A stretch of DNA of 64,000 nt. Source: Acinetobacter sp. LoGeW2-3. GTDB lineage: Bacteria; Pseudomonadota; Gammaproteobacteria; Pseudomonadales; Moraxellaceae. Positions 1 through 64,000 of this stretch are shown one piece after another; position 1 is the stretch's first letter; the number at the start of each line of letters is the position of its first letter. A program made the translations under genes and the position numbers. The notes under the pieces were generated by a model. That model was not told the DNA's origin and ran no database searches. It saw nothing but the letters and a program-made list of their open reading frames with translations. The stretch spans positions 620,001-684,000 of the forward strand of contig NZ_CP024011.1 in assembly GCF_002688565.1 (NCBI RefSeq). Direction: 5' to 3'.

Positions 1-1194
1 GGTAACCCACTGAACAAAATGCCTGAGTTCTACGAAACTAAATGTCCTTGCTGTGGTGGCGACGCACGTCGTGAAACAGATACATTGGATACCTTCGTAG
101 AATCATCTTGGTACTACGCACGTTATGCATCTCCAGACTTTACTGATGGCATGGTAAAACCTGAAGCAGGTCAAACCTGGCTTCCTGTCAACCAATACAT
201 CGGTGGTGTTGAACATGCGATTCTGCACTTGCTTTACGCACGTTTCTTCCACAAGTTAATGCGTGATGAAGGTGTGGTACAAGGCAACGAACCATTCACT
301 AACTTGCTCACCCAAGGTATGGTGCTTGCAGATACCTATTACCGTGAGTCTGAATCAGGCAAGAAAACCTGGTTCAACCCTGCTGACATCGAACTTGAGC
401 GTGACGAAAAAGGCCGTATCACTTCTGCCAAATACAAAGGTGATGGTCAGGACGTTATCGTTGGCGGTCAAGAAAAAATGTCGAAATCGAAAAATAACGG
501 TATCGACCCGCAAGCGATTATTGACCAATACGGCGCAGATACTGCACGTGTGTTCATGATGTTTGCTGCACCACCAGATCAATCACTTGAATGGTCTGAT
601 GCCGGTGTTGAAGGTGCAAACCGCTTCCTGAAACGTGTATGGCGTTTGGCAACAGGTTTCCTTGAAAAAGGTAATACTGCGACTGAATTCGATAAAGCCG
701 CTCTTTCTACAGCTGCGCAAGATTTACGCCGTAAGACTCACGAAACCATCCAGAAAGTGGGTGATGATATTGAACGTCGTCATGCATTTAACACAGCCAT
801 TGCAGCGATGATGGAGCTATTAAATGCCAACAACAAGTTTGAAGCGAAAGATGACAATGACGTTGCTGTAGCACGTGAATCGATCACTACGCTTTTAACT
901 TTGCTTGCACCATTTGCACCACACTTAAGCCAGACTTTATTGGCTCAGTTTGGAATTGAGTTAACTCAAGCGCAGTTCCCACAAGTGGATGAATCTGCAT
1001 TGACTCGTAACACCCAAACCATCGTGGTTCAGGTGAATGGTAAGCTTCGTGGAAAACTTGAAGTGTCTGTAGATGCGTCTAAAGATGATATTCTTGCTCA
1101 AGCCAAGGCATTGCCTGAAGTACAACAATTCTTGACTGGCCCAACCAAGAAAGAAATTGTGGTACCAAATAAACTTGTAAACCTTGTTGTTTAA
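1..1194 (+). CDS. leuS: Leucyl-tRNA synthetase, 5'-truncated by the window edge
   Basis: Charges tRNA-Leu with leucine in the cytoplasm. The reading frame is open from base 1, so only the C-terminal part (about 397 codons) is present. It begins near the end of the editing/zinc region (CPCCGG close to the first residues), continues through the catalytic core segment with WYYARY, and carries the class I KMSKS signature (MSKS encoded at about 478-489). The anticodon-binding helical domain and the small C-terminal domain follow, ending in KLVNLVV. lptE and holA lie downstream on the same strand, the usual order in gammaproteobacteria. A hairpin at 1341-1369 and repeat DNA separate leuS from lptE. 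Confidence 0.97.
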   Translation, partial: GNPLNKMPEFYETKCPCCGGDARRETDTLDTFVESSWYYARYASPDFTDGMVKPEAGQTWLPVNQYIGGVEHAILHLLYARFFHKLMRDEGVVQGNEPFTNLLTQGMVLADTYYRESESGKKTWFNPADIELERDEKGRITSAKYKGDGQDVIVGGQEKMSKSKNNGIDPQAIIDQYGADTARVFMMFAAPPDQSLEWSDAGVEGANRFLKRVWRLATGFLEKGNTATEFDKAALSTAAQDLRRKTHETIQKVGDDIERRHAFNTAIAAMMELLNANNKFEAKDDNDVAVARESITTLLTLLAPFAPHLSQTLLAQFGIELTQAQFPQVDESALTRNTQTIVVQVNGKLRGKLEVSVDASKDDILAQAKALPEVQQFLTGPTKKEIVVPNKLVNLVV

Positions 1195-1204
1195 ATAAAT
1201 TTAG

Positions 1205-1316
1205 AGAAATCCCTCCCACCCTCCCTTTAATAAAGGGAGGAGCTGTGCTTCCTAGAGGCACTCTACACATTGTGGAAAGTCCCCCTTTGAAAAAGGGGGA
1301 TTTAGGGGGATTAAAT
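1205..1316. repeat. Dispersed intergenic hairpin repeats, units A and B
   Basis: Two inverted-repeat units lie in the leuS-lptE gap. Unit A (about 1205-1243) is CCTCCC-rich with a CCCTTTAATAAAGGG core. Unit B (about 1274-1316) has a GTCCCCCTTT/AAAGGGGGA stem followed by TTTAGGGGGATTA, which could compete for the left arm. Nearly identical copies, in the opposite orientation and in the other order, lie at about 53250-53398. This pattern points to a dispersed non-coding element rather than to a gene. Confidence 0.8.
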
Positions 1317-1340
1317 TTAGCAAGTAAAACAATTCCCAAA

Positions 1341-1369
1341 CAAAGCCCGTTGCCAGTCAACGGGCTTTG
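1341..1369 (+). terminator. Hairpin after leuS, possible terminator
   Basis: A perfect 12-bp stem (CAAAGCCCGTTG/CAACGGGCTTTG) encloses a 5-nt loop. Only a weak T stretch (ACTTTAC) follows, so termination may be partial and lptE may receive read-through. Confidence 0.45.
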
Positions 1370-1428
1370 ACTTTACAATCCGATTCAGGATTTCAGATAT
1401 TTCCTTCGGGAAGAACAGAGGACAACGC

Positions 1429-1962
1429 ATGCATTTGGGCAAACGTTTAGCAGCAATTGTTTTAACTTGTGGTCTAAGTGCAGGCCTGGTCGGCTGTGGC
1501 TTCCATCTCAAGGGAACGAATCCTAGTTCCGCACCTGTGGCTTATTCAGTGATGAGTCTGGCTTTACCCGCCGATACCGAAGACCTTCAGGAAAAACTGG
1601 CGATTTATCTCGGCGCTGCTGGTGTTCAGTTGTCGAATTCACCGAATGCCTACGTGTTGCGTGTGCTGGACTACACTCCGCGTCGTCTGGAACTCAATGG
1701 TAAACTGGTAGAAACCTTATTGCGCCTGAATGTGACCTTCCGTATTGAAGATGCTCAAGGCAATCCGGTGACTGAACCACGTACAATTGTTGCGACCCGT
1801 ACCTATCAATATGATATCGAAACTGTAAATACCGATGACCAGGAACAGGTTTTCCTAAAGCAGGTTCTTATTGATGATGTGGCACAGCAGATTGCACGTC
1901 AGATCTCGTCGAACCGTCTGCCATTGGCAAAACCAGAAACCTCTACTCAACCAGCAAAATAA
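1429..1962 (+). CDS. lptE: LPS-assembly lipoprotein LptE
   Basis: Outer membrane lipoprotein that plugs the LptD barrel and is needed for delivery of lipooligosaccharide to the cell surface. The 177-residue product starts with a lipoprotein signal (basic MHLGKR, hydrophobic stretch, lipobox LVGC with Cys23), followed by the family's GFHLKG start of the mature protein. Its position between leuS and holA is the classical rlpB/lptE location. The gene ends 9 bp before holA, so the two are probably cotranscribed. The C-terminal tail rich in K, P, T and Q is typically variable in this family. Confidence 0.95.
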   Translation: MHLGKRLAAIVLTCGLSAGLVGCGFHLKGTNPSSAPVAYSVMSLALPADTEDLQEKLAIYLGAAGVQLSNSPNAYVLRVLDYTPRRLELNGKLVETLLRLNVTFRIEDAQGNPVTEPRTIVATRTYQYDIETVNTDDQEQVFLKQVLIDDVAQQIARQISSNRLPLAKPETSTQPAK

Positions 1963-1971
1963 GACTACGCC

Positions 1972-2967
1972 ATGAAACTTGACTACCTTCAGGCATTGAA
2001 ACGTGTCTCTGATGCTTGTGGTGCCTGGGTGTTGCATGGTCAGGAACCGCTGCTTGAACAGAACCTGATGGATGCGTTTCGTGCCAGCTGGCAACAGCGG
2101 GAAGTCGAACGGCAACGCTATGATGTCAGTTCCGTCAGTGACTGGAAGAATGTCTTTAATGCTTTAAATAGCTTGTCCCTATTTTCCACTCAATTAGCGG
2201 TTGAAGTACATGGCAACATCAAACCGGATGCTAGTGGCATCAAACAGCTTAAGAGCTATCTGCAACAGGACAGCGATAATTTACTGCTGATCGTGATGCC
2301 TAAACAGGATAGCAGCAGCCTGAAATCCAGTTTCTTCCAGGTCATGGATGCTAATGGTGTTAATGTCTCTCTGACAGCTAACTATCCGCGTGATCGACAA
2401 CAGATCCTGTCCGTCGAAGCAGAAAAGTTAGGTATTCAACTTGCCAATGATGCCTGGGCATGGCTGGAACAGCATCATGAGCATAACCTGCTCGCTGCTA
2501 AAAACAGCCTGATGCGCGTCAGTGATACCTTTGCAGATGTCGATGTAATTCAGGTGGATCATTTATATGCCTGCCTGCAAGATCAGTCGCGCTACACGAC
2601 CTATGACCTGAGTGATGCTCTACTCAATGGCAATTTAACGCAATCGATCAAGATTTTTCAATACCTGATTGCTTCTGGTGAACCCATGAGTCTGATTTTG
2701 TGGAGCATCAGTAAAGAAATGCGCTTATTGATGCAACTGTTTGAACAACCTCAAAATGCTTTGCAAATTGGGATTTGGAAAACCAAAGTTGGCTTATATC
2801 AACAAGCGCTTCGACGTTTAAGCCCACAGACTTTTCTCAGTTGGCCTCAGCTTTTATTAAGAATTGATGCTTCAATCAAAGGCTTAGGACACGAAAATCC
2901 TGAACATTTAGTGCTTCAAGCCATCAGTAGTATGTGTGGCAAAAGCCTGTGGACCTCACCGGTTTAA
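1972..2967 (+). CDS. holA: DNA polymerase III delta subunit
   Basis: Clamp-loader delta subunit; it opens the beta sliding clamp during replication. The 331-residue length and the N-terminal segment VLHGQEPLLEQ, where the family has a degenerate nucleotide-binding region, fit HolA. The C-terminal collar domain contains the SLILWSISKEMRLL helix. It follows lptE after 9 bp. Its stop codon overlaps by 4 bp the stop of the convergent hemerythrin gene, so there is no intergenic terminator between them. Confidence 0.95.
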   Translation: MKLDYLQALKRVSDACGAWVLHGQEPLLEQNLMDAFRASWQQREVERQRYDVSSVSDWKNVFNALNSLSLFSTQLAVEVHGNIKPDASGIKQLKSYLQQDSDNLLLIVMPKQDSSSLKSSFFQVMDANGVNVSLTANYPRDRQQILSVEAEKLGIQLANDAWAWLEQHHEHNLLAAKNSLMRVSDTFADVDVIQVDHLYACLQDQSRYTTYDLSDALLNGNLTQSIKIFQYLIASGEPMSLILWSISKEMRLLMQLFEQPQNALQIGIWKTKVGLYQQALRRLSPQTFLSWPQLLLRIDASIKGLGHENPEHLVLQAISSMCGKSLWTSPV

Positions 2968-3413
2968 CTAAAGAACCGTGAAAACCAACTCTTGCCTTTT
3001 TTCTGCTCTTGAACTTTTAGATAGTGGATCATATTGTCTCGCACTGCATCGACATAATCCTGATCATCATGCTGAATATGATTAATTAACCACTTTGACA
3101 GTAATCGGTACAAATCATTTTCTACCGAAAGCCCTTGTTCGAACTTTTCCCGATAATCATTTAAACGTTTGACAAACAGATCATGAATACCCCGATGTGA
3201 GGGTAAATATTGATAATTTACTTGAGATAACAAATTTTCTTCGAAGCTAAAATGTGACTGTGTATAGTCAATTAAATCTTCTAAAATTTCTTTAATTTTA
3301 CCGCGATCACCCGTCTTTCGGACCTCTTCCAAGATATTGATATAGTCCAAAATTTGGCGATGTTGATTGTCGATAACATCAATACCGATATTATAACTTT
3401 TGTTCCATTCCAT
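2964..3413 (-). CDS. Bacteriohemerythrin
   Basis: Single-domain hemerythrin, a four-helix bundle that binds O2 at a non-haem di-iron site. All expected ligands are visible in the 149-residue product: H18, H54 and E58 (HFSFEE), H73 and H77 (SHRGIH), H112 and D117 in the HIxxxDxxY motif. No signal peptide or membrane segment is present, so it is cytosolic. The C-terminal tail is basic (KGKSWFSRFFS). Roles known for the family include oxygen delivery or sensing and iron storage; nothing here selects one. It is monocistronic and converges on holA. Confidence 0.93.
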   Translation of the reverse strand: MEWNKSYNIGIDVIDNQHRQILDYINILEEVRKTGDRGKIKEILEDLIDYTQSHFSFEENLLSQVNYQYLPSHRGIHDLFVKRLNDYREKFEQGLSVENDLYRLLSKWLINHIQHDDQDYVDAVRDNMIHYLKVQEQKKGKSWFSRFFS

Positions 3414-3882
3414 GCATGGTCCCGTCTATCATTTTCAAAAATACTTATTAGATCTTATGAACTTATAATGACTAGGCTAGATTTATAATTCATACCATTA
3501 TTTTTTATAAGGGATTTTAAATTAGGGTATTTTTATACGCAATCTAGTAGGCTATCGCTAATTTTTTATTTTTTCACTTCATAAGTAGATAATTTTTAAC
3601 CTGTATTTTTATACCCCATTTCACATAATAAACAACACACTTAAAAAGGTTAAAAATTTAGAATTGAGATGAAATGAAGCCGATGAAGGTCTAATTCTAT
3701 AAAATGTAAATTTATTGATTAAGCACGATACGAAATTCAACATAAGAATTTAATAACAACTTTTCTTTGTAAAATGAGAAACTTAAAAATAATAATCATT
3801 CTTATTTGTAAAAAAAATTCACGATTTATCCTCAATTCGCTTTTATAATCATTCACATATTTTTGAATTAAATTTGCTCACT
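3414..3882. promoter_or_regulatory. AT-rich region between hemerythrin and macA, with Fur-like box
   Basis: About 470 bp without a convincing gene, holding the divergent promoters of the hemerythrin gene and the macA operon. At 3785-3803 the 19-mer AAAAATAATAATCATTCTT matches the Fur consensus GATAATGATAATCATTATC at 14 of 19 positions by my count. It resembles the site before the TonB receptor at 43075-43093. A weaker AATCATT core lies at about 3846-3852. Repression by Fur is an inference. Confidence 0.5.
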
Positions 3883-5271
3883 ATGCCCAAAATAAAGCCG
3901 TCTAAACTGATCATGGCAGCGGTCATTGCCATTGTACTTGTCGCCACTGGGTGGTATTTCCTGAAACCTAAAGAACAGCCAACGCAGTACATTACTGCTG
4001 AGGTAACTCAGGGAGATATTGAAAACTCGGTACTGGCAACAGGTGTACTGGAAGCCACCAAGATGGTCAGCGTCGGTGCGCAGGTATCTGGTCAGGTCAA
4101 AAGAATGTATGTGCAACTTGGTGACCAAGTCAAACAGGGTCAACTGATTGCTCAAATTGATTCCGTCCGTCAGGAAAATGATTTAAAAACTGCTGAAGCC
4201 AGTATTAAAAACCAGATGGCTCAACTGGCAGTAAAACAGGCCAATCTTGCTAAAGTTGAAGCAGAATATAATCGTCAGAAAGCCATGTATGCCCAGGATG
4301 CAACTTCGCGTTCAGAGCTGGAATCAGCTTTGGCGAGTTATAAGACTGCACAAGCAGACATTACGGCGATTAATGCTCAGATTGAGCAGTCACGCCTGAC
4401 TTTAGCGACTGCGAAAGAAGATCTTGGCTATACCCAAATCGTAGCACCGATGGATGGTACCATTGTGGCGATCGTGACTGAAGAAGGTCAGACTGTAAAC
4501 GCGAATCAAAGTGCGCCAACAATTGTGAAGCTGGCAAAACTTGACACCATGACGATTAAAGCTGAAATTTCTGAAGCCGATGTCATGAAAGTTGAAGAAG
4601 GCCAAACGGTTTACTTTACAACGCTAGGCAACAATGAAAAGAAAATCTACGCTAAACTACGTCAGGTAGAACCAGCGCCGAATTCAATTAATACTGACAC
4701 CAATACTTCAAGTTCATCTTCAAGCTCTGCAGTGTATTACAACGCCCTGTTCGACGTACCAAATGAAGACGGTAAGCTGCGTATTGATATGACGGCTCAA
4801 GTTTATATCGTGCTGGATGAAGCGAGAAATGTGCTGACTATTCCGGCCGCTGCAATTCAAAGCTCTAACCGCCCACAACGTCCAAATCGTGGTGAAGGCG
4901 CTCAAGGCGCAGGTGGTGAAGGTCGTCCACGTGGTGATGCGTCTGCTGCACGTGGTGAAGGCCGTGGAGACACTACCAAAGGTGAGCGCCCTCCTCGTTT
5001 AGAACTTTCTGATGCTGAACGTTCTCTGGTTGAACAAGGCAAAGCGCAACGTGCCATGGTTCGCGTATTACAAGCAGACGGTACTGCAAAACCAACCCCT
5101 GTGCTGATTGGTCTAAATAACCGTGTTACTGCTCAGGTCATTAAAGGCCTGAAACGTGGTGATCAAGTGGTCATTGCCGACGGTTCTGATACTTCAAATG
5201 ATGGTGCTAAACGTGGTGGCGGCAGTGGCCGTGGTCCTGGCGGTGCTGGCGCCGGCCCAATGAGAATGTAA
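3883..5271 (+). CDS. macA: MacA-family periplasmic adaptor of a tripartite efflux pump
   Basis: Membrane-fusion protein linking the MacB-type ABC transporter to an outer membrane channel. One N-terminal membrane anchor (residues about 8-27), a barrel-sandwich/lipoyl half ([20 protein letters not shown]), an alpha-helical hairpin (about 95-175) and beta-barrel domains are visible. ATG at 3883 is preferred over an in-frame TTG nine bases earlier. At 462 residues it is longer than typical MacA of about 370-390. The excess comes from a serine run (near 275-285), a Gly/Arg-rich insert (about 327-372) and a [10 protein letters not shown] tail. macB follows after 2 bp. Regulation may involve the Fur-like box upstream. 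Confidence 0.92.
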
Positions 5272-5273
5272 GC

Positions 5274-7250
5274 ATGAATCAACAACAACAGCCTCTGTTA
5301 GAGGTCAAGAATCTGATTCGTGAATTCCCTGCGGGTGAAAGTACGGTTCAGATTCTCAAGGGTGTTAACCTCGAAATATATCCGGGAGAACTGGTTGCCA
5401 TTGTCGGCCAGTCCGGCTCGGGTAAATCGACGTTAATGAATATTCTGGGCTGTCTAGATAAACCAACCGCTGGCAGCTATAAAGTCAAAGGCCGTGAAAC
5501 CCGCGAACTGGAAGCGGACGAACTGGCTCAGTTACGCCGTGAATATTTCGGCTTTATTTTCCAGCGGTATCATTTGCTAGGCGATTTGAATGCTGCAGGC
5601 AACGTTGAGGTTCCAGCAATTTATGCTGGTGCAGACTCAAGTGAACGTCATGAGCGTGCAGTCAAATTACTAACTGACCTAGGCTTGGGTGAAAAAACCG
5701 AAAACCGTCCAAGCCAGTTATCTGGTGGTCAACAGCAGCGTGTTTCAATTGCACGTGCCTTGATGAATGGTGGTGACGTGATCCTTGCCGATGAACCGAC
5801 AGGTGCACTGGACAAGAATAGCGGTATTGAAGTAATGCGTATTCTGCGTGAGCTGAATGCCAAAGGTCATACCATCATTCTGGTGACACACGACCATAAC
5901 GTGGCCAAGAATGCGACCCGCATCATTGAGATTTCGGACGGGAATATTATTTCCGACCAGCAGAATGTACCTGAAGTCGATGATGGTTTTGAAAAGCAAA
6001 CGCTGGAACGCAATGAACAGAAGAAAATCTCGAGCTGGCGTTCAGCAGTAGATCGTCTTGGTGAAGCCTTCCGTATGGCACTACTGGCCATGAATGCTCA
6101 CCGCATGCGGACCTTCCTGACCATGCTCGGGATCATCATCGGGATTGCATCCGTGGTTTCTGTGGTTGCCCTCGGTAACGGCTCACAAAAGCAGATTCTG
6201 GAAAATATCAGCAGCCTCGGTACTAATACTATTACTGTATTCCAAGGTCGGGGCTTTGGGGATAATTCACGATCCTCTCAAGCCAAGACCCTGATTCCTG
6301 CCGATGCTGATGCTTTGGCAGAACAGCCTTATGTCGATGGCGTCAGTCCATCCGTCAACAGCAGTGTTACTGGGCGCTATAAAGAGATTGAGGCATCCAC
6401 TACCGTTAACGGTGTCGGTGAAGATTTCTTTTATGTCAAAGGCATGACTTTTAAATCTGGTCAACCTTTTGATAAAGAAAGCGTCACTGAACAGGCTCAA
6501 GATGTTGTCATTGACACCAACACCCAAAATACCTTCTTTAAAGATGGCACTAATCCGGTTGGACAAGTGATTCTGTTGGGTAGTGTGCCGACCCGGGTGA
6601 TTGGAGTCATTGATGCTCAGAAAGGCATGATGGGCGGTAATGATACGCTGAATGTGTATTTACCTTATTCAACTGTGATGAGCCGTATGTTAGGCCAGTC
6701 TAATGTGCGTCAGATCATTGTGCGGATTAAAGATGAATATCCAAGTGCAGCAGCTGAAAATGCGATCCTGAATTTGCTGGTACAGCGTCACGGTGCGCAG
6801 GATGTATTCACCCAGAATGCAGACAGTATTCGTGAAACGATTCAGCAGACCACACAGACCATGACCTTGTTGATCTCGGCAATTGCAGTAATTTCACTTG
6901 TCGTTGGTGGTATTGGTGTGATGAATATCATGCTGGTATCGGTAACCGAACGTACTCAGGAAATCGGTGTACGTATGGCTGTCGGTGCCCGCCAAAGCGA
7001 TATTCTGCAACAGTTTCTGATTGAAGCAGTACTGGTCTGTATCTTGGGCGGTATTTTGGGTGTGTTGCTGTCGCTCGGTATTGGCCAGCTAATTACCCAT
7101 TTTGCCGGAGGCACCTTCCAGATGGCATATTCAACCACATCGATCGTGGCGGCCTTCGTCTGCTCAAGTCTGATTGGTATTGTATTTGGCTTTATCCCGG
7201 CACGTAATGCAGCACGATTGAATCCAGTCGATGCACTCTCTCGAGAATAA
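5274..7250 (+). CDS. macB: MacB-family ABC exporter, fused ATPase and permease
   Basis: Inner membrane ABC half-transporter (658 residues) that powers export through MacA and an outer membrane channel. Known substrates of the family include macrolides, lipopeptides, enterotoxin and, for PvdT, pyoverdine. The N-terminal ATPase has Walker [10 protein letters not shown], signature LSGGQQQR, Walker [13 protein letters not shown] and the switch histidine in VTHDH. A transmembrane helix follows (about 275-300), then a large periplasmic MacB_PCD domain and a C-terminal FtsX-type three-helix permease with [14 protein letters not shown]. It starts 2 bp after macA, which implies translational coupling. 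Confidence 0.96.
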
Positions 7251-7260
7251 GGAATCTGAT

Positions 7261-8676
7261 ATGCAAATGACTTTAACCAAACTTGCCAGTGCCCTGCTCC
7301 TCGGGAGTTCACTGGTCGGTTGTGCGGCAGTGGTGAAAACCCCCTATGAACAGCCAAGTGTCGCTGTGCCTGGCAGTTTTCAGAATAACACTGCGCTAAG
7401 CAAGCAAATCTATGATGAGGTATTGGCTGATCAGTGGTGGACCTTATTTAAAGATCCACAGCTGAATGCGCTTGTTGGTGATGTATTAACACGTAATAGC
7501 AATCTTGCCGTAGCCGGAATTAACCTGCAACAGACACGTATTCAGGCTCGACAAACTCAAAGCCAGCAAGGTGTACGCATTGGTGATGCTGGACTGACCA
7601 CGCGTAGAAGTTTTGAGTTAGAGGGCGGTGATAGTTCATCTAGTCTGGGGGTCAATTTTCCTGGTCTAAGCTATGAACTGGATCTGTTTGGTAAACTCGC
7701 CAATCAAACTGAAGCTTCGCGCTGGGAAGCCTTGGCTACTGAACAGGACTTGCAGGCAACGGCGCAAAGTCTGATTGGAACAACGGCACAACTTTACTGG
7801 CAATTGGCTTATTTAAATGAACGCTATAGCGTGGTACAGCAAAACCTGGCAACGGCGCAGAAGACTTATGATCTGGTTCGCGTGCAATATCGTGCTGGCG
7901 CAGTTTCTGGACTAGATCTGACTCAGGCTGAACAAGCCATTCAGAGTCAGCAATCCACTTTGAGCCAGATCGAACAGCAGCGCGTTGAAACACGTACTGC
8001 ACTTGCAGTGCTTATGAATATGCCGGTACAGCAGCTTTCGATTCAGGAACCACAACGTCTACCGAATATTGCCTTGCCGACGATTGCAGCCGGCTTGCCT
8101 GCAAGTTTACTGTCACGTCGTCCAGATCTGAATGCTGCTGAGCTGCGCTTACGTAAAGCGCTCGCAAATAAAGATGCCAACAAGGCCAGTTATTATCCAT
8201 CGATCAGCCTGACCGGTAGCTTGAGCACGGGTATTGGTACTAGTTCATCCTTATCAGATGCGCTAAAAAACCCTGTTGCGACATTAGGTGCAGGTTTGAC
8301 TCTGCCCTTCCTGCAATGGAATGACATGAAGCGTGATTTAAAAGTGAATGAGCTGGAATATGAGAAAGCGATTATTCAGTATCGCCAGACCATTTATGAA
8401 GCTTTTGCCGATGTTGAAAATGCCTTGTCCAATCGGACTGAACTGAGCAAACAGGTTGAACTGCAACGCCGTAATGTCGAGCTGGCAGAGAGGACTGAAC
8501 GTTTAACTGAAGTTCGTTATCGTAACGGTGCAATTGCCTTGAAAAATCTACTGGATGCTCAGGAAACCACACGTAATGCACGTCTCAGTCTGGTGCAAAC
8601 GCGTCAAAATCAATACAACGCTTATGTCACCTTGATGCAGGCGCTGGGTGGTAGCCCAATCAAGCAATTACCATAA
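7261..8676 (+). CDS. Outer membrane efflux lipoprotein, NodT/OprM family
   Basis: TolC-like trimeric channel that completes the MacAB-type pump. ATG at 7261 follows AAGGAA (7249-7254) and gives a lipoprotein signal with lipobox LVGC (Cys21). An in-frame ATG at 7231 inside macB would spoil the signal peptide. The 471-residue product has two OEP repeats; DQWWTLFKDPQLNAL and GLPASLLSRRPDLNAAELRL are hallmark segments of the family. It begins 10 bp after macB and a strong terminator follows, so macA, macB and this gene form one operon. The order adaptor, ABC exporter, lipoprotein channel is the same as in PvdRT-OpmQ. Confidence 0.93.
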   Translation: MQMTLTKLASALLLGSSLVGCAAVVKTPYEQPSVAVPGSFQNNTALSKQIYDEVLADQWWTLFKDPQLNALVGDVLTRNSNLAVAGINLQQTRIQARQTQSQQGVRIGDAGLTTRRSFELEGGDSSSSLGVNFPGLSYELDLFGKLANQTEASRWEALATEQDLQATAQSLIGTTAQLYWQLAYLNERYSVVQQNLATAQKTYDLVRVQYRAGAVSGLDLTQAEQAIQSQQSTLSQIEQQRVETRTALAVLMNMPVQQLSIQEPQRLPNIALPTIAAGLPASLLSRRPDLNAAELRLRKALANKDANKASYYPSISLTGSLSTGIGTSSSLSDALKNPVATLGAGLTLPFLQWNDMKRDLKVNELEYEKAIIQYRQTIYEAFADVENALSNRTELSKQVELQRRNVELAERTERLTEVRYRNGAIALKNLLDAQETTRNARLSLVQTRQNQYNAYVTLMQALGGSPIKQLP

Positions 8677-8694
8677 TCTTCAAAATCTTCAAAT

Positions 8695-8726
8695 AAAAAA
8701 ACCGCTGCCTCGGCAGCGGTTTTTTT
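8695..8726. terminator. Bidirectional terminator between efflux operon and Sel1 gene
   Basis: Perfect stem AAACCGCTGCC/GGCAGCGGTTT with a 2-nt loop, flanked by A and T runs, so it can serve both convergent units. The T run overlaps the stop codon of the minus-strand gene (8725-8727). Confidence 0.9.
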
Positions 8727-10557
8727 ATGCTAATTTGTTATTCATTTGCAGATAGGCATTTAAATTGTTCAGCTGTTCCTGTGAAGCCGCATGTCCCAGT
8801 AAGCTTCCCTTCTCAAGCCATGCTCGGGCAGTTATTACATCACGTTCTACGCCAATCCCTTTGGTATATACACGGCCCAGATGACTATAAGCATCGGCAT
8901 TCACCTGTGCAGCAGCTTTACGATAGAGCTGAATCGCTTGATCCATATTGGCGTCAATACCAACACCTTGTTCCATGGCTTCACCCAGTGCATTCATGGC
9001 CATCGCATTTTTCTGCTCTGCTGCCTGTTTTAAATAATTCAGACCTAAAGCAATGCCTTGCGCTACATCTTGACCTTTAAGATACATTATACCGAGTTGA
9101 GCTTGCGCCTGAGCATGACCGAGTTGTGCTGCCTGATGTAAGTAACGTTTGGCTTGGTCTTCATCTATGGCAAATACCGGATATTGACCAGAAAGTGCCT
9201 GATACAGATACCAGGCAGCTTCAGCTGAGCCTTTACTCACGGCTTGATTCAGGTATTGAATCGCTTTCTCACGGTTCGGTAATGGATACTCAGGCAGACT
9301 ATAGAAACGACCCACGACATAAACCAGATCAGCTTCAGACTGTGCGGCGATATTCCAATGCTGTAGCGCGACCTGCTGGATGATGTGAGTGGCTTTAGCC
9401 GTATCCTTTGCTGTACCGATGCCATGCAGATAGCATAAAGCTAAGCCCATCTGGCTATAGAAGTCATTTGGCTCGATCTCGGCAGCAACCTGATACAAGC
9501 TAAACGCTTTTTCAGGCTCATCCGCGACCAGATAAGATTCATAATATAAGGCTGCAATCACGCTCAAGGCTTGAGGAAATTGAATGTTGGCAGCCTCACT
9601 CCAATAGCGAAATGCCATGGTTTCATTCTTCTCAACAAACCAGCCATGAAAATAGGCCAAGCCAAGTAAAGTCTTGGCTTGAGCATCTTTATGCTCATAA
9701 GACTGCTGTTGCAAATGCTGCAAGATCCGCTGACGTTGATCGACATCAATCGTACCGAGCAATACACCAGCATAATAGTCATACAGACCTTCCTGATCCC
9801 CCAGATTAATGCTTTGTTTGATAAAACGTAAAGCTTGTGTCTGATCCTGCGGCAAGATATTGCCTTCAGCATACAACTTAGCAATCTGTTTGGTTGCTTC
9901 AAGATGATCTTGCTGCGCAGCCAGAAACAGGTTATGGATTCCTAAACTTAAATCTTGGGCAGTACCTTCTGCCAAATAGTGTTGTGCCACCTGGTACTGC
10001 GAACCCGCATGTCCCTGATCAGCATTCTGAATCAAGAGTTGTAGACGATGCTGTTCTGCCGCATCTTGAGTCGGTTCGGACAGTTCGGTAATTCGATACT
10101 GCGCTTCCAGATTACCGCGTGCCACAGCGTGACGATACCAATACAGTGCTTTATCGGTATCTTGATGCTGATAGCGATCAGCATCATAGATCTGTCCCAA
10201 ATGATAAGCAGCTTCATCACTGCCAAGACGAAATGCATTTTCCAGTAGACTAATCGCATTTTCGATACTTTGCGGACGTCCCAAACCTTTGAGCTGCATC
10301 AGCCCCATGCCTACATAGGCTTGAGGAATTTCCTGCTGCTGGGCTAAATCCTGATAGATCTGATAGCCACGCTCATAGTTTGGCTGATATGCATCTGAAC
10401 TCAACCGATCTGCAAGTTTGAGCTGTGCCTCAATCTGTTCAATCCACAGGTCATGTTGCACTGCCCTGGCTTGATCCCGTGTTACTGGGTCAGGACGCTT
10501 CCACATCCAGATTCCCAACGCCACGATCCCCAAAATCAGTACCAGTAAGAACCACAT
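8725..10557 (-). CDS. Membrane-anchored Sel1-repeat (TPR-like) protein
   Basis: A 610-residue protein with one N-terminal membrane helix (MWFLLVLILGIVALGIWMW) followed almost entirely by Sel1-like repeats, for example AYVGMGLMQLKGLG, AQAQLGIMYLKGQDV and AYSHLGRVYTKGIGV. Sel1 arrays are scaffolds for protein-protein contacts; the partner is unknown. The anchor is followed by KRPD, and the repeats could lie on either side of the membrane. SD GGGAG sits 6 nt before the ATG. It is a single gene between two bidirectional terminators. A smaller Sel1 protein occurs at 51333. Confidence 0.85.
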   Translation of the reverse strand: MWFLLVLILGIVALGIWMWKRPDPVTRDQARAVQHDLWIEQIEAQLKLADRLSSDAYQPNYERGYQIYQDLAQQQEIPQAYVGMGLMQLKGLGRPQSIENAISLLENAFRLGSDEAAYHLGQIYDADRYQHQDTDKALYWYRHAVARGNLEAQYRITELSEPTQDAAEQHRLQLLIQNADQGHAGSQYQVAQHYLAEGTAQDLSLGIHNLFLAAQQDHLEATKQIAKLYAEGNILPQDQTQALRFIKQSINLGDQEGLYDYYAGVLLGTIDVDQRQRILQHLQQQSYEHKDAQAKTLLGLAYFHGWFVEKNETMAFRYWSEAANIQFPQALSVIAALYYESYLVADEPEKAFSLYQVAAEIEPNDFYSQMGLALCYLHGIGTAKDTAKATHIIQQVALQHWNIAAQSEADLVYVVGRFYSLPEYPLPNREKAIQYLNQAVSKGSAEAAWYLYQALSGQYPVFAIDEDQAKRYLHQAAQLGHAQAQAQLGIMYLKGQDVAQGIALGLNYLKQAAEQKNAMAMNALGEAMEQGVGIDANMDQAIQLYRKAAAQVNADAYSHLGRVYTKGIGVERDVITARAWLEKGSLLGHAASQEQLNNLNAYLQMNNKLA

Positions 10558-10618
10558 AGCTGCTCCCTGACATTGTTTTTTGTTATATGAATATAGTCTT
10601 CATTCTAAACGCAAGCAC

Positions 10619-10647
10619 AAAAAAAGCACAGAGACTGTGCTTTTTTA
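10619..10647. terminator. Terminator hairpin downstream of tcdA
   Basis: AAAAAAGCACA/TGTGCTTTTTT stem with loop GAGAC. On the minus strand it terminates tcdA, and its A-rich flank reads as a T run. Confidence 0.85.
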
Positions 10648-10656
10648 TTTTGTGAA

Positions 10657-11427
10657 TCAGGCTTTTGCTCGCTTCATATCCAGCTTTTTCAGCACTTCTG
10701 ATACTGCGACCATAGCAAAGCTAGACGTCACTACCACCGCAGAACCATAACCACCACAACGCAAACCTGCACTTGGGCAAACATCAGCACTGGAGAATGG
10801 ATTATCAATTGAATAAACACATGTAATACCAAATTTTTCTTTTGGTTTTTTACAGATGCCTTTAGCGCGTAGTTGGGCACGCAATTTAGCCAGCATTGGG
10901 TCTTGTTCAGTTCTTGATAAATCTGCAACACGGATTTTTAATGGATCTAACTTACCGCCTGCACCACCGGAAACAATCAATGGAATCTTGTTAAAACGGC
11001 AATGTAGCATCAAGGCAAACTTGGCTTTCACGTCATCGATACAGTCCAGAATAATGTCAGGATTTCCTGCCAGGATTTCTTTGACATTTTCGGGAGTGAG
11101 ATAATCGTCAATCAAGTTTACTTTGATACGTGGGTTAATCGCTCGACAACGCTCAGCCATGATTTCAATTTTTTCACGACCTAAAGTTGTGGTCATGGCA
11201 GGTAGCTGGCGGTTGATATTCGATGCAGCCACCACATCCATATCAACGATGGTCAGTTCGCCGATACCAGTACGTGCCAATGCTTCAACTGCCCAAGAAC
11301 CGACACCGCCAATACCGATCACCATCACATGACTGTTTTCATAATGATGAAAGCTATCATCGCCATAAATTTTGGCGACACCAGCGAAACGGCGGTCATA
11401 TTCATCATCTTGAAGGAGATCAGTCAT
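10657..11427 (-). CDS. tcdA: tRNA threonylcarbamoyladenosine dehydratase
   Basis: E1-like (ThiF/MoeB fold) ATP-dependent enzyme that cyclises t6A37 of ANN-decoding tRNAs to ct6A. The 256-residue product has the Rossmann ATP-binding motif VMVIGIGGVGSWAVEALARTGIG, the IVDMDVVAASNINRQ segment, an internal IILDCIDDVKAK and the family-specific C-terminal region with CVYSIDNPF and CPSAGLRCGGYGS. Length and motifs separate it from MoeB and ThiF. SD GAAGGAG lies close upstream of the ATG. Confidence 0.95.
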   Translation of the reverse strand: MTDLLQDDEYDRRFAGVAKIYGDDSFHHYENSHVMVIGIGGVGSWAVEALARTGIGELTIVDMDVVAASNINRQLPAMTTTLGREKIEIMAERCRAINPRIKVNLIDDYLTPENVKEILAGNPDIILDCIDDVKAKFALMLHCRFNKIPLIVSGGAGGKLDPLKIRVADLSRTEQDPMLAKLRAQLRAKGICKKPKEKFGITCVYSIDNPFSSADVCPSAGLRCGGYGSAVVVTSSFAMVAVSEVLKKLDMKRAKA

Positions 11428-11798
11428 AAGTCATCAATAGCAAGAAAAACACCGAGGCATTTTAGCAAATTCATAGCGGGTTTACTGCCACTAAAATTCA
11501 GATACAAAATCAGTCAAAAAAGCATTCTTGTACCGTCAATAAACACGTAAAATCGATCAAATTATATTCATTAGTAAAATCATCACAATAGATCTTTTTC
11601 ATAAACCAAAAATGATCTTTATATTCATATTTAAATGGATATTGAAAGTTCCTTCTTCCTCTGGGAGAAGGTTAGGATGAGGGATATTTCTTAAATATAA
11701 CCTCTCCTACAAGGAGAGGGGAATTTCATTTTAATGATTAAAAAATGATTTATGAAAGGACCCTAATAACCAAAATATTTTAATTATTATCAGCTTAA
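11428..11798. repeat. AT-rich gap with a third hairpin-repeat unit
   Basis: About 370 bp without a gene. At about 11650-11730 a CTTCTTCCTCTGGGAGAAG hairpin is followed by GTTAGGATGAGGG, and then a CTCTCCTACAAGGAGAG hairpin. The layout, hairpin plus a purine-rich follow-on, is like the A and B units at 1205-1316 and 53165-53400, although the sequence is a different subtype. Confidence 0.6.
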
Positions 11799-11815
11799 AA
11801 GGGAGTTGGATCAGC

Positions 11816-12064
11816 ATGTTATTTAACGCCCTTTTTGCCCTGATGGTTATTCTGTACCTGCTTTATGTTTATGGCTTAGTCTTTAAAAAGCAGAAAAATT
11901 ATTATCTCAGTATCATGATCCGCTTACTGACTTTGGGATTATTCATCTTGATTATCTTCGATCAACATGAAACTCAGACTCATCTTATTTTGGTGTTACT
12001 GACATGGGTACTGTTTGAAAGCAGCGAGAATTTTTATAATAAAAAGCTATCTTCAAGCAAATAA
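11816..12064 (+). CDS. Small membrane protein, function unknown
   Basis: An 82-residue protein with a good SD (AAGGGAG at about 11799-11805) and its own terminator. Three hydrophobic segments (about 3-23, 33-48 and 54-67) are separated by short polar loops (KKQKNYY, DQHETQTH), and the tail is basic and serine-rich. I do not recognise the family. Codon use and the flanking signals suggest a real gene. It stands alone between the divergent tcdA promoter region and convergent orn. Confidence 0.65.
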   Translation: MLFNALFALMVILYLLYVYGLVFKKQKNYYLSIMIRLLTLGLFILIIFDQHETQTHLILVLLTWVLFESSENFYNKKLSSSK

Positions 12065-12066
12065 AA

Positions 12067-12088
12067 AAAAGAGGCTAACGCCTCTTTT
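12067..12088. terminator. Bidirectional terminator between small membrane gene and orn
   Basis: AAAAGAGGC/GCCTCTTTT stem with loop TAAC, immediately after the stop of the small gene and 15 bp from the stop of convergent orn. Confidence 0.85.
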
Positions 12089-12102
12089 CAAACCATTCTA
12101 AA

Positions 12103-12660
12103 TTAGTCTTTATTCATGATAAAGAAATATTCGCGGTAGTATTTGAGTTCAGCAATCGAATCACGAATGTCATCCATCGCCAAGTGCGATGCGTTCTTTT
12201 TCAAGCCACCCATGATTTCTGGACGCCAGCGTTTCGCAAGCTCTTTCACAGAAGACACATCCAGATTACGGTAATGGAAGAACTGTTCCAGTTCAGGCAT
12301 TAAACGGTGCATGAAACGGCGATCTTGACAGATCGAGTTACCACACATCGGAGAAGTTTTAGGATTCACCCATTTTTTCAAGAATTCTAAAGTTTGTAGT
12401 TCTGCATCTCGTGCAGTCAATTTACTACGACGTACACGCTCAATCAGACCTGACTGACCATGTTGACGTGTGTTCCACTCATCCATCGCATTTAACAGAA
12501 TTGGAGACTGGTGAATTGCAAGGACAGGGCCTTCTGCAAGAATATTTAAATTATCGTCTGTCACAATAGTCGCAATTTCAATAATCTGGTCGTTGTCTGT
12601 ATCCAGACCTGTCATTTCCAGGTCAATCCAAATCAGGCGGCTATCCGGGGTGCTGCTCAT
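12103..12660 (-). CDS. orn: Oligoribonuclease
   Basis: DEDDh 3'-5' exonuclease that degrades 2-5 nt RNAs, including the pGpG produced from cyclic-di-GMP by EAL enzymes such as the one at 21831. The 185-residue product shows Exo[11 protein letters not shown] (D13, E15) and ExoII in the [16 protein letters not shown] region. Its [17 protein letters not shown] and [19 protein letters not shown] segments include the catalytic His and Asp. Divergent from rsgA, the same neighbour as in many gammaproteobacteria. Confidence 0.97.
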
Positions 12661-12784
12661 AAATGTGCAATCTTATTAGGCTATAAAACATTTATAGTAG
12701 CAAATTTATTAGCTCGATGCTGTAACTGACACCCTGCTTCATGCTATTTTTGCCATCTCCCTCCCATGGTTTTTTAGGATTTGA

Positions 12785-13843
12785 ATGGCTTTAATACGTA
12801 AACGTCGTTTAACTGAACAACAACAACGTCGTATTCAAAAACAGCACAAAACGCGTCAGGAAGAGATTGATACCTCTCAAGACCTGGAAGGACTGGTCGT
12901 GCAGCATTATGGCCGCCAGCTTGAAGTCCAGGCTCTCTCGGTTCCTGAACAGCATCCTGAAAAACCTGTGGTGGCTGATGGTGAACCTGAGCCCTTCTGG
13001 AAAGAGATTGAACTAGGCAGTGTGTGGCGCTGCCATACCCGGACCAATCTTGAATTGCTGGTCACTGGCGACCGCGTCAAATGGCAGGCCGATCCGAATA
13101 CTGGACTCGGCATTATCACGGCGATTCATCCACGTAAATCACTGCTGACCCGCCCAGACCGCTATCATAAGGTCAAACCGGTCGCAGCCAATATTTCCCT
13201 GATCGTGATCGTGTTTGCACCATTGCCAGAACCAGCACCTGGCTTAATTGACCGTTATCTGGTGGCGTGTGCTGATGCAGAGATTCCAGCATTATTAGTA
13301 CTGAATAAATCAGACTTGCTCAAAGACAATGATCCAATTCTGGATCTGCTCAAAGAATATGAAAATTTGGGTTATGAAGTGATGCAAACCCAATCTGATG
13401 GCGATCTGACTGAACTGTCCGCTCGTCTGAATGAGGAAACTGTGGCTTTTGTGGGTCAATCTGGTGTAGGTAAAAGCACCCTGATCAATGCCATCGTGCC
13501 GGATGCAGCACAGAAGACCAATATCATTTCAGAAAATTCGGCACTGGGTCAGCACACCACGACGTCAACACGTTTAATTTCCTTTGGTGATGGTGCAGCC
13601 TTGATCGACTCCCCTGGGATCCGTGAATTTGGCCTATGGCATCTGCCTTTGGACAAAGTGCAAACTGGTTTTCCGGAAATTGAAAATCTGCTGGGACACT
13701 GTCAGTTCCGTAACTGTACGCATAAGCATGAAAAACAATGTGCTTTACGTCAGGCGGCAAGTTCAGGTGAAATTCTGCCGCGTCGTTTGGACAGCTATCT
13801 GCGATTAATTGATGAAATCACGGAAGCTCAACAAAAAAATTGA
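12785..13843 (+). CDS. rsgA: Ribosome small-subunit biogenesis GTPase RsgA
   Basis: Circularly permuted GTPase that acts late in 30S assembly. The 352-residue product has a basic N-terminus (RKRRLTEQQQRRIQKQHKTR), an OB domain, then the permuted G motifs in the order G4 (LNKSD), G1 (GQSGVGKS) and G3 (DSPGIREF). The C-terminal zinc-binding element is GHCQFRNCTHKHEKQCALR. QHTTTSTRL supplies the switch region. Promoters for this gene and orn share the 124-bp divergent gap. Confidence 0.96.
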   Translation: MALIRKRRLTEQQQRRIQKQHKTRQEEIDTSQDLEGLVVQHYGRQLEVQALSVPEQHPEKPVVADGEPEPFWKEIELGSVWRCHTRTNLELLVTGDRVKWQADPNTGLGIITAIHPRKSLLTRPDRYHKVKPVAANISLIVIVFAPLPEPAPGLIDRYLVACADAEIPALLVLNKSDLLKDNDPILDLLKEYENLGYEVMQTQSDGDLTELSARLNEETVAFVGQSGVGKSTLINAIVPDAAQKTNIISENSALGQHTTTSTRLISFGDGAALIDSPGIREFGLWHLPLDKVQTGFPEIENLLGHCQFRNCTHKHEKQCALRQAASSGEILPRRLDSYLRLIDEITEAQQKN

Positions 13844-13936
13844 TATTCTTAAGCTTTAGCCCTTGAAGCGGTGATTTTGATCACCATATTTATGAGCTAT
13901 ACTCTTGGCAATTTTGAAATTGTAATTAGGTGAATT

Positions 13937-14344
13937 GTGGAACGTTGGTTCGAGTTTATGGGGAATCACCCCTTCTTGTTTGGTGCACTTGCAGCATTGG
14001 TGGTTTTGTTCTTCATTATCGAAGGTCAACGTAACGGTCGTAAGATTTCTCCGCAATCGCTGGGAATTCTGGTTAAGGCAAAAAATGCCATGCTGATCGA
14101 CCTGCGTGATGCCAAAGATTTCCGTGAAGGTCATATCAGCGGTAGCCGCAATATTCCATACAGCCAAATTACTAAACATGTTGAAGAGTTAAAAACAGCA
14201 GATCGCCCATTGGTGTTCATTTGTAATCTGGGTCAGGTTGCAGGCACTGCGCTACAACAAGTCGGTCATGCAGATGCTTACCGTCTTGATGGCGGTATTA
14301 GCAACTGGAAAGCCCAAGGCTTACCTCTGGTGAAAAGTAAATAA
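13937..14344 (+). CDS. Membrane-anchored rhodanese-like protein (YibN type)
   Basis: A 135-residue protein starting at GTG, with AGGTGA just upstream. One N-terminal membrane helix (about 12-30, FLFGALAALVVLFFII) precedes a rhodanese domain: MLIDLRDAKDFREGHISGSRNIPYSQI, active-site loop FICNLGQVAG with the candidate catalytic Cys, and YRLDGGISNWKAQGLP. It probably handles persulfide sulfur or has a redox role at the inner membrane. It leads the set rhodanese-grxC-secB, an order also seen as yibN-grxC-secB in enterobacteria. Confidence 0.9.
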   Translation: MERWFEFMGNHPFLFGALAALVVLFFIIEGQRNGRKISPQSLGILVKAKNAMLIDLRDAKDFREGHISGSRNIPYSQITKHVEELKTADRPLVFICNLGQVAGTALQQVGHADAYRLDGGISNWKAQGLPLVKSK

Positions 14345-14366
14345 TTTACGATCAGGAGATTCATTC

Positions 14367-14621
14367 ATGGCTGAAGTCATTATCTATTCAACGACTGTGT
14401 GTCCATACTGTGTCCGTGCAAAACAGCTCCTTGAGCGTAAGGGCGTAGAATATAAAGAAATCAATCTGTCTAAAGAAGATCCACAGGTTCGTCTTGATTT
14501 GATGCAACGTACCAATCACCGTACAGTGCCACAGATTTTTATCAATGAACAATTTATCGGCGGTTTTGATCAGCTTTACGCTTTAGAGCGTGAAGGCAAA
14601 CTCGACGAATTACTGGCTTAA
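14367..14621 (+). CDS. grxC: Glutaredoxin 3
   Basis: An 84-residue thioredoxin-fold protein that reduces disulfides with glutathione. The CPYC active site lies at about residues 12-15, the cis-proline loop is TVPQIFI and the glutathione-binding GGFDQLYALE segment follows. It lies 22 bp after the rhodanese gene with SD AGGAGA, and 35 bp before secB. Confidence 0.97.
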   Translation: MAEVIIYSTTVCPYCVRAKQLLERKGVEYKEINLSKEDPQVRLDLMQRTNHRTVPQIFINEQFIGGFDQLYALEREGKLDELLA

Positions 14622-14656
14622 GCTACTAAAACCCATCTCATATCAAGGATTAAAGA

Positions 14657-15115
14657 ATGAGTGAAGAACAACAAGCTCAACCACAATTGGCATTAGAGCG
14701 TATTTATACTAAAGACATTTCTTTTGAAGTACCTGGGGCACAAGTTTTTACCAAGCAATGGCAACCTGAGCTGAACATCAACCTTTCTTCTTCTGCAGAA
14801 AAGATTGATCCAACTCACTTTGAAGTTGCTTTGAAAGTTGTCGTGCAAGCAAACAACGAAGGTGACACAGCATTTATCGTTGACGTAACGCAAGCAGGGA
14901 TCTTCCTGATTGATAGCGTTGAAGAAGAGCGTCTGCCTTACATTCTTGGTGCTTACTGCCCGAACATCCTGTTCCCTTTCCTTCGTGAAGCGGTAAATGA
15001 TCTGGTAACTAAAGGTAGCTTCCCACAATTGCTACTTACACCGATCAACTTCGATGCTGAATTCGAGGCCAACATGCAACGTGCACAAGCTACTGCTGTT
15101 GAAGGTCAAGCTTAA
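14657..15115 (+). CDS. secB: Protein-export chaperone SecB
   Basis: Tetrameric cytosolic chaperone that keeps preproteins unfolded and hands them to SecA. The 152-residue product has [16 protein letters not shown], the beta-sheet core and the conserved [36 protein letters not shown]. It ends the rhodanese-grxC-secB unit and is followed by a strong terminator. Confidence 0.98.
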
Positions 15116-15133
15116 TCACTTGATCCTGAATCG

Positions 15134-15160
15134 AAAAAGACCGCAAGTGCGGTCTTTTTT
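15134..15160. terminator. Bidirectional terminator after secB
   Basis: AAAAAGACCGC/GCGGTCTTTTT stem with loop AAGT; it also faces the convergent cytochrome b562 gene. Confidence 0.92.
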
Positions 15161-15168
15161 ATTTCTTA

Positions 15169-15558
15169 TTATTTAAAGTTCTGATGACCTTGTTTTTTAA
15201 TGGCATCAATTTTTTCTACAGATTGCTTTGCCTGTTCAAGCTGCCCTGCCTCAGTCAAAGCTTGCGCTTGTTTTAACTCACTGATTAACTGATTCAATAA
15301 GCTATGATAACTATACAGTTGTGGATCTTCTGGACTCGCTTTTTTGAGTGATTTTGGGCTGGTCTTCTGTGCATCCAAAGCTGCCTGATTCATTTTTTCT
15401 AAAGCGTCTAATGCTACTTTCGGATCTGTCGTGTTCTGGAATGTTTTATAGTTAGAATTTAAGGCATACATGTCCATTCTAAGGCTTTTCGCCATGACAC
15501 TGCTATTCATTGTCCCGCCTAACAAACAGAGAATCGTTAAACTAAGAATTCTTAACAT
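15169..15558 (-). CDS. cybC: Periplasmic cytochrome b562
   Basis: Four-helix-bundle b-type haem protein exported to the periplasm; its physiological partner is unknown even in E. coli. ATG at 15558 is chosen because AAGGAA lies 7 nt upstream; an upstream in-frame ATG at 15576 has no such site. With cleavage after VMA (residue 23) the mature protein is 106 residues. Its haem ligands would be Met7 (RMDMYALN) and His102 (GHQNFK), the same numbers as in E. coli cytochrome b562. The segment ALEKMNQAALDAQKTSP parallels the E. coli ALTKMRAAALDAQKATP region. It is flanked by terminators, so it is monocistronic. Confidence 0.88.
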   Translation of the reverse strand: MLRILSLTILCLLGGTMNSSVMAKSLRMDMYALNSNYKTFQNTTDPKVALDALEKMNQAALDAQKTSPKSLKKASPEDPQLYSYHSLLNQLISELKQAQALTEAGQLEQAKQSVEKIDAIKKQGHQNFK

Positions 15559-15691
15559 GGGAATTTCCTTAATCATTTTTCAGTTATTCTTGTTTTTTTA
15601 GATTATGCACGCAAGTCTATTCATCTATAAACTTAAGTAATTTATTTCAAAATAGATTTTCTATTTCATTTAAACAAATACTACAAATACA

Positions 15692-15715
15692 AAAACCCCT
15701 CAATCGAGGGGTTTT
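15692..15715. terminator. Terminator downstream of fabI
   Basis: AAAACCCCTC/GAGGGGTTTT stem with loop AATC, between the fabI stop and the cybC promoter region. Confidence 0.88.
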
Positions 15716-15743
15716 CATTGCTCAAAATAAGTATTTAAAAAAC

Positions 15744-16550
15744 TTATTCTGCATCCAGCATTAGTTCAGCACTCATGCCTACTGTGTTATAACCGGCATC
15801 AACATACATGATTTCACCAGTGATCCCATTTGCCCATGGTGAGCACAGGAACAATGCAGCATTACCGACATCTTCAATCGTTACATTACGTTTAAGTGGA
15901 GCCACTTTTTCGTTCAGATCCAGCATTTTACGGAAAGATTTAATACCTGACGCTGCAAGCGTGCGGATTGGACCAGCAGAGATGGCATTAACACGAATAC
16001 CTTCCGCACCCAAGCTAGATGCCAGGTAACGTACGCCTGCTTCTAAAGATGCTTTTGCCAGACCCATCACGTTATAGTTTGGCATTACACGCTCAGAACC
16101 TTGATAAGTCAGGGTCAATAAACAACCTTGACGTGCAGCCAGTAATGGCTTCGCAGCACGCGCCATTGCGATAAAGCTATAAGCACTAATGTCATGCGCA
16201 ATTTTGAAGCCTTCACGATCTGTTACATCAGTGAAATCACCATCTAATGTATGTGCTGGCGCAAAACCGATTGAATGCACGACACCATCCAGCCCATCCC
16301 AGTGTTTTGCCAGTTCTGCAAATGCATTGTCAATTTCTGCATCTACCGCCACATCACAAGGAAACACCAATTCAGAACCAAACTGTGCAGCGAAATCATC
16401 GACACGTTTTTTCAGTTTTTCATTTGGATAGGTAAAAGCAAGTTCTGCACCTTCACGGTGTAATGCTTGTGCAATACCAAATGCGATTGATAATTTACTT
16501 GCAATACCTGCGATCAGGAAGCGCTTACCCGCCAAAAGTCCTTGTGCCAT
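15744..16550 (-). CDS. fabI: Enoyl-[acyl-carrier-protein] reductase (NADH)
   Basis: Last reduction step of type II fatty acid elongation; target of triclosan and diazaborines. This is an SDR-fold protein with the divergent FabI nucleotide motif [19 protein letters not shown], and the Tyr/Lys catalytic set in [19 protein letters not shown]. The 268-residue start at 16550 ([10 protein letters not shown]) is favoured over 16565, because the SD-like GAGTGAG sits 6-7 nt before it and family members begin there. Confidence 0.95.
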
Positions 16551-16681
16551 ATGAATCTCACTCAAAATAATTTATAAGCATGATGCCAAGTCTAAAGCAT
16601 TTTAGAAATTGCATAATGCGCCTTTTTTCATTGGATCATAAATTAGAAATATGCTTTCCGATATATGCGAGGCTTTTATAT

Positions 16682-17503
16682 TTAGATATCTAGATGAAAA
16701 GCCTGATGGGTATTTTTCCAGAGCTGTTCAGCCAGTTCATTTTGATCCATGTGCAAGCTCTTGGCCAAGCCTTGCAGAACATAAGGCAGATTGGCAGGCG
16801 TATTACGCGTGCGTTGTTCTTTAGAATGCTGGCAGCATAAGGGTGTCATGTCTGGACAATCAGTTTCCAACACCAGATGCTCTGCCCCAACAATCTGTAC
16901 CACCTGATGCAATTTCTTGGCATTGGGATTGGTAATTTGTCCAGTAATACCTAGCTTAAACCCGAGCTTGATAAATGCTTTGGCTTCTTCAACTCCACCA
17001 CCAAAGGCATGCGCAATACCACCTTGCTGGAATTTATGCGCTTTTAGCATTTTGAGTACATCGGCATGGGATTTACGGATATGCAGCAAAATCGGCTTGT
17101 CATACTGCTGTGCCAATTCAATCTGAGCGGCAAAAAAATCTTTCTGCTTCTGGAAAATTTCCAGTTGCTTATGCTGTTTCAGGAAAGTATCCAGACCGAT
17201 TTCACCAATGGCAATGCAGTCTTCAGTTTTTAGAATCTGCTCCAGATCCTGCAAATGTTCCTGCTGATGCTCTTCAATATAAAACGGATGCAACCCAGGA
17301 GCTAAATAACTGCGTGGTGCATCAACTAGATTATTTAAAAAATGCTGGGTTTGAATTAGGTCCTGAAAACGCTTCTGTAAAAAGCCAATCAGAACCAGTC
17401 CCTCAACCCCAGCCTTTTTAGCTGCATAAGCCAATTGCTCCCGATCATGATCAAAATCGGGAACATCAAAATGGGTATGGGTATCAAACAGTTTCAGGCT
17501 CAT
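16682..17503 (-). CDS. TatD-family metal-dependent hydrolase (YjjV-like)
   Basis: TIM-barrel metallohydrolase of the TatD DNase family, 273 residues. Metal-binding motifs are DTHTHFD near the N-terminus, the GEIGLD glutamate, HIRKSH, the HAFGG histidine and ETDCPD. Members remove nucleotides or D-aminoacyl groups; the exact substrate is not predictable. Its ATG overlaps by 4 bp (ATGA) the stop of the upstream lipoprotein gene at 17500, so the pair is translationally coupled. Confidence 0.9.
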   Translation of the reverse strand: MSLKLFDTHTHFDVPDFDHDREQLAYAAKKAGVEGLVLIGFLQKRFQDLIQTQHFLNNLVDAPRSYLAPGLHPFYIEEHQQEHLQDLEQILKTEDCIAIGEIGLDTFLKQHKQLEIFQKQKDFFAAQIELAQQYDKPILLHIRKSHADVLKMLKAHKFQQGGIAHAFGGGVEEAKAFIKLGFKLGITGQITNPNAKKLHQVVQIVGAEHLVLETDCPDMTPLCCQHSKEQRTRNTPANLPYVLQGLAKSLHMDQNELAEQLWKNTHQAFHLDI

Positions 17504-18453
17504 TTTGCGACTTGGGCTTCTGAAGCAGCCTGTTCGGGTTTAGGCAGGTATTCTGGTTTTAAAATTCCCTGCAAATCACTATAGGGAATATTCAAACGCG
17601 GTAAGCCGACCACATAAGGCCCAATTTCATATTCTGCATATTGCAGTGCCAGACCCTGTTTGGTCAGAAAGAAATTATCCGTTAATTTAAATTTCCAGGC
17701 CTGCTCATATTCCGCAACATCAGTAGCCAATTGAGAGTCGATCACCCACGTCTTGAAGACTTCATGGGCTTTAGCTTCCAACTGTGCCTTTTGTTTTGGC
17801 AGGACAATATCATCCAGCTTGATCAGCTTTTTACTGTCCAGATCGAAGTTATAATAGTTCTGCGCAGTAGAACCATGTGCCCCGCCTAGATAATGCGTGC
17901 TGTTCAACACTACCGTTGCTAATGGATTTCCCGGATTCAAAATCTTCGGTTTAATCATCAGACTAATACTGTGATTAGCATTGAGTGCTTTCAGTTCTTT
18001 ATCCAGATTCAGGAAAGTCTGCATATATGGAATGGTTTGCTTTTCCAGCTGCTGACGAGGACTCAATTGTGGTGTTGTTACAGCTGCTTCTGAAGCTGCA
18101 GATTCAGCAGAAGCTGGCTTACTAGCTATTTCAACTTTCGCTGGTGCAATCGCATCGACATCAAGCACGCCCTGCAAACGGGTTAAAATTTGTTGATCAA
18201 TAAAGTCATCAATAAAACGCTGATTACTGTTCAGGCGTTCAATGGTAATTTCCGGGCAACTTTTACCATCACACTCCGGAATATCCAGTCTGAGTTTTTC
18301 AGTTTCACCCTTGAGCTGGACCAATTCAGGCTGTGCCTGAACGACTTCCGGTGGGCTAACCTCTTTGGCTTCCTTTTCTCGAGGCTGACAGGCAGTCAAC
18401 AGAATCGCTGTCGCCAGTACAGACAGGCCGAATATCTTGTTATATTTTGGCAT
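17500..18453 (-). CDS. DUF3298/RsiV-like lipoprotein
   Basis: A 317-residue lipoprotein (lipobox LTAC, Cys22) with an Ala/Ser/Pro-rich linker (about 110-130) and a C-terminal RsiV/DUF3298-type region, recognised by YLGGAHGSTAQNYYNFDLDSKKLIKLDDI and the NFFLTKQGLALQYAEYEIGPYVVG strand pattern. RsiV-like domains bind peptidoglycan or lysozyme in some proteins; binding here is unproven. An N-terminal two-cysteine motif (IPECDGKSCPEI) recurs in the next gene, suggesting an ancient tandem duplication. It overlaps the TatD gene by 4 bp. Confidence 0.8.
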   Translation of the reverse strand: MPKYNKIFGLSVLATAILLTACQPREKEAKEVSPPEVVQAQPELVQLKGETEKLRLDIPECDGKSCPEITIERLNSNQRFIDDFIDQQILTRLQGVLDVDAIAPAKVEIASKPASAESAASEAAVTTPQLSPRQQLEKQTIPYMQTFLNLDKELKALNANHSISLMIKPKILNPGNPLATVVLNSTHYLGGAHGSTAQNYYNFDLDSKKLIKLDDIVLPKQKAQLEAKAHEVFKTWVIDSQLATDVAEYEQAWKFKLTDNFFLTKQGLALQYAEYEIGPYVVGLPRLNIPYSDLQGILKPEYLPKPEQAASEAQVAK

Positions 18454-18504
18454 TCAATAACCTTTTGTGTTACATCACATTCCACCCGTTCTCGGGCATC
18501 AATC

Positions 18505-19341
18505 TTAAAACATATGCTGATACACTTCAGCTTTCAAGACCTGTTGTGTTTGTTCTTGACTAAGATAAATATCAAGTTGTTTAGCATCCTTGACAATTTC
18601 CCCACCACGATAATGCAGCCCAATCCCCTCCTGATCAAAGAACCAGTCAGCTTGCCCCCAATACAGTTTTTTCGGAGCAGTTTGTCGGACTTCTTTACTA
18701 TTTTCTTTTAGCCATTTTACATAAGCATCTTGCACGATCTTGTCCATCGTGACCCGTTTTTGTGGATCAATAATTTCTAAGGCCGTCAGATTTTTTTGAC
18801 TGCGGCGATCTGCCACATAAAAATAATAGCGTTCCTTCACCGTAACATTTTCCTGTTCTGTATCCACCCCAATCTGCATTAGCACATACTGATTATGCTG
18901 ATAAGGGATGCGGGTATACATGGACAGTTGATAGGCTTTATTGATTTTAATCTGTTCCTGCCAGGTATCTGACTTTTTTACATAGGCATTGACGGCCTGC
19001 TGTAAGCTCATATCCTGCTGCTGATCTTTATCCCGAATCTGATCCTGAATCACCAGTGCCTGTTTACGTTCCATCCACTGGTTCAGCCATGGATCTACCG
19101 TATCCAGAGTCTGAATATCCAGTTCGATACAGTTTTTCGTTTCACAAAATGGGAGTGCAATCTTGGCCGGCTGTTCCTGAATATTCAGATAAGGCAATAC
19201 ATCTGCCTTTTCTACTTGCTCAATTTCGACTACCGTATCCTGAGTTTTTGTTTCTGGTTCTGATTTTTTTTGATCGCAGGCGCCCAGCAATAATCCTAAA
19301 CTGATTGCTGAACTCAGCATGACTGCATTGCTAAGTTTCAT
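18505..19341 (-). CDS. Lipoprotein, diverged paralogue of the neighbouring DUF3298 protein
   Basis: A 278-residue lipoprotein starting at ATG 19341 (MKLSNAVMLSSAISLGLLLGAC, lipobox LGAC). The in-frame ATG at 19380 would put extra residues before the signal. It shares with the next gene the LPFCETKNCIEL two-cysteine motif and a matching C-terminal pattern (ADWFFDQEGIGLHYRGGEIVK), but overall identity is low by eye and the GGAHG motif is missing. It lies 51 bp upstream of its paralogue on the same strand, so the three genes down to TatD may form an operon. Confidence 0.72.
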   Translation of the reverse strand: MKLSNAVMLSSAISLGLLLGACDQKKSEPETKTQDTVVEIEQVEKADVLPYLNIQEQPAKIALPFCETKNCIELDIQTLDTVDPWLNQWMERKQALVIQDQIRDKDQQQDMSLQQAVNAYVKKSDTWQEQIKINKAYQLSMYTRIPYQHNQYVLMQIGVDTEQENVTVKERYYFYVADRRSQKNLTALEIIDPQKRVTMDKIVQDAYVKWLKENSKEVRQTAPKKLYWGQADWFFDQEGIGLHYRGGEIVKDAKQLDIYLSQEQTQQVLKAEVYQHMF

Positions 19342-19380
19342 ATTCCCAAGCAAATTTGAAAAGATAAGTGAATGTAGCAC

Positions 19381-19417
19381 AAAATAAAACAGCTTCCTGA
19401 GAAGCTGTTTTATTTTT
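19381..19417. terminator. Terminator downstream of prfC
   Basis: A 16-bp stem AAAATAAAACAGCTTC/GAAGCTGTTTTATTTT with loop CTGA, lying between the prfC stop and the lipoprotein genes. Confidence 0.92.
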
Positions 19418-19432
19418 AAATCATTTTATTAC

Positions 19433-21025
19433 TTAGTGTTCACGGGTATTGCGGAACACGATGTCGGGGTAACGTTCCTGCATCAGTTGCAAGTTCACGC
19501 GACTTGGTGCCAGATAAGTCAGATGTCCACCACCATCGACAGACAACTGGTCATGGGCTTTTTTCTTGAATTCGTTAAATTTCTTCTCATCATCACAAGA
19601 TACCCAACGCACGGTATTAATGCTGACTGGCTCATACACACAGTCAACTTTGTATTCTTCTTTCAGACGATATGCAACCACTTCGAACTGCAGCACACCC
19701 ACAGCACCAACGATCAGGTCATTGTTGTGTTGCGGCATGAAGACCTGAGTTGCGCCCTCTTCGGAAAGCTCTTTCAGACCTTTTTGAAGCTGTTTAGATT
19801 TTAATGGATCTTTCAGACGTACACGACGGAACATTTCCGGCGCGAAGTGAGGAATACCAGTGAAGTGCAGATCTTCACCTGAAGTGAACGTATCACCAAT
19901 CTGAATCGTACCGTGGTTATGCAGACCGATAATATCGCCAGGCCAAGCTTCCTCAAGGTGCTGACGGTCGCCCGCCAGGAAGGTCAGAGCATCGCTAATA
20001 CGGATATCTTTACCCAGACGCACATGCTTCATTTTCAGGCCTTTTTCATATTTACCTGAACAGATCCGCATGAAGGCAATACGGTCACGGTGTTTCGGAT
20101 CCATATTTGCCTGAATCTTGAAGACAAAGCCACTAAAGCCTTCTTCAGTCGCTTCAACTTTACGGTCTTGTGTTGGGTGCGCCTTCGGTTCTGGTGCATA
20201 TTCACTGAACGCATTCAGTACATGATCCACACCGAAGTTACCCAATGCTGTACCAAACAATACTGGAGTTTGACGACCAGCAAGAAACTCTGCGCGATCT
20301 AATGGTTCATTCGCCATTTGCACCAATTCAAGCGACTCTTCAAATGCAGCCCATGCCAGATCACCCACTTTTTCACGTAAGTCAGCATGGTCATAACCAT
20401 CACGCACTTCAATGTCAGTAATCACTGAACCAAAACCGGCTTTATAGACGTAGAATTTTTCTTCGATCAGGTTATATACACCTGCGAAGTCGCGACCAGT
20501 ACCCAGTGGCCAAGTGATCGGTACACATTTAATTTTTAGGACGTTTTCGATTTCATCCAAAAGCTCAAGCGGCTCACGGATTTCACGGTCCATTTTGTTG
20601 ACGAAAGAAATAATCGGCGTATCACGCATACGACACACTTCCATCAATTTAATGGTACGGTCCTCGACACCTTTTGCACCATCAATCACCATCAACGCTG
20701 AGTCCACAGCGGTCAGGGTACGGTAAGTATCTTCCGAGAAGTCTTCATGCCCTGGGGTATCGAGCAGGTTGATCATTTTGTCTTTGAACGGGAACTGCAT
20801 GACAGAGGTCGTGATCGAAATACCACGTTCCTTTTCCATTTCCATCCAGTCCGAAGTCGCTGCACGATCTGACTTACGGCTTTTCACCATACCGGCAACC
20901 TGGATCGCCTGTCCCCATAACAGCAGTTTTTCTGTCATAGTGGTTTTACCGGCATCGGGGTGGGAAATAATCGCGAATGTACGTCGCTGCGCGACCTGCG
21001 CCGCTAACTCTTGTTTAAAACTCAT
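19433..21025 (-). CDS. prfC: Peptide chain release factor 3
   Basis: Translational GTPase (530 residues) that recycles RF1 and RF2 after peptide release. G1 SHPDAGKTT, the switch region [14 protein letters not shown]3 [14 protein letters not shown] and G4 NKMDRE are all intact. Domain II and the RF3-specific C-terminal domain ([20 protein letters not shown]) follow. Single gene with its own terminator. Confidence 0.97.
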
Positions 21026-21328
21026 GGAAAATACCTACTGCAGATCCGCAGTGCAAAAGATCAAGCACGATCAATATGAAAAATTGGCGATATTGTAGCA
21101 GAATTTCTAAATGCAGTGCTCATTCCTCAATGCCAGAGCTCTCCTGCCCTTCTTATTTATCGAGTGGGCTGATTTAAGAGGAGGATATTGTTTAAGCTAA
21201 TATTTTGAGAGAAATATCGACTTTTATCTTATGGTGAAACCTACTCAAATAGTTTTAGATTTCAGTTAAGTATTTAGGCTCTATAAATTTATTAAAATAA
21301 CTGATCATACTTAAATAAGGATAAATGG

Positions 21329-21799
21329 ATGACAAGGATTGCCTTTCAGGATCTCTACGCTGAAGCTTATACCCATTGTTATGGCTGTGGACGTAATAAT
21401 CCGCATGGTTATCAGTTGAAAAGCTATTGGGATATTCCATCTGTGCAGACCATTGCACATATTCGCCCTGAATTTCATTATACCGGTGGCGTACCTGATC
21501 ATCTTTACGGTGGATTGATTGCATCGCTGCTGGACTGTCATGGTACCGCTTCGGCTGCCGCCTTTAAAAGTCACGTACTTGGTATCGTATTTGATGGTAG
21601 TGAAAACTTAGTTCGCTGCGTCACAGGTAGTCTGAATATTCAGTTTATTCGCCCTGTACCCGTGAATACCGAACTAGTGTTGACGGGTCGATTACTGAAA
21701 ATTGAAGACCGTAAAATTCAGGTTACCCTGTCTCTGTCTGCCAATAATATTGAATGTGCAAAAGCTGAAATGCTCGCCATTCAAATAAAAAGCCCCTGA
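21329..21799 (+). CDS. PaaI/YiiD-type hotdog-fold thioesterase
   Basis: A 156-residue hotdog-fold protein, probably an acyl-CoA thioesterase. The N-terminal CYGCGRNNPHGYQL, the central helix segment HLYGGLIASLLDCHGTASAAAF with the Asp of the hotdog active site, and the NIQFIRPVPVNTELVLTGRL strand are typical. ATG 21329 is preceded by AAGGATAA. The promoter must lie in the roughly 300-bp gap after prfC, where I see no other feature. Confidence 0.82.
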   Translation: MTRIAFQDLYAEAYTHCYGCGRNNPHGYQLKSYWDIPSVQTIAHIRPEFHYTGGVPDHLYGGLIASLLDCHGTASAAAFKSHVLGIVFDGSENLVRCVTGSLNIQFIRPVPVNTELVLTGRLLKIEDRKIQVTLSLSANNIECAKAEMLAIQIKSP

Positions 21800-21830
21800 A
21801 TTTAGAGGCTGATTGATAAAATTAAATAGC

Positions 21831-23891
21831 TTAAGAAACGATGGCAGCTTCGGGTAAATTCTCAACACTGACGGGTTTACTGAATAGGAATCCTTGTAAC
21901 TGCTGACAACCCAAACGGGTCAGGATGTCTGCCTGTAACTGAGTTTCTACCCCTTCGGCAGTGACCTGTAAACCTAGCTTAATTGCAAGATGAATAATAC
22001 TTTCCAGAATCATTTCTTCCTTGGAACCGGCAGTCAGGTCTGCAATAAACTCTTTATCAATTTTTAGCTCATCGACTGGCAGGTTCTTTAAATACAAGAA
22101 ACTGGAATGCCCTGTACCAAAGTCATCAATTGCCAACTGAATCCCCATAGCACGTAAGCGTTCCAAGGTACGCACACTGGCATCAATATGATGCATGGCT
22201 GTCGATTCAGTAATCTCAATCATCAAGTGATTCGGATTAATCTGATAACGTGCTAACAGCTCTTCTAGATTTTTAAACAGATTTTTATGTTCGAACTGAA
22301 CTGCAGATAAGTTGACTGCAATCGGAAAGTAATTGACTCCTTCCGCTTCCCATTGATGAATCTGTTTGCATGCTTGTTCCAATGCCCAGTATCCCATTTG
22401 AATAATCAGGCCAGTCTTTTCTGCGCCTCGGATAAACATCACCGGCGATAGCAAGCCAAGTGCTGGATGCTGCCAGCGAATCAGGGCTTCTACACCACAA
22501 ATCTGTAGATCTTCAGTGCGATATTTGGGCTGGTAATACAGCTCAAACTGATGTTCTTCAACCGCTTTATACAAGTCATTAATCAGTTTACTCTGACTTC
22601 TAGATTCCTTTTCATCATTGCTGAAATTGAACAATGAATAGGTATTACGGCCCTGATTTTTGGAAGTCAGCATGGCCGAATCGGCGTTAATTAGAAGATC
22701 CTGAACATTCTGACCATGTTCTGGGTACATCGAGATGCCGATACTGCCAGACACATTGATCACCTTGCCCGCAATGGTAAAGCTTTCCTGAATCATGCTT
22801 AAAATTTTATCAGCAATTTCAGTTGCTTGTTCTGGTATTGCATTTTCCAGAATTAACAAGAATTCGTCACCGCCGATTCGTAGCAATCTGGAATGCTCAT
22901 TAAGCAAGCTGTGAACCCGGTTAGCCAGTTGGATCAAAAGCTGGTCACCGACATGATGTCCAAACACATCATTTACCGCTTTAAAGCGATCTAGATCGAT
23001 ATAGAGAAAGGCAAACTGTGCATTACGATAATGATGGTCATTAAACAAAAAATGTGAATATTCTGCTAAATAAAGACGATTGGGTAACTTGGTTAGATTA
23101 TCTTGCACAGCCAGATTGGCCAGCTCTTTATTGGCCTCAGCCAGCTGACGATTACGTTGTTCTAGACGCTGTTCTAACATGGCCACACAAAAACCTGCAA
23201 CCAGAATCAGGCAAGTAATGAAGATCACGGTGATCAGCAATTCGCGTTCCAGTGTTGACATTTCTGCCATGCTTTCACCCACGATGGAATGAAAACTGGT
23301 CGCTGCCATGCCGGTATAATGCATACCGACAATTGAAAGGGTTAGCGTGAATGCTACACCAACTTTTAACCAGAAACTGCGACGAGCAATATTTCTGTTT
23401 TTGAATAACATCCAAAAACCTAAACCAGCACCGCTGATGGCAATCAATACCGAACAGACTACCAATACCGGATCATAACGGATCACATAGCCCTGCATCA
23501 CCATACTCATCATACCAGTATAGTGCATGCCGGAAATCCCTAAACCCATTAATACTGCGCCAAGCACCAGACGAGGGAAAGGTAAGGTCGGACGTGTCGT
23601 CAGCCAAATGGCAAAAGTAGAAGCAATAAAAGCGATGAGATAAGAGGTAAAGGTCAGCCCAGAATCAAAATAGGTATGAGCGGGCAGATGACTTGCTGTC
23701 ATGCCGACAAAGTGCATACTCCAAATTGAGAGCCCGAGAATTGCGCCACTTGTAACCAGAATCAGCTTTTCATATTTGGGAGAAGCTTTATGAAATAACA
23801 GCTGTTCAATTGAGATGGCAAGAAAGCAAACCACCATAGCGACAATGAGCGAACCGATAACCAGATTAATGTCATAATGAACATGAATCAT
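21831..23891 (-). CDS. MHYT-GGDEF-EAL cyclic-di-GMP turnover protein
   Basis: A 686-residue inner membrane signalling protein. Seven hydrophobic helices (about 10-245) form an MHYT sensor domain with three motif copies (MHFVGM, MHYTGM, MHYTGM). Metal or gas sensing is proposed for the family. A GGDEF domain follows with an intact RIGGDEF, then an EAL domain with intact VEALIRW, the IDDFGTGHSS loop and the LKIDKEFI lysine. Both enzymatic sites look complete, so it may be bifunctional. It is monocistronic, converging on the thioesterase gene. Confidence 0.94.
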   Translation of the reverse strand: MIHVHYDINLVIGSLIVAMVVCFLAISIEQLLFHKASPKYEKLILVTSGAILGLSIWSMHFVGMTASHLPAHTYFDSGLTFTSYLIAFIASTFAIWLTTRPTLPFPRLVLGAVLMGLGISGMHYTGMMSMVMQGYVIRYDPVLVVCSVLIAISGAGLGFWMLFKNRNIARRSFWLKVGVAFTLTLSIVGMHYTGMAATSFHSIVGESMAEMSTLERELLITVIFITCLILVAGFCVAMLEQRLEQRNRQLAEANKELANLAVQDNLTKLPNRLYLAEYSHFLFNDHHYRNAQFAFLYIDLDRFKAVNDVFGHHVGDQLLIQLANRVHSLLNEHSRLLRIGGDEFLLILENAIPEQATEIADKILSMIQESFTIAGKVINVSGSIGISMYPEHGQNVQDLLINADSAMLTSKNQGRNTYSLFNFSNDEKESRSQSKLINDLYKAVEEHQFELYYQPKYRTEDLQICGVEALIRWQHPALGLLSPVMFIRGAEKTGLIIQMGYWALEQACKQIHQWEAEGVNYFPIAVNLSAVQFEHKNLFKNLEELLARYQINPNHLMIEITESTAMHHIDASVRTLERLRAMGIQLAIDDFGTGHSSFLYLKNLPVDELKIDKEFIADLTAGSKEEMILESIIHLAIKLGLQVTAEGVETQLQADILTRLGCQQLQGFLFSKPVSVENLPEAAIVS

Positions 23892-24280
23892 ATGAGAGTC
23901 CCGTAGAGGCTTTCTTTCCCGATCTGCTTAAGCCCACATTGCATCTTTACCAGCCTAACTTGAGGGCACCCAAGAATATTGCTCAACCCATACACCCTTG
24001 GTCATACCTGACCTATAAAAAGTTTTTTAATTTATCGATACTTGAACCGCAATATTTAAAGCACAACAAAAACGATGGAATGACTGACTTCAATCTAAAT
24101 CAGTCAAAAATAAAAATATGTGACATATATTAAAAGTGTTTCAAATTTTAGCAAATGGTTAAATCTACTCATTGAGTAGAATTTAACAGATCTCTGTCAC
24201 AACATTATACATTTCAACAAAACAGATAGCATTTTTTTGAAAATAATCGATCTTTACTCGCTTACGATTTACCAACAAAA
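23892..24280. other. AT-rich promoter region of the GGDEF-EAL gene
   Basis: About 390 bp between the prc terminator and the GGDEF-EAL start. It must hold the latter's promoter. I see no repeat, RNA or convincing gene; a 64-codon frame on the plus strand at 23939 lacks an SD and family features. Confidence 0.5.
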
Positions 24281-24311
24281 AAAGAAAAACAGCCTGCATA
24301 TGCAGGCTGTT
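24281..24311 (-). terminator. Terminator of prc
   Basis: AACAGCCTGCA/TGCAGGCTGTT stem with a 2-nt loop. On the minus strand it is followed by a long T-rich run. Confidence 0.92.
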
Positions 24312-24341
24312 AGTCAAATTAATGCATTCAATTTTAAATAA

Positions 24342-26531
24342 CTATTTCACTTTCCCTTGTAAACGCGCATAGTCATGCAGAACATTAGCAGCTTCAACCA
24401 CGAAGACTTCCTCTTCAGGGAGCTGCGGACGATCCTTCGCTTTCATCTTGGCACGTGATTCAATCAATGCATCCAGAGAAGCCTGATAGCTTTCCCAGTT
24501 AGCATAAGGTTTCAGACCGGTTGCTGCACGACGTGCATTTTCCGATTCCAAGGTTTTATGCTCAAGTTCCAGCAATTCGGCTTTACGCTGATTCAGATCC
24601 AGCACTAAACGCTTTTTCTCATCGGTTTTCTTGGCAATCGCTTTACGCTGCTCAAGATACTTGAACTGTGGATCGAGATTGACACGAACTTGTGAGCTTT
24701 TGATCAGATCAGGTACATATTTCTGTACTTCACCTTCACGCTTAAATGGGGCTGTTGGAATAGTATCCCACTGCAAGGCATTCTTCGCTTTACGCTCACC
24801 AAACTCTTCATTGTAAATATCAACCAGTTTGATGTCTGGAATTACACCCTTATTCTGGGTACTGCCACCGGTGACACGATAGAACTTACGTTGTGTCAAT
24901 GTCGCCTGTCCGTGCGCCAAGGTATCTAGCTGCACTTGCGCAGTCCCTTTACCTGTCGTGGTGCTACCAATCACAATACCACGCTCATAATCCTGAATCG
25001 CAGCAGAGTAGATTTCACTTGCCGATGCAGAAGCGAGGTTGACCATGACAGCCAATGGACCTGCATAAGTCTGTGCACCACCGTCATCATCTTCGAAGAC
25101 ACTGACATTGCCATTGCCATCACGAATCTGTACCACTGGACCAGACTTAATCACCTGACCTAGCATACGTGCAACTTCTTCCAGTGAACCACCTGGGTTG
25201 TTACGCAAGTCGACAATGATCCCCTCAACATTCTTTGCAGACAGTTCTTTTAGGGCATTATTGGTATCTTCAGATACAGAACGGTAATCCGTACCGGCAC
25301 GACGTGCACGATAGTTCAGATAGAATGATGGAATTTCAATCACACCATATTGGTATTTCTTGCCATCACGCTGAATATCAACCACACGGGTACGTACACC
25401 AGCATCTTCTTCCTGGATCACATCACGGGTAATCGTAACATTACGTGCCTGTCCTAACGTTGCGCCAGCGCCTAATAAGCGTAAAGTTACCTTGGTTCCG
25501 CGTTTACCACGAATCAGACCGACAATTTCATTGCTCGGCCAACCGATCACATCGACCATTGGTCCGCCATCCTGAGCCACACCAATAATACGGTCACCGG
25601 ATTTCACCTGACCGGACTTGCTCGCTGGACCACCTTCAACAATGGTTTCAATCTTGGTGTAGTCTTCATTACCACGTTCTGGACGAATCGAAACCCCTAC
25701 ACCTTCAAGTTGAAGGGTGGTTTGGCGATTCAGTTCCATCGCATCCACAGGCGGGAAATAATTGCTGTGTGGATCATAAGTCAGCATCATCGCATTCAGC
25801 GTCTTATCCAGCACGTCATCACTCTTGATACGGCTTAAACGTTCCAACTGACGGGTATAACGCTTGGTTAAGGTTTGTGCCGGTGTCAAATCTTCTGGAC
25901 CACTCAGGTCCTGACCATTGGCCAGTTCCGGGTTGTCTTTTAATGCTTTCTGTTTGGCCTGCTCTTCTTCTTTACTGATGGTCAGATTAATCAGCTGAGA
26001 GACCAACATTTTTGACCAGTAAGCGCGTTGTTCTTCTGGTGTTTTGAAGAAAGGAGCTTTCTCACGGTCAGTATCAATATAGACATTGGTTTGATTCAGG
26101 TTCTGAGGCTTTTTCAACTCATCCAGCATAAAAGTATAGAACTGCTTGAGACGATCGCTATAGTGCGCATGCATCTCAAATGGACCAGCCAGATTGCCTG
26201 ATTTCAAGTTGGCACCAAAATTAGCACTATAACGTTTTTTATAGTTATCAATTTCCGGTGCCAGGAACAGGCTGTGTTCCGGATCCAGACTATCAATATA
26301 AAAATCAAAAATACGTTGTGAAGTTTGTGCATCCAGACGCATGTTCAAATAGTGCTGGCGATCTACCAATGTAGCCAGCTGTCTTGATACGAGCGCTTGT
26401 TCCTGAGATGGTTGAAGGGCTTTGCTTACGACTTCTGATTTTTCAGCAGCAATCGCGTCGCTCACCACATGGGTAAAAAAGAATCCGCCTGTCGCAATTG
26501 CAACTGCGCAAGCTACTGTTTGAAGTTTCAT
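24342..26531 (-). CDS. prc: Carboxy-terminal processing (tail-specific) protease
   Basis: Periplasmic S41 serine protease (Tsp/Prc) that degrades tagged or misfolded periplasmic proteins and trims peptidoglycan enzymes. ATG 26531 is chosen because it gives a clean signal peptide (MKLQTVACAVAIATGGFFFTHVV, cleavage near AIA); an in-frame TTG at 26564 would add 11 residues. The 729-residue product has an N-terminal helical domain, a PDZ domain (LEGVGVSIRPERGNEDYTKIETIVEGGPASKSG), and the catalytic Ser in SASASEIYSAAIQDYERG with the Lys in GSTTTGKGTAQ, followed by a long helical C-terminus. Confidence 0.95.
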   Translation of the reverse strand: MKLQTVACAVAIATGGFFFTHVVSDAIAAEKSEVVSKALQPSQEQALVSRQLATLVDRQHYLNMRLDAQTSQRIFDFYIDSLDPEHSLFLAPEIDNYKKRYSANFGANLKSGNLAGPFEMHAHYSDRLKQFYTFMLDELKKPQNLNQTNVYIDTDREKAPFFKTPEEQRAYWSKMLVSQLINLTISKEEEQAKQKALKDNPELANGQDLSGPEDLTPAQTLTKRYTRQLERLSRIKSDDVLDKTLNAMMLTYDPHSNYFPPVDAMELNRQTTLQLEGVGVSIRPERGNEDYTKIETIVEGGPASKSGQVKSGDRIIGVAQDGGPMVDVIGWPSNEIVGLIRGKRGTKVTLRLLGAGATLGQARNVTITRDVIQEEDAGVRTRVVDIQRDGKKYQYGVIEIPSFYLNYRARRAGTDYRSVSEDTNNALKELSAKNVEGIIVDLRNNPGGSLEEVARMLGQVIKSGPVVQIRDGNGNVSVFEDDDGGAQTYAGPLAVMVNLASASASEIYSAAIQDYERGIVIGSTTTGKGTAQVQLDTLAHGQATLTQRKFYRVTGGSTQNKGVIPDIKLVDIYNEEFGERKAKNALQWDTIPTAPFKREGEVQKYVPDLIKSSQVRVNLDPQFKYLEQRKAIAKKTDEKKRLVLDLNQRKAELLELEHKTLESENARRAATGLKPYANWESYQASLDALIESRAKMKAKDRPQLPEEEVFVVEAANVLHDYARLQGKVK

Positions 26532-26731
26532 AAATAATTCGTACTTCCTTGGCCTTTTGACCAATTTAACCGTGTCGTTTTCCGATCTGAAATAAACGTA
26601 TCCGGGATCTTAAACAACTTAATAAGTTTATGTTATGTAGTTTTATCATATTCTGTGCAGTCAAAGTGTAGCAAAAGATTGCAGAAATCAGGTATTGTTT
26701 TCGCTGAAAAATTCTAACATGGACACCGCAT

Positions 26732-27754
26732 ATGATTGGCGCATTGATGCTCGACATCGCTGGCACTCACCTTACTCAGGAAGATATTGAACTATTACAG
26801 GCTCCGCAGGTCGGTGGAGTGATTCTGTTCGGTCGCAATATTGAATCGCCTGCACAAGTTCGTGCCCTGACGGATCATATGCGTCAGATTCGCCCGGATA
26901 TTCTAATCGCCGTCGATCAAGAAGGTGGTCGCGTTCAACGCTTGAAACAGGGCTTTACTTTACTCCCAGCCATGGGCCGTTTTGGAGAGCTTTATCAAAA
27001 CGAACCTGAACGAGCGTTAGAACTGGCAGAAAAATGTGGCTGGTTGATGGCAATAGAAGTTTTAGCAATCGGTATTGATTTTAGCTTTGCTCCGGTACTG
27101 GATCTGAATGACATTAGTGATGTTATTGGTGACCGTAGCTTTGCTACCAATATTCAGGACATCATTCCACTGGCAAGTGCTTTCCTAAAAGGCATGAAAC
27201 ATGCTGGTATGGCATCAACTGGTAAACACTTCCCAGGGCATGGGTCTGTGAAAGCTGATTCTCATGTAGCAGCCGCAGTCGATACTCGCAGCTATGAAGA
27301 TATTCAGCAAAAAGACATGCAGACCTTTATTCAGTTGCAACCACAACTGGATGCCTTGATGCCTGCTCATGTGATCTATAGTCAGGTCGATCCAAATCCA
27401 GCTGGTTTCTCGGAATTCTGGATTCAGAAAGTCTTGCGTCAGGAACTTGGTTTCGACGGCGTACTGTTTTCGGATGACTTGAGTATGCAGGCCGCTTGTG
27501 TGGCTGGTGGCGCTGATGCGCGCATTCAGGCTGCCCTGAAAGCAGGTTGCGACATGGGACTGGTGTGTAACGACCGGGCAGCGCAATGCGTGGCACTTGA
27601 GGGAATTGTAGACCTTCCGCTTCCTAATCAAGAACGTTTGGAACGCATGCGCGGTCGTATTCCTCAGATTCACATTGATGAAGTTCTGGATCTTGGCGAT
27701 GAATGGCGTCAGGTTCGCGATGAGATTACAGCATTTAAAAATCAGGTGGCTTAA
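26732..27754 (+). CDS. nagZ: Beta-N-acetylglucosaminidase NagZ
   Basis: Cytosolic GH3 enzyme that removes GlcNAc from anhydromuropeptides in peptidoglycan recycling, which influences AmpC induction in species with AmpR. The 340-residue product has the NagZ signature KHFPGHGSVKADSHV with the catalytic His on a flexible loop, DQEGGRVQRLKQGF for sugar binding, and FSDDLSM carrying the nucleophile Asp. It is divergent from prc; both genes act on cell-wall turnover. Confidence 0.96.
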   Translation: MIGALMLDIAGTHLTQEDIELLQAPQVGGVILFGRNIESPAQVRALTDHMRQIRPDILIAVDQEGGRVQRLKQGFTLLPAMGRFGELYQNEPERALELAEKCGWLMAIEVLAIGIDFSFAPVLDLNDISDVIGDRSFATNIQDIIPLASAFLKGMKHAGMASTGKHFPGHGSVKADSHVAAAVDTRSYEDIQQKDMQTFIQLQPQLDALMPAHVIYSQVDPNPAGFSEFWIQKVLRQELGFDGVLFSDDLSMQAACVAGGADARIQAALKAGCDMGLVCNDRAAQCVALEGIVDLPLPNQERLERMRGRIPQIHIDEVLDLGDEWRQVRDEITAFKNQVA

Positions 27755-27790
27755 TCACCTCGTTTAAACCGTGCAATCCATGAATACGAT

Positions 27791-27819
27791 AAAAGGAACA
27801 CCACAAGGTGTTCCTTTTT
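27791..27819 (+). terminator. Terminator of nagZ
   Basis: AAAAGGAACACC/GGTGTTCCTTTT stem, loop ACAA, followed by T residues. Confidence 0.9.
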
Positions 27820-27873
27820 GTTTATGATGTAAAAATACAAAAACTTATACAATAACAATAAGGTCAGGATGAC

Positions 27874-28740
27874 ATGACACAACCACTATCACAACATCGG
27901 CATATTTCTTTTACTGCGCACTATACCGGCTATATCTGGTATCAAATGGGGATTTCTCATCCCGTATTTGCAACTGGTCGAGGCAAATTCCTGGCTGCAT
28001 TGGTGCATCCTCTGGAAACCTGGGCTGAAAAGCATGTGGGCGGTAGTATGCGTACGACCCTGAAACAGCGCCATCAGATGATTGATGAACATCTCTGCCA
28101 GCTCATTACTCAACATCCACAGCTGCAGGTACTGGAAATCGCCTGCGGTCTATCCCCACGTAGCTGGAATTTCAGAAAAAAATTCCCAGAGATCAATTAT
28201 CGTGAACTCGATCTTCCCGATATGGCCAAGATTAAAACCCAGGCATTAAAAACTCTGGATCAGGATGCCCCAGAAGTATTGACCGCTGATATCTTCAGTG
28301 AAGAACTAGCGAATATTTTTCAGGTCTTTGATCCTGAACAACCGCTGGTGGTAATTAGTGAAGGGCTAATTAACTACTTCAATAAAGACATGCTGCAGAC
28401 CTTATTAAAAGGTATTGCCGAATATGGACAACGTTTCCCGGAAATTCATTACCTAAGCGACATTTATCCTGAACCAGTGAAGAACCGATTGGCCAGCTTT
28501 ATCTGGACCTGTAGCCGTTTACTGAAGTTTATGTCACGTAGTGCTTTTACCTTTCATTTTAAGTCGCCGCAAGAATTACAGCAATTCTGCCAGCAGGCAG
28601 GATTTAGTGGCGTAGAAGTCAAACAACCACAGCGCTATTTTGCTTCGCCTCAGCAAGCCAATCCAGCAATTGAACAAGATGAGCATTTAGGCGATCTAGT
28701 ATGGATGATTCATGCGATGAAAAAAAACAGCGTTAAATAA
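27874..28740 (+). CDS. SAM-dependent methyltransferase, leucine carboxyl methyltransferase family
   Basis: A 288-residue putative methyltransferase. EIACGLSPRSWNFRKKFP is the SAM-binding glycine-rich loop of the LCM/PPM1 family. YRELDLPDM and LVVISEGLINYFNKDMLQTLL are the following acidic and post-motif segments. The substrate is unknown; bacterial members methylate O-linked small molecules or polyketides. SD AAGGTCAGGA precedes the ATG. The last codons and stop form part of the terminator hairpin. Confidence 0.83.
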   Translation: MTQPLSQHRHISFTAHYTGYIWYQMGISHPVFATGRGKFLAALVHPLETWAEKHVGGSMRTTLKQRHQMIDEHLCQLITQHPQLQVLEIACGLSPRSWNFRKKFPEINYRELDLPDMAKIKTQALKTLDQDAPEVLTADIFSEELANIFQVFDPEQPLVVISEGLINYFNKDMLQTLLKGIAEYGQRFPEIHYLSDIYPEPVKNRLASFIWTCSRLLKFMSRSAFTFHFKSPQELQQFCQQAGFSGVEVKQPQRYFASPQQANPAIEQDEHLGDLVWMIHAMKKNSVK

Positions 28741-28751
28741 CGCTGTTTTTT
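28722..28751. terminator. Terminator overlapping the methyltransferase stop codon
   Basis: AAAAAACAGCGTT/AACGCTGTTTTTT stem with the TAA stop partly in the 4-nt loop. The flanking A and T runs allow use from both sides, including by the convergent hydrolase gene. Confidence 0.9.
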
Positions 28752-28791
28752 TAAATATTTATCTAACTTTCGAATTCTGGCCGGTAGCAGT

Positions 28792-30129
28792 CTAAACGAC
28801 TGCATCCAGCACTTGCGCCTCAAGTAAAGCTTTTTGAGTTTGCACAAACCGTAGCAAACGTTCCGCCACTTCAAAACTGCCGTGCTTAAATAAGGCACGG
28901 ATCTGGTTTTGATCATGCTGGAAGATCAGGCATTCAATCTTGAACTCACCTTCTTCATCTTCCAGATGTAGTGCCAAGTCACGTGGATATTGAATCGCCT
29001 GTTGTACCTGCGCTTCATCCATCTCAAATAAGACACCAAAGAAACTTAAGTCAACAATGGTCGCAGGTAAGCGAAGATCTGAATGACGATGGCTCAGGAA
29101 ACGTTCTGGATCTTGCACCGGAATACGATCCTCTCCACGACGTTCAAGTTTCAGCATTTGCTCACGGGTAAATGGAATAATTCCTTCCAATTGATCTACC
29201 GGTTCATCTCGCAGGAATGTGGCAAACAGATGCATGGTTTCTTTGCGGCGTTGCAATTGTGGCACATGGTCGGCACTCGCAATCTGTACATATTGCATGT
29301 CTGGACATTGCAGGGCGAAACCGGCATTTTCATGCGGCAAAGTAAAACTGTCATACTGACCACAAGCGACAAGTACCTTACATTGCGGAATCGGCACATG
29401 CTTCAGGCGTAATAGACGGTTGCAGTTAATGTCATAACGATCCTGCTCAGTTGCCGTAAACTCCGCCATCTGTCTGAAGAACAGTCGCTTGGCAGTTGGT
29501 GACATTCGGGTTTCTTTCAGACGGGCATGATTAACCAGATACAGAATCACGGCTTGACCAAACTCATCCATACGCCCTTCTTTCATCAGGTGTAAGGATT
29601 CTTCTAGTAACATTCGCCAGCTTTTGCGTGTTTTCTGCATTACACCCATCAGGATCATACGATCCACCAGTTCAGGACGTTGATCCGCCAGACAGGAAGC
29701 CACGACAGATCCTAATGACATTCCCAATACAGCAACTTTTGGCAAGCGCATTTGCTCTAGCCAGCATCCGAGCATGCCTGCCAGATCTTCAAGTTCCAAT
29801 GAACCTGCAGAAATACCTGTATCTACATTGGCAATCTGCTGATTGGCACCCATGGATGGCAGGTCGATCAGAATAATTGGCCCTGCGGCAAATAGTTGCT
29901 CAACACAGTATTTATAGGAATTAAAGTTCTGAAACGCACCACCAATAATGACCATCGGTGTCATATGCAGGGTTTCAGGACGGGCGATTGCCATATATTC
30001 AATTTTCCAGCCGTCCATCCAGGTGGTACGCGGTGGCTGTTTAAAACTGTTTTTATCGTATAGATCAAAAAACGCATGATGGCTGTGTTGATCCTCGCGG
30101 TGGTGGTCCATCTGGATAATGGAATTCAT
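28792..30129 (-). CDS. Alpha/beta hydrolase fused to a PilZ-like cyclic-di-GMP-binding domain
   Basis: A 445-residue cytosolic protein. ATG 30129 is chosen for its strong SD (GGAGGAAAGGAAG directly upstream). The N-terminal alpha/beta hydrolase has the nucleophile elbow GMSLG (Ser138), an acid in CGQYDSF (Asp260) and a base in SADHVPQ (His288). The last 115 residues carry R331GEDR335 and, 24 residues on, DLSFFG (360-365). That spacing and pattern fit the PilZ motif RxxxR...(D/N)xSxxG. The sequence suggests an esterase or lipase switched by c-di-GMP; the substrate is unknown. Divergent from proA. Confidence 0.8.
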   Translation of the reverse strand: MNSIIQMDHHREDQHSHHAFFDLYDKNSFKQPPRTTWMDGWKIEYMAIARPETLHMTPMVIIGGAFQNFNSYKYCVEQLFAAGPIILIDLPSMGANQQIANVDTGISAGSLELEDLAGMLGCWLEQMRLPKVAVLGMSLGSVVASCLADQRPELVDRMILMGVMQKTRKSWRMLLEESLHLMKEGRMDEFGQAVILYLVNHARLKETRMSPTAKRLFFRQMAEFTATEQDRYDINCNRLLRLKHVPIPQCKVLVACGQYDSFTLPHENAGFALQCPDMQYVQIASADHVPQLQRRKETMHLFATFLRDEPVDQLEGIIPFTREQMLKLERRGEDRIPVQDPERFLSHRHSDLRLPATIVDLSFFGVLFEMDEAQVQQAIQYPRDLALHLEDEEGEFKIECLIFQHDQNQIRALFKHGSFEVAERLLRFVQTQKALLEAQVLDAVV

Positions 30130-30453
30130 CTTCCTTTCCTCCATCCTTGCCTTATTTTTATTGTGCAAGCAATTATTGAGAGATTTCATGCTTCAAGATC
30201 AAATGGAAAAGACTTGAATACGCGTCCTACTCTGTATTTATTATTGAATTTGACATCATGTCACTGTCATTCATTCTATACAGAGGTTGTTTTTACAAGC
30301 AACTAATCTTGCAACCGCTTGTCTGCTTTTAAAGATAAAACGATTTCAAAATGTTTAACGATTGTAAAAGCACATGAAATTTCGCCAGCAGACTTCATTG
30401 TACCGGCTCAGACTGTTAATATCGGAAAGATATTTCTAAGTGATCGAACCGCT
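30130..30453. other. Divergent promoter region between hydrolase-PilZ gene and proA
   Basis: About 320 bp. A TTGACA occurs near 30249 and TATACA about 20 bp further, which is too widely spaced for a confident sigma-70 promoter. An open frame runs into proA from 30319, but it lacks an SD and family homology before 30454, so I treat it as leader DNA. Confidence 0.4.
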
Positions 30454-31716
30454 ATGCAAGAGTCTATTGAACAATATATGCAAACGGTAGGACAGCAGGC
30501 TCGTCAGGCTTCACGTGTCTTGGCGCGTGCGTCCACCCAAACAAAAAACAGCGCATTGTCAGCAATTTATACTGCTTTGAAAAATAGTGAAGCTGCGATT
30601 TTGGCTGCCAATCAGATTGATATGACCAAAGCGCACAACAACAATCTGGACAGTGCCCTACTCGATCGCTTAGAACTGACTCCCGCACGCTTCAAAGGCA
30701 TGTTGCAAGGCTTGAATGATGTGATTAGCCTGGTCGATCCAATTGGTGAAATTACCGATATGGCTTACCGTCCATCTGGCATTCAGCTCGGTAAAATGCG
30801 TGTGCCACTCGGTGTAGTCGGCATGATCTATGAATCCCGTCCAAATGTGACTTTAGAAGCAGCATCTTTGGCACTGAAATCTGGTAATGCGATTATTCTT
30901 CGTGGTGGCTCTGAAGCACTAGAGTCTAACCAAGCCATTGCCAAAGCCATCCAACACGGTTTACAGGTTTCCGGCTTACCAGAAGCAGCAGTGCAAGTGA
31001 TCAATACCACAGACCGTGCAGCAGTCGGTCAGCTGATTACCATGTCTGAATATGTCGATGTGATTGTGCCACGTGGTGGCAAAGGCCTGATTGAACGGAT
31101 TACCAATGATGCACGGGTGCCTGTGATCAAGCATCTGGATGGTAACTGTCATGTCTATGTAGAAGCACAAGCAGACTTACTCAAGGCTCTTCCAATTGCG
31201 CTAAATGCCAAAACGCATCGCTACGGCGTATGTAATGCCATGGAAACCTTGCTGGTCGATGAAAAGGTAGCTGAAGAATTCCTGCCACGCATTGCTGAAC
31301 TCTATGAAGAAAAACAGGTGGAACTGCGTGGTTGCCCTGCGACTCGACGTATTCTGGATAAAGCGGTACCGGCTTCAGAAGAAGACTGGTATACCGAATA
31401 TCTTGGTCCGATTCTAGCAGTCAAAGTGGTTTCGGGTGTTGAAGAAGCAATTGAACATATTAATAAGTATGGTTCACATCATACTGATTCAATCATCACT
31501 GAAAACTACAGCATTGCGCGTGAATTCTTGGCTGGTGTAGATTCAAGCTCAGTCATGATCAATGCTTCTACCCGTTTCGCGGATGGCTTTGAATATGGTC
31601 TCGGTGCAGAAATCGGTATTTCAACCGACAAAATTCATGCCCGTGGCCCAGTTGGCCTTGAAGGTCTGACCTCACAGAAATGGGTCGTATTTGGTGATGG
31701 ACAGATTCGCCAATAA
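30454..31716 (+). CDS. proA: Gamma-glutamyl phosphate reductase
   Basis: Second step of proline synthesis: NADPH-dependent reduction of gamma-glutamyl phosphate to glutamate semialdehyde. The 420-residue start at 30454 ([17 protein letters not shown]) matches the family N-terminus. Upstream in-frame codons to 30319 encode sequence with no family resemblance. ALDH-fold motifs include [30 protein letters not shown], the catalytic-cysteine segment [13 protein letters not shown] and [35 protein letters not shown]. proB is not adjacent. Confidence 0.96.
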
Positions 31717-31737
31717 AATGTCAGTAGAAAATCATCT

Positions 31738-31768
31738 TCAGCCCTGTTCGCAGGGCTGATTTTTTTTC
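31738..31768 (+). terminator. Terminator of proA
   Basis: TCAGCCCTG/CAGGGCTGA stem with loop TTCG and nine T residues. Confidence 0.95.
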
Positions 31769-32182
31769 TAGAGATAAATAAGAAGAAGAAGAAAAATGCA
31801 ACTCAGTGAACCTTGGGGTCACGTTTAATGAAGATTATCTTTGGAAATTTGTAGTTTGTTTAAATTTTCAGCAATTCAATGTATAAACTATAAAAAGTGA
31901 ATCTGTTTAGCATGCTTTATAAGGTTTATTGGCTCAACGCTATTTTGAATGAGGTCTGCTTTTACTACTATTTCATTGATAAATGAAAACGATGAACTGA
32001 TAAATTTTAATTATAACTGACAAAATGATCGATAGTGCTTAAGTCTAATCACCTAAAGTCTATCTAGGACAGAAAAATATCGCATGTTACAACTGCATCA
32101 CTGATCTAAATTGCATCGCCTAGGCTTGCAGGACAGATCAATCAAATGGATGAGAATTTTAATTAGAATCGGGTAAACAATC
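31769..32182. other. AT-rich region upstream of ackA
   Basis: About 410 bp without a gene. It presumably holds the ackA-pta promoter. I see no clear operator, repeat or RNA. Confidence 0.45.
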
Positions 32183-33406
32183 GTGTCTAAATCAGTATTA
32201 GTTATTAATTGTGGCTCTTCTTCAATCAAATTTGCTTTACTACTTGAAGAACAGAATTTCCGTATTCACGGCTTAGCTGAGAACTTAGGCACAGAAAATG
32301 CCCGTATTAAAGGTGTGACTGTCGGTAATGAACCGGTAGACATCCATATCCCATTTGCAGATCATAAAAAAGCACTGGAAGTAGGTCTTGAGCGTCTAGC
32401 CAACTACAAACCAGATGCGATCGGTCACCGTGTGGTACACGGCGGCAGCTTGACAAAAGCTGAACTGATCAATGACGAAATCATTGAAAAAATTCGTGCT
32501 GCAACCCCGCTTGCACCGCTACATAATCCGGCACACTTAATCGGAATCGAAGCAACACAACGCCTGTTCCCAGATCTGCCACAGGTTGCAGTATTTGATA
32601 CAGCTTTCCATCAAACCATGCCAGCGCATGCATACCGTTATGCTGTGCCTAAATTCCTTTACACTGATTTTGGTGTACGCCGCTACGGTTTCCATGGCAC
32701 CAGCCATGCTTATGTATCTGAGCGCGGTTCTGAACTGGCAGGTAGCTTCAAACAAGGCGGCTGGTTAACAGCGCATCTGGGTAATGGTAGCTCGACTTGT
32801 GCAGTATGGAATGGTCAAAGTGTAGATACCTCTATGGGCTTAACACCACTAGAAGGTCTGGTAATGGGTACCCGTAGTGGCGATGTAGATCCAAGTCTGC
32901 ATAGCTTCCTGGCTGCAAACCTAGGTTGGGACGTGTATAAAATTGACCGCATGCTGAACAAAGAAAGTGGCTTGCTCGGTTTATCAGACAATCTTTCCAA
33001 TGACATGCGTACACTGATCGAAGCCTCTGAACAAGGCAATGAAGATGCTACGCTAGCGATTGAAGTATTCTGCTACCGTCTAGCAAAATCATTGGCTGCT
33101 CTAAGCTGTGGCCTGCCATGTCTTGATGGCTTGTTCTTCACAGGTGGTATCGGTGAAAACTCGGCTTATATCCGTGAAAAAACCATGGCTTACCTACCAC
33201 ACTTCGGTTTCAACTTAGACAAAGAAGCCAATAATGTGTTGAAGCGAGGTACTGAAGGTCGTATCGATAATGGTACAGGCCCACAAATCTGGGTGGTACC
33301 AACTGATGAAGAAGGTCGTATTGCTAAAGAAACCCAAAGCGTGGTTGAGCAGGAAGTGGAGAACGCGACTGCAAAAAAGTCTGAACCTGAGGCTGCGCTT
33401 GCATAA
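32183..33406 (+). CDS. ackA: Acetate kinase
   Basis: Interconverts acetyl phosphate and acetate with ATP/ADP. GTG start; the 407-residue product opens with [16 protein letters not shown] (ASKHA phosphate 1 motif). It contains GHRVVHGG, the catalytic Asp in [29 protein letters not shown] and FTGGIGENS. The C-terminus has an extended KSEPEAALA tail. It is 53 bp upstream of pta, so they form one operon that sets the acetyl-phosphate pool. Confidence 0.97.
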
Positions 33407-33459
33407 GCAAGCGTAGGATTCCTATACCTTCTATTTGATTTTAGATATTTGAATACGCT

Positions 33460-35601
33460 ATGAAGACCATTCTATTAGTTCCGACTGGGGAAGGCGTTGG
33501 TTTAACGTCTGCATGCTTAGGCTTGATTTACGCACTGGAATGTCAAGGTGTGAAAGCCGGTTTCGTCAAACCTTTTTCTCAGGAAATCTCTGATACGGCA
33601 GATCGTACCACCACCCTGTATCGTCATGTCTCTAATGCAAAGACTGTTGAACCCATTAGCTTTAACACGATGGTACAACGTCTGAGTCAGGGCGAGCAGG
33701 ATGAACTTCTAGAAGATGCGGTACGTCTGCATCGTGAAATTGCCCGCAATCATGACCTGATCATTGTCGAAGGTCTGGTACCCAATGGTCGTGACAGCTT
33801 TGTAGATGAACTGAATGCTTCTCTGGCTCAAGCACTGGATGCCAAAGTGATTATCGTCAGCAATGCTGATATCCGTCATCCAGCTCAAACAGCAGAAAAA
33901 GTTGAAAACCAGATTCGTAATTTTGGTGGCGCAAGCTCAACACGCCTGTCCAGCATTCTATTCATGCGTACCAAAGGTTTACCTGAAGAATCTGCACAGA
34001 TCCCAGTGACCATTGATCCGGAACTACGTCTGACTGCTGAAACTGAACAGTTTGTACAAGCGATTCAGAAAACTCACCCATCTATCGGGTCTGAAAAGCT
34101 TCCAGTAATTGGCCTGGTGCCATTCAGTAAAACCCTGAGCGTGCCACGTATATCAGATCTGGCGGCACATATTTCTGCACTCTGGATTCATCAAGGTGAA
34201 GCTGCACAGCGCCGTGTTCAACACAGCAGCCTGATTGCTTCCAGCATTGAACATGAACTGCATAAATTTGTCGCGGGTGAACTGATCATCACTGCCTCTG
34301 ACCGTGTCGATGTGCTGCTAGCAAGTAGCCTGGCGAGCTGTAATGGTATTCCACTCGCTGGCTTAGTTCTGACTGAACAACATCAGCCAAATGAACAGGT
34401 GCTGGGTTTCTGCCAATCTGCAATTAAACATGGCTTGCCAATTTTACATACCCCATTAAGCACTTTTGAAACTGCTCAGAAGCTGGCAAATCTTGGTAAT
34501 GAAATTCCGGTGGATGATACAGAACGCGCCGATCAGGTGACCCGTTTTGTATCTAGTCACATCAATCCAGACTGGCTGATTCAGATGTTAAATGGCACTT
34601 ACAAGCCACGTCTGTCTCCTTCTGCGTTCCGTCATGAACTGGTACAAAAGTCGATTGCAGCAAAAAAACGGATTGTACTGCCTGAAGGTGATGAACCGCG
34701 TACCATCCAAGCCGCAGCGATCTGTCAGTCGCGTGGAATTGCACATTGTATTCTGCTGGCAAAACCTGATGATGTACTGGAAGTTGCCAAAGCACGTGGA
34801 ATTGAACTGCCAGAAGGTCTAGAAATTGTCGATCCTGACCTGATTCGCAACGACTATGTCGAGAAGATGGTCACACTGCGTAAAGGCAAACTAAATGAAC
34901 TCCAAGCTAAAGAGCAACTGCAAGATACGGTTGTTTTAGGCACAATGATGCTGGCGCTTGATCAGGTTGATGGTCTGGTATCTGGTGCAGTGCATACCAC
35001 TGCAAATACTGTGCGTCCAGCCTTCCAGCTGATTAAGACAGCGCCAGATTATTCACTGGTGTCTTCAGTATTCTTTATGCTGTTGCCAGATGAAGTGTAT
35101 GTCTATGGTGACTGTGCAATTAATCCAGATCCGGATGCCGCGCAACTGGCAGAAATTGCGATCCAGTCTGCGGATTCAGCAAAAGCCTTTGGTATCGATC
35201 CACGTATTGCTATGATCTCTTACTCAACAGGTACTTCAGGTGCCGGTGCTGATGTAGAGAAAGTCGCTGAAGCCACCCGTATTGCCAAAGAACGTCGTCC
35301 TGACCTATTGATTGATGGTCCATTACAATATGATGCTGCTTCTGTTGAAAGCGTTGGTCGTCAAAAAGCACCAGATTCACAAGTGGCTGGTCGTGCCAAT
35401 GTCTTCATCTTCCCGGATCTGAATACAGGTAACACCACGTATAAAGCGGTACAACGTGCTGCCAATGTGGTAAGTGTTGGTCCAATGCTGCAAGGCCTGA
35501 ACAAGCCAGTAAATGACTTGTCACGTGGTGCTCTAGTCGATGACATCGTGTTTACGATTGCGTTAACTGCGATTCAGGCGGATCAACAAGCAGCTCAATA
35601 A
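33460..35601 (+). CDS. pta: Phosphate acetyltransferase, long form
   Basis: Interconverts acetyl-CoA and acetyl phosphate. The 713-residue product is the long two-part type. An N-terminal P-loop/BioD-like and DRTGG regulatory region (LLVPTGEGVGLTSACLGLIYALE) is followed, after about residue 385, by the catalytic PTA domain with RIVLPEGDEPRTIQAAAIC, GLVSGAVHTTANTVRPAFQLI, MISYSTGTSGAGADVEKV and FPDLNTGNTTYKAVQRAA. Cotranscribed with ackA and closed by a terminator. Confidence 0.97.
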   Translation: MKTILLVPTGEGVGLTSACLGLIYALECQGVKAGFVKPFSQEISDTADRTTTLYRHVSNAKTVEPISFNTMVQRLSQGEQDELLEDAVRLHREIARNHDLIIVEGLVPNGRDSFVDELNASLAQALDAKVIIVSNADIRHPAQTAEKVENQIRNFGGASSTRLSSILFMRTKGLPEESAQIPVTIDPELRLTAETEQFVQAIQKTHPSIGSEKLPVIGLVPFSKTLSVPRISDLAAHISALWIHQGEAAQRRVQHSSLIASSIEHELHKFVAGELIITASDRVDVLLASSLASCNGIPLAGLVLTEQHQPNEQVLGFCQSAIKHGLPILHTPLSTFETAQKLANLGNEIPVDDTERADQVTRFVSSHINPDWLIQMLNGTYKPRLSPSAFRHELVQKSIAAKKRIVLPEGDEPRTIQAAAICQSRGIAHCILLAKPDDVLEVAKARGIELPEGLEIVDPDLIRNDYVEKMVTLRKGKLNELQAKEQLQDTVVLGTMMLALDQVDGLVSGAVHTTANTVRPAFQLIKTAPDYSLVSSVFFMLLPDEVYVYGDCAINPDPDAAQLAEIAIQSADSAKAFGIDPRIAMISYSTGTSGAGADVEKVAEATRIAKERRPDLLIDGPLQYDAASVESVGRQKAPDSQVAGRANVFIFPDLNTGNTTYKAVQRAANVVSVGPMLQGLNKPVNDLSRGALVDDIVFTIALTAIQADQQAAQ

Positions 35602-35636
35602 GCGCTAACTCAATTCTCTACTCTATCTGTGCTTTC

Positions 35637-35668
35637 GCCATCCAATGGACACATTGGATGGCCTTTTT
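35637..35668 (+). terminator. Terminator of ackA-pta
   Basis: GCCATCCAATG/CATTGGATGGC stem, loop GACA, followed by CTTTTTGTTTTT. Confidence 0.93.
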
Positions 35669-35697
35669 GTTTTTATATTTCTTAAAATAGCGCACAT

Positions 35698-35728
35698 AAA
35701 AATGCCAGTCGATCTGACTGGCATTTTT
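35698..35728. terminator. Second hairpin terminator, serving the DUF2171 gene
   Basis: AAAAATGCCAGTC/GACTGGCATTTTT stem with loop GATCT. On the minus strand it lies about 70 bp after the DUF2171 stop. Confidence 0.85.
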
Positions 35729-35795
35729 GGGAAAATCATTTGCTTTTCTAACCACGATTACGAATGAGTGGTAATAGTAAAAAAAGCAGTCTGAT

Positions 35796-36035
35796 TTACA
35801 TGGTTGTCCATTCATTACGGACATCATCTGCCGCTTTATTCAAAATTACCTGATCACCTTTGACTTCACTGACCCAGCTGAGTGGAATCAGATGGTGTTC
35901 ATTATTTTCATCGTCACTTCTTGTTAATTTAATTGAATCTTGGCCTTCTAAATGGTCCACTTTTCCAACTTGTGTCCCGTCTGAAGCAATTACTGATGCA
36001 TGTTCCTTGATGTCACTTGGATTTACTGTAGTCAT
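35796..36035 (-). CDS. DUF2171 family protein
   Basis: A 79-residue soluble protein of the DUF2171/PRC-barrel-like type: DIKEHASVIASDGTQVGKVDHLEGQDSIKLTR, then HHLIPLSWVSEVKGDQVILNKAADDV. Members are often stress- or desiccation-associated, but no biochemical role is established. It is acidic, has no signal peptide and is a single gene. Confidence 0.85.
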   Translation of the reverse strand: MTTVNPSDIKEHASVIASDGTQVGKVDHLEGQDSIKLTRSDDENNEHHLIPLSWVSEVKGDQVILNKAADDVRNEWTTM

Positions 36036-36262
36036 TACAATTGCCCTATTATTAATAGAAGTTGAGAGAAATCAGTCTAGGCAATAAAAAATCGGCTGTG
36101 TGTAAGGGTTATCAGGCTTTGAGTATTACTGGGTTAATAATGTAATGATAAAAATACAGTGTGTTTCAACAAGTGAAGAGCGTAGCGGAGTGATGTGAAG
36201 ATTTGGAATTTGGAGGGCTATTTAGGAAAATATGAGAATAATTTTTATAAAATTTTAGGCAT
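36036..36262. other. Gap upstream of the DUF2171 gene
   Basis: About 230 bp with the likely promoter of the DUF2171 gene and the trailer of the small peptide gene. I see no further feature. Confidence 0.4.
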
Positions 36263-36298
36263 AAAAAAAGAAGATAAAGCGTTAGGCTTGATCTTCTT
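36263..36298 (-). terminator. Terminator overlapping the end of the 29-codon gene
   Basis: Read on the minus strand, AAGAAGAT pairs with ATCTTCTT and AAGC with GCTT around loop CTAAC, followed by a T run. The left arm is the last sense codons and the loop contains the stop codon. Confidence 0.8.
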
Positions 36299-36371
36299 GC
36301 TTACCGTAGAACCATGTTGCTGCGATGTATGCAGTGAAGCCGATAACCATTAGAACAACTGAAGCTGACAT
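36282..36371 (-). CDS. 29-residue single-pass membrane peptide
   Basis: The frame starts at ATG 36371 and reads MSASVVLMVIGFTAYIAATW followed by FYGKQEDQA. It has one hydrophobic helix (residues 4-22) and a short polar C-terminus, and is too short for default ORF calling. Support for a real gene: an SD-like GAGAG about 9 nt upstream, a near-perfect Pho box and -10 element further up (36400-36433), and an intrinsic terminator overlapping the stop. It looks like a phosphate-starvation-induced membrane microprotein. It does not resemble KdpF, CydX or MetS closely enough to name. Confidence 0.65.
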   Translation of the reverse strand: MSASVVLMVIGFTAYIAATWFYGKQEDQA

Positions 36372-36399
36372 ATTTTCTATCTCTCGTTTCGATGAGTGC

Positions 36400-36433
36400 A
36401 TTATGCGAAAGTTTTATGACAGTTATATGACAA
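36400..36433 (-). promoter_or_regulatory. Pho box and -10 element of the 29-residue peptide gene
   Basis: On the minus strand 36433-36416 reads TTGTCATATAACTGTCAT, two TGTCAT half-sites 11 bp apart. This differs from the E. coli PhoB consensus CTGTCATAAAWCTGTCAY at one or two positions. CATAAT follows after 10 bp (36405-36400), the geometry of PhoB-activated promoters where the box replaces the -35. Start codon 36371 lies about 22 nt after the predicted transcription start. Confidence 0.65.
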
Positions 36434-36511
36434 TATGCAGAGTATTGTAATTTTTATAATATATTTTAAATTCAATAATTTAATAAAATAAATGAAGATT
36501 TTTTAAGTTTT

Positions 36512-36562
36512 ATGACATGAAATATGACAGTCATTATGACAATTTTCAATCAAAACATGACA
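36512..36562. promoter_or_regulatory. Array of ATGACA/TGTCAT half-sites upstream of fumarase
   Basis: ATGACA occurs at 36512, 36524, 36536 and 36557. The first three are exactly 12 bp apart. They extend the pair at 36416/36427 and suggest several bound dimers of an OmpR/PhoB-type regulator. The array is about 90 bp upstream of the fumarase -10. Confidence 0.45.
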
Positions 36563-36651
36563 CGATTGATTCTACTTATACACAGATAAATGAGTATTAA
36601 ACTTTCGCCCAAAAGCCCCGCAAAACGTCCCACAACTTTTGTGTTTTGTCA

Positions 36652-36657
36652 TATAAT
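36652..36657 (+). promoter_or_regulatory. Candidate -10 element of fumarase
   Basis: A perfect TATAAT lies 40 bp before the fumarase ATG. No good -35 is found 17 bp upstream, which would fit activator dependence. Confidence 0.45.
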
Positions 36658-36696
36658 TTAGCCCGCTAGCTATCAGCCCGCTCAAGAGATTTTTGT

Positions 36697-38223
36697 ATGA
36701 CAACTATTATCAAGCAAGATGACTTGATCACATCGGTTAAAGATGCGCTTCAGTTCATTTCTTACTATCACCCACAGGACTTCATCCAGGCGATGAGTCG
36801 TGCGTATGACCGTGAAGAAAACAAAGCGGCTAAAGATGCGATCGCGCAAATCTTAATTAACTCTCGTATGTGTGCAGAAGGCCATCGCCCGATCTGCCAG
36901 GATACCGGTATCGTAAACGTATTCGTTGAAGTGGGCATGGACGTTAAATTTGATTTAACGATGAGCTTAGACGATGCGATCAACGAAGGTGTACGTCAAG
37001 GTTACCTAGAGAACTCTAACGTACTGCGTGCCTCTGTACTTGCTGACCCTGCGTTCGGTCGTAAGAACACTAAAGACAATACACCTGCTGTGATCTATCA
37101 CAAACTTGTTCCAGGTAACAAAGTTGACATTACTGTTGCAGCGAAAGGTGGCGGTTCAGAAAACAAATCTAAACTGGCAATGTTAAACCCATCTGACTCA
37201 ATCGTGGACTGGGTACTGAAAACTGTTCCAACAATGGGTGCAGGCTGGTGTCCTCCTGGTATGCTGGGTATCGGTATTGGTGGTACTGCTGAAAAAGCCA
37301 TGATGCTTGCAAAAGAAGCATTGATGGAAGAGCTGGACATGGACGAACTTCTTCATCGTGGTCCGCAAAGCAAACTTGAAGAACTTCGTATTGAAATCTT
37401 CGAGAAAGTAAATGCCCTAGGTATTGGTGCACAAGGTCTTGGCGGTTTAACAACTGTTCTAGACATCAAAATCAAAGATTACCCATGTCACGCTGCTGGT
37501 AAACCAGTCGGTATGATTCCGAACTGTGCTGCAACTCGTCACGCACATTTCACGCTTGATGGTTCTGGCGTTGCTCACATCATGGCACCGAAACTTGAAG
37601 ACTATCCAGAAGTCACTTGGGATTCATCTTCTTCTAAACGTGTTGACCTCGACAACATCACGCAAGAAGAAATGAATTCTTGGAAGCCAGGTGATACGCT
37701 GCTTCTGAACGGTACAATCTATACTGGCCGTGATGCTGCGCACAAACGTATGGTTGACATGCTGAACAATGGTGAAGAACTTCCAGTTGATCTGAAAGGC
37801 AAATTCATCTACTACGTAGGCCCTGTAGATCCTGTTGGCGACGAAGTCGTTGGTCCTGCTGGTCCGACAACGGCTACACGTATGGATAAATTTACACGTC
37901 AAGTGCTTGAAGCAACTGGCATGTTCGGCATGATCGGTAAAGCAGACCGTGGTCCTGCTGCCGTTGAAGCAATTAAAGACAACAAAGCAACTTACCTGAT
38001 GGCTGTTGGCGGTGCTGCTTACCTAGTATCTAAAGCAATCCGTGAAGCTGAAGTTGTGGCATTCGCTGATCTTGGTATGGAAGCAATTTACAAGTTTGTT
38101 GTAAAAGATATGCCTGTATCTGTAGCGGTTGACGTAAACGGTACTTCTGTACATGCGACTGCACCAAAAATCTGGCAAGCGAAGATTGGCAAGATTCCAG
38201 TAGTTGATGCTGCTGCAGGCTAA
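36697..38223 (+). CDS. fumA: Fumarate hydratase, class I (4Fe-4S)
   Basis: TCA-cycle enzyme interconverting fumarate and malate; oxygen-sensitive iron-sulfur type. The 508-residue product has the cluster cysteines in RPICQDTGIV (Cys67), AGWCPPGM and MIPNCAATRHAHF. The C-terminal catalytic domain has GPVDPVGDEVVGPAGPTTATRMDKF. It is a monocistronic gene with TATAAT upstream. Because its cluster needs iron, expression in many bacteria is iron- and redox-controlled; here only the TGTCAT array is visible. Confidence 0.96.
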   Translation: MTTIIKQDDLITSVKDALQFISYYHPQDFIQAMSRAYDREENKAAKDAIAQILINSRMCAEGHRPICQDTGIVNVFVEVGMDVKFDLTMSLDDAINEGVRQGYLENSNVLRASVLADPAFGRKNTKDNTPAVIYHKLVPGNKVDITVAAKGGGSENKSKLAMLNPSDSIVDWVLKTVPTMGAGWCPPGMLGIGIGGTAEKAMMLAKEALMEELDMDELLHRGPQSKLEELRIEIFEKVNALGIGAQGLGGLTTVLDIKIKDYPCHAAGKPVGMIPNCAATRHAHFTLDGSGVAHIMAPKLEDYPEVTWDSSSSKRVDLDNITQEEMNSWKPGDTLLLNGTIYTGRDAAHKRMVDMLNNGEELPVDLKGKFIYYVGPVDPVGDEVVGPAGPTTATRMDKFTRQVLEATGMFGMIGKADRGPAAVEAIKDNKATYLMAVGGAAYLVSKAIREAEVVAFADLGMEAIYKFVVKDMPVSVAVDVNGTSVHATAPKIWQAKIGKIPVVDAAAG

Positions 38224-38236
38224 TTTAAGCTTCAAT

Positions 38237-38265
38237 AAAAAAGCACCCTACTTGGGTGCTTTTTT
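38237..38265. terminator. Bidirectional terminator after fumarase
   Basis: AAAAAAGCACCC/GGGTGCTTTTTT stem with loop TACTT; it also faces the convergent lipoprotein gene. Confidence 0.92.
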
Positions 38266-38284
38266 ATTTGTTTTTGAAAATCAA

Positions 38285-38998
38285 TTACCAGGTTCTTGGG
38301 TCCCACAGTTTAAATGGCGTAGTCAACTGCACATCTTCAGCAGGATCATATTCGATGGCTTTAATTTTCTGGGCTTTCTTGCGAAGTTTGCCTGTTTCCT
38401 GATCTTGAGCAACAAAGTTAAAGCTGTCCGACTTGAGTTGGGTAAATGCAATTTCATTCAAGCCCACATTTTCAGGCATCAGCATTAAAGGGCCAGTATC
38501 AGTACGGCGCGTTGCTATATTTTCTTCATCATATTTAATGAAATAGGAGTTACCAGACTCTACAGTAAAATCCAGATATTTTGGTTTCTGGAAATGCATC
38601 GCACCAAGCGGACGGCTGGTGCTAAGACGGTAAGTACCTGGCGGTAGTTCAACCCAGTAATAATGATTATGCAGCAGGCTTGGAATGCGTTCCTGATTAA
38701 TAAAAATACTGGCAGCGACAATTTCCTGACGGTTCCATTTCGAATCTGGGCGGTATAAATACACCACAGCAGCCTGCTCATGTTGCGGCTTGACTGGTGC
38801 AAAACGTTGACCCAGCTTTTGATTGACCCATCCACCAATAGTGAACATGCCGACTTTATGTTGCTCGATAAACCCCGGCTCTTCACTCAGATCAATATTT
38901 TTCAGTGTTGATGTCAGTTGTTGTTCCTGAACGGCGTGCTTCGAATGACAACCCATCAAAGCTAAACCGCTGATGAGTACAATTGCGGCTCCACGCAT
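38285..38998 (-). CDS. DUF2846-containing lipoprotein
   Basis: A 237-residue lipoprotein (MRGAAIVLISGLALMGC, lipobox LMGC, Cys17). The central part AAVVYLYRPDSKWNRQEIVAASIFINQERIPSL followed by YYWVELPPGTYRLSTSRP is the DUF2846 pattern, a beta-sandwich-like domain of unknown role. Mature residue 2 is His, so there is no Lol-avoidance Asp and an outer membrane location is likely. No operon partners. Confidence 0.8.
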   Translation of the reverse strand: MRGAAIVLISGLALMGCHSKHAVQEQQLTSTLKNIDLSEEPGFIEQHKVGMFTIGGWVNQKLGQRFAPVKPQHEQAAVVYLYRPDSKWNRQEIVAASIFINQERIPSLLHNHYYWVELPPGTYRLSTSRPLGAMHFQKPKYLDFTVESGNSYFIKYDEENIATRRTDTGPLMLMPENVGLNEIAFTQLKSDSFNFVAQDQETGKLRKKAQKIKAIEYDPAEDVQLTTPFKLWDPRTW

Positions 38999-39114
38999 GC
39001 TTATCCCTCACTGCGTCTTTATTATTGTATGCACGTTTTATAAATTTATATGAATAATCAGGCGTCCACGCCTAAGAAATGAGATTAACATTGTGCTTTA
39101 TTTTTGAAAATAAA

Positions 39115-39147
39115 AAACGTGCGAAAACAGTTCATTTTCGCACGTTT
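39115..39147 (-). terminator. Terminator of clpX
   Basis: AAACGTGCGAAAA/TTTTCGCACGTTT stem with a 7-nt loop. An A run on the plus strand gives the T tail on the minus strand. Confidence 0.9.
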
Positions 39148-39161
39148 CAGACGAACAGCAG

Positions 39162-40472
39162 TTAAGCAGACTTGCTGTTAACTACCTTTAAGTCGACCTT
39201 GGGAGTAGCAGTTTGCTCAGCAGCAGCCTGACGTTCCGAAAGGAATTCCGGCTTAGCCTCACCATTGATTACCGCTTCACTCACCACCACAGTACCGACA
39301 TCGGTACGACTTGGCAGGTCATACATAGTTTCAAGCAATGAGTTCTCAAGAATAGAACGCAGACCACGCGCACCGGTATTACGTTCCAGGGCTTTTTTCG
39401 CCACAGCACGTAATGCAGAATCTTCAAAGACCAGGTCTACATTTTCCATATCGAACAGATGCTTATACTGACGAGTTAAAGCATTCTTCGGCTCAGTCAG
39501 AATTTGCATCAATGCTTCTTCATCCAGCTCATCCAGCGTTGCAATGACAGGCAAACGACCGATGAATTCTGGAATCAGACCAAATTTCACCAGGTCAGTC
39601 GCTTCAACTTGACGGAACAAGTCAGACAGCTTCTTGGTTTCTTCTTTATTGCGTACTTCCGCAGTAAAGCCGATCCCGCCCTTCTCCTGACGTTGCTGCA
39701 CAATTTTCTCAAGACCTGAGAATGCACCCCCACAGATAAACAAGATATTTGAAGTATCAATCTGAATGAATTCTTGCTGCGGATGCTTACGACCACCTTG
39801 TGGCGGAATTGAAGCAACCGTACCTTCGATCATTTTTAACAATGCTTGCTGTACGCCTTCGCCCGATACATCACGTGTGATGGATGGGTTTTCAGACTTA
39901 CGGGTAATCTTGTCGATTTCATCGATATAAATAATACCCTTCTGCGCTTTCTCGACATCATAATCAGCTTTTTGCAGCAGCTTCTGTACGATGTTTTCGA
40001 CATCTTCACCCACATAACCAGCTTCGGTTAATGTAGTGGCATCCGCCATGGCAAATGGTACATCCAGCAAACGTGCAAGCGTCTGTGCAAGCAGGGTTTT
40101 ACCCGAGCCTGTTGGACCAACCAGCAAAATATTACTTTTGGCTATTTCAACGCTGTCATCCGCTTTTTTACCATTAGTCTGCACTTTTAGGCGCTTGTAA
40201 TGGTTATATACTGCAACAGATAACGTCTTTTTCGCTACGTCCTGACCAATGACATATTGATCTAGCGCCGCACGGATCTCATGCGGTTTCGGCAAAGGAC
40301 GATTCGCCCAGTCATTGGTTTCCACCTGTTGACTGGTCTGAACCAGATCCAAGCATACGTCTACACATTCATTACAAATGTAGGCGTCTTCGCCAGCAAT
40401 CAGCTTGCCGACTTCAGACTGCGTTTTACCGCAGAATGAACAATGCTTTTGTCCTTGAGTATGTTCGGACAT
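39162..40472 (-). CDS. clpX: ClpXP protease ATPase subunit ClpX
   Basis: AAA+ unfoldase that feeds tagged proteins to ClpP. The 436-residue product has an N-terminal C4 zinc domain (CSFCGK...CNECVDVC), Walker A GPTGSGKT, Walker [10 protein letters not shown], pore loop GYVGED, the IGF loop [10 protein letters not shown] that docks ClpP, and sensor-2 GARGLRS. SD GGAGAG precedes the ATG. It is 29 bp downstream of clpP, and both lie after tig on the same strand. Confidence 0.98.
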
Positions 40473-40501
40473 AGTCTCTCCAATATCTCAATCTTTCAAA
40501 C

Positions 40502-41107
40502 TTATGGACGTTTCGTTAGAACTTCGTCCACGAGACCATATTCTTTCGCTTGCTGAGCAGTCATAAAGTTATCACGGTCAGTATCACGTGCGACTTTGTC
40601 GAAGTCCTGGCCACTATGCTCTGCCATCAGACGGTTTAAACGCTCTCTGATAAACAGGATTTCACGGGCATGGATTTCGATATCAGATGCCTGACCTTTG
40701 AAACCACCCAATGGCTGGTGAATCATGACACGGGCATTTTCAAGGCAATAACGTTTGCCCTTTGTGCCCGCATTCAGCAGGAATGCACCCATTGATGCGG
40801 CTTGGCCCATACAATAAGTCACAACATCCGGCTTAATGAATTGCATGGTATCGTAAATCGCCATACCTGCAGTCACCGAACCACCTGGTGAGTTGATATA
40901 AAGATGAATATCCTTATCAGGATTTTCAGCTTCTAAAAACAGCATTTGCGCAACGATCAGGTTGGCCATGTTGTCCTCAACTTCACCAGTCAAGAAAATT
41001 ACCCGCTCACGTAAAAGACGTGAATAAATATCAAAAGAACGTTCACCGCGAGATGATTGTTCTACCACCATTGGAACTAAAGCGTTTTCAATCGTTGGAA
41101 CATGCAT
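40502..41107 (-). CDS. clpP: ATP-dependent Clp protease proteolytic subunit
   Basis: Serine peptidase forming the tetradecameric ClpP chamber. The 201-residue product has the catalytic Ser in [11 protein letters not shown], His in [11 protein letters not shown] and Asp in the DTDRDNFM segment. The N-terminal [32 protein letters not shown] includes the usual short propeptide. It precedes clpX by 29 bp. Confidence 0.98.
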
Positions 41108-41261
41108 AGGTTTATTTATTCCTAAATTTTTTGTGACTCAATCCATAATTACAATATGAGGGATAATCAATGAAATTGCAAAATAATCGCCAATAAAACC
41201 ATCATATTTTTTGCATTAGTTTTGTGAAAAACTGATTAGGCCAATGAAAGCTAAAGTATTA

Positions 41262-41288
41262 AAAAAAGGCGCTTAAAGCGCCTTTTTT
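41262..41288 (-). terminator. Terminator of tig
   Basis: AAAAAAGGCGC/GCGCCTTTTTT stem with loop TTAAA, downstream of tig on the minus strand; clpP-clpX therefore probably has its own promoter in 41108-41260. Confidence 0.9.
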
Positions 41289-41302
41289 ATGACCAGCTAA
41301 AC

Positions 41303-42634
41303 TTAGCCTTGTTGGCGAGCTTGCTGAGCTTTCAATAGGTCTTCATAGCTAACCTTAGTGTCAGTCACTTTAGCAGCAGCTAGGATGTGATCAACAACTT
41401 GGTCTTCAAGAACCACTGCTTCGATTTGAGCGCGTTGTTGCTTGTCGTTTTTGAAGTATTCGATCACTTCAGTTGGATCTTCGTAAGAAGAAGCCATGTC
41501 TTCGATGTAAGCTTCTACACGTGCTTGATCAACTTCGATTTTCGCTTCAGCAAGTACTTTGCTTACCAATACGCCAAGTTTTACTGATTTTTCAGCTTGT
41601 TCTTTGAACAGTTCGTCTGGAAGCATGCTTGAATCAAATGCTTTCGCGCCTTGAGCACCGAACTGTTGAGTGAACTGCTGGATCATTTGTTGACGTTGAC
41701 GGTCAACTTCTTGAGCAAGCATTGCAGCTGGAATTTCAACTTCGTTAGCAGCTACAAGCGCATCAAAAGTTGCGCCTTTAACTTGGTTGCGAAGACCGTT
41801 TTTCACTTCACGTTCCATGTTTTTACGAACGTCAGCTTTCAGTTTTTCTACGCCGTCTTCTTCAGAGATACCGAAGATTTGCAGGAATTCAGCATCAATT
41901 TCTGGAAGTTTCTGTTTTTCAACAAGTTTCACAGTGATTTTGAATTGAGCTTGTTTGCCAGCAAGGTTTTCAGCTTGGTAATCTTCTGGGAAAGTTACAT
42001 CAATAACTTTCTCTTCGCCTTTCTTCATACCAACGATGCCGTCTTCGAAGCCAGGGATCATACGACCAGAACCTAAAACTAGTTTAAAGTCTTGCGCAGC
42101 GCCGCCTTCAAATTTTTCGCCATCAACAGTACCTTCGAAGTCGAAAGTTACTTGCATGTCTTTTTTCGCCATGCCTTTAGTTTCAGCCCAAGCAGCACGT
42201 TGTTTTTGAAGATTTTCGATCATCTTCTCAACGTCTTTGTCGTTTACTTCAGCTTCATTACGTTCAACTTCAAGACCTTCGAACTTCACTTCAACTTCTG
42301 GATAAACCTCTACAGTTGCTTCATAAACTAAAGCATCATCTTTCATTTCAGTTTTTTCGATGTTTGGCATACCAACAGCGTTGATTTTCTCTTGTTGGAT
42401 AGCTTCGAAAACTGTGTCACGAATGATGTCATTTACTACTTCTTGGTAAATGCCAGCACCGTATTCACGACGAATAACGTTCAAAGGCACTTTACCTGGA
42501 CGGAAGCCGTTGATTTTCGCAGTCTTAGCTGTGCGTTTCAAGCGAGCTTCAAATTGCTCATTAATACGGCTCGTCGGTACAGATACATTCAAACGACGGG
42601 CAACGCCCGAAACCGCTTCAGAAGTTACTTGCAT
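41303..42634 (-). CDS. tig: Trigger factor
   Basis: Ribosome-bound chaperone and peptidyl-prolyl isomerase. The 443-residue product has the ribosome-docking [17 protein letters not shown] near the N-terminus, an FKBP-type PPIase domain ([32 protein letters not shown]) and the long helical C-terminal cradle. SD GAGGAA lies before the ATG. The order tig-clpP-clpX is the classical one; lon is not in the window. Confidence 0.98.
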
Positions 42635-43129
42635 GGCTTCCTCTATATTTTGGTAATAACAGGTTTATAAAAATGTGCCACATTATATGACAACATTTGC
42701 AGATATACAAAACACAACGTCTTAATCATGTTTTTTGTTGTTATAAACAGCAACTTTTGCTTAAAAGCCTACCCTTTTCGCTGCAAATCAGCTTTTACTT
42801 AAAATTATTTTAATTCAGGATGAACATTCTCCAAATTTAAATAGAACTCTGTAGGCGATTACAGCTTTTTATAGAGTTTTTAAGAAGATTTCGTTTATTT
42901 TAGTTATCAAAAATGAAATCCCTAGAATTCCCAATAAAAAAAACAATAACGATCTATTATTTAGATTTATATAAAATACAAAAACTTATACATGATTCTC
43001 ATGATCATGGATTCAATAAACCATTTAACTATTAATTATTAATAGTCATTTACTATGAATATGCAATTCTTAAATTAAATAAGAATCATTATTATTCGCA
43101 TACACAAATAAGCATCCTTCGGGTTCCAC
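42635..43129. promoter_or_regulatory. Region between tig and the TonB receptor, with Fur-like box
   Basis: About 495 AT-rich bases with the divergent promoters. At 43075-43093 TTAAATAAGAATCATTATT matches 13 of 19 Fur consensus positions by my count, 37 bp before the receptor ATG. A palindromic CATGATCATG near 42999 may be a further site. Iron repression of the receptor is the likely outcome. Confidence 0.6.
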
Positions 43130-45391
43130 ATGTCATTCATCAAGTCACGTAAAAAAATCGTTTCCTCTGCGATCGCGTCATCTCTTTCTATGATCGCAAT
43201 GAACGCCGTTGCGGAAGATCAAGTTATTCAACTTGAAACGATCCATCAAGAAGTTGCGGCTGAAAAAGAACAAGGCTTAAAAGTAGATAATTCAGCAAAT
43301 AAGAAATTTGTTGCACCGTTATTGGATACGCCTAAATCTGTATCGGTGATTTCCAAACAAATCATTGAAGATACTCAAGTGACTACACTTGCTGACGCTT
43401 TACGTACTGTGCCTGGCATTACCTTAGGTGCTGGTGAAGGTGGCAACCCGAATGGCGACCGTCCATTTATCCGTGGTTATAATTCTGAAAGCTCGATGTA
43501 TGTAGATGGCGTACGTAGTGCGACTTCACAAAACCGTGAGATGTTTGCAGTAGAACAGGTTGAAGTCACCAAAGGTTCTGCATCTGCAATGGGTGGCGCT
43601 GGTACCACTGGCGGTAGCATCAACATGATTTCTAAAGTCGCTAAAGCGGGCGATTCTTTAGAGGGTTCTGTTGCTGGCGGTACTGATAATTACCAACGCA
43701 TTACTTTAGACGGTAACAAGGATTTTGGTAACGGCATTGCCGCACGTGTGGCTGTAATGGGTCATCATAATGAAAAAGCCGGTCAAAAAGACGGTGCTGA
43801 ATATAAACGTGCTGGTATTGCGCCAAGTATTACTTTTGGCTTAGATACCCCTACCCGTGCGACTTTAAGTTATTACTACTTAAAAACAGATGATACTCCT
43901 GATTCAGGTGTACCTTATTGGAATTCTAAAGATAACTCTGCAACTGGTAAGCCTCTTAATGCTAAACAAGGTATTTATTATGGCTGGCTAGACCGTGATT
44001 TCCAGAAGCAGGAAAACCAGATTGGCACCATAAAAGTAGAGCATGATTTAACTGATGATCTAACTATCAGTAATACCGCTGTGTATGGCAAATCTAAAAA
44101 TGACTATATCTGGACACAACCAGATGATTCAAAATTAAATATTGCCAATGGTCAAGTGGTTCGTCGCGCGAATACACGTATTACAGATACTGAAACCTTT
44201 ACTGATCAACTTTCTTTAGCAGGTAAGTTCAATACAGGTGCTTTAAACCATAACTTTAACACAGGTGTAGAGTATTCTCGCCAAGAGTCTGATAAAGGTA
44301 GCTATAACCTAACCGACCTGGGCGCAACGACAACAACTCTTCCTAACGGCACACCAAACATAAATGCTCCTAGTGGCTGTTCAGGTCTTACTGGCTCCAC
44401 GTCTAACTTCTGGTGTACCAATGCCTACCAGCCTAATTCAAGAGATCCTTGGTTAGGCTCAATCGCTGCCGCACCAAAAGCAAGTACAACAGAAACAGAA
44501 AGTACTGGCATCTATTTACTCGATAATATTGAATTAAATCCACAATGGTTATTAGATCTAGGCGTTCGCTGGGATAAATTTGAAACTGAACAAACAATTC
44601 ATGCTTCAAATACAAAATATTCAAGTGACAATGATTTCTTTAATTACCAAGCAGGCGTAACGTATAAACCATTAGAAAATGGCTCTATCTATGCAAGCTA
44701 TGCAACTTCCGCCAATCCAGTAGGCGTAGATGCAGCTGATGGTTCAGAAGGAATTTCTGTACCTGGCCGTAATACAACTGAAGAACAAGCTCAAGCTATG
44801 AACAACCTTAAACCTGAGGAAGTTCGTACCATGGAATTGGGTACAAAATGGGATTTATTTGATGATAGACTAAATCTGACTGCGGCAATTTTCCGTACTG
44901 AAAAAACCAATACTCGAGCGACGGATACCGATGGTTTTACCCGTAATATCGGTGAAACACGTGTAGATGGTCTTGAACTTGGAGCGAATGGCAATATCAC
45001 AGATAAATGGGCAGTTTCAGCTGGCTATACTTATTTAGATAGTGAAATTGTCGATGATGGTGCTGGTACGAATGATGGTAACCAGGTTCAGAACGTTGCG
45101 AAAAACTCGGCAACACTTTGGACGACTTATGACCTCACTCCTGCTTTCACTATTGGTGCTGGCGCGGTTGCTATGGATAAAGTTTACGGTAATGCCGACA
45201 ACACCAAATATGTTCCAGGTTATGTGCGTTACGATGCGATGGCACGTTATAACGTGAACCAGAATGTTGACTTACAATTGAATGTAAACAACCTGACCGA
45301 TGAGCGTTATTTCAGTAAAGCAAATACGTCCCACTATGCCACTGAAGCAGAAGGTCGTAGTGCAGTCCTTTCTCTGAACTTTAAATACTAA
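43130..45391 (+). CDS. piuA: TonB-dependent catecholate-type siderophore receptor (PiuA/Fiu-like)
   Basis: Outer membrane barrel of 753 residues that imports ferric siderophores using TonB-ExbB-ExbD. Signal peptide MSFIKSRKKIVSSAIASSLSMIAMNAVA; a plug domain from about residue 60 with TPKSVSVISKQII, ALRTVPGITLGAGEGGNPNGDRPFIRGY and VEVTKGSASAMGG; a 22-strand barrel; and a C-terminal FKY. The TonB box is probably in the VIQLETIHQEV segment. The adjacent PiuC-like dioxygenase supports a PiuA/Fiu assignment. In Acinetobacter and Pseudomonas such receptors also admit siderophore-cephalosporins (family knowledge). Confidence 0.85.
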   Translation: MSFIKSRKKIVSSAIASSLSMIAMNAVAEDQVIQLETIHQEVAAEKEQGLKVDNSANKKFVAPLLDTPKSVSVISKQIIEDTQVTTLADALRTVPGITLGAGEGGNPNGDRPFIRGYNSESSMYVDGVRSATSQNREMFAVEQVEVTKGSASAMGGAGTTGGSINMISKVAKAGDSLEGSVAGGTDNYQRITLDGNKDFGNGIAARVAVMGHHNEKAGQKDGAEYKRAGIAPSITFGLDTPTRATLSYYYLKTDDTPDSGVPYWNSKDNSATGKPLNAKQGIYYGWLDRDFQKQENQIGTIKVEHDLTDDLTISNTAVYGKSKNDYIWTQPDDSKLNIANGQVVRRANTRITDTETFTDQLSLAGKFNTGALNHNFNTGVEYSRQESDKGSYNLTDLGATTTTLPNGTPNINAPSGCSGLTGSTSNFWCTNAYQPNSRDPWLGSIAAAPKASTTETESTGIYLLDNIELNPQWLLDLGVRWDKFETEQTIHASNTKYSSDNDFFNYQAGVTYKPLENGSIYASYATSANPVGVDAADGSEGISVPGRNTTEEQAQAMNNLKPEEVRTMELGTKWDLFDDRLNLTAAIFRTEKTNTRATDTDGFTRNIGETRVDGLELGANGNITDKWAVSAGYTYLDSEIVDDGAGTNDGNQVQNVAKNSATLWTTYDLTPAFTIGAGAVAMDKVYGNADNTKYVPGYVRYDAMARYNVNQNVDLQLNVNNLTDERYFSKANTSHYATEAEGRSAVLSLNFKY

Positions 45392-45428
45392 GTTGAAAAT
45401 CCCTTATTTTATATAAGGAATTTCATCT

Positions 45429-45457
45429 AAAATAGCCTCTGCACAGAGGCTATTTTT
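45429..45457 (+). terminator. Terminator after the TonB receptor
   Basis: AAAATAGCCTCTG/CAGAGGCTATTTT stem with a 2-nt loop and T tail. Full termination would force piuC to use its own promoter, but read-through is possible. Confidence 0.88.
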
Positions 45458-45506
45458 GTATATGCTGTCATCATAAAAACTCATTATATTTTCGGAAGGT
45501 CTTGCT

Positions 45507-46190
45507 GTGATTTACCATATCCCAAATGTTTTAAGCAAAGAACAGGTCCAATATTTTCGTAATGAAATGGCAAAAGTCGACTGGATTGATGGCAAAAAAA
45601 CCACAGGATCACTTTCCGCAAACGTAAAACAAAATCAGCAGCTCCCGGAAGATCATCCTTTAACCCAACATTTAGGTGACATTATTCTGGCGGCATTAGG
45701 ACAAAATCCCTTATTTACTTCTGCTGCCCTTCCCCTGCAAATTTTGCCGCCTTATTTTAATCGTTATGAAAATGGCGAAACTTTTGGTTTTCATGTTGAT
45801 AATGCCATCCGCAAGGTTCAGGGCACTAATCAACGTATCCGTACCGATTTATCCTGTACCATTTTTCTGAGTGAACCCGAAGAATATGAAGGTGGTGAAC
45901 TCGTGGTTGAAGATACTTATGGCTATCATGAAGTCAAACTGCCGGCTGGGGATCTAATCCTCTATCCTTCCACCAGCGTACATGAAGTGACACCTGTGAC
46001 CAAAGGCTGCCGGATTGCTTCATTTTTCTGGCTGCAAAGCATGATTCGGGATGATGCAAATCGACATATGCTGTTTAATCTGGATCAGAGCATTCAAAAC
46101 CTCAGAATGGAACTTGGTGATGCGCATGCAGAAGTGGTGAAACTCACCAGTCTGTACCATAACCTGATCCGCAAATGGGCTGAGATTTAA
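45507..46190 (+). CDS. piuC: Fe(II)/2-oxoglutarate-dependent dioxygenase PiuC (YbiX family)
   Basis: A 227-residue PKHD-type hydroxylase found beside Fiu/PiuA receptors in many bacteria. GTG start with SD GGAAGG about 8 nt upstream. The 2-His-1-carboxylate triad is visible as GFHVDN (His96, Asp98) and SVHEV (His159), and Arg169 is the 2-oxoglutarate contact. The natural substrate is unknown; a role in handling the imported siderophore or iron is assumed. A flavin oxidase gene follows after 36 bp. Confidence 0.93.
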
Positions 46191-46226
46191 ATCACGCACT
46201 GATCATTTATAAAAGCTGAGCCATAC

Positions 46227-47339
46227 ATGACTAAAAAAAATATCCTGCCGCCCCTGACCCAGATTCCAGCCTACCTGCAGACTATTGCAGACTATAAAGT
46301 TGAGGCAGAAAAATATCTGTCCGGCATGGTTTGGGATTATTTGCAGGGCGGTTCCATGGATGAAGTCAGTGTCCGGGGCAACCTGCAGCAGTTTCAGGAT
46401 ATTCAACTGTTACCACGCATGCTCAAAGACTTGACTCATGGCAGCACTGAAATTGAGATTTTTGGACAGAAATTTCCACATCCCATTTTTCTAGCACCAA
46501 TTGGACATCAGCAGCAGTTTCACCCTGAAGCCGAGGCAGCTTCTGCCCTTGCCGCAGAAGTGATGGGCAGCAATATCATTCTCAGCACCTTTACCAATAC
46601 TGATATGCGAGCGCTGAAACGGGAGAATCCACACAAATGGTTCCAGCTGTATTGGCAAGGTGACCGGGAAAAATCTTTAGCTTTGGTAAAAATGGCCGAA
46701 GCCCATAATTATACGGCGCTGGTGATTACGGTGGATTCACCGCATACCGGGATCCGCGATCGGGAGCGTCGTGCTTTTTTCCATTTACCTGAAGGGATGC
46801 AACATCCGCATACGCCCACACATATTCCCCTGCCCGAATTAAAAGAGGGTGAGCATCCGGTTTTTAATGGGCTAATGAAGATTGCTCCGAACTGGGAGGA
46901 TATTGCCTGGATCGTGCAACAAACCAACCTACCCGTTATTCTCAAAGGAATCATACATCCACAGGATGCCCAGCTCGCCATTCAGCATGGCGTAAAAGGT
47001 CTGATCATTTCTAATCATGGCGGTCGTGTGCTGGATACCTGCATTTCGCCACTGATTGCACTCCAGTTGATTAAAAAAGTGGTACCAGCAGATTTTGCGC
47101 TACTTTATGACGGCGGCATCCGTCGTGGGTCTGATGTATTTAAGGCAATTGCCCTAGGTGCTTCTGCGGTGCTGATTGGCCGTCCTTATATTTATGGCCT
47201 AGCGACTGCTGGAGCTTTAGGCGTAGCACACGTGATTAAAATTCTGAAAGAAGAATTTGAAATCACCATGGCCTTAATGGGAACCGCCACTGTCACGGAT
47301 ATTCAACCAAGCTGTTTATTTAGTGGATTTGAAGGATAG
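46227..47339 (+). CDS. FMN-dependent alpha-hydroxy-acid oxidase/dehydrogenase
   Basis: A 370-residue TIM-barrel flavoprotein of the lactate oxidase/glycolate oxidase family. FLAPIGHQQQFHPEAEAASALAAE is the FMN-binding start. WFQLYWQGDREKSLALVKMAEAHNYTALVITVDSP and VILKGIIHPQDAQLAIQHGVKGLIISNHGGRVLD follow, with the catalytic His near residue 264 and Arg next to it. LLYDGGIRRGSDVFKAIALGASAVLIGRP binds FMN phosphate. The substrate is unknown; lactate is possible but no lld regulon is present. Its tight spacing with piuC suggests a link to iron acquisition. Confidence 0.85.
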   Translation: MTKKNILPPLTQIPAYLQTIADYKVEAEKYLSGMVWDYLQGGSMDEVSVRGNLQQFQDIQLLPRMLKDLTHGSTEIEIFGQKFPHPIFLAPIGHQQQFHPEAEAASALAAEVMGSNIILSTFTNTDMRALKRENPHKWFQLYWQGDREKSLALVKMAEAHNYTALVITVDSPHTGIRDRERRAFFHLPEGMQHPHTPTHIPLPELKEGEHPVFNGLMKIAPNWEDIAWIVQQTNLPVILKGIIHPQDAQLAIQHGVKGLIISNHGGRVLDTCISPLIALQLIKKVVPADFALLYDGGIRRGSDVFKAIALGASAVLIGRPYIYGLATAGALGVAHVIKILKEEFEITMALMGTATVTDIQPSCLFSGFEG

Positions 47340-47606
47340 TCTGAATCCATGGGATTTCCCTTTATTTTCTGGCTTCAATGAAGCAGTACATCCGTTGCTC
47401 AAAAAGCAGCACTCAAGCTATCATATAAAGAAATATTTTAGCCTTATAGCTTAATTTTAGGAAATTCCAACAAGATTAAAATAGATCATAGAAATATTTT
47501 CCCAATTAACAACTTTATAAGAAAATCTTTTTTAAGATACGACTAAAATCCATAGAAAAAGCAAAAACTTTTCACGTTTTCTGGACTAAAATTTAATTAT
47601 AGGTTC
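47340..47606. other. AT-rich region before the leuA leader
   Basis: About 270 bp, presumably with the leuA promoter. No terminator-quality hairpin is evident for the piuC-oxidase unit. Nothing else is seen. Confidence 0.4.
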
Positions 47607-47690
47607 ACCATGCAGGTGTTTGGTCGATCCTGATGATCAAGACTTAAAAAAATACAGGATTGATCCAATTTACCCTCACCTGCCTGTAAA
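47607..47690 (+). ncRNA. Candidate structured 5' leader of leuA
   Basis: GCAGGTG (47612-47618) can pair with CACCTGC (47677-47683). Inside it, TTGGTCGATCCTG (47620-47632) pairs with CAGGATTGATCCAA (47655-47668), giving 13 pairs with one bulge and one G-U. A 22-nt A-rich loop caps it. The fold ends 90 nt before the leuA ATG. No T run follows, so it is not a simple terminator; it could be a cis-regulatory RNA. Confidence 0.4.
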
Positions 47691-47773
47691 CGAATATATA
47701 GACAAAATCTATGCTGTAGACCGAGCAACTGCTACACCAAGCGAGTATGCCAGGCTACCTAAGGAGCTCTCTC

Positions 47774-49471
47774 ATGATGTTGGCTGATCCAAATAAAAAA
47801 TACCGTCGCATGTATCAACGTGTGGACTTACCAGACCGTCAATGGCCGAACAATGAAATCACTAAAGCGCCAATCTGGATGAGTACTGACCTGCGTGATG
47901 GTAACCAGGCGATCTTCGAGCCAATGAACATCGAGCAGAAGTTCAAAATGTTCCAGATGTTGGTGAAAATCGGTTTCAAACATATTGAAATCGGCTTCCC
48001 GTCTGCATCGCAAATTGATTTCGACTTCACCCGTAAATTGATCGAAGAAGGTCACATTCCGGATGACGTATACATTGAAGTATTGGTTCAGGCACGTGAC
48101 CATTTAATCGCACGTACTTTTGAATCTTTACAAGGTGCAAAACGCGCGATCGTGCATATCTATAACTCAAACTCGCCAACATTCCGTCAAAAAGTCTTGA
48201 ACGTAGACGTTGAAGGTGCAAAACAGTTAGCGATTAATGCAGCGCAAAAAGTGAAAGAATACGCAGCGAAACAGCCTGAAACTGAATTTGTCTTCCAGTA
48301 CAGCCCTGAATGTTTCTCTGCAACTGAATTGGAAGTGGCGAAAGACGTCTGCGATGCAGTAACTGAAATCTGGGAAGCTTCTCCGACCAATAAAGTGATC
48401 TTAAACTTGCCGGCAACTGTAGAAGTCTCTACACCAAACGTGTATGCCGATCAGGTTGAATGGATGCACCGTAACATCGAGCGTCGCGACGGCGTGATCA
48501 TTTCAGTTCACTGTCACAATGACCGTGGCTGTGGTATCGCAGCGTCTGAATTGGCGATTATGGCTGGCGCTGACCGTGTTGAAGGTTGTGTATTTGGTAA
48601 TGGTGAACGTACGGGTAACGTAGACGTAGCAGCAATTGCCTTGAACATGTATACCCAAGGTGTTGCCCCAAACTTGGATTTCTCAAACATCAACGAAATC
48701 ATTGCGACTGTTGAAGAATGTACTGGCTTACCTGTACACCCACGTCATCCATATGCGGGTGACTTGGTCTTCACAGCATTCTCTGGTTCACACCAGGATG
48801 CAATCAAAAAAGGTTTTGAATTCCAGAAAAACGAAGAAATCTGGGATATGCCTTACTTGCCAATCGATCCAAAAGACTTGGGCCGTGACTATGACGCTGT
48901 CATTCGTGTGAACTCACAGTCTGGTAAAGGTGGTATTGCTTACTTGTTAGAATCGAACTACAACGTGACCTTGCCACGTCGTTTACAGATCGAATTCTCG
49001 CAAATCGTGCAGCAAAAAACTGATGAAGATGGTACTGAAATTTCAGCACAAGCGATCTGGAGCTTATTCAAAGAGACATATGTTGCTGCGAAAGATGCCC
49101 ATTATTCTGCGAAAAACTACAAGTTGTCAGATGAAAATGGCAATCAAGTGATTGAGCTGGATATTGAAGTCAATGGTGAAACTCAGCACTTACGTGGTGA
49201 GGGTAATGGTCCAATCTCTGCAATCTTGGACGCATTACAATTACCAATTGACGTATTGAACTATGAAGAACGTAGCATCAGTTCAGGTGCGCATGCCAAA
49301 GCCTTGGCATTGGTTGAACTTCAAGTGAAAGGTACTGGTAAATCTGCCTTTGGCGCTGGCGTACATGACAACATCGTGACCTCTTCAATTGAAGCGATTA
49401 TCGCATGTACCAACCGCCTGATCGATGAGGGCGTGTTAAGCACTGAACAGGTGATTGCTGCTGCCGTCTAA
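47774..49471 (+). CDS. leuA: 2-isopropylmalate synthase
   Basis: First committed step of leucine synthesis (2-oxoisovalerate plus acetyl-CoA). ATG 47774 has AAGGAG 8 nt upstream; the in-frame ATG at 47747 has none. The 565-residue long (type 2) form has a TIM barrel with metal motif STDLRDGNQA and HCHNDRGCGIAASELA, GCVFGNGERTGNVD, a linker, and a C-terminal regulatory domain that binds leucine for feedback inhibition. leuB, leuC and leuD are not nearby. Confidence 0.96.
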   Translation: MMLADPNKKYRRMYQRVDLPDRQWPNNEITKAPIWMSTDLRDGNQAIFEPMNIEQKFKMFQMLVKIGFKHIEIGFPSASQIDFDFTRKLIEEGHIPDDVYIEVLVQARDHLIARTFESLQGAKRAIVHIYNSNSPTFRQKVLNVDVEGAKQLAINAAQKVKEYAAKQPETEFVFQYSPECFSATELEVAKDVCDAVTEIWEASPTNKVILNLPATVEVSTPNVYADQVEWMHRNIERRDGVIISVHCHNDRGCGIAASELAIMAGADRVEGCVFGNGERTGNVDVAAIALNMYTQGVAPNLDFSNINEIIATVEECTGLPVHPRHPYAGDLVFTAFSGSHQDAIKKGFEFQKNEEIWDMPYLPIDPKDLGRDYDAVIRVNSQSGKGGIAYLLESNYNVTLPRRLQIEFSQIVQQKTDEDGTEISAQAIWSLFKETYVAAKDAHYSAKNYKLSDENGNQVIELDIEVNGETQHLRGEGNGPISAILDALQLPIDVLNYEERSISSGAHAKALALVELQVKGTGKSAFGAGVHDNIVTSSIEAIIACTNRLIDEGVLSTEQVIAAAV

Positions 49472-49519
49472 GCCCGGTATCAAAATTAACAATCATTCAT
49501 AGCACTAAAATGACTTTAG

Positions 49520-49548
49520 AAGGATACCCGCAAGTGGTATCCTTTTAT
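49520..49548 (+). terminator. Terminator of leuA
   Basis: AAGGATACC/GGTATCCTT stem with a 7-nt loop and a short T run. Confidence 0.82.
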
Positions 49549-49582
49549 TATTCATACTAAAGATTTAAGGCGAATTACTCCC

Positions 49583-50743
49583 GTGTCTTTTTCAGCAGAC
49601 TCAGTGGGCCTTGTTACCCCACAAAAGTTCCAATTTGAAGAGCCGCTAGAGCTTGAATGCGGACGCATCCTCCCCCGTTTCGAACTGATGGTAGAAACTT
49701 ATGGTGAACTGAATGCAGATAAGTCGAATGCCATTTTGATCTGTCATGCCCTTTCTGGTCATCATCATGCCGCAGGTTATCATCATGAAGATGATAAAAA
49801 ACCAGGCTGGTGGGATGCCTGTATTGGCCCAAACAAGGCAATTGATACCAATAAATTCTTCGTCGTTGCCCTGAATAATATTGGTGGCTGTAGTGGTTCA
49901 ACCGGCCCAACTTCACCAAACCCTGAAAATGACAATCGTCCTTATGGGCCGGATTTTCCATTGGTGACTGTACGTGACTGGGTAAAAACCCAAGCGATGC
50001 TGTCTGACCGTTTGGGTATTGATGTGTGGTATTCCATCATCGGTGGTTCTTTGGGTGGTATGCAGGCATTGCAATGGTCAGTGGATTATCCAGATCGTCT
50101 GCAAAAGTGTGTAATTATTGCCAGCGCACCTAAATTATCTGCACAGAATATTGCCTTTAACGAGGTGGCACGTCAGTCAATTTTATCTGATCCTGATTTC
50201 CACAATGGTCGTTATCTGGAACATGACAGCTATCCAAAACGTGGTCTGATTCTGGCTCGTATGGTCGGTCATATTACTTACCTGTCTGAAGAAGCCATGA
50301 AACAGAAATTTGGTCGTGACCTGAAGTCTGGAAAATTCATGTATGGTTTCGATGTGGAATTCCAGGTGGAAAGCTATTTACGCTATCAAGGCGAGCAATT
50401 TAGCCGTAACTTTGATGCCAATACATACCTGATCATGACCAAGGCATTGGATTACTTTGATCCATCACGTGAATATCAGCAATCATTGGTCAAAGCGATG
50501 GCCCAAACCAAGTGTAAATTCCTGGTGGTCTCTTTCACGACTGACTGGCGTTTCTCGCCTTCACGTTCTGTTGAAATCGTGGATGCCTTAATTACCAATC
50601 ATAAGCCTGTCAGCTACGTAGATATTGATGCTGAACAAGGCCATGACTCCTTCCTATTCCCAATCCCGCTATATGTGAAGTCACTACGTGCCTTCCTGGG
50701 TGGTGAAGAACTGTTAAAATCAACACCGAAGGAGGCTGTGTAA
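49583..50743 (+). CDS. metX: Homoserine O-acetyltransferase
   Basis: Activates homoserine for methionine synthesis by O-acylation from an acyl-CoA. GTG start; 386 residues. This alpha/beta hydrolase has the oxyanion and substrate motifs [14 protein letters not shown] and [17 protein letters not shown], nucleophile elbow [12 protein letters not shown], Asp in [11 protein letters not shown] and His in [10 protein letters not shown]. Its stop overlaps the metW ATG by one base (TAATG). Recent work shows some MetX-fold enzymes use succinyl-CoA, so the acyl donor is not certain. Confidence 0.94.
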
Positions 50744-51336
50744 TGCGTATTGATCAACAACTGGCAGAACGTTGGATTAACCCGGGTTCACGTGTCCTTG
50801 ACCTTGGCTGTGGTGATGGTGAATTACTGGCTCATATGAGCAGAAAGCACAATATTCGCGCATATGGATTAGAAATTGATCAAGAAAAGATTGCAATTGC
50901 AGTCAGTCGTGGGTTAAATATCATCCAACAGGACTTAAATCTGGGATTAAGTCGTTTTGCAGACCAGTCTTTTGACTATGTTGTCATGGCACAGGCCTTG
51001 CAAGCTGTAGATGCACCGGACGTTTTATTGCGTGATATGGTGCGGGTGGGTAAACAGGCGATTATTACGTTCCCAAACTTTGCGCATTGGAAGACCCGTT
51101 CTTTCTTGGCACTTAAAGGGAAAATGCCTGTTTCGGAAGCTTTACCGTATATGTGGTATAACACGCCGAACATCCACTTATGTACCTTCCGTGACTTTGA
51201 AGCACTTTGCGCGGAAAATAACATTAAAATTATTAACCGACTCGCTGTAAATGGGGACCAACAAGGTAGCATGCTCAGCAAGCACCTCCCTAATCTGTTT
51301 GGTGAAGTCGCAATTTATCGAGTGAGCGCTCTATGA
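50743..51336 (+). CDS. metW: Methionine biosynthesis protein MetW
   Basis: A 197-residue SAM-methyltransferase-fold protein always found beside metX and needed for full MetX activity in several proteobacteria. VLDLGCGDGELLAHM is the SAM-binding loop; WINPGSRVL and the YMWYNTPNIHLCTFRDFEALC segment are MetW-specific. It is translationally coupled to metX (1-bp overlap) and to the next gene (4-bp ATGA overlap). Confidence 0.95.
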   Translation: MRIDQQLAERWINPGSRVLDLGCGDGELLAHMSRKHNIRAYGLEIDQEKIAIAVSRGLNIIQQDLNLGLSRFADQSFDYVVMAQALQAVDAPDVLLRDMVRVGKQAIITFPNFAHWKTRSFLALKGKMPVSEALPYMWYNTPNIHLCTFRDFEALCAENNIKIINRLAVNGDQQGSMLSKHLPNLFGEVAIYRVSAL

Positions 51337-51923
51337 AAAAATTATTACTAAGTACGACGCTACTGGCTGGACTTTTTAGCTTTCAGGCCCATGCAGACTA
51401 TGTTGCGCCAGCACCTTCTGTAGCAAGTCAAGCCGCACAATATTCTATTATGGATATCAATAGCCTGATCAAGGCAGCGAAGGCAGGACAGCCAGGTGCA
51501 CAGTTTTATTTAGCCACCAAATACCAATATGGCAAAGATGTACAGAAAGATGAACGTCAAGCTTTTGCCTGGTATAAAGCAGCAGCCGATCAAGGTCTGG
51601 CAGTTGCTCAGTTGAATGTTGGCCGTATGCTGGCTGATGGGATTGGCATCAAGAAAGATGAAGCTTTAGCGCGTCAATACTTCGAAAAGGCAGCTAGCCG
51701 TGGTGATAACCGTGCCAGCTTTAATCTTGCCATGATGGAAGAGAAAAAGAAAAACTACATGGGTGCTTACCAGTGGTATGAACTTTCTACTCGTGATGGC
51801 ATGCTGGACAATAAAGTGATTACGCTTTCTGAAGGTAAAAAAACTGCTTTGGCAGCGAACCTGACTCAGGAACAGATCCGTCAGGCACGTGACCGTGCAG
51901 ATAAATGGATTCAGGCACAATAA
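51333..51923 (+). CDS. Periplasmic Sel1-repeat protein coupled to metX-metW
   Basis: A 196-residue exported protein: signal peptide MKKLLLSTTLLAGLFSFQAHA, then three to four Sel1 repeats (AQFYLATKYQYGKDVQKDERQAFAWYKAAADQG; AQLNVGRMLADGIGIKKDEALARQYFEKAASRG). The start codon lies inside the metW stop (ATGA), so it is the third cistron of the metX operon. No known methionine role; it probably serves as a periplasmic interaction scaffold. Confidence 0.85.
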   Translation: MKKLLLSTTLLAGLFSFQAHADYVAPAPSVASQAAQYSIMDINSLIKAAKAGQPGAQFYLATKYQYGKDVQKDERQAFAWYKAAADQGLAVAQLNVGRMLADGIGIKKDEALARQYFEKAASRGDNRASFNLAMMEEKKKNYMGAYQWYELSTRDGMLDNKVITLSEGKKTALAANLTQEQIRQARDRADKWIQAQ

Positions 51924-51935
51924 GCTGAATGTATT

Positions 51936-51960
51936 AAAGAGCACCTTCGGGTGCTTTTTT
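51936..51960. terminator. Bidirectional terminator after the Sel1 gene
   Basis: AAAGAGCACC/GGTGCTTTTT stem with loop TTCG. Its T run overlaps the stop codon of the convergent GNAT gene. Confidence 0.92.
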
Positions 51961-52402
51961 ATGCACAGGAGGATTTGAGCCTAAGCATTTTAATAAAGCG
52001 CAAGCCTCCAAATTCACAAACATCTGAAATACACTCAAAGCCAAATTTTTCATATACGGCAACAGCATTACAACTCGAATTGACACTGATCTGCTGATGA
52101 TTACCATTTTCCAGATGTTGCAGTAAATGATTCCATAATAATCGACCAATTCCCTGTCCTTGATCAGCCTGGTCTATAAAGAAATGAACGATATGTGCCG
52201 GTTCTCTATAAGCAATTACGCCAATTATTTTGCTGGCTCTTTCATACACAAAGTAATGGACTTCCGATTGTTGCAAGAGATTTTCCAGAGCAGACTGACT
52301 GAATTTCTGCTCACCTTCTGTATAAATGGCAAACTCAGAAATATAGGGCTGAATCAGGTATTGGATGGCTTTACTATCTTGTAACTTGGCTCTTCTAATC
52401 AC
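51959..52402 (-). CDS. GNAT-family N-acetyltransferase
   Basis: A 147-residue acetyl-CoA-dependent transferase. GTG start, with AGGAA about 7 nt upstream. The acetyl-CoA loop is DQGQGIGRLLW (Q/RxxGxG/A). The ISVNSSCNAVAVYEKFGFECISD segment is the motif B region. The substrate cannot be predicted. Monocistronic, divergent from rdgB. Confidence 0.88.
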   Translation of the reverse strand: MIRRAKLQDSKAIQYLIQPYISEFAIYTEGEQKFSQSALENLLQQSEVHYFVYERASKIIGVIAYREPAHIVHFFIDQADQGQGIGRLLWNHLLQHLENGNHQQISVNSSCNAVAVYEKFGFECISDVCEFGGLRFIKMLRLKSSCA

Positions 52403-52521
52403 AATTTATTTCCTAATTTTATTATTGTTTAATTCAAATCTACAAAATCAGTCCTATACTAAATCACGAACTAAAAATCCGTTAAAATAGCGGCATATTT
52501 ATTGATACAAAGAGCACAACT

Positions 52522-53148
52522 ATGGCGTCTCAGGACTGGTTATCTCAAGGAACTCTCGTTCTTGCAAGTAACAATAAGGGCAAAATTGCAGAATTTGAGA
52601 AAATGTTTGCAGAACTCAAGCTTCCAGTGGAAGTAATTCCGCAGGGCAAACTGAATATTGAAGATGCCGTTGAGGATGGTTTGAGTTTTGTTGAAAATGC
52701 CATTATCAAAGCACGTCATGCGTCTAAGATTTCTGGCAAACCTGCAATTGCTGATGATTCAGGTATCTGCGTGCCAGTTCTTGGCGGGGCACCTGGCATC
52801 TATTCAGCACGTTATGCCGGTGAACATGGCAATGATGCTGCGAATAATGAAAAATTACTGGCTAACCTGAAACCACTGCGCAAAGATGGCGAAGCGATTG
52901 AAGGTATGTTCGTCTGTGTTCTTGCTCTAGTTCAGCATGCCGAGGATCCATTACCACAAATCTTCCAAGGTATTTGGAAAGGTGAAATCTTAGAAGCAGC
53001 GCGTGGTGAAAATGGCTTTGGCTACGACCCGCTATTCTGGCTACCCGAACTGGGTATTGCGAGTGCTGAAATGAGCAAAGAAGAGAAAAATAAAATCAGT
53101 CATCGTGGCCAGGCAATGCAACTGCTTAAGGCGAGTTTGGAAAAATAA
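52522..53148 (+). CDS. rdgB: dITP/XTP pyrophosphatase
   Basis: House-cleaning enzyme that hydrolyses ITP, dITP and XTP to monophosphates. The 208-residue product has LVLASNNKGKIAEFEKMF, the acidic ADDSGICVPVLGGAPGIYSARYAG, and GENGFGYDPLFWLPELG followed by KNKISHRGQAM. A single gene, followed by the repeat-rich gap. Confidence 0.96.
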   Translation: MASQDWLSQGTLVLASNNKGKIAEFEKMFAELKLPVEVIPQGKLNIEDAVEDGLSFVENAIIKARHASKISGKPAIADDSGICVPVLGGAPGIYSARYAGEHGNDAANNEKLLANLKPLRKDGEAIEGMFVCVLALVQHAEDPLPQIFQGIWKGEILEAARGENGFGYDPLFWLPELGIASAEMSKEEKNKISHRGQAMQLLKASLEK

Positions 53149-53159
53149 ATCTAATTTTT

Positions 53160-53400
53160 AAAAGGAGTCCTCCCTCCTAAAAGGAGGGAGTTAGAGAGAG
53201 GTCATTATAAAAATAACCCTCATGATGCTGCTCATCTCCCATAGGAAAGAGAGAAAAACTCCTCCCTTTATTAAAGGGATGTTGGGAGGGATTCTTCTAT
53301 ACGACTCTCTCCTGATGCTAAAGTCTTGTTCATTTCTATAAGACGTTTAAAAGACGTTTAATCCCCCTAAGTCCCCCTTTTTCAAAGGGGGACTTTCCTT
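53160..53400. repeat. Cluster of hairpin repeats, copies of units A and B
   Basis: About 240 bp made almost entirely of repeats. A CTCCCTCC/GGAGGGAG hairpin lies at 53168-53192, followed by TTAGAGAGAGG. Unit A (inverted) is at about 53259-53297, with CCCTTTATTAAAGGG and TTGGGAGGGATTCTT. Unit B (inverted) is at about 53359-53398, ending AAAGGGGGACTTTCC. A and B are nearly identical to 1205-1316. The cluster sits between the convergent ends of rdgB and the AEC transporter gene. Confidence 0.8.
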
Positions 53401-53402
53401 AT

Positions 53403-54284
53403 TTATAAACCCGGCACCAACGCATGCACCACCACCCCATACATTCCAATCAATATCGCACTGGCAATGGTGCCTGAAGCGATATATTTCGCAGAATAGC
53501 CTGTACCTTGATAATGAGTTTCGAGTGCCACAATATTTGCTGCGGGTGGAAGCAGGAAATACATCATCAAAACAGCATAAGTCAGGATTTGATGCGGAAT
53601 CGGCAGCAAGAAATAAGCACCTGCAGCAAGACCTAGAGCCAGCACAAAACGACCGCTGATCAAGATCAAACTACGTTTTAAATCACTCAGTTGAATCCGG
53701 ACTTTACTCAGCCACATTCCCAGAATACACATACCGGCAAAAGTCACCAGAAACTTGTTGGCTGCATAGCTCCATTGAATCACTGGATGCGATTCATAAG
53801 CAGTGAAATCCCAGAATGACAGAATTGCAGCGACGGTAAGTGCAATTACTGGTGGAGACTTCAGCATATTTTTAATAATGAATTGGGGATCCTGCTTATC
53901 AGGACTAACAGCGACTACAGCACTGACATTGCCAAATAAAGAACCGCCAATATAAAGAGCAACAATAGTATTTAAGGCATCCGGACCAAATACAGCTAAG
54001 GCAAAAGGAAAACCCAACCAGACTCCATTGAGATAACTAAAACACAGTGCACGTAATTTATCTTTGGAAAAAAGATAGAACAGTCCAAACAGGAAGATCG
54101 AACTAAAAATACTAAAGCCAATTAGCCACAGACTGCCCTGCTTATAGAACACCATGTTGTAAATCACAATTAACGGGATCAGCAGGCGTGCCAGTAAGGC
54201 AGCCATAAACGGGCGAATTGGTTTTAAATAATGGACGCCCCAGAATCCAATTAGAAATGAAATAAGTGGTAGGAGCAGTGCCAT
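53403..54284 (-). CDS. AEC-family (auxin efflux carrier-like) permease
   Basis: Inner membrane transporter of 293 residues with about ten hydrophobic helices in two five-helix halves. The second half contains FLLPPAANIVALETHYQGTGYSA, the unwound-helix Pro/Asn region typical of the family. Bacterial members move malate, malonate or other small organic acids; the substrate here is not defined. Single gene. Confidence 0.85.
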   Translation of the reverse strand: MALLLPLISFLIGFWGVHYLKPIRPFMAALLARLLIPLIVIYNMVFYKQGSLWLIGFSIFSSIFLFGLFYLFSKDKLRALCFSYLNGVWLGFPFALAVFGPDALNTIVALYIGGSLFGNVSAVVAVSPDKQDPQFIIKNMLKSPPVIALTVAAILSFWDFTAYESHPVIQWSYAANKFLVTFAGMCILGMWLSKVRIQLSDLKRSLILISGRFVLALGLAAGAYFLLPIPHQILTYAVLMMYFLLPPAANIVALETHYQGTGYSAKYIASGTIASAILIGMYGVVVHALVPGL

Positions 54285-54396
54285 AGAAAGATAGAGTCAG
54301 TAATAATAGACAGGTTTCATCCTAGCACACCTCTCTATACTCAGAGCTTGATGATTAAACTGATCTTTTTATAAATCTCATCACCAATACTGTTAT

Positions 54397-55179
54397 TTAT
54401 GTAGTGATCGGAATGACTTGCTCGACAATCTGCCCTGCTGTTTCACCCTGTTGGGATTTTTCCAGCCATTGCCATTCATCGGTTTTCATTCTGAGGAAAT
54501 TGGAACAGCGCGTGCCATACACTGGACTTTGAATAAAGGTCGAAGATAATAGTTGTTCCATTTCATGCGAGATCCCGGTCTTCGGTAATAGCTCCGGAAT
54601 GATCTTGCGTTCATCTTCCAGAATATCCCATACCGCATAGTACAGGTCAGCCTTAGGTGTATCGGGATGCTGCATCATCGGCAGGAATTCTTGTGTAAAA
54701 CGCTTGCGTAAATGTCGGGTCTTTTCCCAATGTTCAGTCAGCAAGCCATTAGACACTACATACACGCCATGTGCCAGCACTTGCGGCGCTTCACCACGGT
54801 TACTCATATAAATTGCCTGTTCACGATCACCGACGAACAGGTTAAAGCCGGCATAATCACATTGCTGCTTTTCCAGCTCTTGAGCAAAACGGATCGGGGT
54901 AAGCTCCGACTCCAGAAAATTCTGAATAATATGGCCACGTGAAGTCGGATAATTATTCTTGTCATTGCCATCACGGAAATTGGTAATCACCGCCCATCTT
55001 CCTGAAGCAGTCACACCCATCCAGGTACCGCCAGACTGTAAATCCTGACCGGCAATAATCGGGCTATTTTCCCAGGCATGCAGGCTAACTGTCGGACGCT
55101 GATAGAACTCATCCCGGTTTGAAATCAGACAAAGTGGCTTGTCATCCAGTACACGCCAAGCCAAAGCGACGATACACAT
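54397..55179 (-). CDS. NRDE/TANGO2-family protein
   Basis: A 260-residue cytosolic protein with the N-terminal cysteine after Met (MCIVALAW) and the defining SNRDEFYQRPT. GGTWMGVTASGRWAVITNFRD is the next conserved block, an Ntn-hydrolase-like core. Eukaryotic TANGO2 and bacterial HtpA-type proteins have been linked to haem trafficking; the bacterial function here is unproven. Divergent from lgt. Confidence 0.88.
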   Translation of the reverse strand: MCIVALAWRVLDDKPLCLISNRDEFYQRPTVSLHAWENSPIIAGQDLQSGGTWMGVTASGRWAVITNFRDGNDKNNYPTSRGHIIQNFLESELTPIRFAQELEKQQCDYAGFNLFVGDREQAIYMSNRGEAPQVLAHGVYVVSNGLLTEHWEKTRHLRKRFTQEFLPMMQHPDTPKADLYYAVWDILEDERKIIPELLPKTGISHEMEQLLSSTFIQSPVYGTRCSNFLRMKTDEWQWLEKSQQGETAGQIVEQVIPITT

Positions 55180-55273
55180 AATTGATGCTCTAGATCTTTA
55201 CACATTGAATGTACAACATTTTTCCTAAGTTTAGGCTAAAATCAGGACAAAACAGAATGACAAAGGAAGATGC

Positions 55274-56083
55274 ATGCTCACCTATCCCAATATTGATCCC
55301 GTAGCGATTTCGCTCGGGCCATTGCAGGTCCACTGGTATGGACTGATGTACCTGATGGCATTTTTATTTGCCTGGGGACTGGCGACTTATCGCGCTAAAC
55401 AACGCGGCTGGACACCAGATATGGTCTCGGATTTAATTTTCTTCGGGGCACTTGGGGTCATCATTGGTGGTCGTGTTGGCTATGTATTCTTTTATGGCTT
55501 TTCCCAGTTCCTGGCAGATCCATTGTGGCTGTTCCAGATCTGGACGGGTGGCATGAGCTTTCACGGTGGTTTCCTGGGTGTAATCTTGGCGATGCTGCTG
55601 TGGTGTAAGAAATACAAAATGACATGGTTCCAGACTTTGGACTTTATCGCACCTTGCGTACCTACTGGTCTAATGTTTGGCCGTATCGGTAATTTTATCG
55701 GTGGCGAACTGTATGGTCGTCAGGTCACTGATCCAAACTTTGCCTTCGGCATGATTTTCCCAACCGATCCGCTACAATTGGTTCGTCATCCATCCCAACT
55801 CTATCAGGCACTCTGTGAAGGTCTGATTCTGTTTATCGTATTATGGTGGTTCAGTTCTAAACCGCGCCCACGTATGGCTGTTTCTGCGCTATTCCTGATT
55901 GGCTATGGTCTGGCACGTTTTATCGTCGAGTTCTTCCGTGAACCGGACAATGGTCAACTATTTATTGCCTGGATGAGTAAGGGACAATTCCTCAGCCTAC
56001 CAATGATTCTGATTGGCCTATGGATGATATGGTATGCCTACCAGAAGAAAATTTACGACTGGGGTCCACAGAAAAACGTGTAA
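55274..56083 (+). CDS. lgt: Prolipoprotein diacylglyceryl transferase
   Basis: Inner membrane enzyme that attaches diacylglycerol to the lipobox cysteine, the first step for every lipoprotein in this window. The 269-residue product has seven helices, the [11 protein letters not shown] start, FHGGFLGV and the signature [14 protein letters not shown], then [15 protein letters not shown] strong terminator follows at 56100. thyA lies 2.5 kb downstream rather than adjacent as in E. coli. Confidence 0.97.
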
Positions 56084-56099
56084 GACATCCTGAAATATT

Positions 56100-56123
56100 G
56101 CGAGGCAGCTGCCTCGCTTTTTT
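56100..56123 (+). terminator. Terminator of lgt
   Basis: An 18-nt perfect palindrome GCGAGGCAGCTGCCTCGC followed by six T residues. Confidence 0.93.
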
Positions 56124-56177
56124 ATATCTAAAATATGCTAAAGTGCTGATCAACTCTTTTAAATTTTCACGGTTGCC

Positions 56178-56567
56178 ATGCTTGAATACTGGTTTAATCC
56201 GCAAATTTCTGTCATTAAAAAATTACTGATTTTTATCGTGATTGCTGTGCTGACAGCAGTGCTGTACTGGATAGAACCTTTACCACTGGATGCGATTCTA
56301 ATGTTCGCTGGCACCGGAATTATTTTCCTGATTTGCCGTTACTGCAAAATCCATTTTGCTGCAAAAAATCCAACTGGCCTGTTCTATCGGGTGCTGACCT
56401 GGATTCCAATAGCCCTGTTACTTTCATTAATCTTTATGAATATGAAAAATGGCGAGATCCTGGTTGCAGGCGCTCAAGGGATTGGCTTTATGGCGATTTC
56501 CATTTGCCTGTTCTCGCCACTCTCATTAATGCATAAGAATACGGATATGCCACCGCCTCATGCTTAA
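56178..56567 (+). CDS. Small integral membrane protein, first of a tandem pair
   Basis: A 129-residue protein with four hydrophobic helices (about 14-33, 37-57, 70-88 and 94-112). The family is unknown to me. It resembles its downstream neighbour in layout and motifs: MLEYW at the start, a helix, an RYCK loop, a NPTG...FYR loop, and QGIGFMAISICLFS. The stop overlaps the next start by 8 bp, implying coupled expression. Confidence 0.65.
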   Translation: MLEYWFNPQISVIKKLLIFIVIAVLTAVLYWIEPLPLDAILMFAGTGIIFLICRYCKIHFAAKNPTGLFYRVLTWIPIALLLSLIFMNMKNGEILVAGAQGIGFMAISICLFSPLSLMHKNTDMPPPHA

Positions 56568-56934
56568 TTACTGGTATTCCGAACGTTGTACACGGCAGAT
56601 CAAGTTAATTGTCTGTATTGCTACCTGTGTAGTAATTTATTACGCATCAACCTTTGCCGAACTGGATTGGATTTATGTGGGGATGAGTCTAGGAATCGGT
56701 ATGCTCAATCATGTCTTGCGGACGATCGCCTTAAAATTACCTGAGCAGAATCCTTACCGGGAAGGTTTCGCACGACTGTTTTTCTGTATTCCGCTGATTG
56801 CCCTAATCACCTTGTTTGGCTATCTACCAGAACAACACAAAATCGCTTTGGCTGTGCAGTGTGTGGGCTTTAGTGCGATTGGACTGTTTATCGTGTCTAT
56901 TTACGGGAATCGTGCGAAACGTTTCGAGGATTAA
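56560..56934 (+). CDS. Small integral membrane protein, second of a tandem pair
   Basis: A 124-residue protein with four predicted helices (about 13-28, 35-55, 72-90 and 95-114). Matching features with the upstream gene (MLNYW start, ...QNPYREGFARLFF..., QCVGFSAIGLFIVS) indicate duplication and divergence. Function unknown. It converges on the amidase-like gene at 56961. Confidence 0.65.
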   Translation: MLNYWYSERCTRQIKLIVCIATCVVIYYASTFAELDWIYVGMSLGIGMLNHVLRTIALKLPEQNPYREGFARLFFCIPLIALITLFGYLPEQHKIALAVQCVGFSAIGLFIVSIYGNRAKRFED

Positions 56935-56960
56935 ATCATTTCGCACGTGAAGAGGTAGGC

Positions 56961-57506
56961 TTAAATCGTATTATCCAGACGATAGTAAGTGTATTTCACT
57001 TCTGGGCTGCGATAGACCGCATAGCCTGCTTGTCTAAAGTCTGATACCCAAGCCGAACCTGAATAAGCGGCAATATGGCCATACTTATGTTGTGAAGTAC
57101 GGTCAATGATATAGATATCACCCTTTTTCGGACGGTCAAATGACAGGTTAATTTTGCGGTAGCCCAATTGCTGTAAGGTGCTACCCCAGTCAGCTGCAGC
57201 GACAGGGTGGTTTACGATTTTAGCACCTGAAGATTGCAGGCCGATGCGAATACTACGCGCACACATCTGGGTACTCTTATTGCGAGTAATGCCTTGCAAA
57301 TAATTGGTGAATTTTTCAATATCAAAACGCTGACCGTTCATCACGCTAAAGGTTTTACGTGATTCAGACGTTTTGTTGCGGGCAGTTTCAGTTGCTTTGC
57401 GTTGTGACTGACCTTTGGAATTTTTTCCCGACTGGGAACGAATTATGACGTTCGCTTGAACAGGAGCATGAACTTCACTCATATTCACTTGATGATCATA
57501 AATCAT
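56961..57506 (-). CDS. Cysteine amidase-like (NlpC/P60 or CHAP superfamily) protein
   Basis: A 181-residue protein with a papain-like amidase arrangement: Cys82 in TQMCARSIRIGLQSSGAK, KKGDIYIID, His144 in HKYGHIAAYSG and an acidic residue in SDFRQ. These suggest cleavage of peptidoglycan peptides. The N-terminal 55 residues are basic and low-complexity, without signal peptide or membrane helix. Start uncertain: ATG 57506 has GAGGAG 13 nt upstream; ATG 57545 and 57482 lack a good SD. It could be a secretion-system effector, a phage-derived lysin or a housekeeping enzyme. Confidence 0.6.
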   Translation of the reverse strand: MIYDHQVNMSEVHAPVQANVIIRSQSGKNSKGQSQRKATETARNKTSESRKTFSVMNGQRFDIEKFTNYLQGITRNKSTQMCARSIRIGLQSSGAKIVNHPVAAADWGSTLQQLGYRKINLSFDRPKKGDIYIIDRTSQHKYGHIAAYSGSAWVSDFRQAGYAVYRSPEVKYTYYRLDNTI

Positions 57507-57924
57507 ATTAAACCAAGTACTCCTCGCCCTTATGCAGGCGTTCATATATTTTGACAGGTCCGAATACTAGCCCCATTAATGTTATTTTTCACGTTCAAAA
57601 TGTAAAAAAATTTATCAATATTTGATCAATTAAATCTAAACTCCTATTCTGCATAGAATTATTAAAATCCATTCAGTTACAAAAAAGTCTATTATTAAGT
57701 TTTATTGAATAATAAATTGATTAATTGATCTATTTTTAGACAAAAATATTATAAAAATTAGTCAGATCCTGAGCTAATTAACACTTTTTCATGTTCTCTA
57801 CGTAATCGCATCTTATTGAAAACAAACACAACATTTCACTACATGATTACATCTTCTTTTTAATAGCTTCATGTTTAGACTGATTGAGCACGAAAACATT
57901 GACTGAAATAAAACGGAGAAAATA
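57507..57924. other. Very AT-rich divergent gap
   Basis: About 420 bp between the amidase-like gene and the lipocalin gene, mostly A and T with oligo-T/A runs, consistent with curved or H-NS-bound DNA. The promoters of both genes must be here. No gene or RNA is seen. Confidence 0.45.
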
Positions 57925-58416
57925 ATGAGTCATGATATCCCGACCGTTTCAAATTTTAATCTCACCCAATATTTAGGCACCTGGTATGAAATTGCCCGCC
58001 TGCCAATGAAACATCAGCCTGAAGACAGTACCGATATCTCAGCTGTTTATAGCCTGAATGAAAGTGGTACCGTACGTGTTCAGAACCGCTGTCTGGATGG
58101 TGATGGCAAGCTGGATGAATCCATTGGTGAAGCAACCATTGTCGATGCTGAGAATGCCAAACTTGAAGTCAGCTTCCTGCCAGAAGGCTTACGCTGGGTT
58201 CCATTTACCAAGGGAGATTATTGGGTATTGAAGCTGGATGGTAACTATCAAACAGCATTGGTCGGTGAGCCAAGCATGAAATATCTATGGCTGTTACACC
58301 GCACCCCAACCATTGATGAAGCGACCAAACAGGAATATCTGGCTTATGCACAATCGCTCGGTTATGACCTGTCTGATCTGATTGATACGGTACATACCGG
58401 TAAGCCAACTGCTTAA
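57925..58416 (+). CDS. Lipocalin family protein (Blc-like) without export signal
   Basis: A 163-residue lipocalin with an intact first motif YLGTWYEIARLPM, AVYSLNESGTVRVQNRC and the closing YLWLLHRTPTID. Unlike E. coli Blc it starts MSHDIPTVSNFNLTQYLG with no signal peptide or lipobox, so it appears cytosolic. Lipocalins carry lipids or hydrophobic molecules. SD GGAG lies about 7 nt upstream. Confidence 0.88.
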   Translation: MSHDIPTVSNFNLTQYLGTWYEIARLPMKHQPEDSTDISAVYSLNESGTVRVQNRCLDGDGKLDESIGEATIVDAENAKLEVSFLPEGLRWVPFTKGDYWVLKLDGNYQTALVGEPSMKYLWLLHRTPTIDEATKQEYLAYAQSLGYDLSDLIDTVHTGKPTA

Positions 58417-58426
58417 AGTGGACTGT

Positions 58427-58455
58427 AAAAAGGCATCCTTTGTGGGTGCTTTTTT
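58427..58455 (+). terminator. Terminator after the lipocalin gene
   Basis: GCATCC/GGGTGC stem (one G-U pair) with loop TTTGT, flanked by A and T runs. Confidence 0.75.
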
Positions 58456-58586
58456 ATTGCATTTTCTCTTAACTAGATTCATTTTCCAGTCGATGTGGAA
58501 GTTTTGAAAAAATGTTATGATGAGCGCAATTTTAAATTGCTCAGTTCAAAGAGAAGCAATTTTTCAACGAATTTTAAGAGAGACTT

Positions 58587-59429
58587 ATGCGCCAATACCT
58601 TGACCTTTTACAACATATCCTCGACAACGGCGGCGATAAAGGCGACCGTACCGGTACTGGTACGCGTTCGGTATTTGGTCATCAAATGCGCTTTGATCTT
58701 TCCAAAGGTTTCCCTTTACTAACCACCAAAAAAGTTCACTTCCGTTCGATTGTGATTGAACTGCTGTGGTTCCTGAAAGGCGATACCAACGTTCAATACC
58801 TAAAAGATAATAAAGTCAGCATTTGGGATGAATGGTCCACTGCAGAACAGACTGCACGTTTTGGCCGCCCAGAAGGTGAGCTTGGTCCAGTGTATGGTCA
58901 TCAGTGGCGTAACTTTGGCGCTACTAAAAATGAAGATGGTAGCTATAACAATGATGGTTTTGACCAGATTAAATGGCTGGTTAATGAAATCAAGACCAAT
59001 CCGAATTCACGCCGTCTGATCGTGTCTGGCTGGAACCCGAATGAAGCAGGTCAAGTGGCGCTGCCACCTTGCCATACCTTGTTCCAGTTCTTCGTACATA
59101 ATGGCAAACTGTCTTGCCAGTTATATCAACGTAGTGCGGATGTTTTTTTAGGCGTACCATTTAATATCGCCAGCTATGCCCTGCTCACCCATATGATCGC
59201 GCAAGTCTGTGAGCTGGACGTCGGTGATTTTGTCTGGACCGGTGGTGATACACACTTATATGCTAACCATTTTGAACAAGCACAGCTTCAACTTAGCCGT
59301 GAACCACTTGGTCTGTGTCAGTTAAAACTGAATCCTGAAATCAAAGATCTGTTCGATTTCAAATTCGAAGATATTGAAATTGTGGGTTATGAATCCCATC
59401 CAGGAATTAAAGCGCCAGTCGCGGTTTAA
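58587..59429 (+). CDS. thyA: Thymidylate synthase
   Basis: Makes dTMP from dUMP with methylene-tetrahydrofolate. The 280-residue product has [13 protein letters not shown], the catalytic cysteine in [40 protein letters not shown] and the C-terminal IKAPVAV. It is slightly longer than the E. coli enzyme because of an insert around residues 85-125. folA follows 95 bp on, after a terminator; DHFR regenerates the folate that ThyA oxidises. Confidence 0.97.
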
Positions 59430-59452
59430 ATTTCCCAAACCGAATAAAATTC

Positions 59453-59481
59453 AAATCCCACTTTGCTTAAAGTGGGATTTT
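59453..59481 (+). terminator. Terminator of thyA
   Basis: AAATCCCACTTT/AAAGTGGGATTT stem with loop GCTT. Confidence 0.9.
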
Positions 59482-59524
59482 GCATTTTAATAGCAATAAT
59501 TTTTATTTGTTTTTGAGTATAGGT

Positions 59525-60037
59525 ATGGCATTTCAGGATTTAGAAGTCGTTCATGTCGTTGCAATGGATCAGCAGCGCTGTATTGGTAAGGACAATGACC
59601 TGCCTTGGCATATCTCAGCAGATCTCAAACACTTTAAGGAAATCACCCAAGGCGGTGTAATTGTAATGGGACGTAAAACGCTTGAGTCCATGGGTCGTGC
59701 CCTGCCTAAACGCGTGAACTGGGTGATTACCCGTGATGCTGAGTGGTCTTTTGAAGGCGTTAAGGTCGCGCATACCATTGAAGATGCTTTGACCCAGGCT
59801 ATAGCAGATGTAAAAGCTTCGGAAAAACCAGAGTCTATTTACATTATTGGTGGCGGTGAAATCTTCAAACAGACCATGCCGATTGCTGACCGTCTGGAGC
59901 TGACCCATGTAGAACTAGATGTACAAGGTCATGCCTATTACCCAGAAATTCCGGTTGAGTTCAAAAAGGTTGCTTCCGAGTCACATATCGACGACAAAAC
60001 CGGGATTGCTTTTGAGTTCGCAACTTATAGAAAATAA
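59525..60037 (+). CDS. folA: Dihydrofolate reductase
   Basis: NADPH-dependent reduction of dihydrofolate; trimethoprim target. ATG 59525 gives 170 residues and fits the family. An in-frame ATG at 59480 lies inside the thyA terminator and would add 15 non-homologous residues. Motifs: HVVAMDQQRCIGKDNDLPWHISADLKHFKEIT, VIVMGRKTLESMGRALP and IYIIGGGEIFKQTM. Start context is weak (GAGTATAGGT). Confidence 0.95.
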   Translation: MAFQDLEVVHVVAMDQQRCIGKDNDLPWHISADLKHFKEITQGGVIVMGRKTLESMGRALPKRVNWVITRDAEWSFEGVKVAHTIEDALTQAIADVKASEKPESIYIIGGGEIFKQTMPIADRLELTHVELDVQGHAYYPEIPVEFKKVASESHIDDKTGIAFEFATYRK

Positions 60038-60065
60038 AGAATAATTTTTAATTAAAGATTCCACT

Positions 60066-61112
60066 ATGCATGCACAGGGAAATCCTGCACCCCACTGGCT
60101 ATTCTGGTTACTAAACGCAGTATTTACCCTGTTTGTGATTGCTTCGAGTTTTTGGCTGTGCCTGGCGATCTGGGTGCAGCAACCCTTAGGGCTAATTGGC
60201 AGTTCTGTACTGATTGGTCTTTGGATTGTTTTAGCCTGTGCCGTTCTCGGTATTTATTTTAGCCGTCATCTAATCTCACGTGGCATTGATACTATTCTTT
60301 ATATTCTGGCTTTCCTGTTTAGCCTGTTCTGGTATTTCAGTCTGGATGCCCGTCAGGACCGGGAGTGGAATCCTGAAGTTGCCCGTATTCTCAGTTATGA
60401 ACAGCAAGGCGATCAAGTTACCCTGCATAATGTGCGGAATTTTGTCTGGCAGCCAAATGGTAAATATATTGAGCGCTGGGAAAGCCGCAGCTTCGATTTA
60501 AACCAGATCACTGGTGTCAATGTCATTACCTCTTACTGGATGGGGCCGCATATTGCCCATACCTTGGTAAGTTTCGACTTTGCTGATCAGAAACCGTTGA
60601 CCTTCTCCATCGAAATCCGTAAAGAAAAAAATGAAGATTTTTCTGCCATTGGCGGTTTCTTCCGCAAGTTTGAACTGAGTCTGGTCGCTGCGGATGAACA
60701 CGATATTATCTACACACGTAGCAATACCCGCGGTGAGCAAGTTTATTTCTTTCCGGTGAATATGCCGCAGGATCAGGCCAAAGCGCTATTTAAAGAATAT
60801 CTGAATAAGGTCGATGATCTGGCGCAGCAGCCAAAGTGGTATAACACCTTGACCAGTAATTGCACCACACTGGTATTTGATATGGTACAAGCCGTTTCAC
60901 AAAAACCCTTACCGACCGATTATCGCCTGATTGCATCAGGTTATTTGCCGAATTATATGTATGACCTGCAAGCCTTAAATCAGGATTGGGACTTGACCAC
61001 TTGGTATGCCAAGGCGCATGTCAATCCAAGGGTGAAAGAGTTTGCTCAGGTCAGCAGCGAACAGTATTCTATTTTACTTCGTCAGGGATTACCTGCTCCG
61101 CAAGCACAATAA
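60066..61112 (+). CDS. DUF4105 (Lnb N-terminal-like) membrane protein
   Basis: A 348-residue inner membrane protein with three N-terminal helices (about 10-35, 40-62 and 68-92). A DUF4105 domain follows, marked by RSFDLNQITGVNVITSYWMGPHIAHTLVSFDF, EDFSAIGGFFRKFELSLVAADEHDIIYTR and WYNTLTSNCTTLVFDMV, where the Cys and nearby His/Asn resemble a papain-like site. The domain is related to the N-terminus of lacto-N-biosidase; its activity is unproven. It follows folA by 28 bp and may be cotranscribed. Confidence 0.82.
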   Translation: MHAQGNPAPHWLFWLLNAVFTLFVIASSFWLCLAIWVQQPLGLIGSSVLIGLWIVLACAVLGIYFSRHLISRGIDTILYILAFLFSLFWYFSLDARQDREWNPEVARILSYEQQGDQVTLHNVRNFVWQPNGKYIERWESRSFDLNQITGVNVITSYWMGPHIAHTLVSFDFADQKPLTFSIEIRKEKNEDFSAIGGFFRKFELSLVAADEHDIIYTRSNTRGEQVYFFPVNMPQDQAKALFKEYLNKVDDLAQQPKWYNTLTSNCTTLVFDMVQAVSQKPLPTDYRLIASGYLPNYMYDLQALNQDWDLTTWYAKAHVNPRVKEFAQVSSEQYSILLRQGLPAPQAQ

Positions 61113-61213
61113 AATCCACTTTTTGGGTGAACCAAAAGATACAAATTGTATTGGTATCATTCTATTTTTTCTGTTTATATACAGTGATGTATCAAAGAAA
61201 AAGAGTAAGTCCA

Positions 61214-61675
61214 ATGTTAAAAAAAGTGACCGCAATTGCAATGTTCGTTTCAGCACTGGCAATAACAGGCTGTCAAACCACACCAGACCAGACGTCTTCT
61301 CAGGCAGTTGAAAATCTTCAGCAACTTCAGAACCGTACCTGGATTGTCACCCACATTGGCAGTACCGAAATCAGCACTGCACCTACAGCACGCAATATCC
61401 CAAGCCTACAATTTGATGCCGCCACTCAGCGTGTAACAGGTGCGGATGGCTGTAACCGCATTATGGGCAGCTATACTGCAGGTAAAGATACTTTGAACCT
61501 GAGCCAGATGGCAGGTACAAAAATGGCTTGCATGAACAATGACAATATCGATCAGAAGTTCAATGAAGCTCTGGCAAAAGTAACCCATTATCAGGTGTTC
61601 GGTAAAACCCTGAAGCTGCTCGACAGTTATGGTAATCCAGTGATTCAACTCGCAAGCCCGGTTCAACCACGCTAA
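61214..61675 (+). CDS. META-domain (HslJ-like) lipoprotein
   Basis: A 153-residue lipoprotein. ATG 61214 gives a lipoprotein signal (MLKKVTAIAMFVSALAITGC, Cys20); a longer frame from 60986 only overlaps the preceding gene. The META domain is seen in NRTWIVTHIG, SLQFDAATQRVTGADGCNRIMGSYTAG, LNLSQMAGTKMACMN and FNEALAKVTHYQVFGKTLKLLDSYG. HslJ relatives are heat-inducible outer membrane proteins linked to novobiocin tolerance. Confidence 0.87.
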   Translation: MLKKVTAIAMFVSALAITGCQTTPDQTSSQAVENLQQLQNRTWIVTHIGSTEISTAPTARNIPSLQFDAATQRVTGADGCNRIMGSYTAGKDTLNLSQMAGTKMACMNNDNIDQKFNEALAKVTHYQVFGKTLKLLDSYGNPVIQLASPVQPR

Positions 61676-61684
61676 TAATTAAAT

Positions 61685-61711
61685 AAAAAGCCTGTTTTTA
61701 CAGGCTTTTTT
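61685..61711 (+). terminator. Terminator after the META lipoprotein gene
   Basis: AAAAAGCCTGT/ACAGGCTTTTT stem with loop TTTT. Confidence 0.92.
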
Positions 61712-61768
61712 CTATTCAGTATTTACAGCGTAGAATAGAAGCAGAGATTCAGAATTAAGGACAAGATT

Positions 61769-62287
61769 ATGCAACAGGCCCTATTTGGTGGTGGATGCTT
61801 TTGGTGTACCGAAGCGGTATTCCTGCAGATTCGTGGTGTCAGCAAAGTCGTCAGTGGCTATGCAGGTGGACATAACGAGAATCCAACTTATGAACAGGTT
61901 TGCGATGGCAATACCAACCATGCCGAAGTGATTCTGATCGATTTTGATGAAAGCCAGATCAGCTTTAAGCAATTGCTGGATGTATTCTTTGCGACTCATG
62001 ATCCAACCACACTAAATCGTCAGGGTAATGATGTCGGCACACAGTATCGTTCTGTGATTTATTATCTGAACGAAGAACAGCAACAGCAGTCACAAGCAGC
62101 GATTGATGCACTCAAGGCCGAAGGCCTGAATGTGGTAACGGAACTCAGCCCTGCTCCAACTTTCTATCCCGCTGAAGATTATCACCAGAACTTCTTTGCC
62201 AAGAATCCAACTCAGGGGTACTGCAATTTTGCCATTCCGCCAAAACTGAATAAGCTGCGTGCCAAATTTGTAGAGCTGCTGAAATAA
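61769..62287 (+). CDS. msrA: Peptide-methionine (S)-S-oxide reductase
   Basis: Repairs methionine-S-sulfoxide in proteins. The 172-residue product has the [12 protein letters not shown] active site (catalytic Cys in the GCFW motif), [26 protein letters not shown] and [19 protein letters not shown]. It has no signal peptide, so it acts in the cytosol. Converges on exbD. Confidence 0.97.
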
Positions 62288-62303
62288 GACAATCAACTGT
62301 CAT

Positions 62304-62335
62304 AAAAAAAGCGACCACATCGGGTCGCTTTTTTT
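62304..62335. terminator. Bidirectional terminator between msrA and exbD
   Basis: GCGACC/GGTCGC stem with a 6-nt loop flanked by A7 and T7 runs. Confidence 0.93.
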
Positions 62336-62348
62336 GATCTTGGGAAAA

Positions 62349-62753
62349 TCAGTTATCTGTTGCAAAGGCAATATCGCTGAGTCCGGCTCCACTCGCGCGT
62401 GACATCACTTGAGCGACAGTGTCATAACGTGATTCTTTGTCTGCTTTCAATACAATCGTTGGCTGACGCTCTGCCTGACCTGCTTCATTGAAACGGGTTT
62501 CTAACTGTTCCAGGCTAAGCACATCGCCATTCCATGCTACATCACCCTGAGAGTTAATGCTGATGGTGATATTCTCTGGCGGAAGATCAACAATTTCCGC
62601 TGTGGTTTGTGGTAAGGTTAATGGAATTGATGGGTTCGCAACGGTCGCTGTCACCAGGAAGATGATCATCAATACCAACATAATGTCGATCAGGGGAATG
62701 AGGTTCATCTCATTCATGCCTGTATCGTTGTCTTCACCCAATTGAAAAGCCAT
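62349..62753 (-). CDS. exbD: Biopolymer transport protein ExbD
   Basis: Inner membrane proton-channel subunit of the TonB energy-transduction complex. The 134-residue product has one helix (about 17-38, LIPLIDIMLVLMIIFLVTA) with the essential Asp in PLIDIM, then a periplasmic domain. Its start overlaps the exbB stop by one base (TAATG), giving fixed coupling. Last gene of tonB-exbB-exbD. Confidence 0.95.
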   Translation of the reverse strand: MAFQLGEDNDTGMNEMNLIPLIDIMLVLMIIFLVTATVANPSIPLTLPQTTAEIVDLPPENITISINSQGDVAWNGDVLSLEQLETRFNEAGQAERQPTIVLKADKESRYDTVAQVMSRASGAGLSDIAFATDN

Positions 62754-63373
62754 TAAACTTGACCTCCCACTAAATTATCTTGTGCTACTTTTGCTTCAGC
62801 TTTCTTCGCAGATTCCTGTTGCAACATGGTATCGATCAACAAGCTATGTGCATGGTCTTGCAGTTCATTGCTTAACGTACGGTTAAAACGTACCGCGATG
62901 TTATAAGCCAATACCGCTGGAATCGCTACTGCTAAACCCAGACCTGTCATGATCAACGCTTCACCGACTGGCGTTGCAACTTGAGCCAGACCCGCCTGAC
63001 CGCTCTTACCTACTGCGACCAATGCATGGAAGATGCCCCATACCGTACCGAACAGACCTACGAAAGGTGCAATTGATGCGATGGTACCCAGAACTGAAAC
63101 ACCTTTTTCAGCATTGGCTTTTTCAGCTGAAATCTGGCGTAGTAATGCTTGTTCAGCCACTGCTTTGCGCTGTTCAAAACCCAAAGGCGCCATTTTAGAT
63201 TTCAGTTTATCTAAGGCTGTAGACAACTGTGCATAAGCCACTTGCTTGAGTTGGCGTGTACTGAGTAAACGTAGTACAAAGATGGTCCATGTCGCAATCG
63301 ACATTGCCAGTAATACAAAATAAAGTGTCTTACTGACTGCATCAGCATGTTGCCAATAAACTGAAAAGTTCAT
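62753..63373 (-). CDS. exbB: MotA/TolQ/ExbB proton channel protein
   Basis: Pentameric inner membrane partner of ExbD. The 206-residue product has three helices (about 15-38, 105-125 and 140-162), the GLFGTVWGIFHAL and TPVGEALIMTGLGLAVAIPAVLAYN conserved blocks and a cytoplasmic loop. SD AGGAG lies 7 nt before the ATG. It follows tonB by 25 bp. It powers receptors such as the PiuA-like one at 43130. Confidence 0.95.
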   Translation of the reverse strand: MNFSVYWQHADAVSKTLYFVLLAMSIATWTIFVLRLLSTRQLKQVAYAQLSTALDKLKSKMAPLGFEQRKAVAEQALLRQISAEKANAEKGVSVLGTIASIAPFVGLFGTVWGIFHALVAVGKSGQAGLAQVATPVGEALIMTGLGLAVAIPAVLAYNIAVRFNRTLSNELQDHAHSLLIDTMLQQESAKKAEAKVAQDNLVGGQV

Positions 63374-63398
63374 ATTCGAACTCCTAATGGGTTAGCCG

Positions 63399-64000
63399 TT
63401 ATCTGGTAATCTGGAAGTCAAAAGGTTGCTCAACACGTGTTGGATAAGCAACGCCATTTTCAACATATTTGGTCAATTGTGCACGACGTACAGCATTTTC
63501 CACCTTACGGTTAATCGAAGGACTGCAGCTTGAATTACGTGCTGTCGCAGACACCACCTTGCCCTGCTCATTCGCAGAGATATCTACCACCATTGAGCAG
63601 GAGCTTTTCAATTCACCCGCTGACATTGATACTTTTGGCGTACGTAACCAGGTCACCCCACCACCCAGAGAAACACTCTTCGGAGATGGAAGTGCAGGCG
63701 GTGCCGGTGGCGCAACAGGCGCAGGCGGTGCCACAGGTGCTGGTGGAGGTGTCGGAGCAACTTTCGTTTCTTTTACAACCGTTGGTGCAACTGGCGTTGG
63801 CGTCGGTTTTGCTTCAACTGGTTTCGGTGCCACGACCTTAGGCGCTTCAGCCTTCTTCACTTCCTGGATTTTTTCAACTTTCTTCGGAGGTGGTGGCAAC
63901 GGTTTTTCAACAATCTTGACCTCTTTCGGCTTCGGCGGCTCTTTCTTCGGCTCAGGCTTTGGCTTCGGAAGTAATGGTTTTGGTGCTTCCTGTAGTTTCA
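63399..64000 (-). CDS. tonB: Energy transducer TonB, N-terminus beyond the window
   Basis: The frame is open to base 64000, so about 200 C-terminal codons are seen. Most is the periplasm-spanning linker with Pro-Lys/Glu repeats (PKPKPEPKKEPPKPKEV), then Val/Thr/Pro and Ala-Pro-Pro runs (APVAPPAPVAPPAPPALP). A TonB C-terminal domain ends in YPTRVEQPFDFQITR. It couples the proton-motive force to outer membrane receptors. First gene of tonB-exbB-exbD; its promoter and membrane anchor lie outside the window. Confidence 0.9.
   Translation of the reverse strand, partial: KLQEAPKPLLPKPKPEPKKEPPKPKEVKIVEKPLPPPPKKVEKIQEVKKAEAPKVVAPKPVEAKPTPTPVAPTVVKETKVAPTPPPAPVAPPAPVAPPAPPALPSPKSVSLGGGVTWLRTPKVSMSAGELKSSCSMVVDISANEQGKVVSATARNSSCSPSINRKVENAVRRAQLTKYVENGVAYPTRVEQPFDFQITR

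Follow-up and report, generated by a model that had tools for sequence, protein, structure and literature searches.

A putative PhoB-controlled gene for a 29-residue membrane peptide, conserved together with its Pho box in part of the genus Acinetobacter

The window analyzed here, a 64,000 nt stretch of Acinetobacter sp. LoGeW2-3 (contig NZ_CP024011.1, positions 620,001 to 684,000), carries a compact minus-strand unit between two plus-strand genes which, by their sequences, we take to be pta (phosphate acetyltransferase, 33460..35601) and a class I fumarase gene (36697..38223). The fumarase gene is the divergent neighbor of the unit, while pta, on the other side, lies within the fetched 1.5 kb in some relatives only. 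The unit opens with a Pho box, TTGTCATATAACTGTCAT (36416..36433), composed of two 11-bp direct repeats whose half-sites (36432-36427 and 36421-36416) start 11 bp apart. After a spacer of ten bases, AAAACTTTCG, follows a −10 element, CATAAT (36400..36405), and then an SD-like GAGAG (36381..36385), located 9 nt ahead of an ATG; by eye, a GAG-containing sequence is found at a comparable place in many relatives. The frame itself (36282..36371) runs from the ATG at 36371 to a TAA at 36284-36282, and its 29 codons encode MSASVVLMVIGFTAYIAATWFYGKQEDQA with one hydrophobic stretch. An intrinsic terminator (36263..36298) overlaps its end: the hairpin (36298-36268; folding energy −11.9 kcal/mol) has its 5′ arm within the last codons and the stop codon in its loop, and the T-tail reaches 36263. 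This order of parts had been given in a preliminary description of the locus, and was confirmed to the base.

Neither signal appeared in the output of simple scans of the window, the terminator probably because of its 1x1 mismatch and the promoter because it has no −35 hexamer. A longer frame of 39 codons begins inside the −10 element, and relatives conserve the later ATG as the start. Three further TGTCAT motifs lie upstream of the Pho box (36512..36541, minus strand), at steps of 12 bp rather than 11 bp, and the count of such extra half-sites differs among relatives. Just past the terminator, short tandem repeats were seen in many relatives, of the TTGAAGATT type in L011-L015, L030, L031, L033 and L034, and of other units in L010, L027, L028 and L032.

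Searching with the peptide found relatives in 62 of 149 Acinetobacter genomes (E ≤1.4e-3), and a profile search recovered an identical set (≤1.8e-9 in every genome), with the next genome at 0.028. Named carriers (52 loci) include A. lwoffii, A. schindleri, A. indicus, A. bouvetii, A. variabilis and A. tandoii. In one further genome (G046, L107) the frame begins but is cut short by an assembly gap. The stretch preceding the fumarase gene was read in 145 of the 147 genomes having that gene, and for the remaining two (G077 and G032) the frame’s own locus was read instead. At these 145 fumarase loci the frame is present in 57, cut by the gap in one (L107), about 7 kb away in one (G084) and lacking in 86. 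No N occurs in the scanned stretch of any of the 86 frame-less loci, one of which (L129) offers only 401 bp upstream, covering the box and not the whole frame. Relatives at other loci, each with Pho half-sites, were found in four genomes. Those of G077 and G032 sit near a gene presumed from its sequence to be glnA and have a box matching 12/12 half-site bases plus CATAAT; the copies in G032 are partial only, flanking a run of N. The copy of G132 adjoins a gene that we take to encode a LysR protein, and that of G143 lies in very similar DNA; both genomes are counted among the 86, and their copies have three half-sites (best pair 11/12) and no clear −10. A second, truncated copy of the frame, with neither start codon nor Pho box, was seen in G074 (L297, contig C8).

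Significant matches were confined to Acinetobacter. In a family sample of 249 genomes including Acinetobacter, all 37 genomes matched at E ≤8.2e-11 belonged to this genus, and outside it nothing significant was found (best E 0.006); in an order sample of 390 genomes, again including Acinetobacter, the best match outside the genus (0.0028, not significant) lay inside a 481-codon frame. The E 0.006 match (L298, FIAATISYG, from G266 of another genus of the family) has neither the invariant W nor an in-frame ATG before it, nor a TGTCAT in the 120 bases inspected; for these reasons, and since a sample of 249 genomes should yield about 1.5 matches with such an E-value, it was not counted, being either chance or a distant relic. 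A weak match that recurs in many genomes, within a membrane protein about 150 aa long, was likewise judged to be chance; its own-genome copy (L300), the sole copy inspected, has 30% identity over residues 5-27. The plasmids and phages searched held no match to the peptide.

Across these relatives the frame bears the marks of a coding sequence. The peptides are 24-30 residues long, and their lengths differ by whole codons at the two ends only. For the 19-codon core, dN/dS was 0.28 (mean dN 0.238, mean dS 0.838), calculated from 48 distinct core sequences, of which 783 of 1128 pairs, not independent of each other, gave usable distances. The two shifted frames, with stop-containing codons excluded, gave 1.07 (1096 pairs) and 1.30 (994 pairs). 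The comparison indicates that the core is under purifying selection, and strongly supports translation of the frame. An alignment of 23 members shows no variation at F, W, Y and G; one-sidedness of conservation along the helix was marginal (permutation p about 0.03). The best 19-residue hydropathy of the window peptide is 1.86, and this copy has no positive charge within the helix. Searches for known relatives were negative: the window peptide matched no Pfam or NCBIfam family, the 23 members gave four weak Pfam matches (best E 0.012), none of them DUF1127, and the alignment of relatives matched nothing among solved structures.

The C-terminal tail has to be read differently. The codons of the conserved tail (QKEDQA / KQEDQA) that follow YG have at least seven nucleotides paired in the 5′ arm of the hairpin in 50 of 51 distinct sequences (the exception being L090), and the K, E and D codons show hardly any variation at their third positions, in contrast to most of the core. 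Where the stem is shifted (L036 and L141) the tail is shorter, as it is in L039, L090 and L133, and in G077 the peptide ends in FYGKS, the tail being absent and a separate hairpin lying downstream (by eye). The conserved tail is thus largely an imprint of the terminator stem, and being mostly fixed in this way it is poor evidence for a protein function of KQEDQA. Of the hydrophobic helix plus KQEDQA recognized previously, the hydrophobic stretch stands, while KQEDQA is for the most part set by the terminator, and copies in which the two do not overlap lack it.

The Pho box goes together with the frame. Among the 57 carriers at the fumarase locus, 12/12 half-site bases matched in 50, 11/12 in six and 9/12 in one (L015), so that the box reached at least 11/12 at 56 of 57 loci with the frame versus 0 of 86 without it, the latter never exceeding 10 (Fisher p 2e-39, kinship ignored; L107, where the frame is cut by N, and L158 of G084 are excluded from this count). 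In G084, the copy about 7 kb off (L026) has a 12/12 box. The −10 keeps its spacing in all 57 carriers (CATAAT in 54, GATAAT in 3). In the 56 distinct promoter sequences (83 bases), the sole well conserved stretch is TTGTCATA.A..TGTCATAaAaCTTT..CATAAT, plus two single A’s. Taken alone, the box is weak evidence, because TGTCATN5TGTCAT with at most one mismatch occurs 27 times in the own genome against 19 for a reversed control (the exact pattern occurs twice).

Losses at the locus tell the same story of a unit. A tree of 65 fumarase sequences (a single gene, midpoint rooted, with 23 of 62 inner branches well supported) needs at least seven changes in frame presence, and with the frame lacking at 86 of 145 fumarase loci this indicates that the peptide is not essential. 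A frame broken between conserved flanks, which the preliminary description had regarded as speaking against a functional peptide, does occur: both G037 (L062) and G081 (L068) have lost the start codon and carry a frameshift. But the promoter has changed along with it, the box being 8/12 and the −10 TGTAAT in G037, and the box 10/12 and the −10 CATCAT in G081, so these remnants are read as the loss of a unit. Promoter and frame, as far as these remnants tell, decay together, though G081 retains one whole half-site. In G134 the whole unit is deleted.

To place the box within the phosphate response, a motif was derived from the 11 distinct box sequences present at 55 of the 57 loci (leaving out L015 and the own locus, whose box is nevertheless identical to others) and applied to 30 selected genomes, 15 of them carriers and 15 lacking the frame. 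A site was found upstream of pstS, pit and phoB in 30/30 genomes each, with lowest scores of 10.6, 23.5 and 12.1, respectively, against 95% points of 7.7-7.8 and 99% points of 10.4-11.0 in letter-shuffled controls; the weakest pstS site is just below its 99% point, and for phoB the top-scoring site of three genomes is 180-258 bp away and may not be that gene’s own. The frame’s box gave the top score among the sites examined in the own genome (26.8), ahead of pit (23.8), the porin-pstS site (21.7), pstS (12.1) and phoB (12.1). At pstS, the same 10-bp step as at the frame leads to a −10-like CAAAAT (by eye). The phoB gene of this genome matches TIGR02154 above cut-off (G000:C1:1277910-1278584), and a frame that we take to be phoR-like follows it. 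The pit box, TTGTCATATAATTGT(C/A)A(C/T), is near-invariant in 30/30 genomes (L351-L380; G000:C1:192010 (−) in the own genome) and encloses TATAAT; Pit may therefore be under PhoB control, perhaps by repression. The strong Pho-like site before the porin-pstS pair (L268, G000:C1:2703124 (−)) points away from the porin-like gene directly preceding pstS. Judged by this distribution, the box is the Pho box of the genus; the E. coli consensus, CTGTCATNNNNCTGTCAT, is described as having been applied to olsB of A. baumannii (PMC11828411).

Taken together, the locus is best explained, with a probability of about 0.75, as a stand-alone phosphate-starvation gene for a PhoB-induced, single-span inner-membrane peptide acting in trans. 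Control by PhoB, earlier deduced from the E. coli box geometry, is strongly supported at the sequence level by a box conserved with the frame and a motif shared with pstS, pit and phoB, and the earlier supposition that the peptide is made likewise survives, the frame being conserved and its core constrained. Its membrane position and its target are what we infer. At low phosphate, phosphorylated PhoB would bind the Pho box and recruit RNA polymerase to CATAAT, giving a transcript of roughly 130-140 nt that would end at the terminator overlapping the frame’s end. Translation would yield the 29-residue peptide, predicted to span the inner membrane once and, because it has no operon partner, to act in trans. 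The peptide would most likely pack against the membrane-spanning helices of a larger protein that serves the phosphate response in the inner membrane, altering that protein’s activity or stability; the first-ranked targets are the phosphate transporters (Pit or Pst) and the sensor PhoR.

More specific versions of this reading are tentative. One possible form is an effector that clamps a phosphate transporter or PhoR with one conserved face of its helix (F, I, T, W, Y, G) and has a polar tail written by the terminator, an RNA-level need thereby shaping the protein’s end, with significant matches only in Acinetobacter. In such a form translation might even be coupled to termination, given that the stop codon sits in the hairpin loop. 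A sensor kinase as partner, the peptide feeding back on PhoR or linking PhoB to another kinase, is a conceivable though doubtful refinement. It has precedents in YoaI acting with EnvZ-OmpR (PMC11853020) and in DUF1127 proteins with PhoR (PMC12501420), and a PhoB-induced peptide would be well placed for feedback. Somewhat less probable still is inhibition or stabilization of Pit, for which the near-invariant Pho box at pit speaks, as does the 31-aa MgtS of E. coli, thought to inhibit PitA (PMC10710835). The distribution speaks against it: Pit is above its cut-off in 144 of 149 genomes, many of them lacking the peptide, so its presence does not track that of the peptide, and the sister genomes G132 and G143 have no Pit above the family cut-off and yet carry the most diverged peptide. 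For either target, residues separating carriers from non-carriers were sought in PhoR, Pit and PstS (15 versus 15 genomes), and none was found beyond 60 label shuffles, a weak counter-argument in the case of the transporters.

Explanations of another kind were also weighed. That the transcript is a PhoB-induced regulatory small RNA, with the frame incidental or secondary, would agree with its size and clear terminator, and with the near-constant third positions of the K, E and D codons that the stem requires; it is nonetheless improbable, as outside the terminator this is the sole frame in which most changes are synonymous (0.28 versus 1.07 and 1.30), the length differences among copies always amount to whole codons at either end, and no Rfam family matches the window at gathering scores. 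We consider a stress-induced hydrophobic peptide that depolarizes the membrane, like a type I toxin, to be more improbable again: the size, hydrophobicity and stand-alone gene would suit it, but the invariant F, W, Y and G suggest a specific contact, the window copy has no positive charge within its helix, and no antitoxin RNA was recognized by Rfam or by a simple scan for plus-strand promoter-like sites in 36000-36700. Finally, the excess of one-mismatch Pho-like patterns in the own genome over the control is small enough to raise the thought of a fortuitous frame behind a fortuitous box. Chance is ruled out for practical purposes because the box co-occurs with a conserved frame across species, and the coding bias and the peptides with Pho half-sites at other loci speak against it as well.

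Small single-span subunits of near 30 aa, such as KdpF and CydX, are encoded beside their partner subunits; the genes adjacent to the frame in the window, G132, G077 and G032, going by the names we presume for them, are unlike these in not being membrane-complex subunits. Closer in kind is YoaI of E. coli (34 aa), a small hydrophobic protein whose gene is PhoB-activated according to ChIP-seq and RNA-seq (PMC10294691; also PMC11853020) and which is reported to activate EnvZ-OmpR (PMC11853020). It resembles the window peptide in being small and hydrophobic and in its activation by PhoB, which is predicted for the peptide, and both genes, YoaI in K-12 and the frame in the window, lie on the strand opposite their two neighbors. 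It differs in that the two do not align at E up to 100, and in its neighbors. MgtS is comparable as a small protein of a nutrient-limitation response with a phosphate transporter as one target (it acts on PitA and MgtA; PMC10710835), but is tied to magnesium depletion. DUF1127 small proteins, often <50 aa, are reported to bind PhoR and are tied to phosphate control (PMC12501420), whereas the Pfam searches set the present peptides apart from them. Among the papers listed by full-text searches on Acinetobacter small membrane proteins and the Pho regulon, no title or abstract describes the gene, and at that level the family appears to be new, although its kind, a membrane microprotein of a stress regulon, is known.

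Annotation readily overlooks small membrane proteins, and few of them have been linked to phosphate control. The overlap described here also points to a trap when conserved tails of microproteins are taken as functional, since what looks like protein conservation can come from a terminator that runs across the stop codon. The gene, apparently unnamed, adds a concrete candidate to the phosphate-starvation response, and its family offers clear coding constraint, a recognizable promoter, natural losses and decayed remnants.
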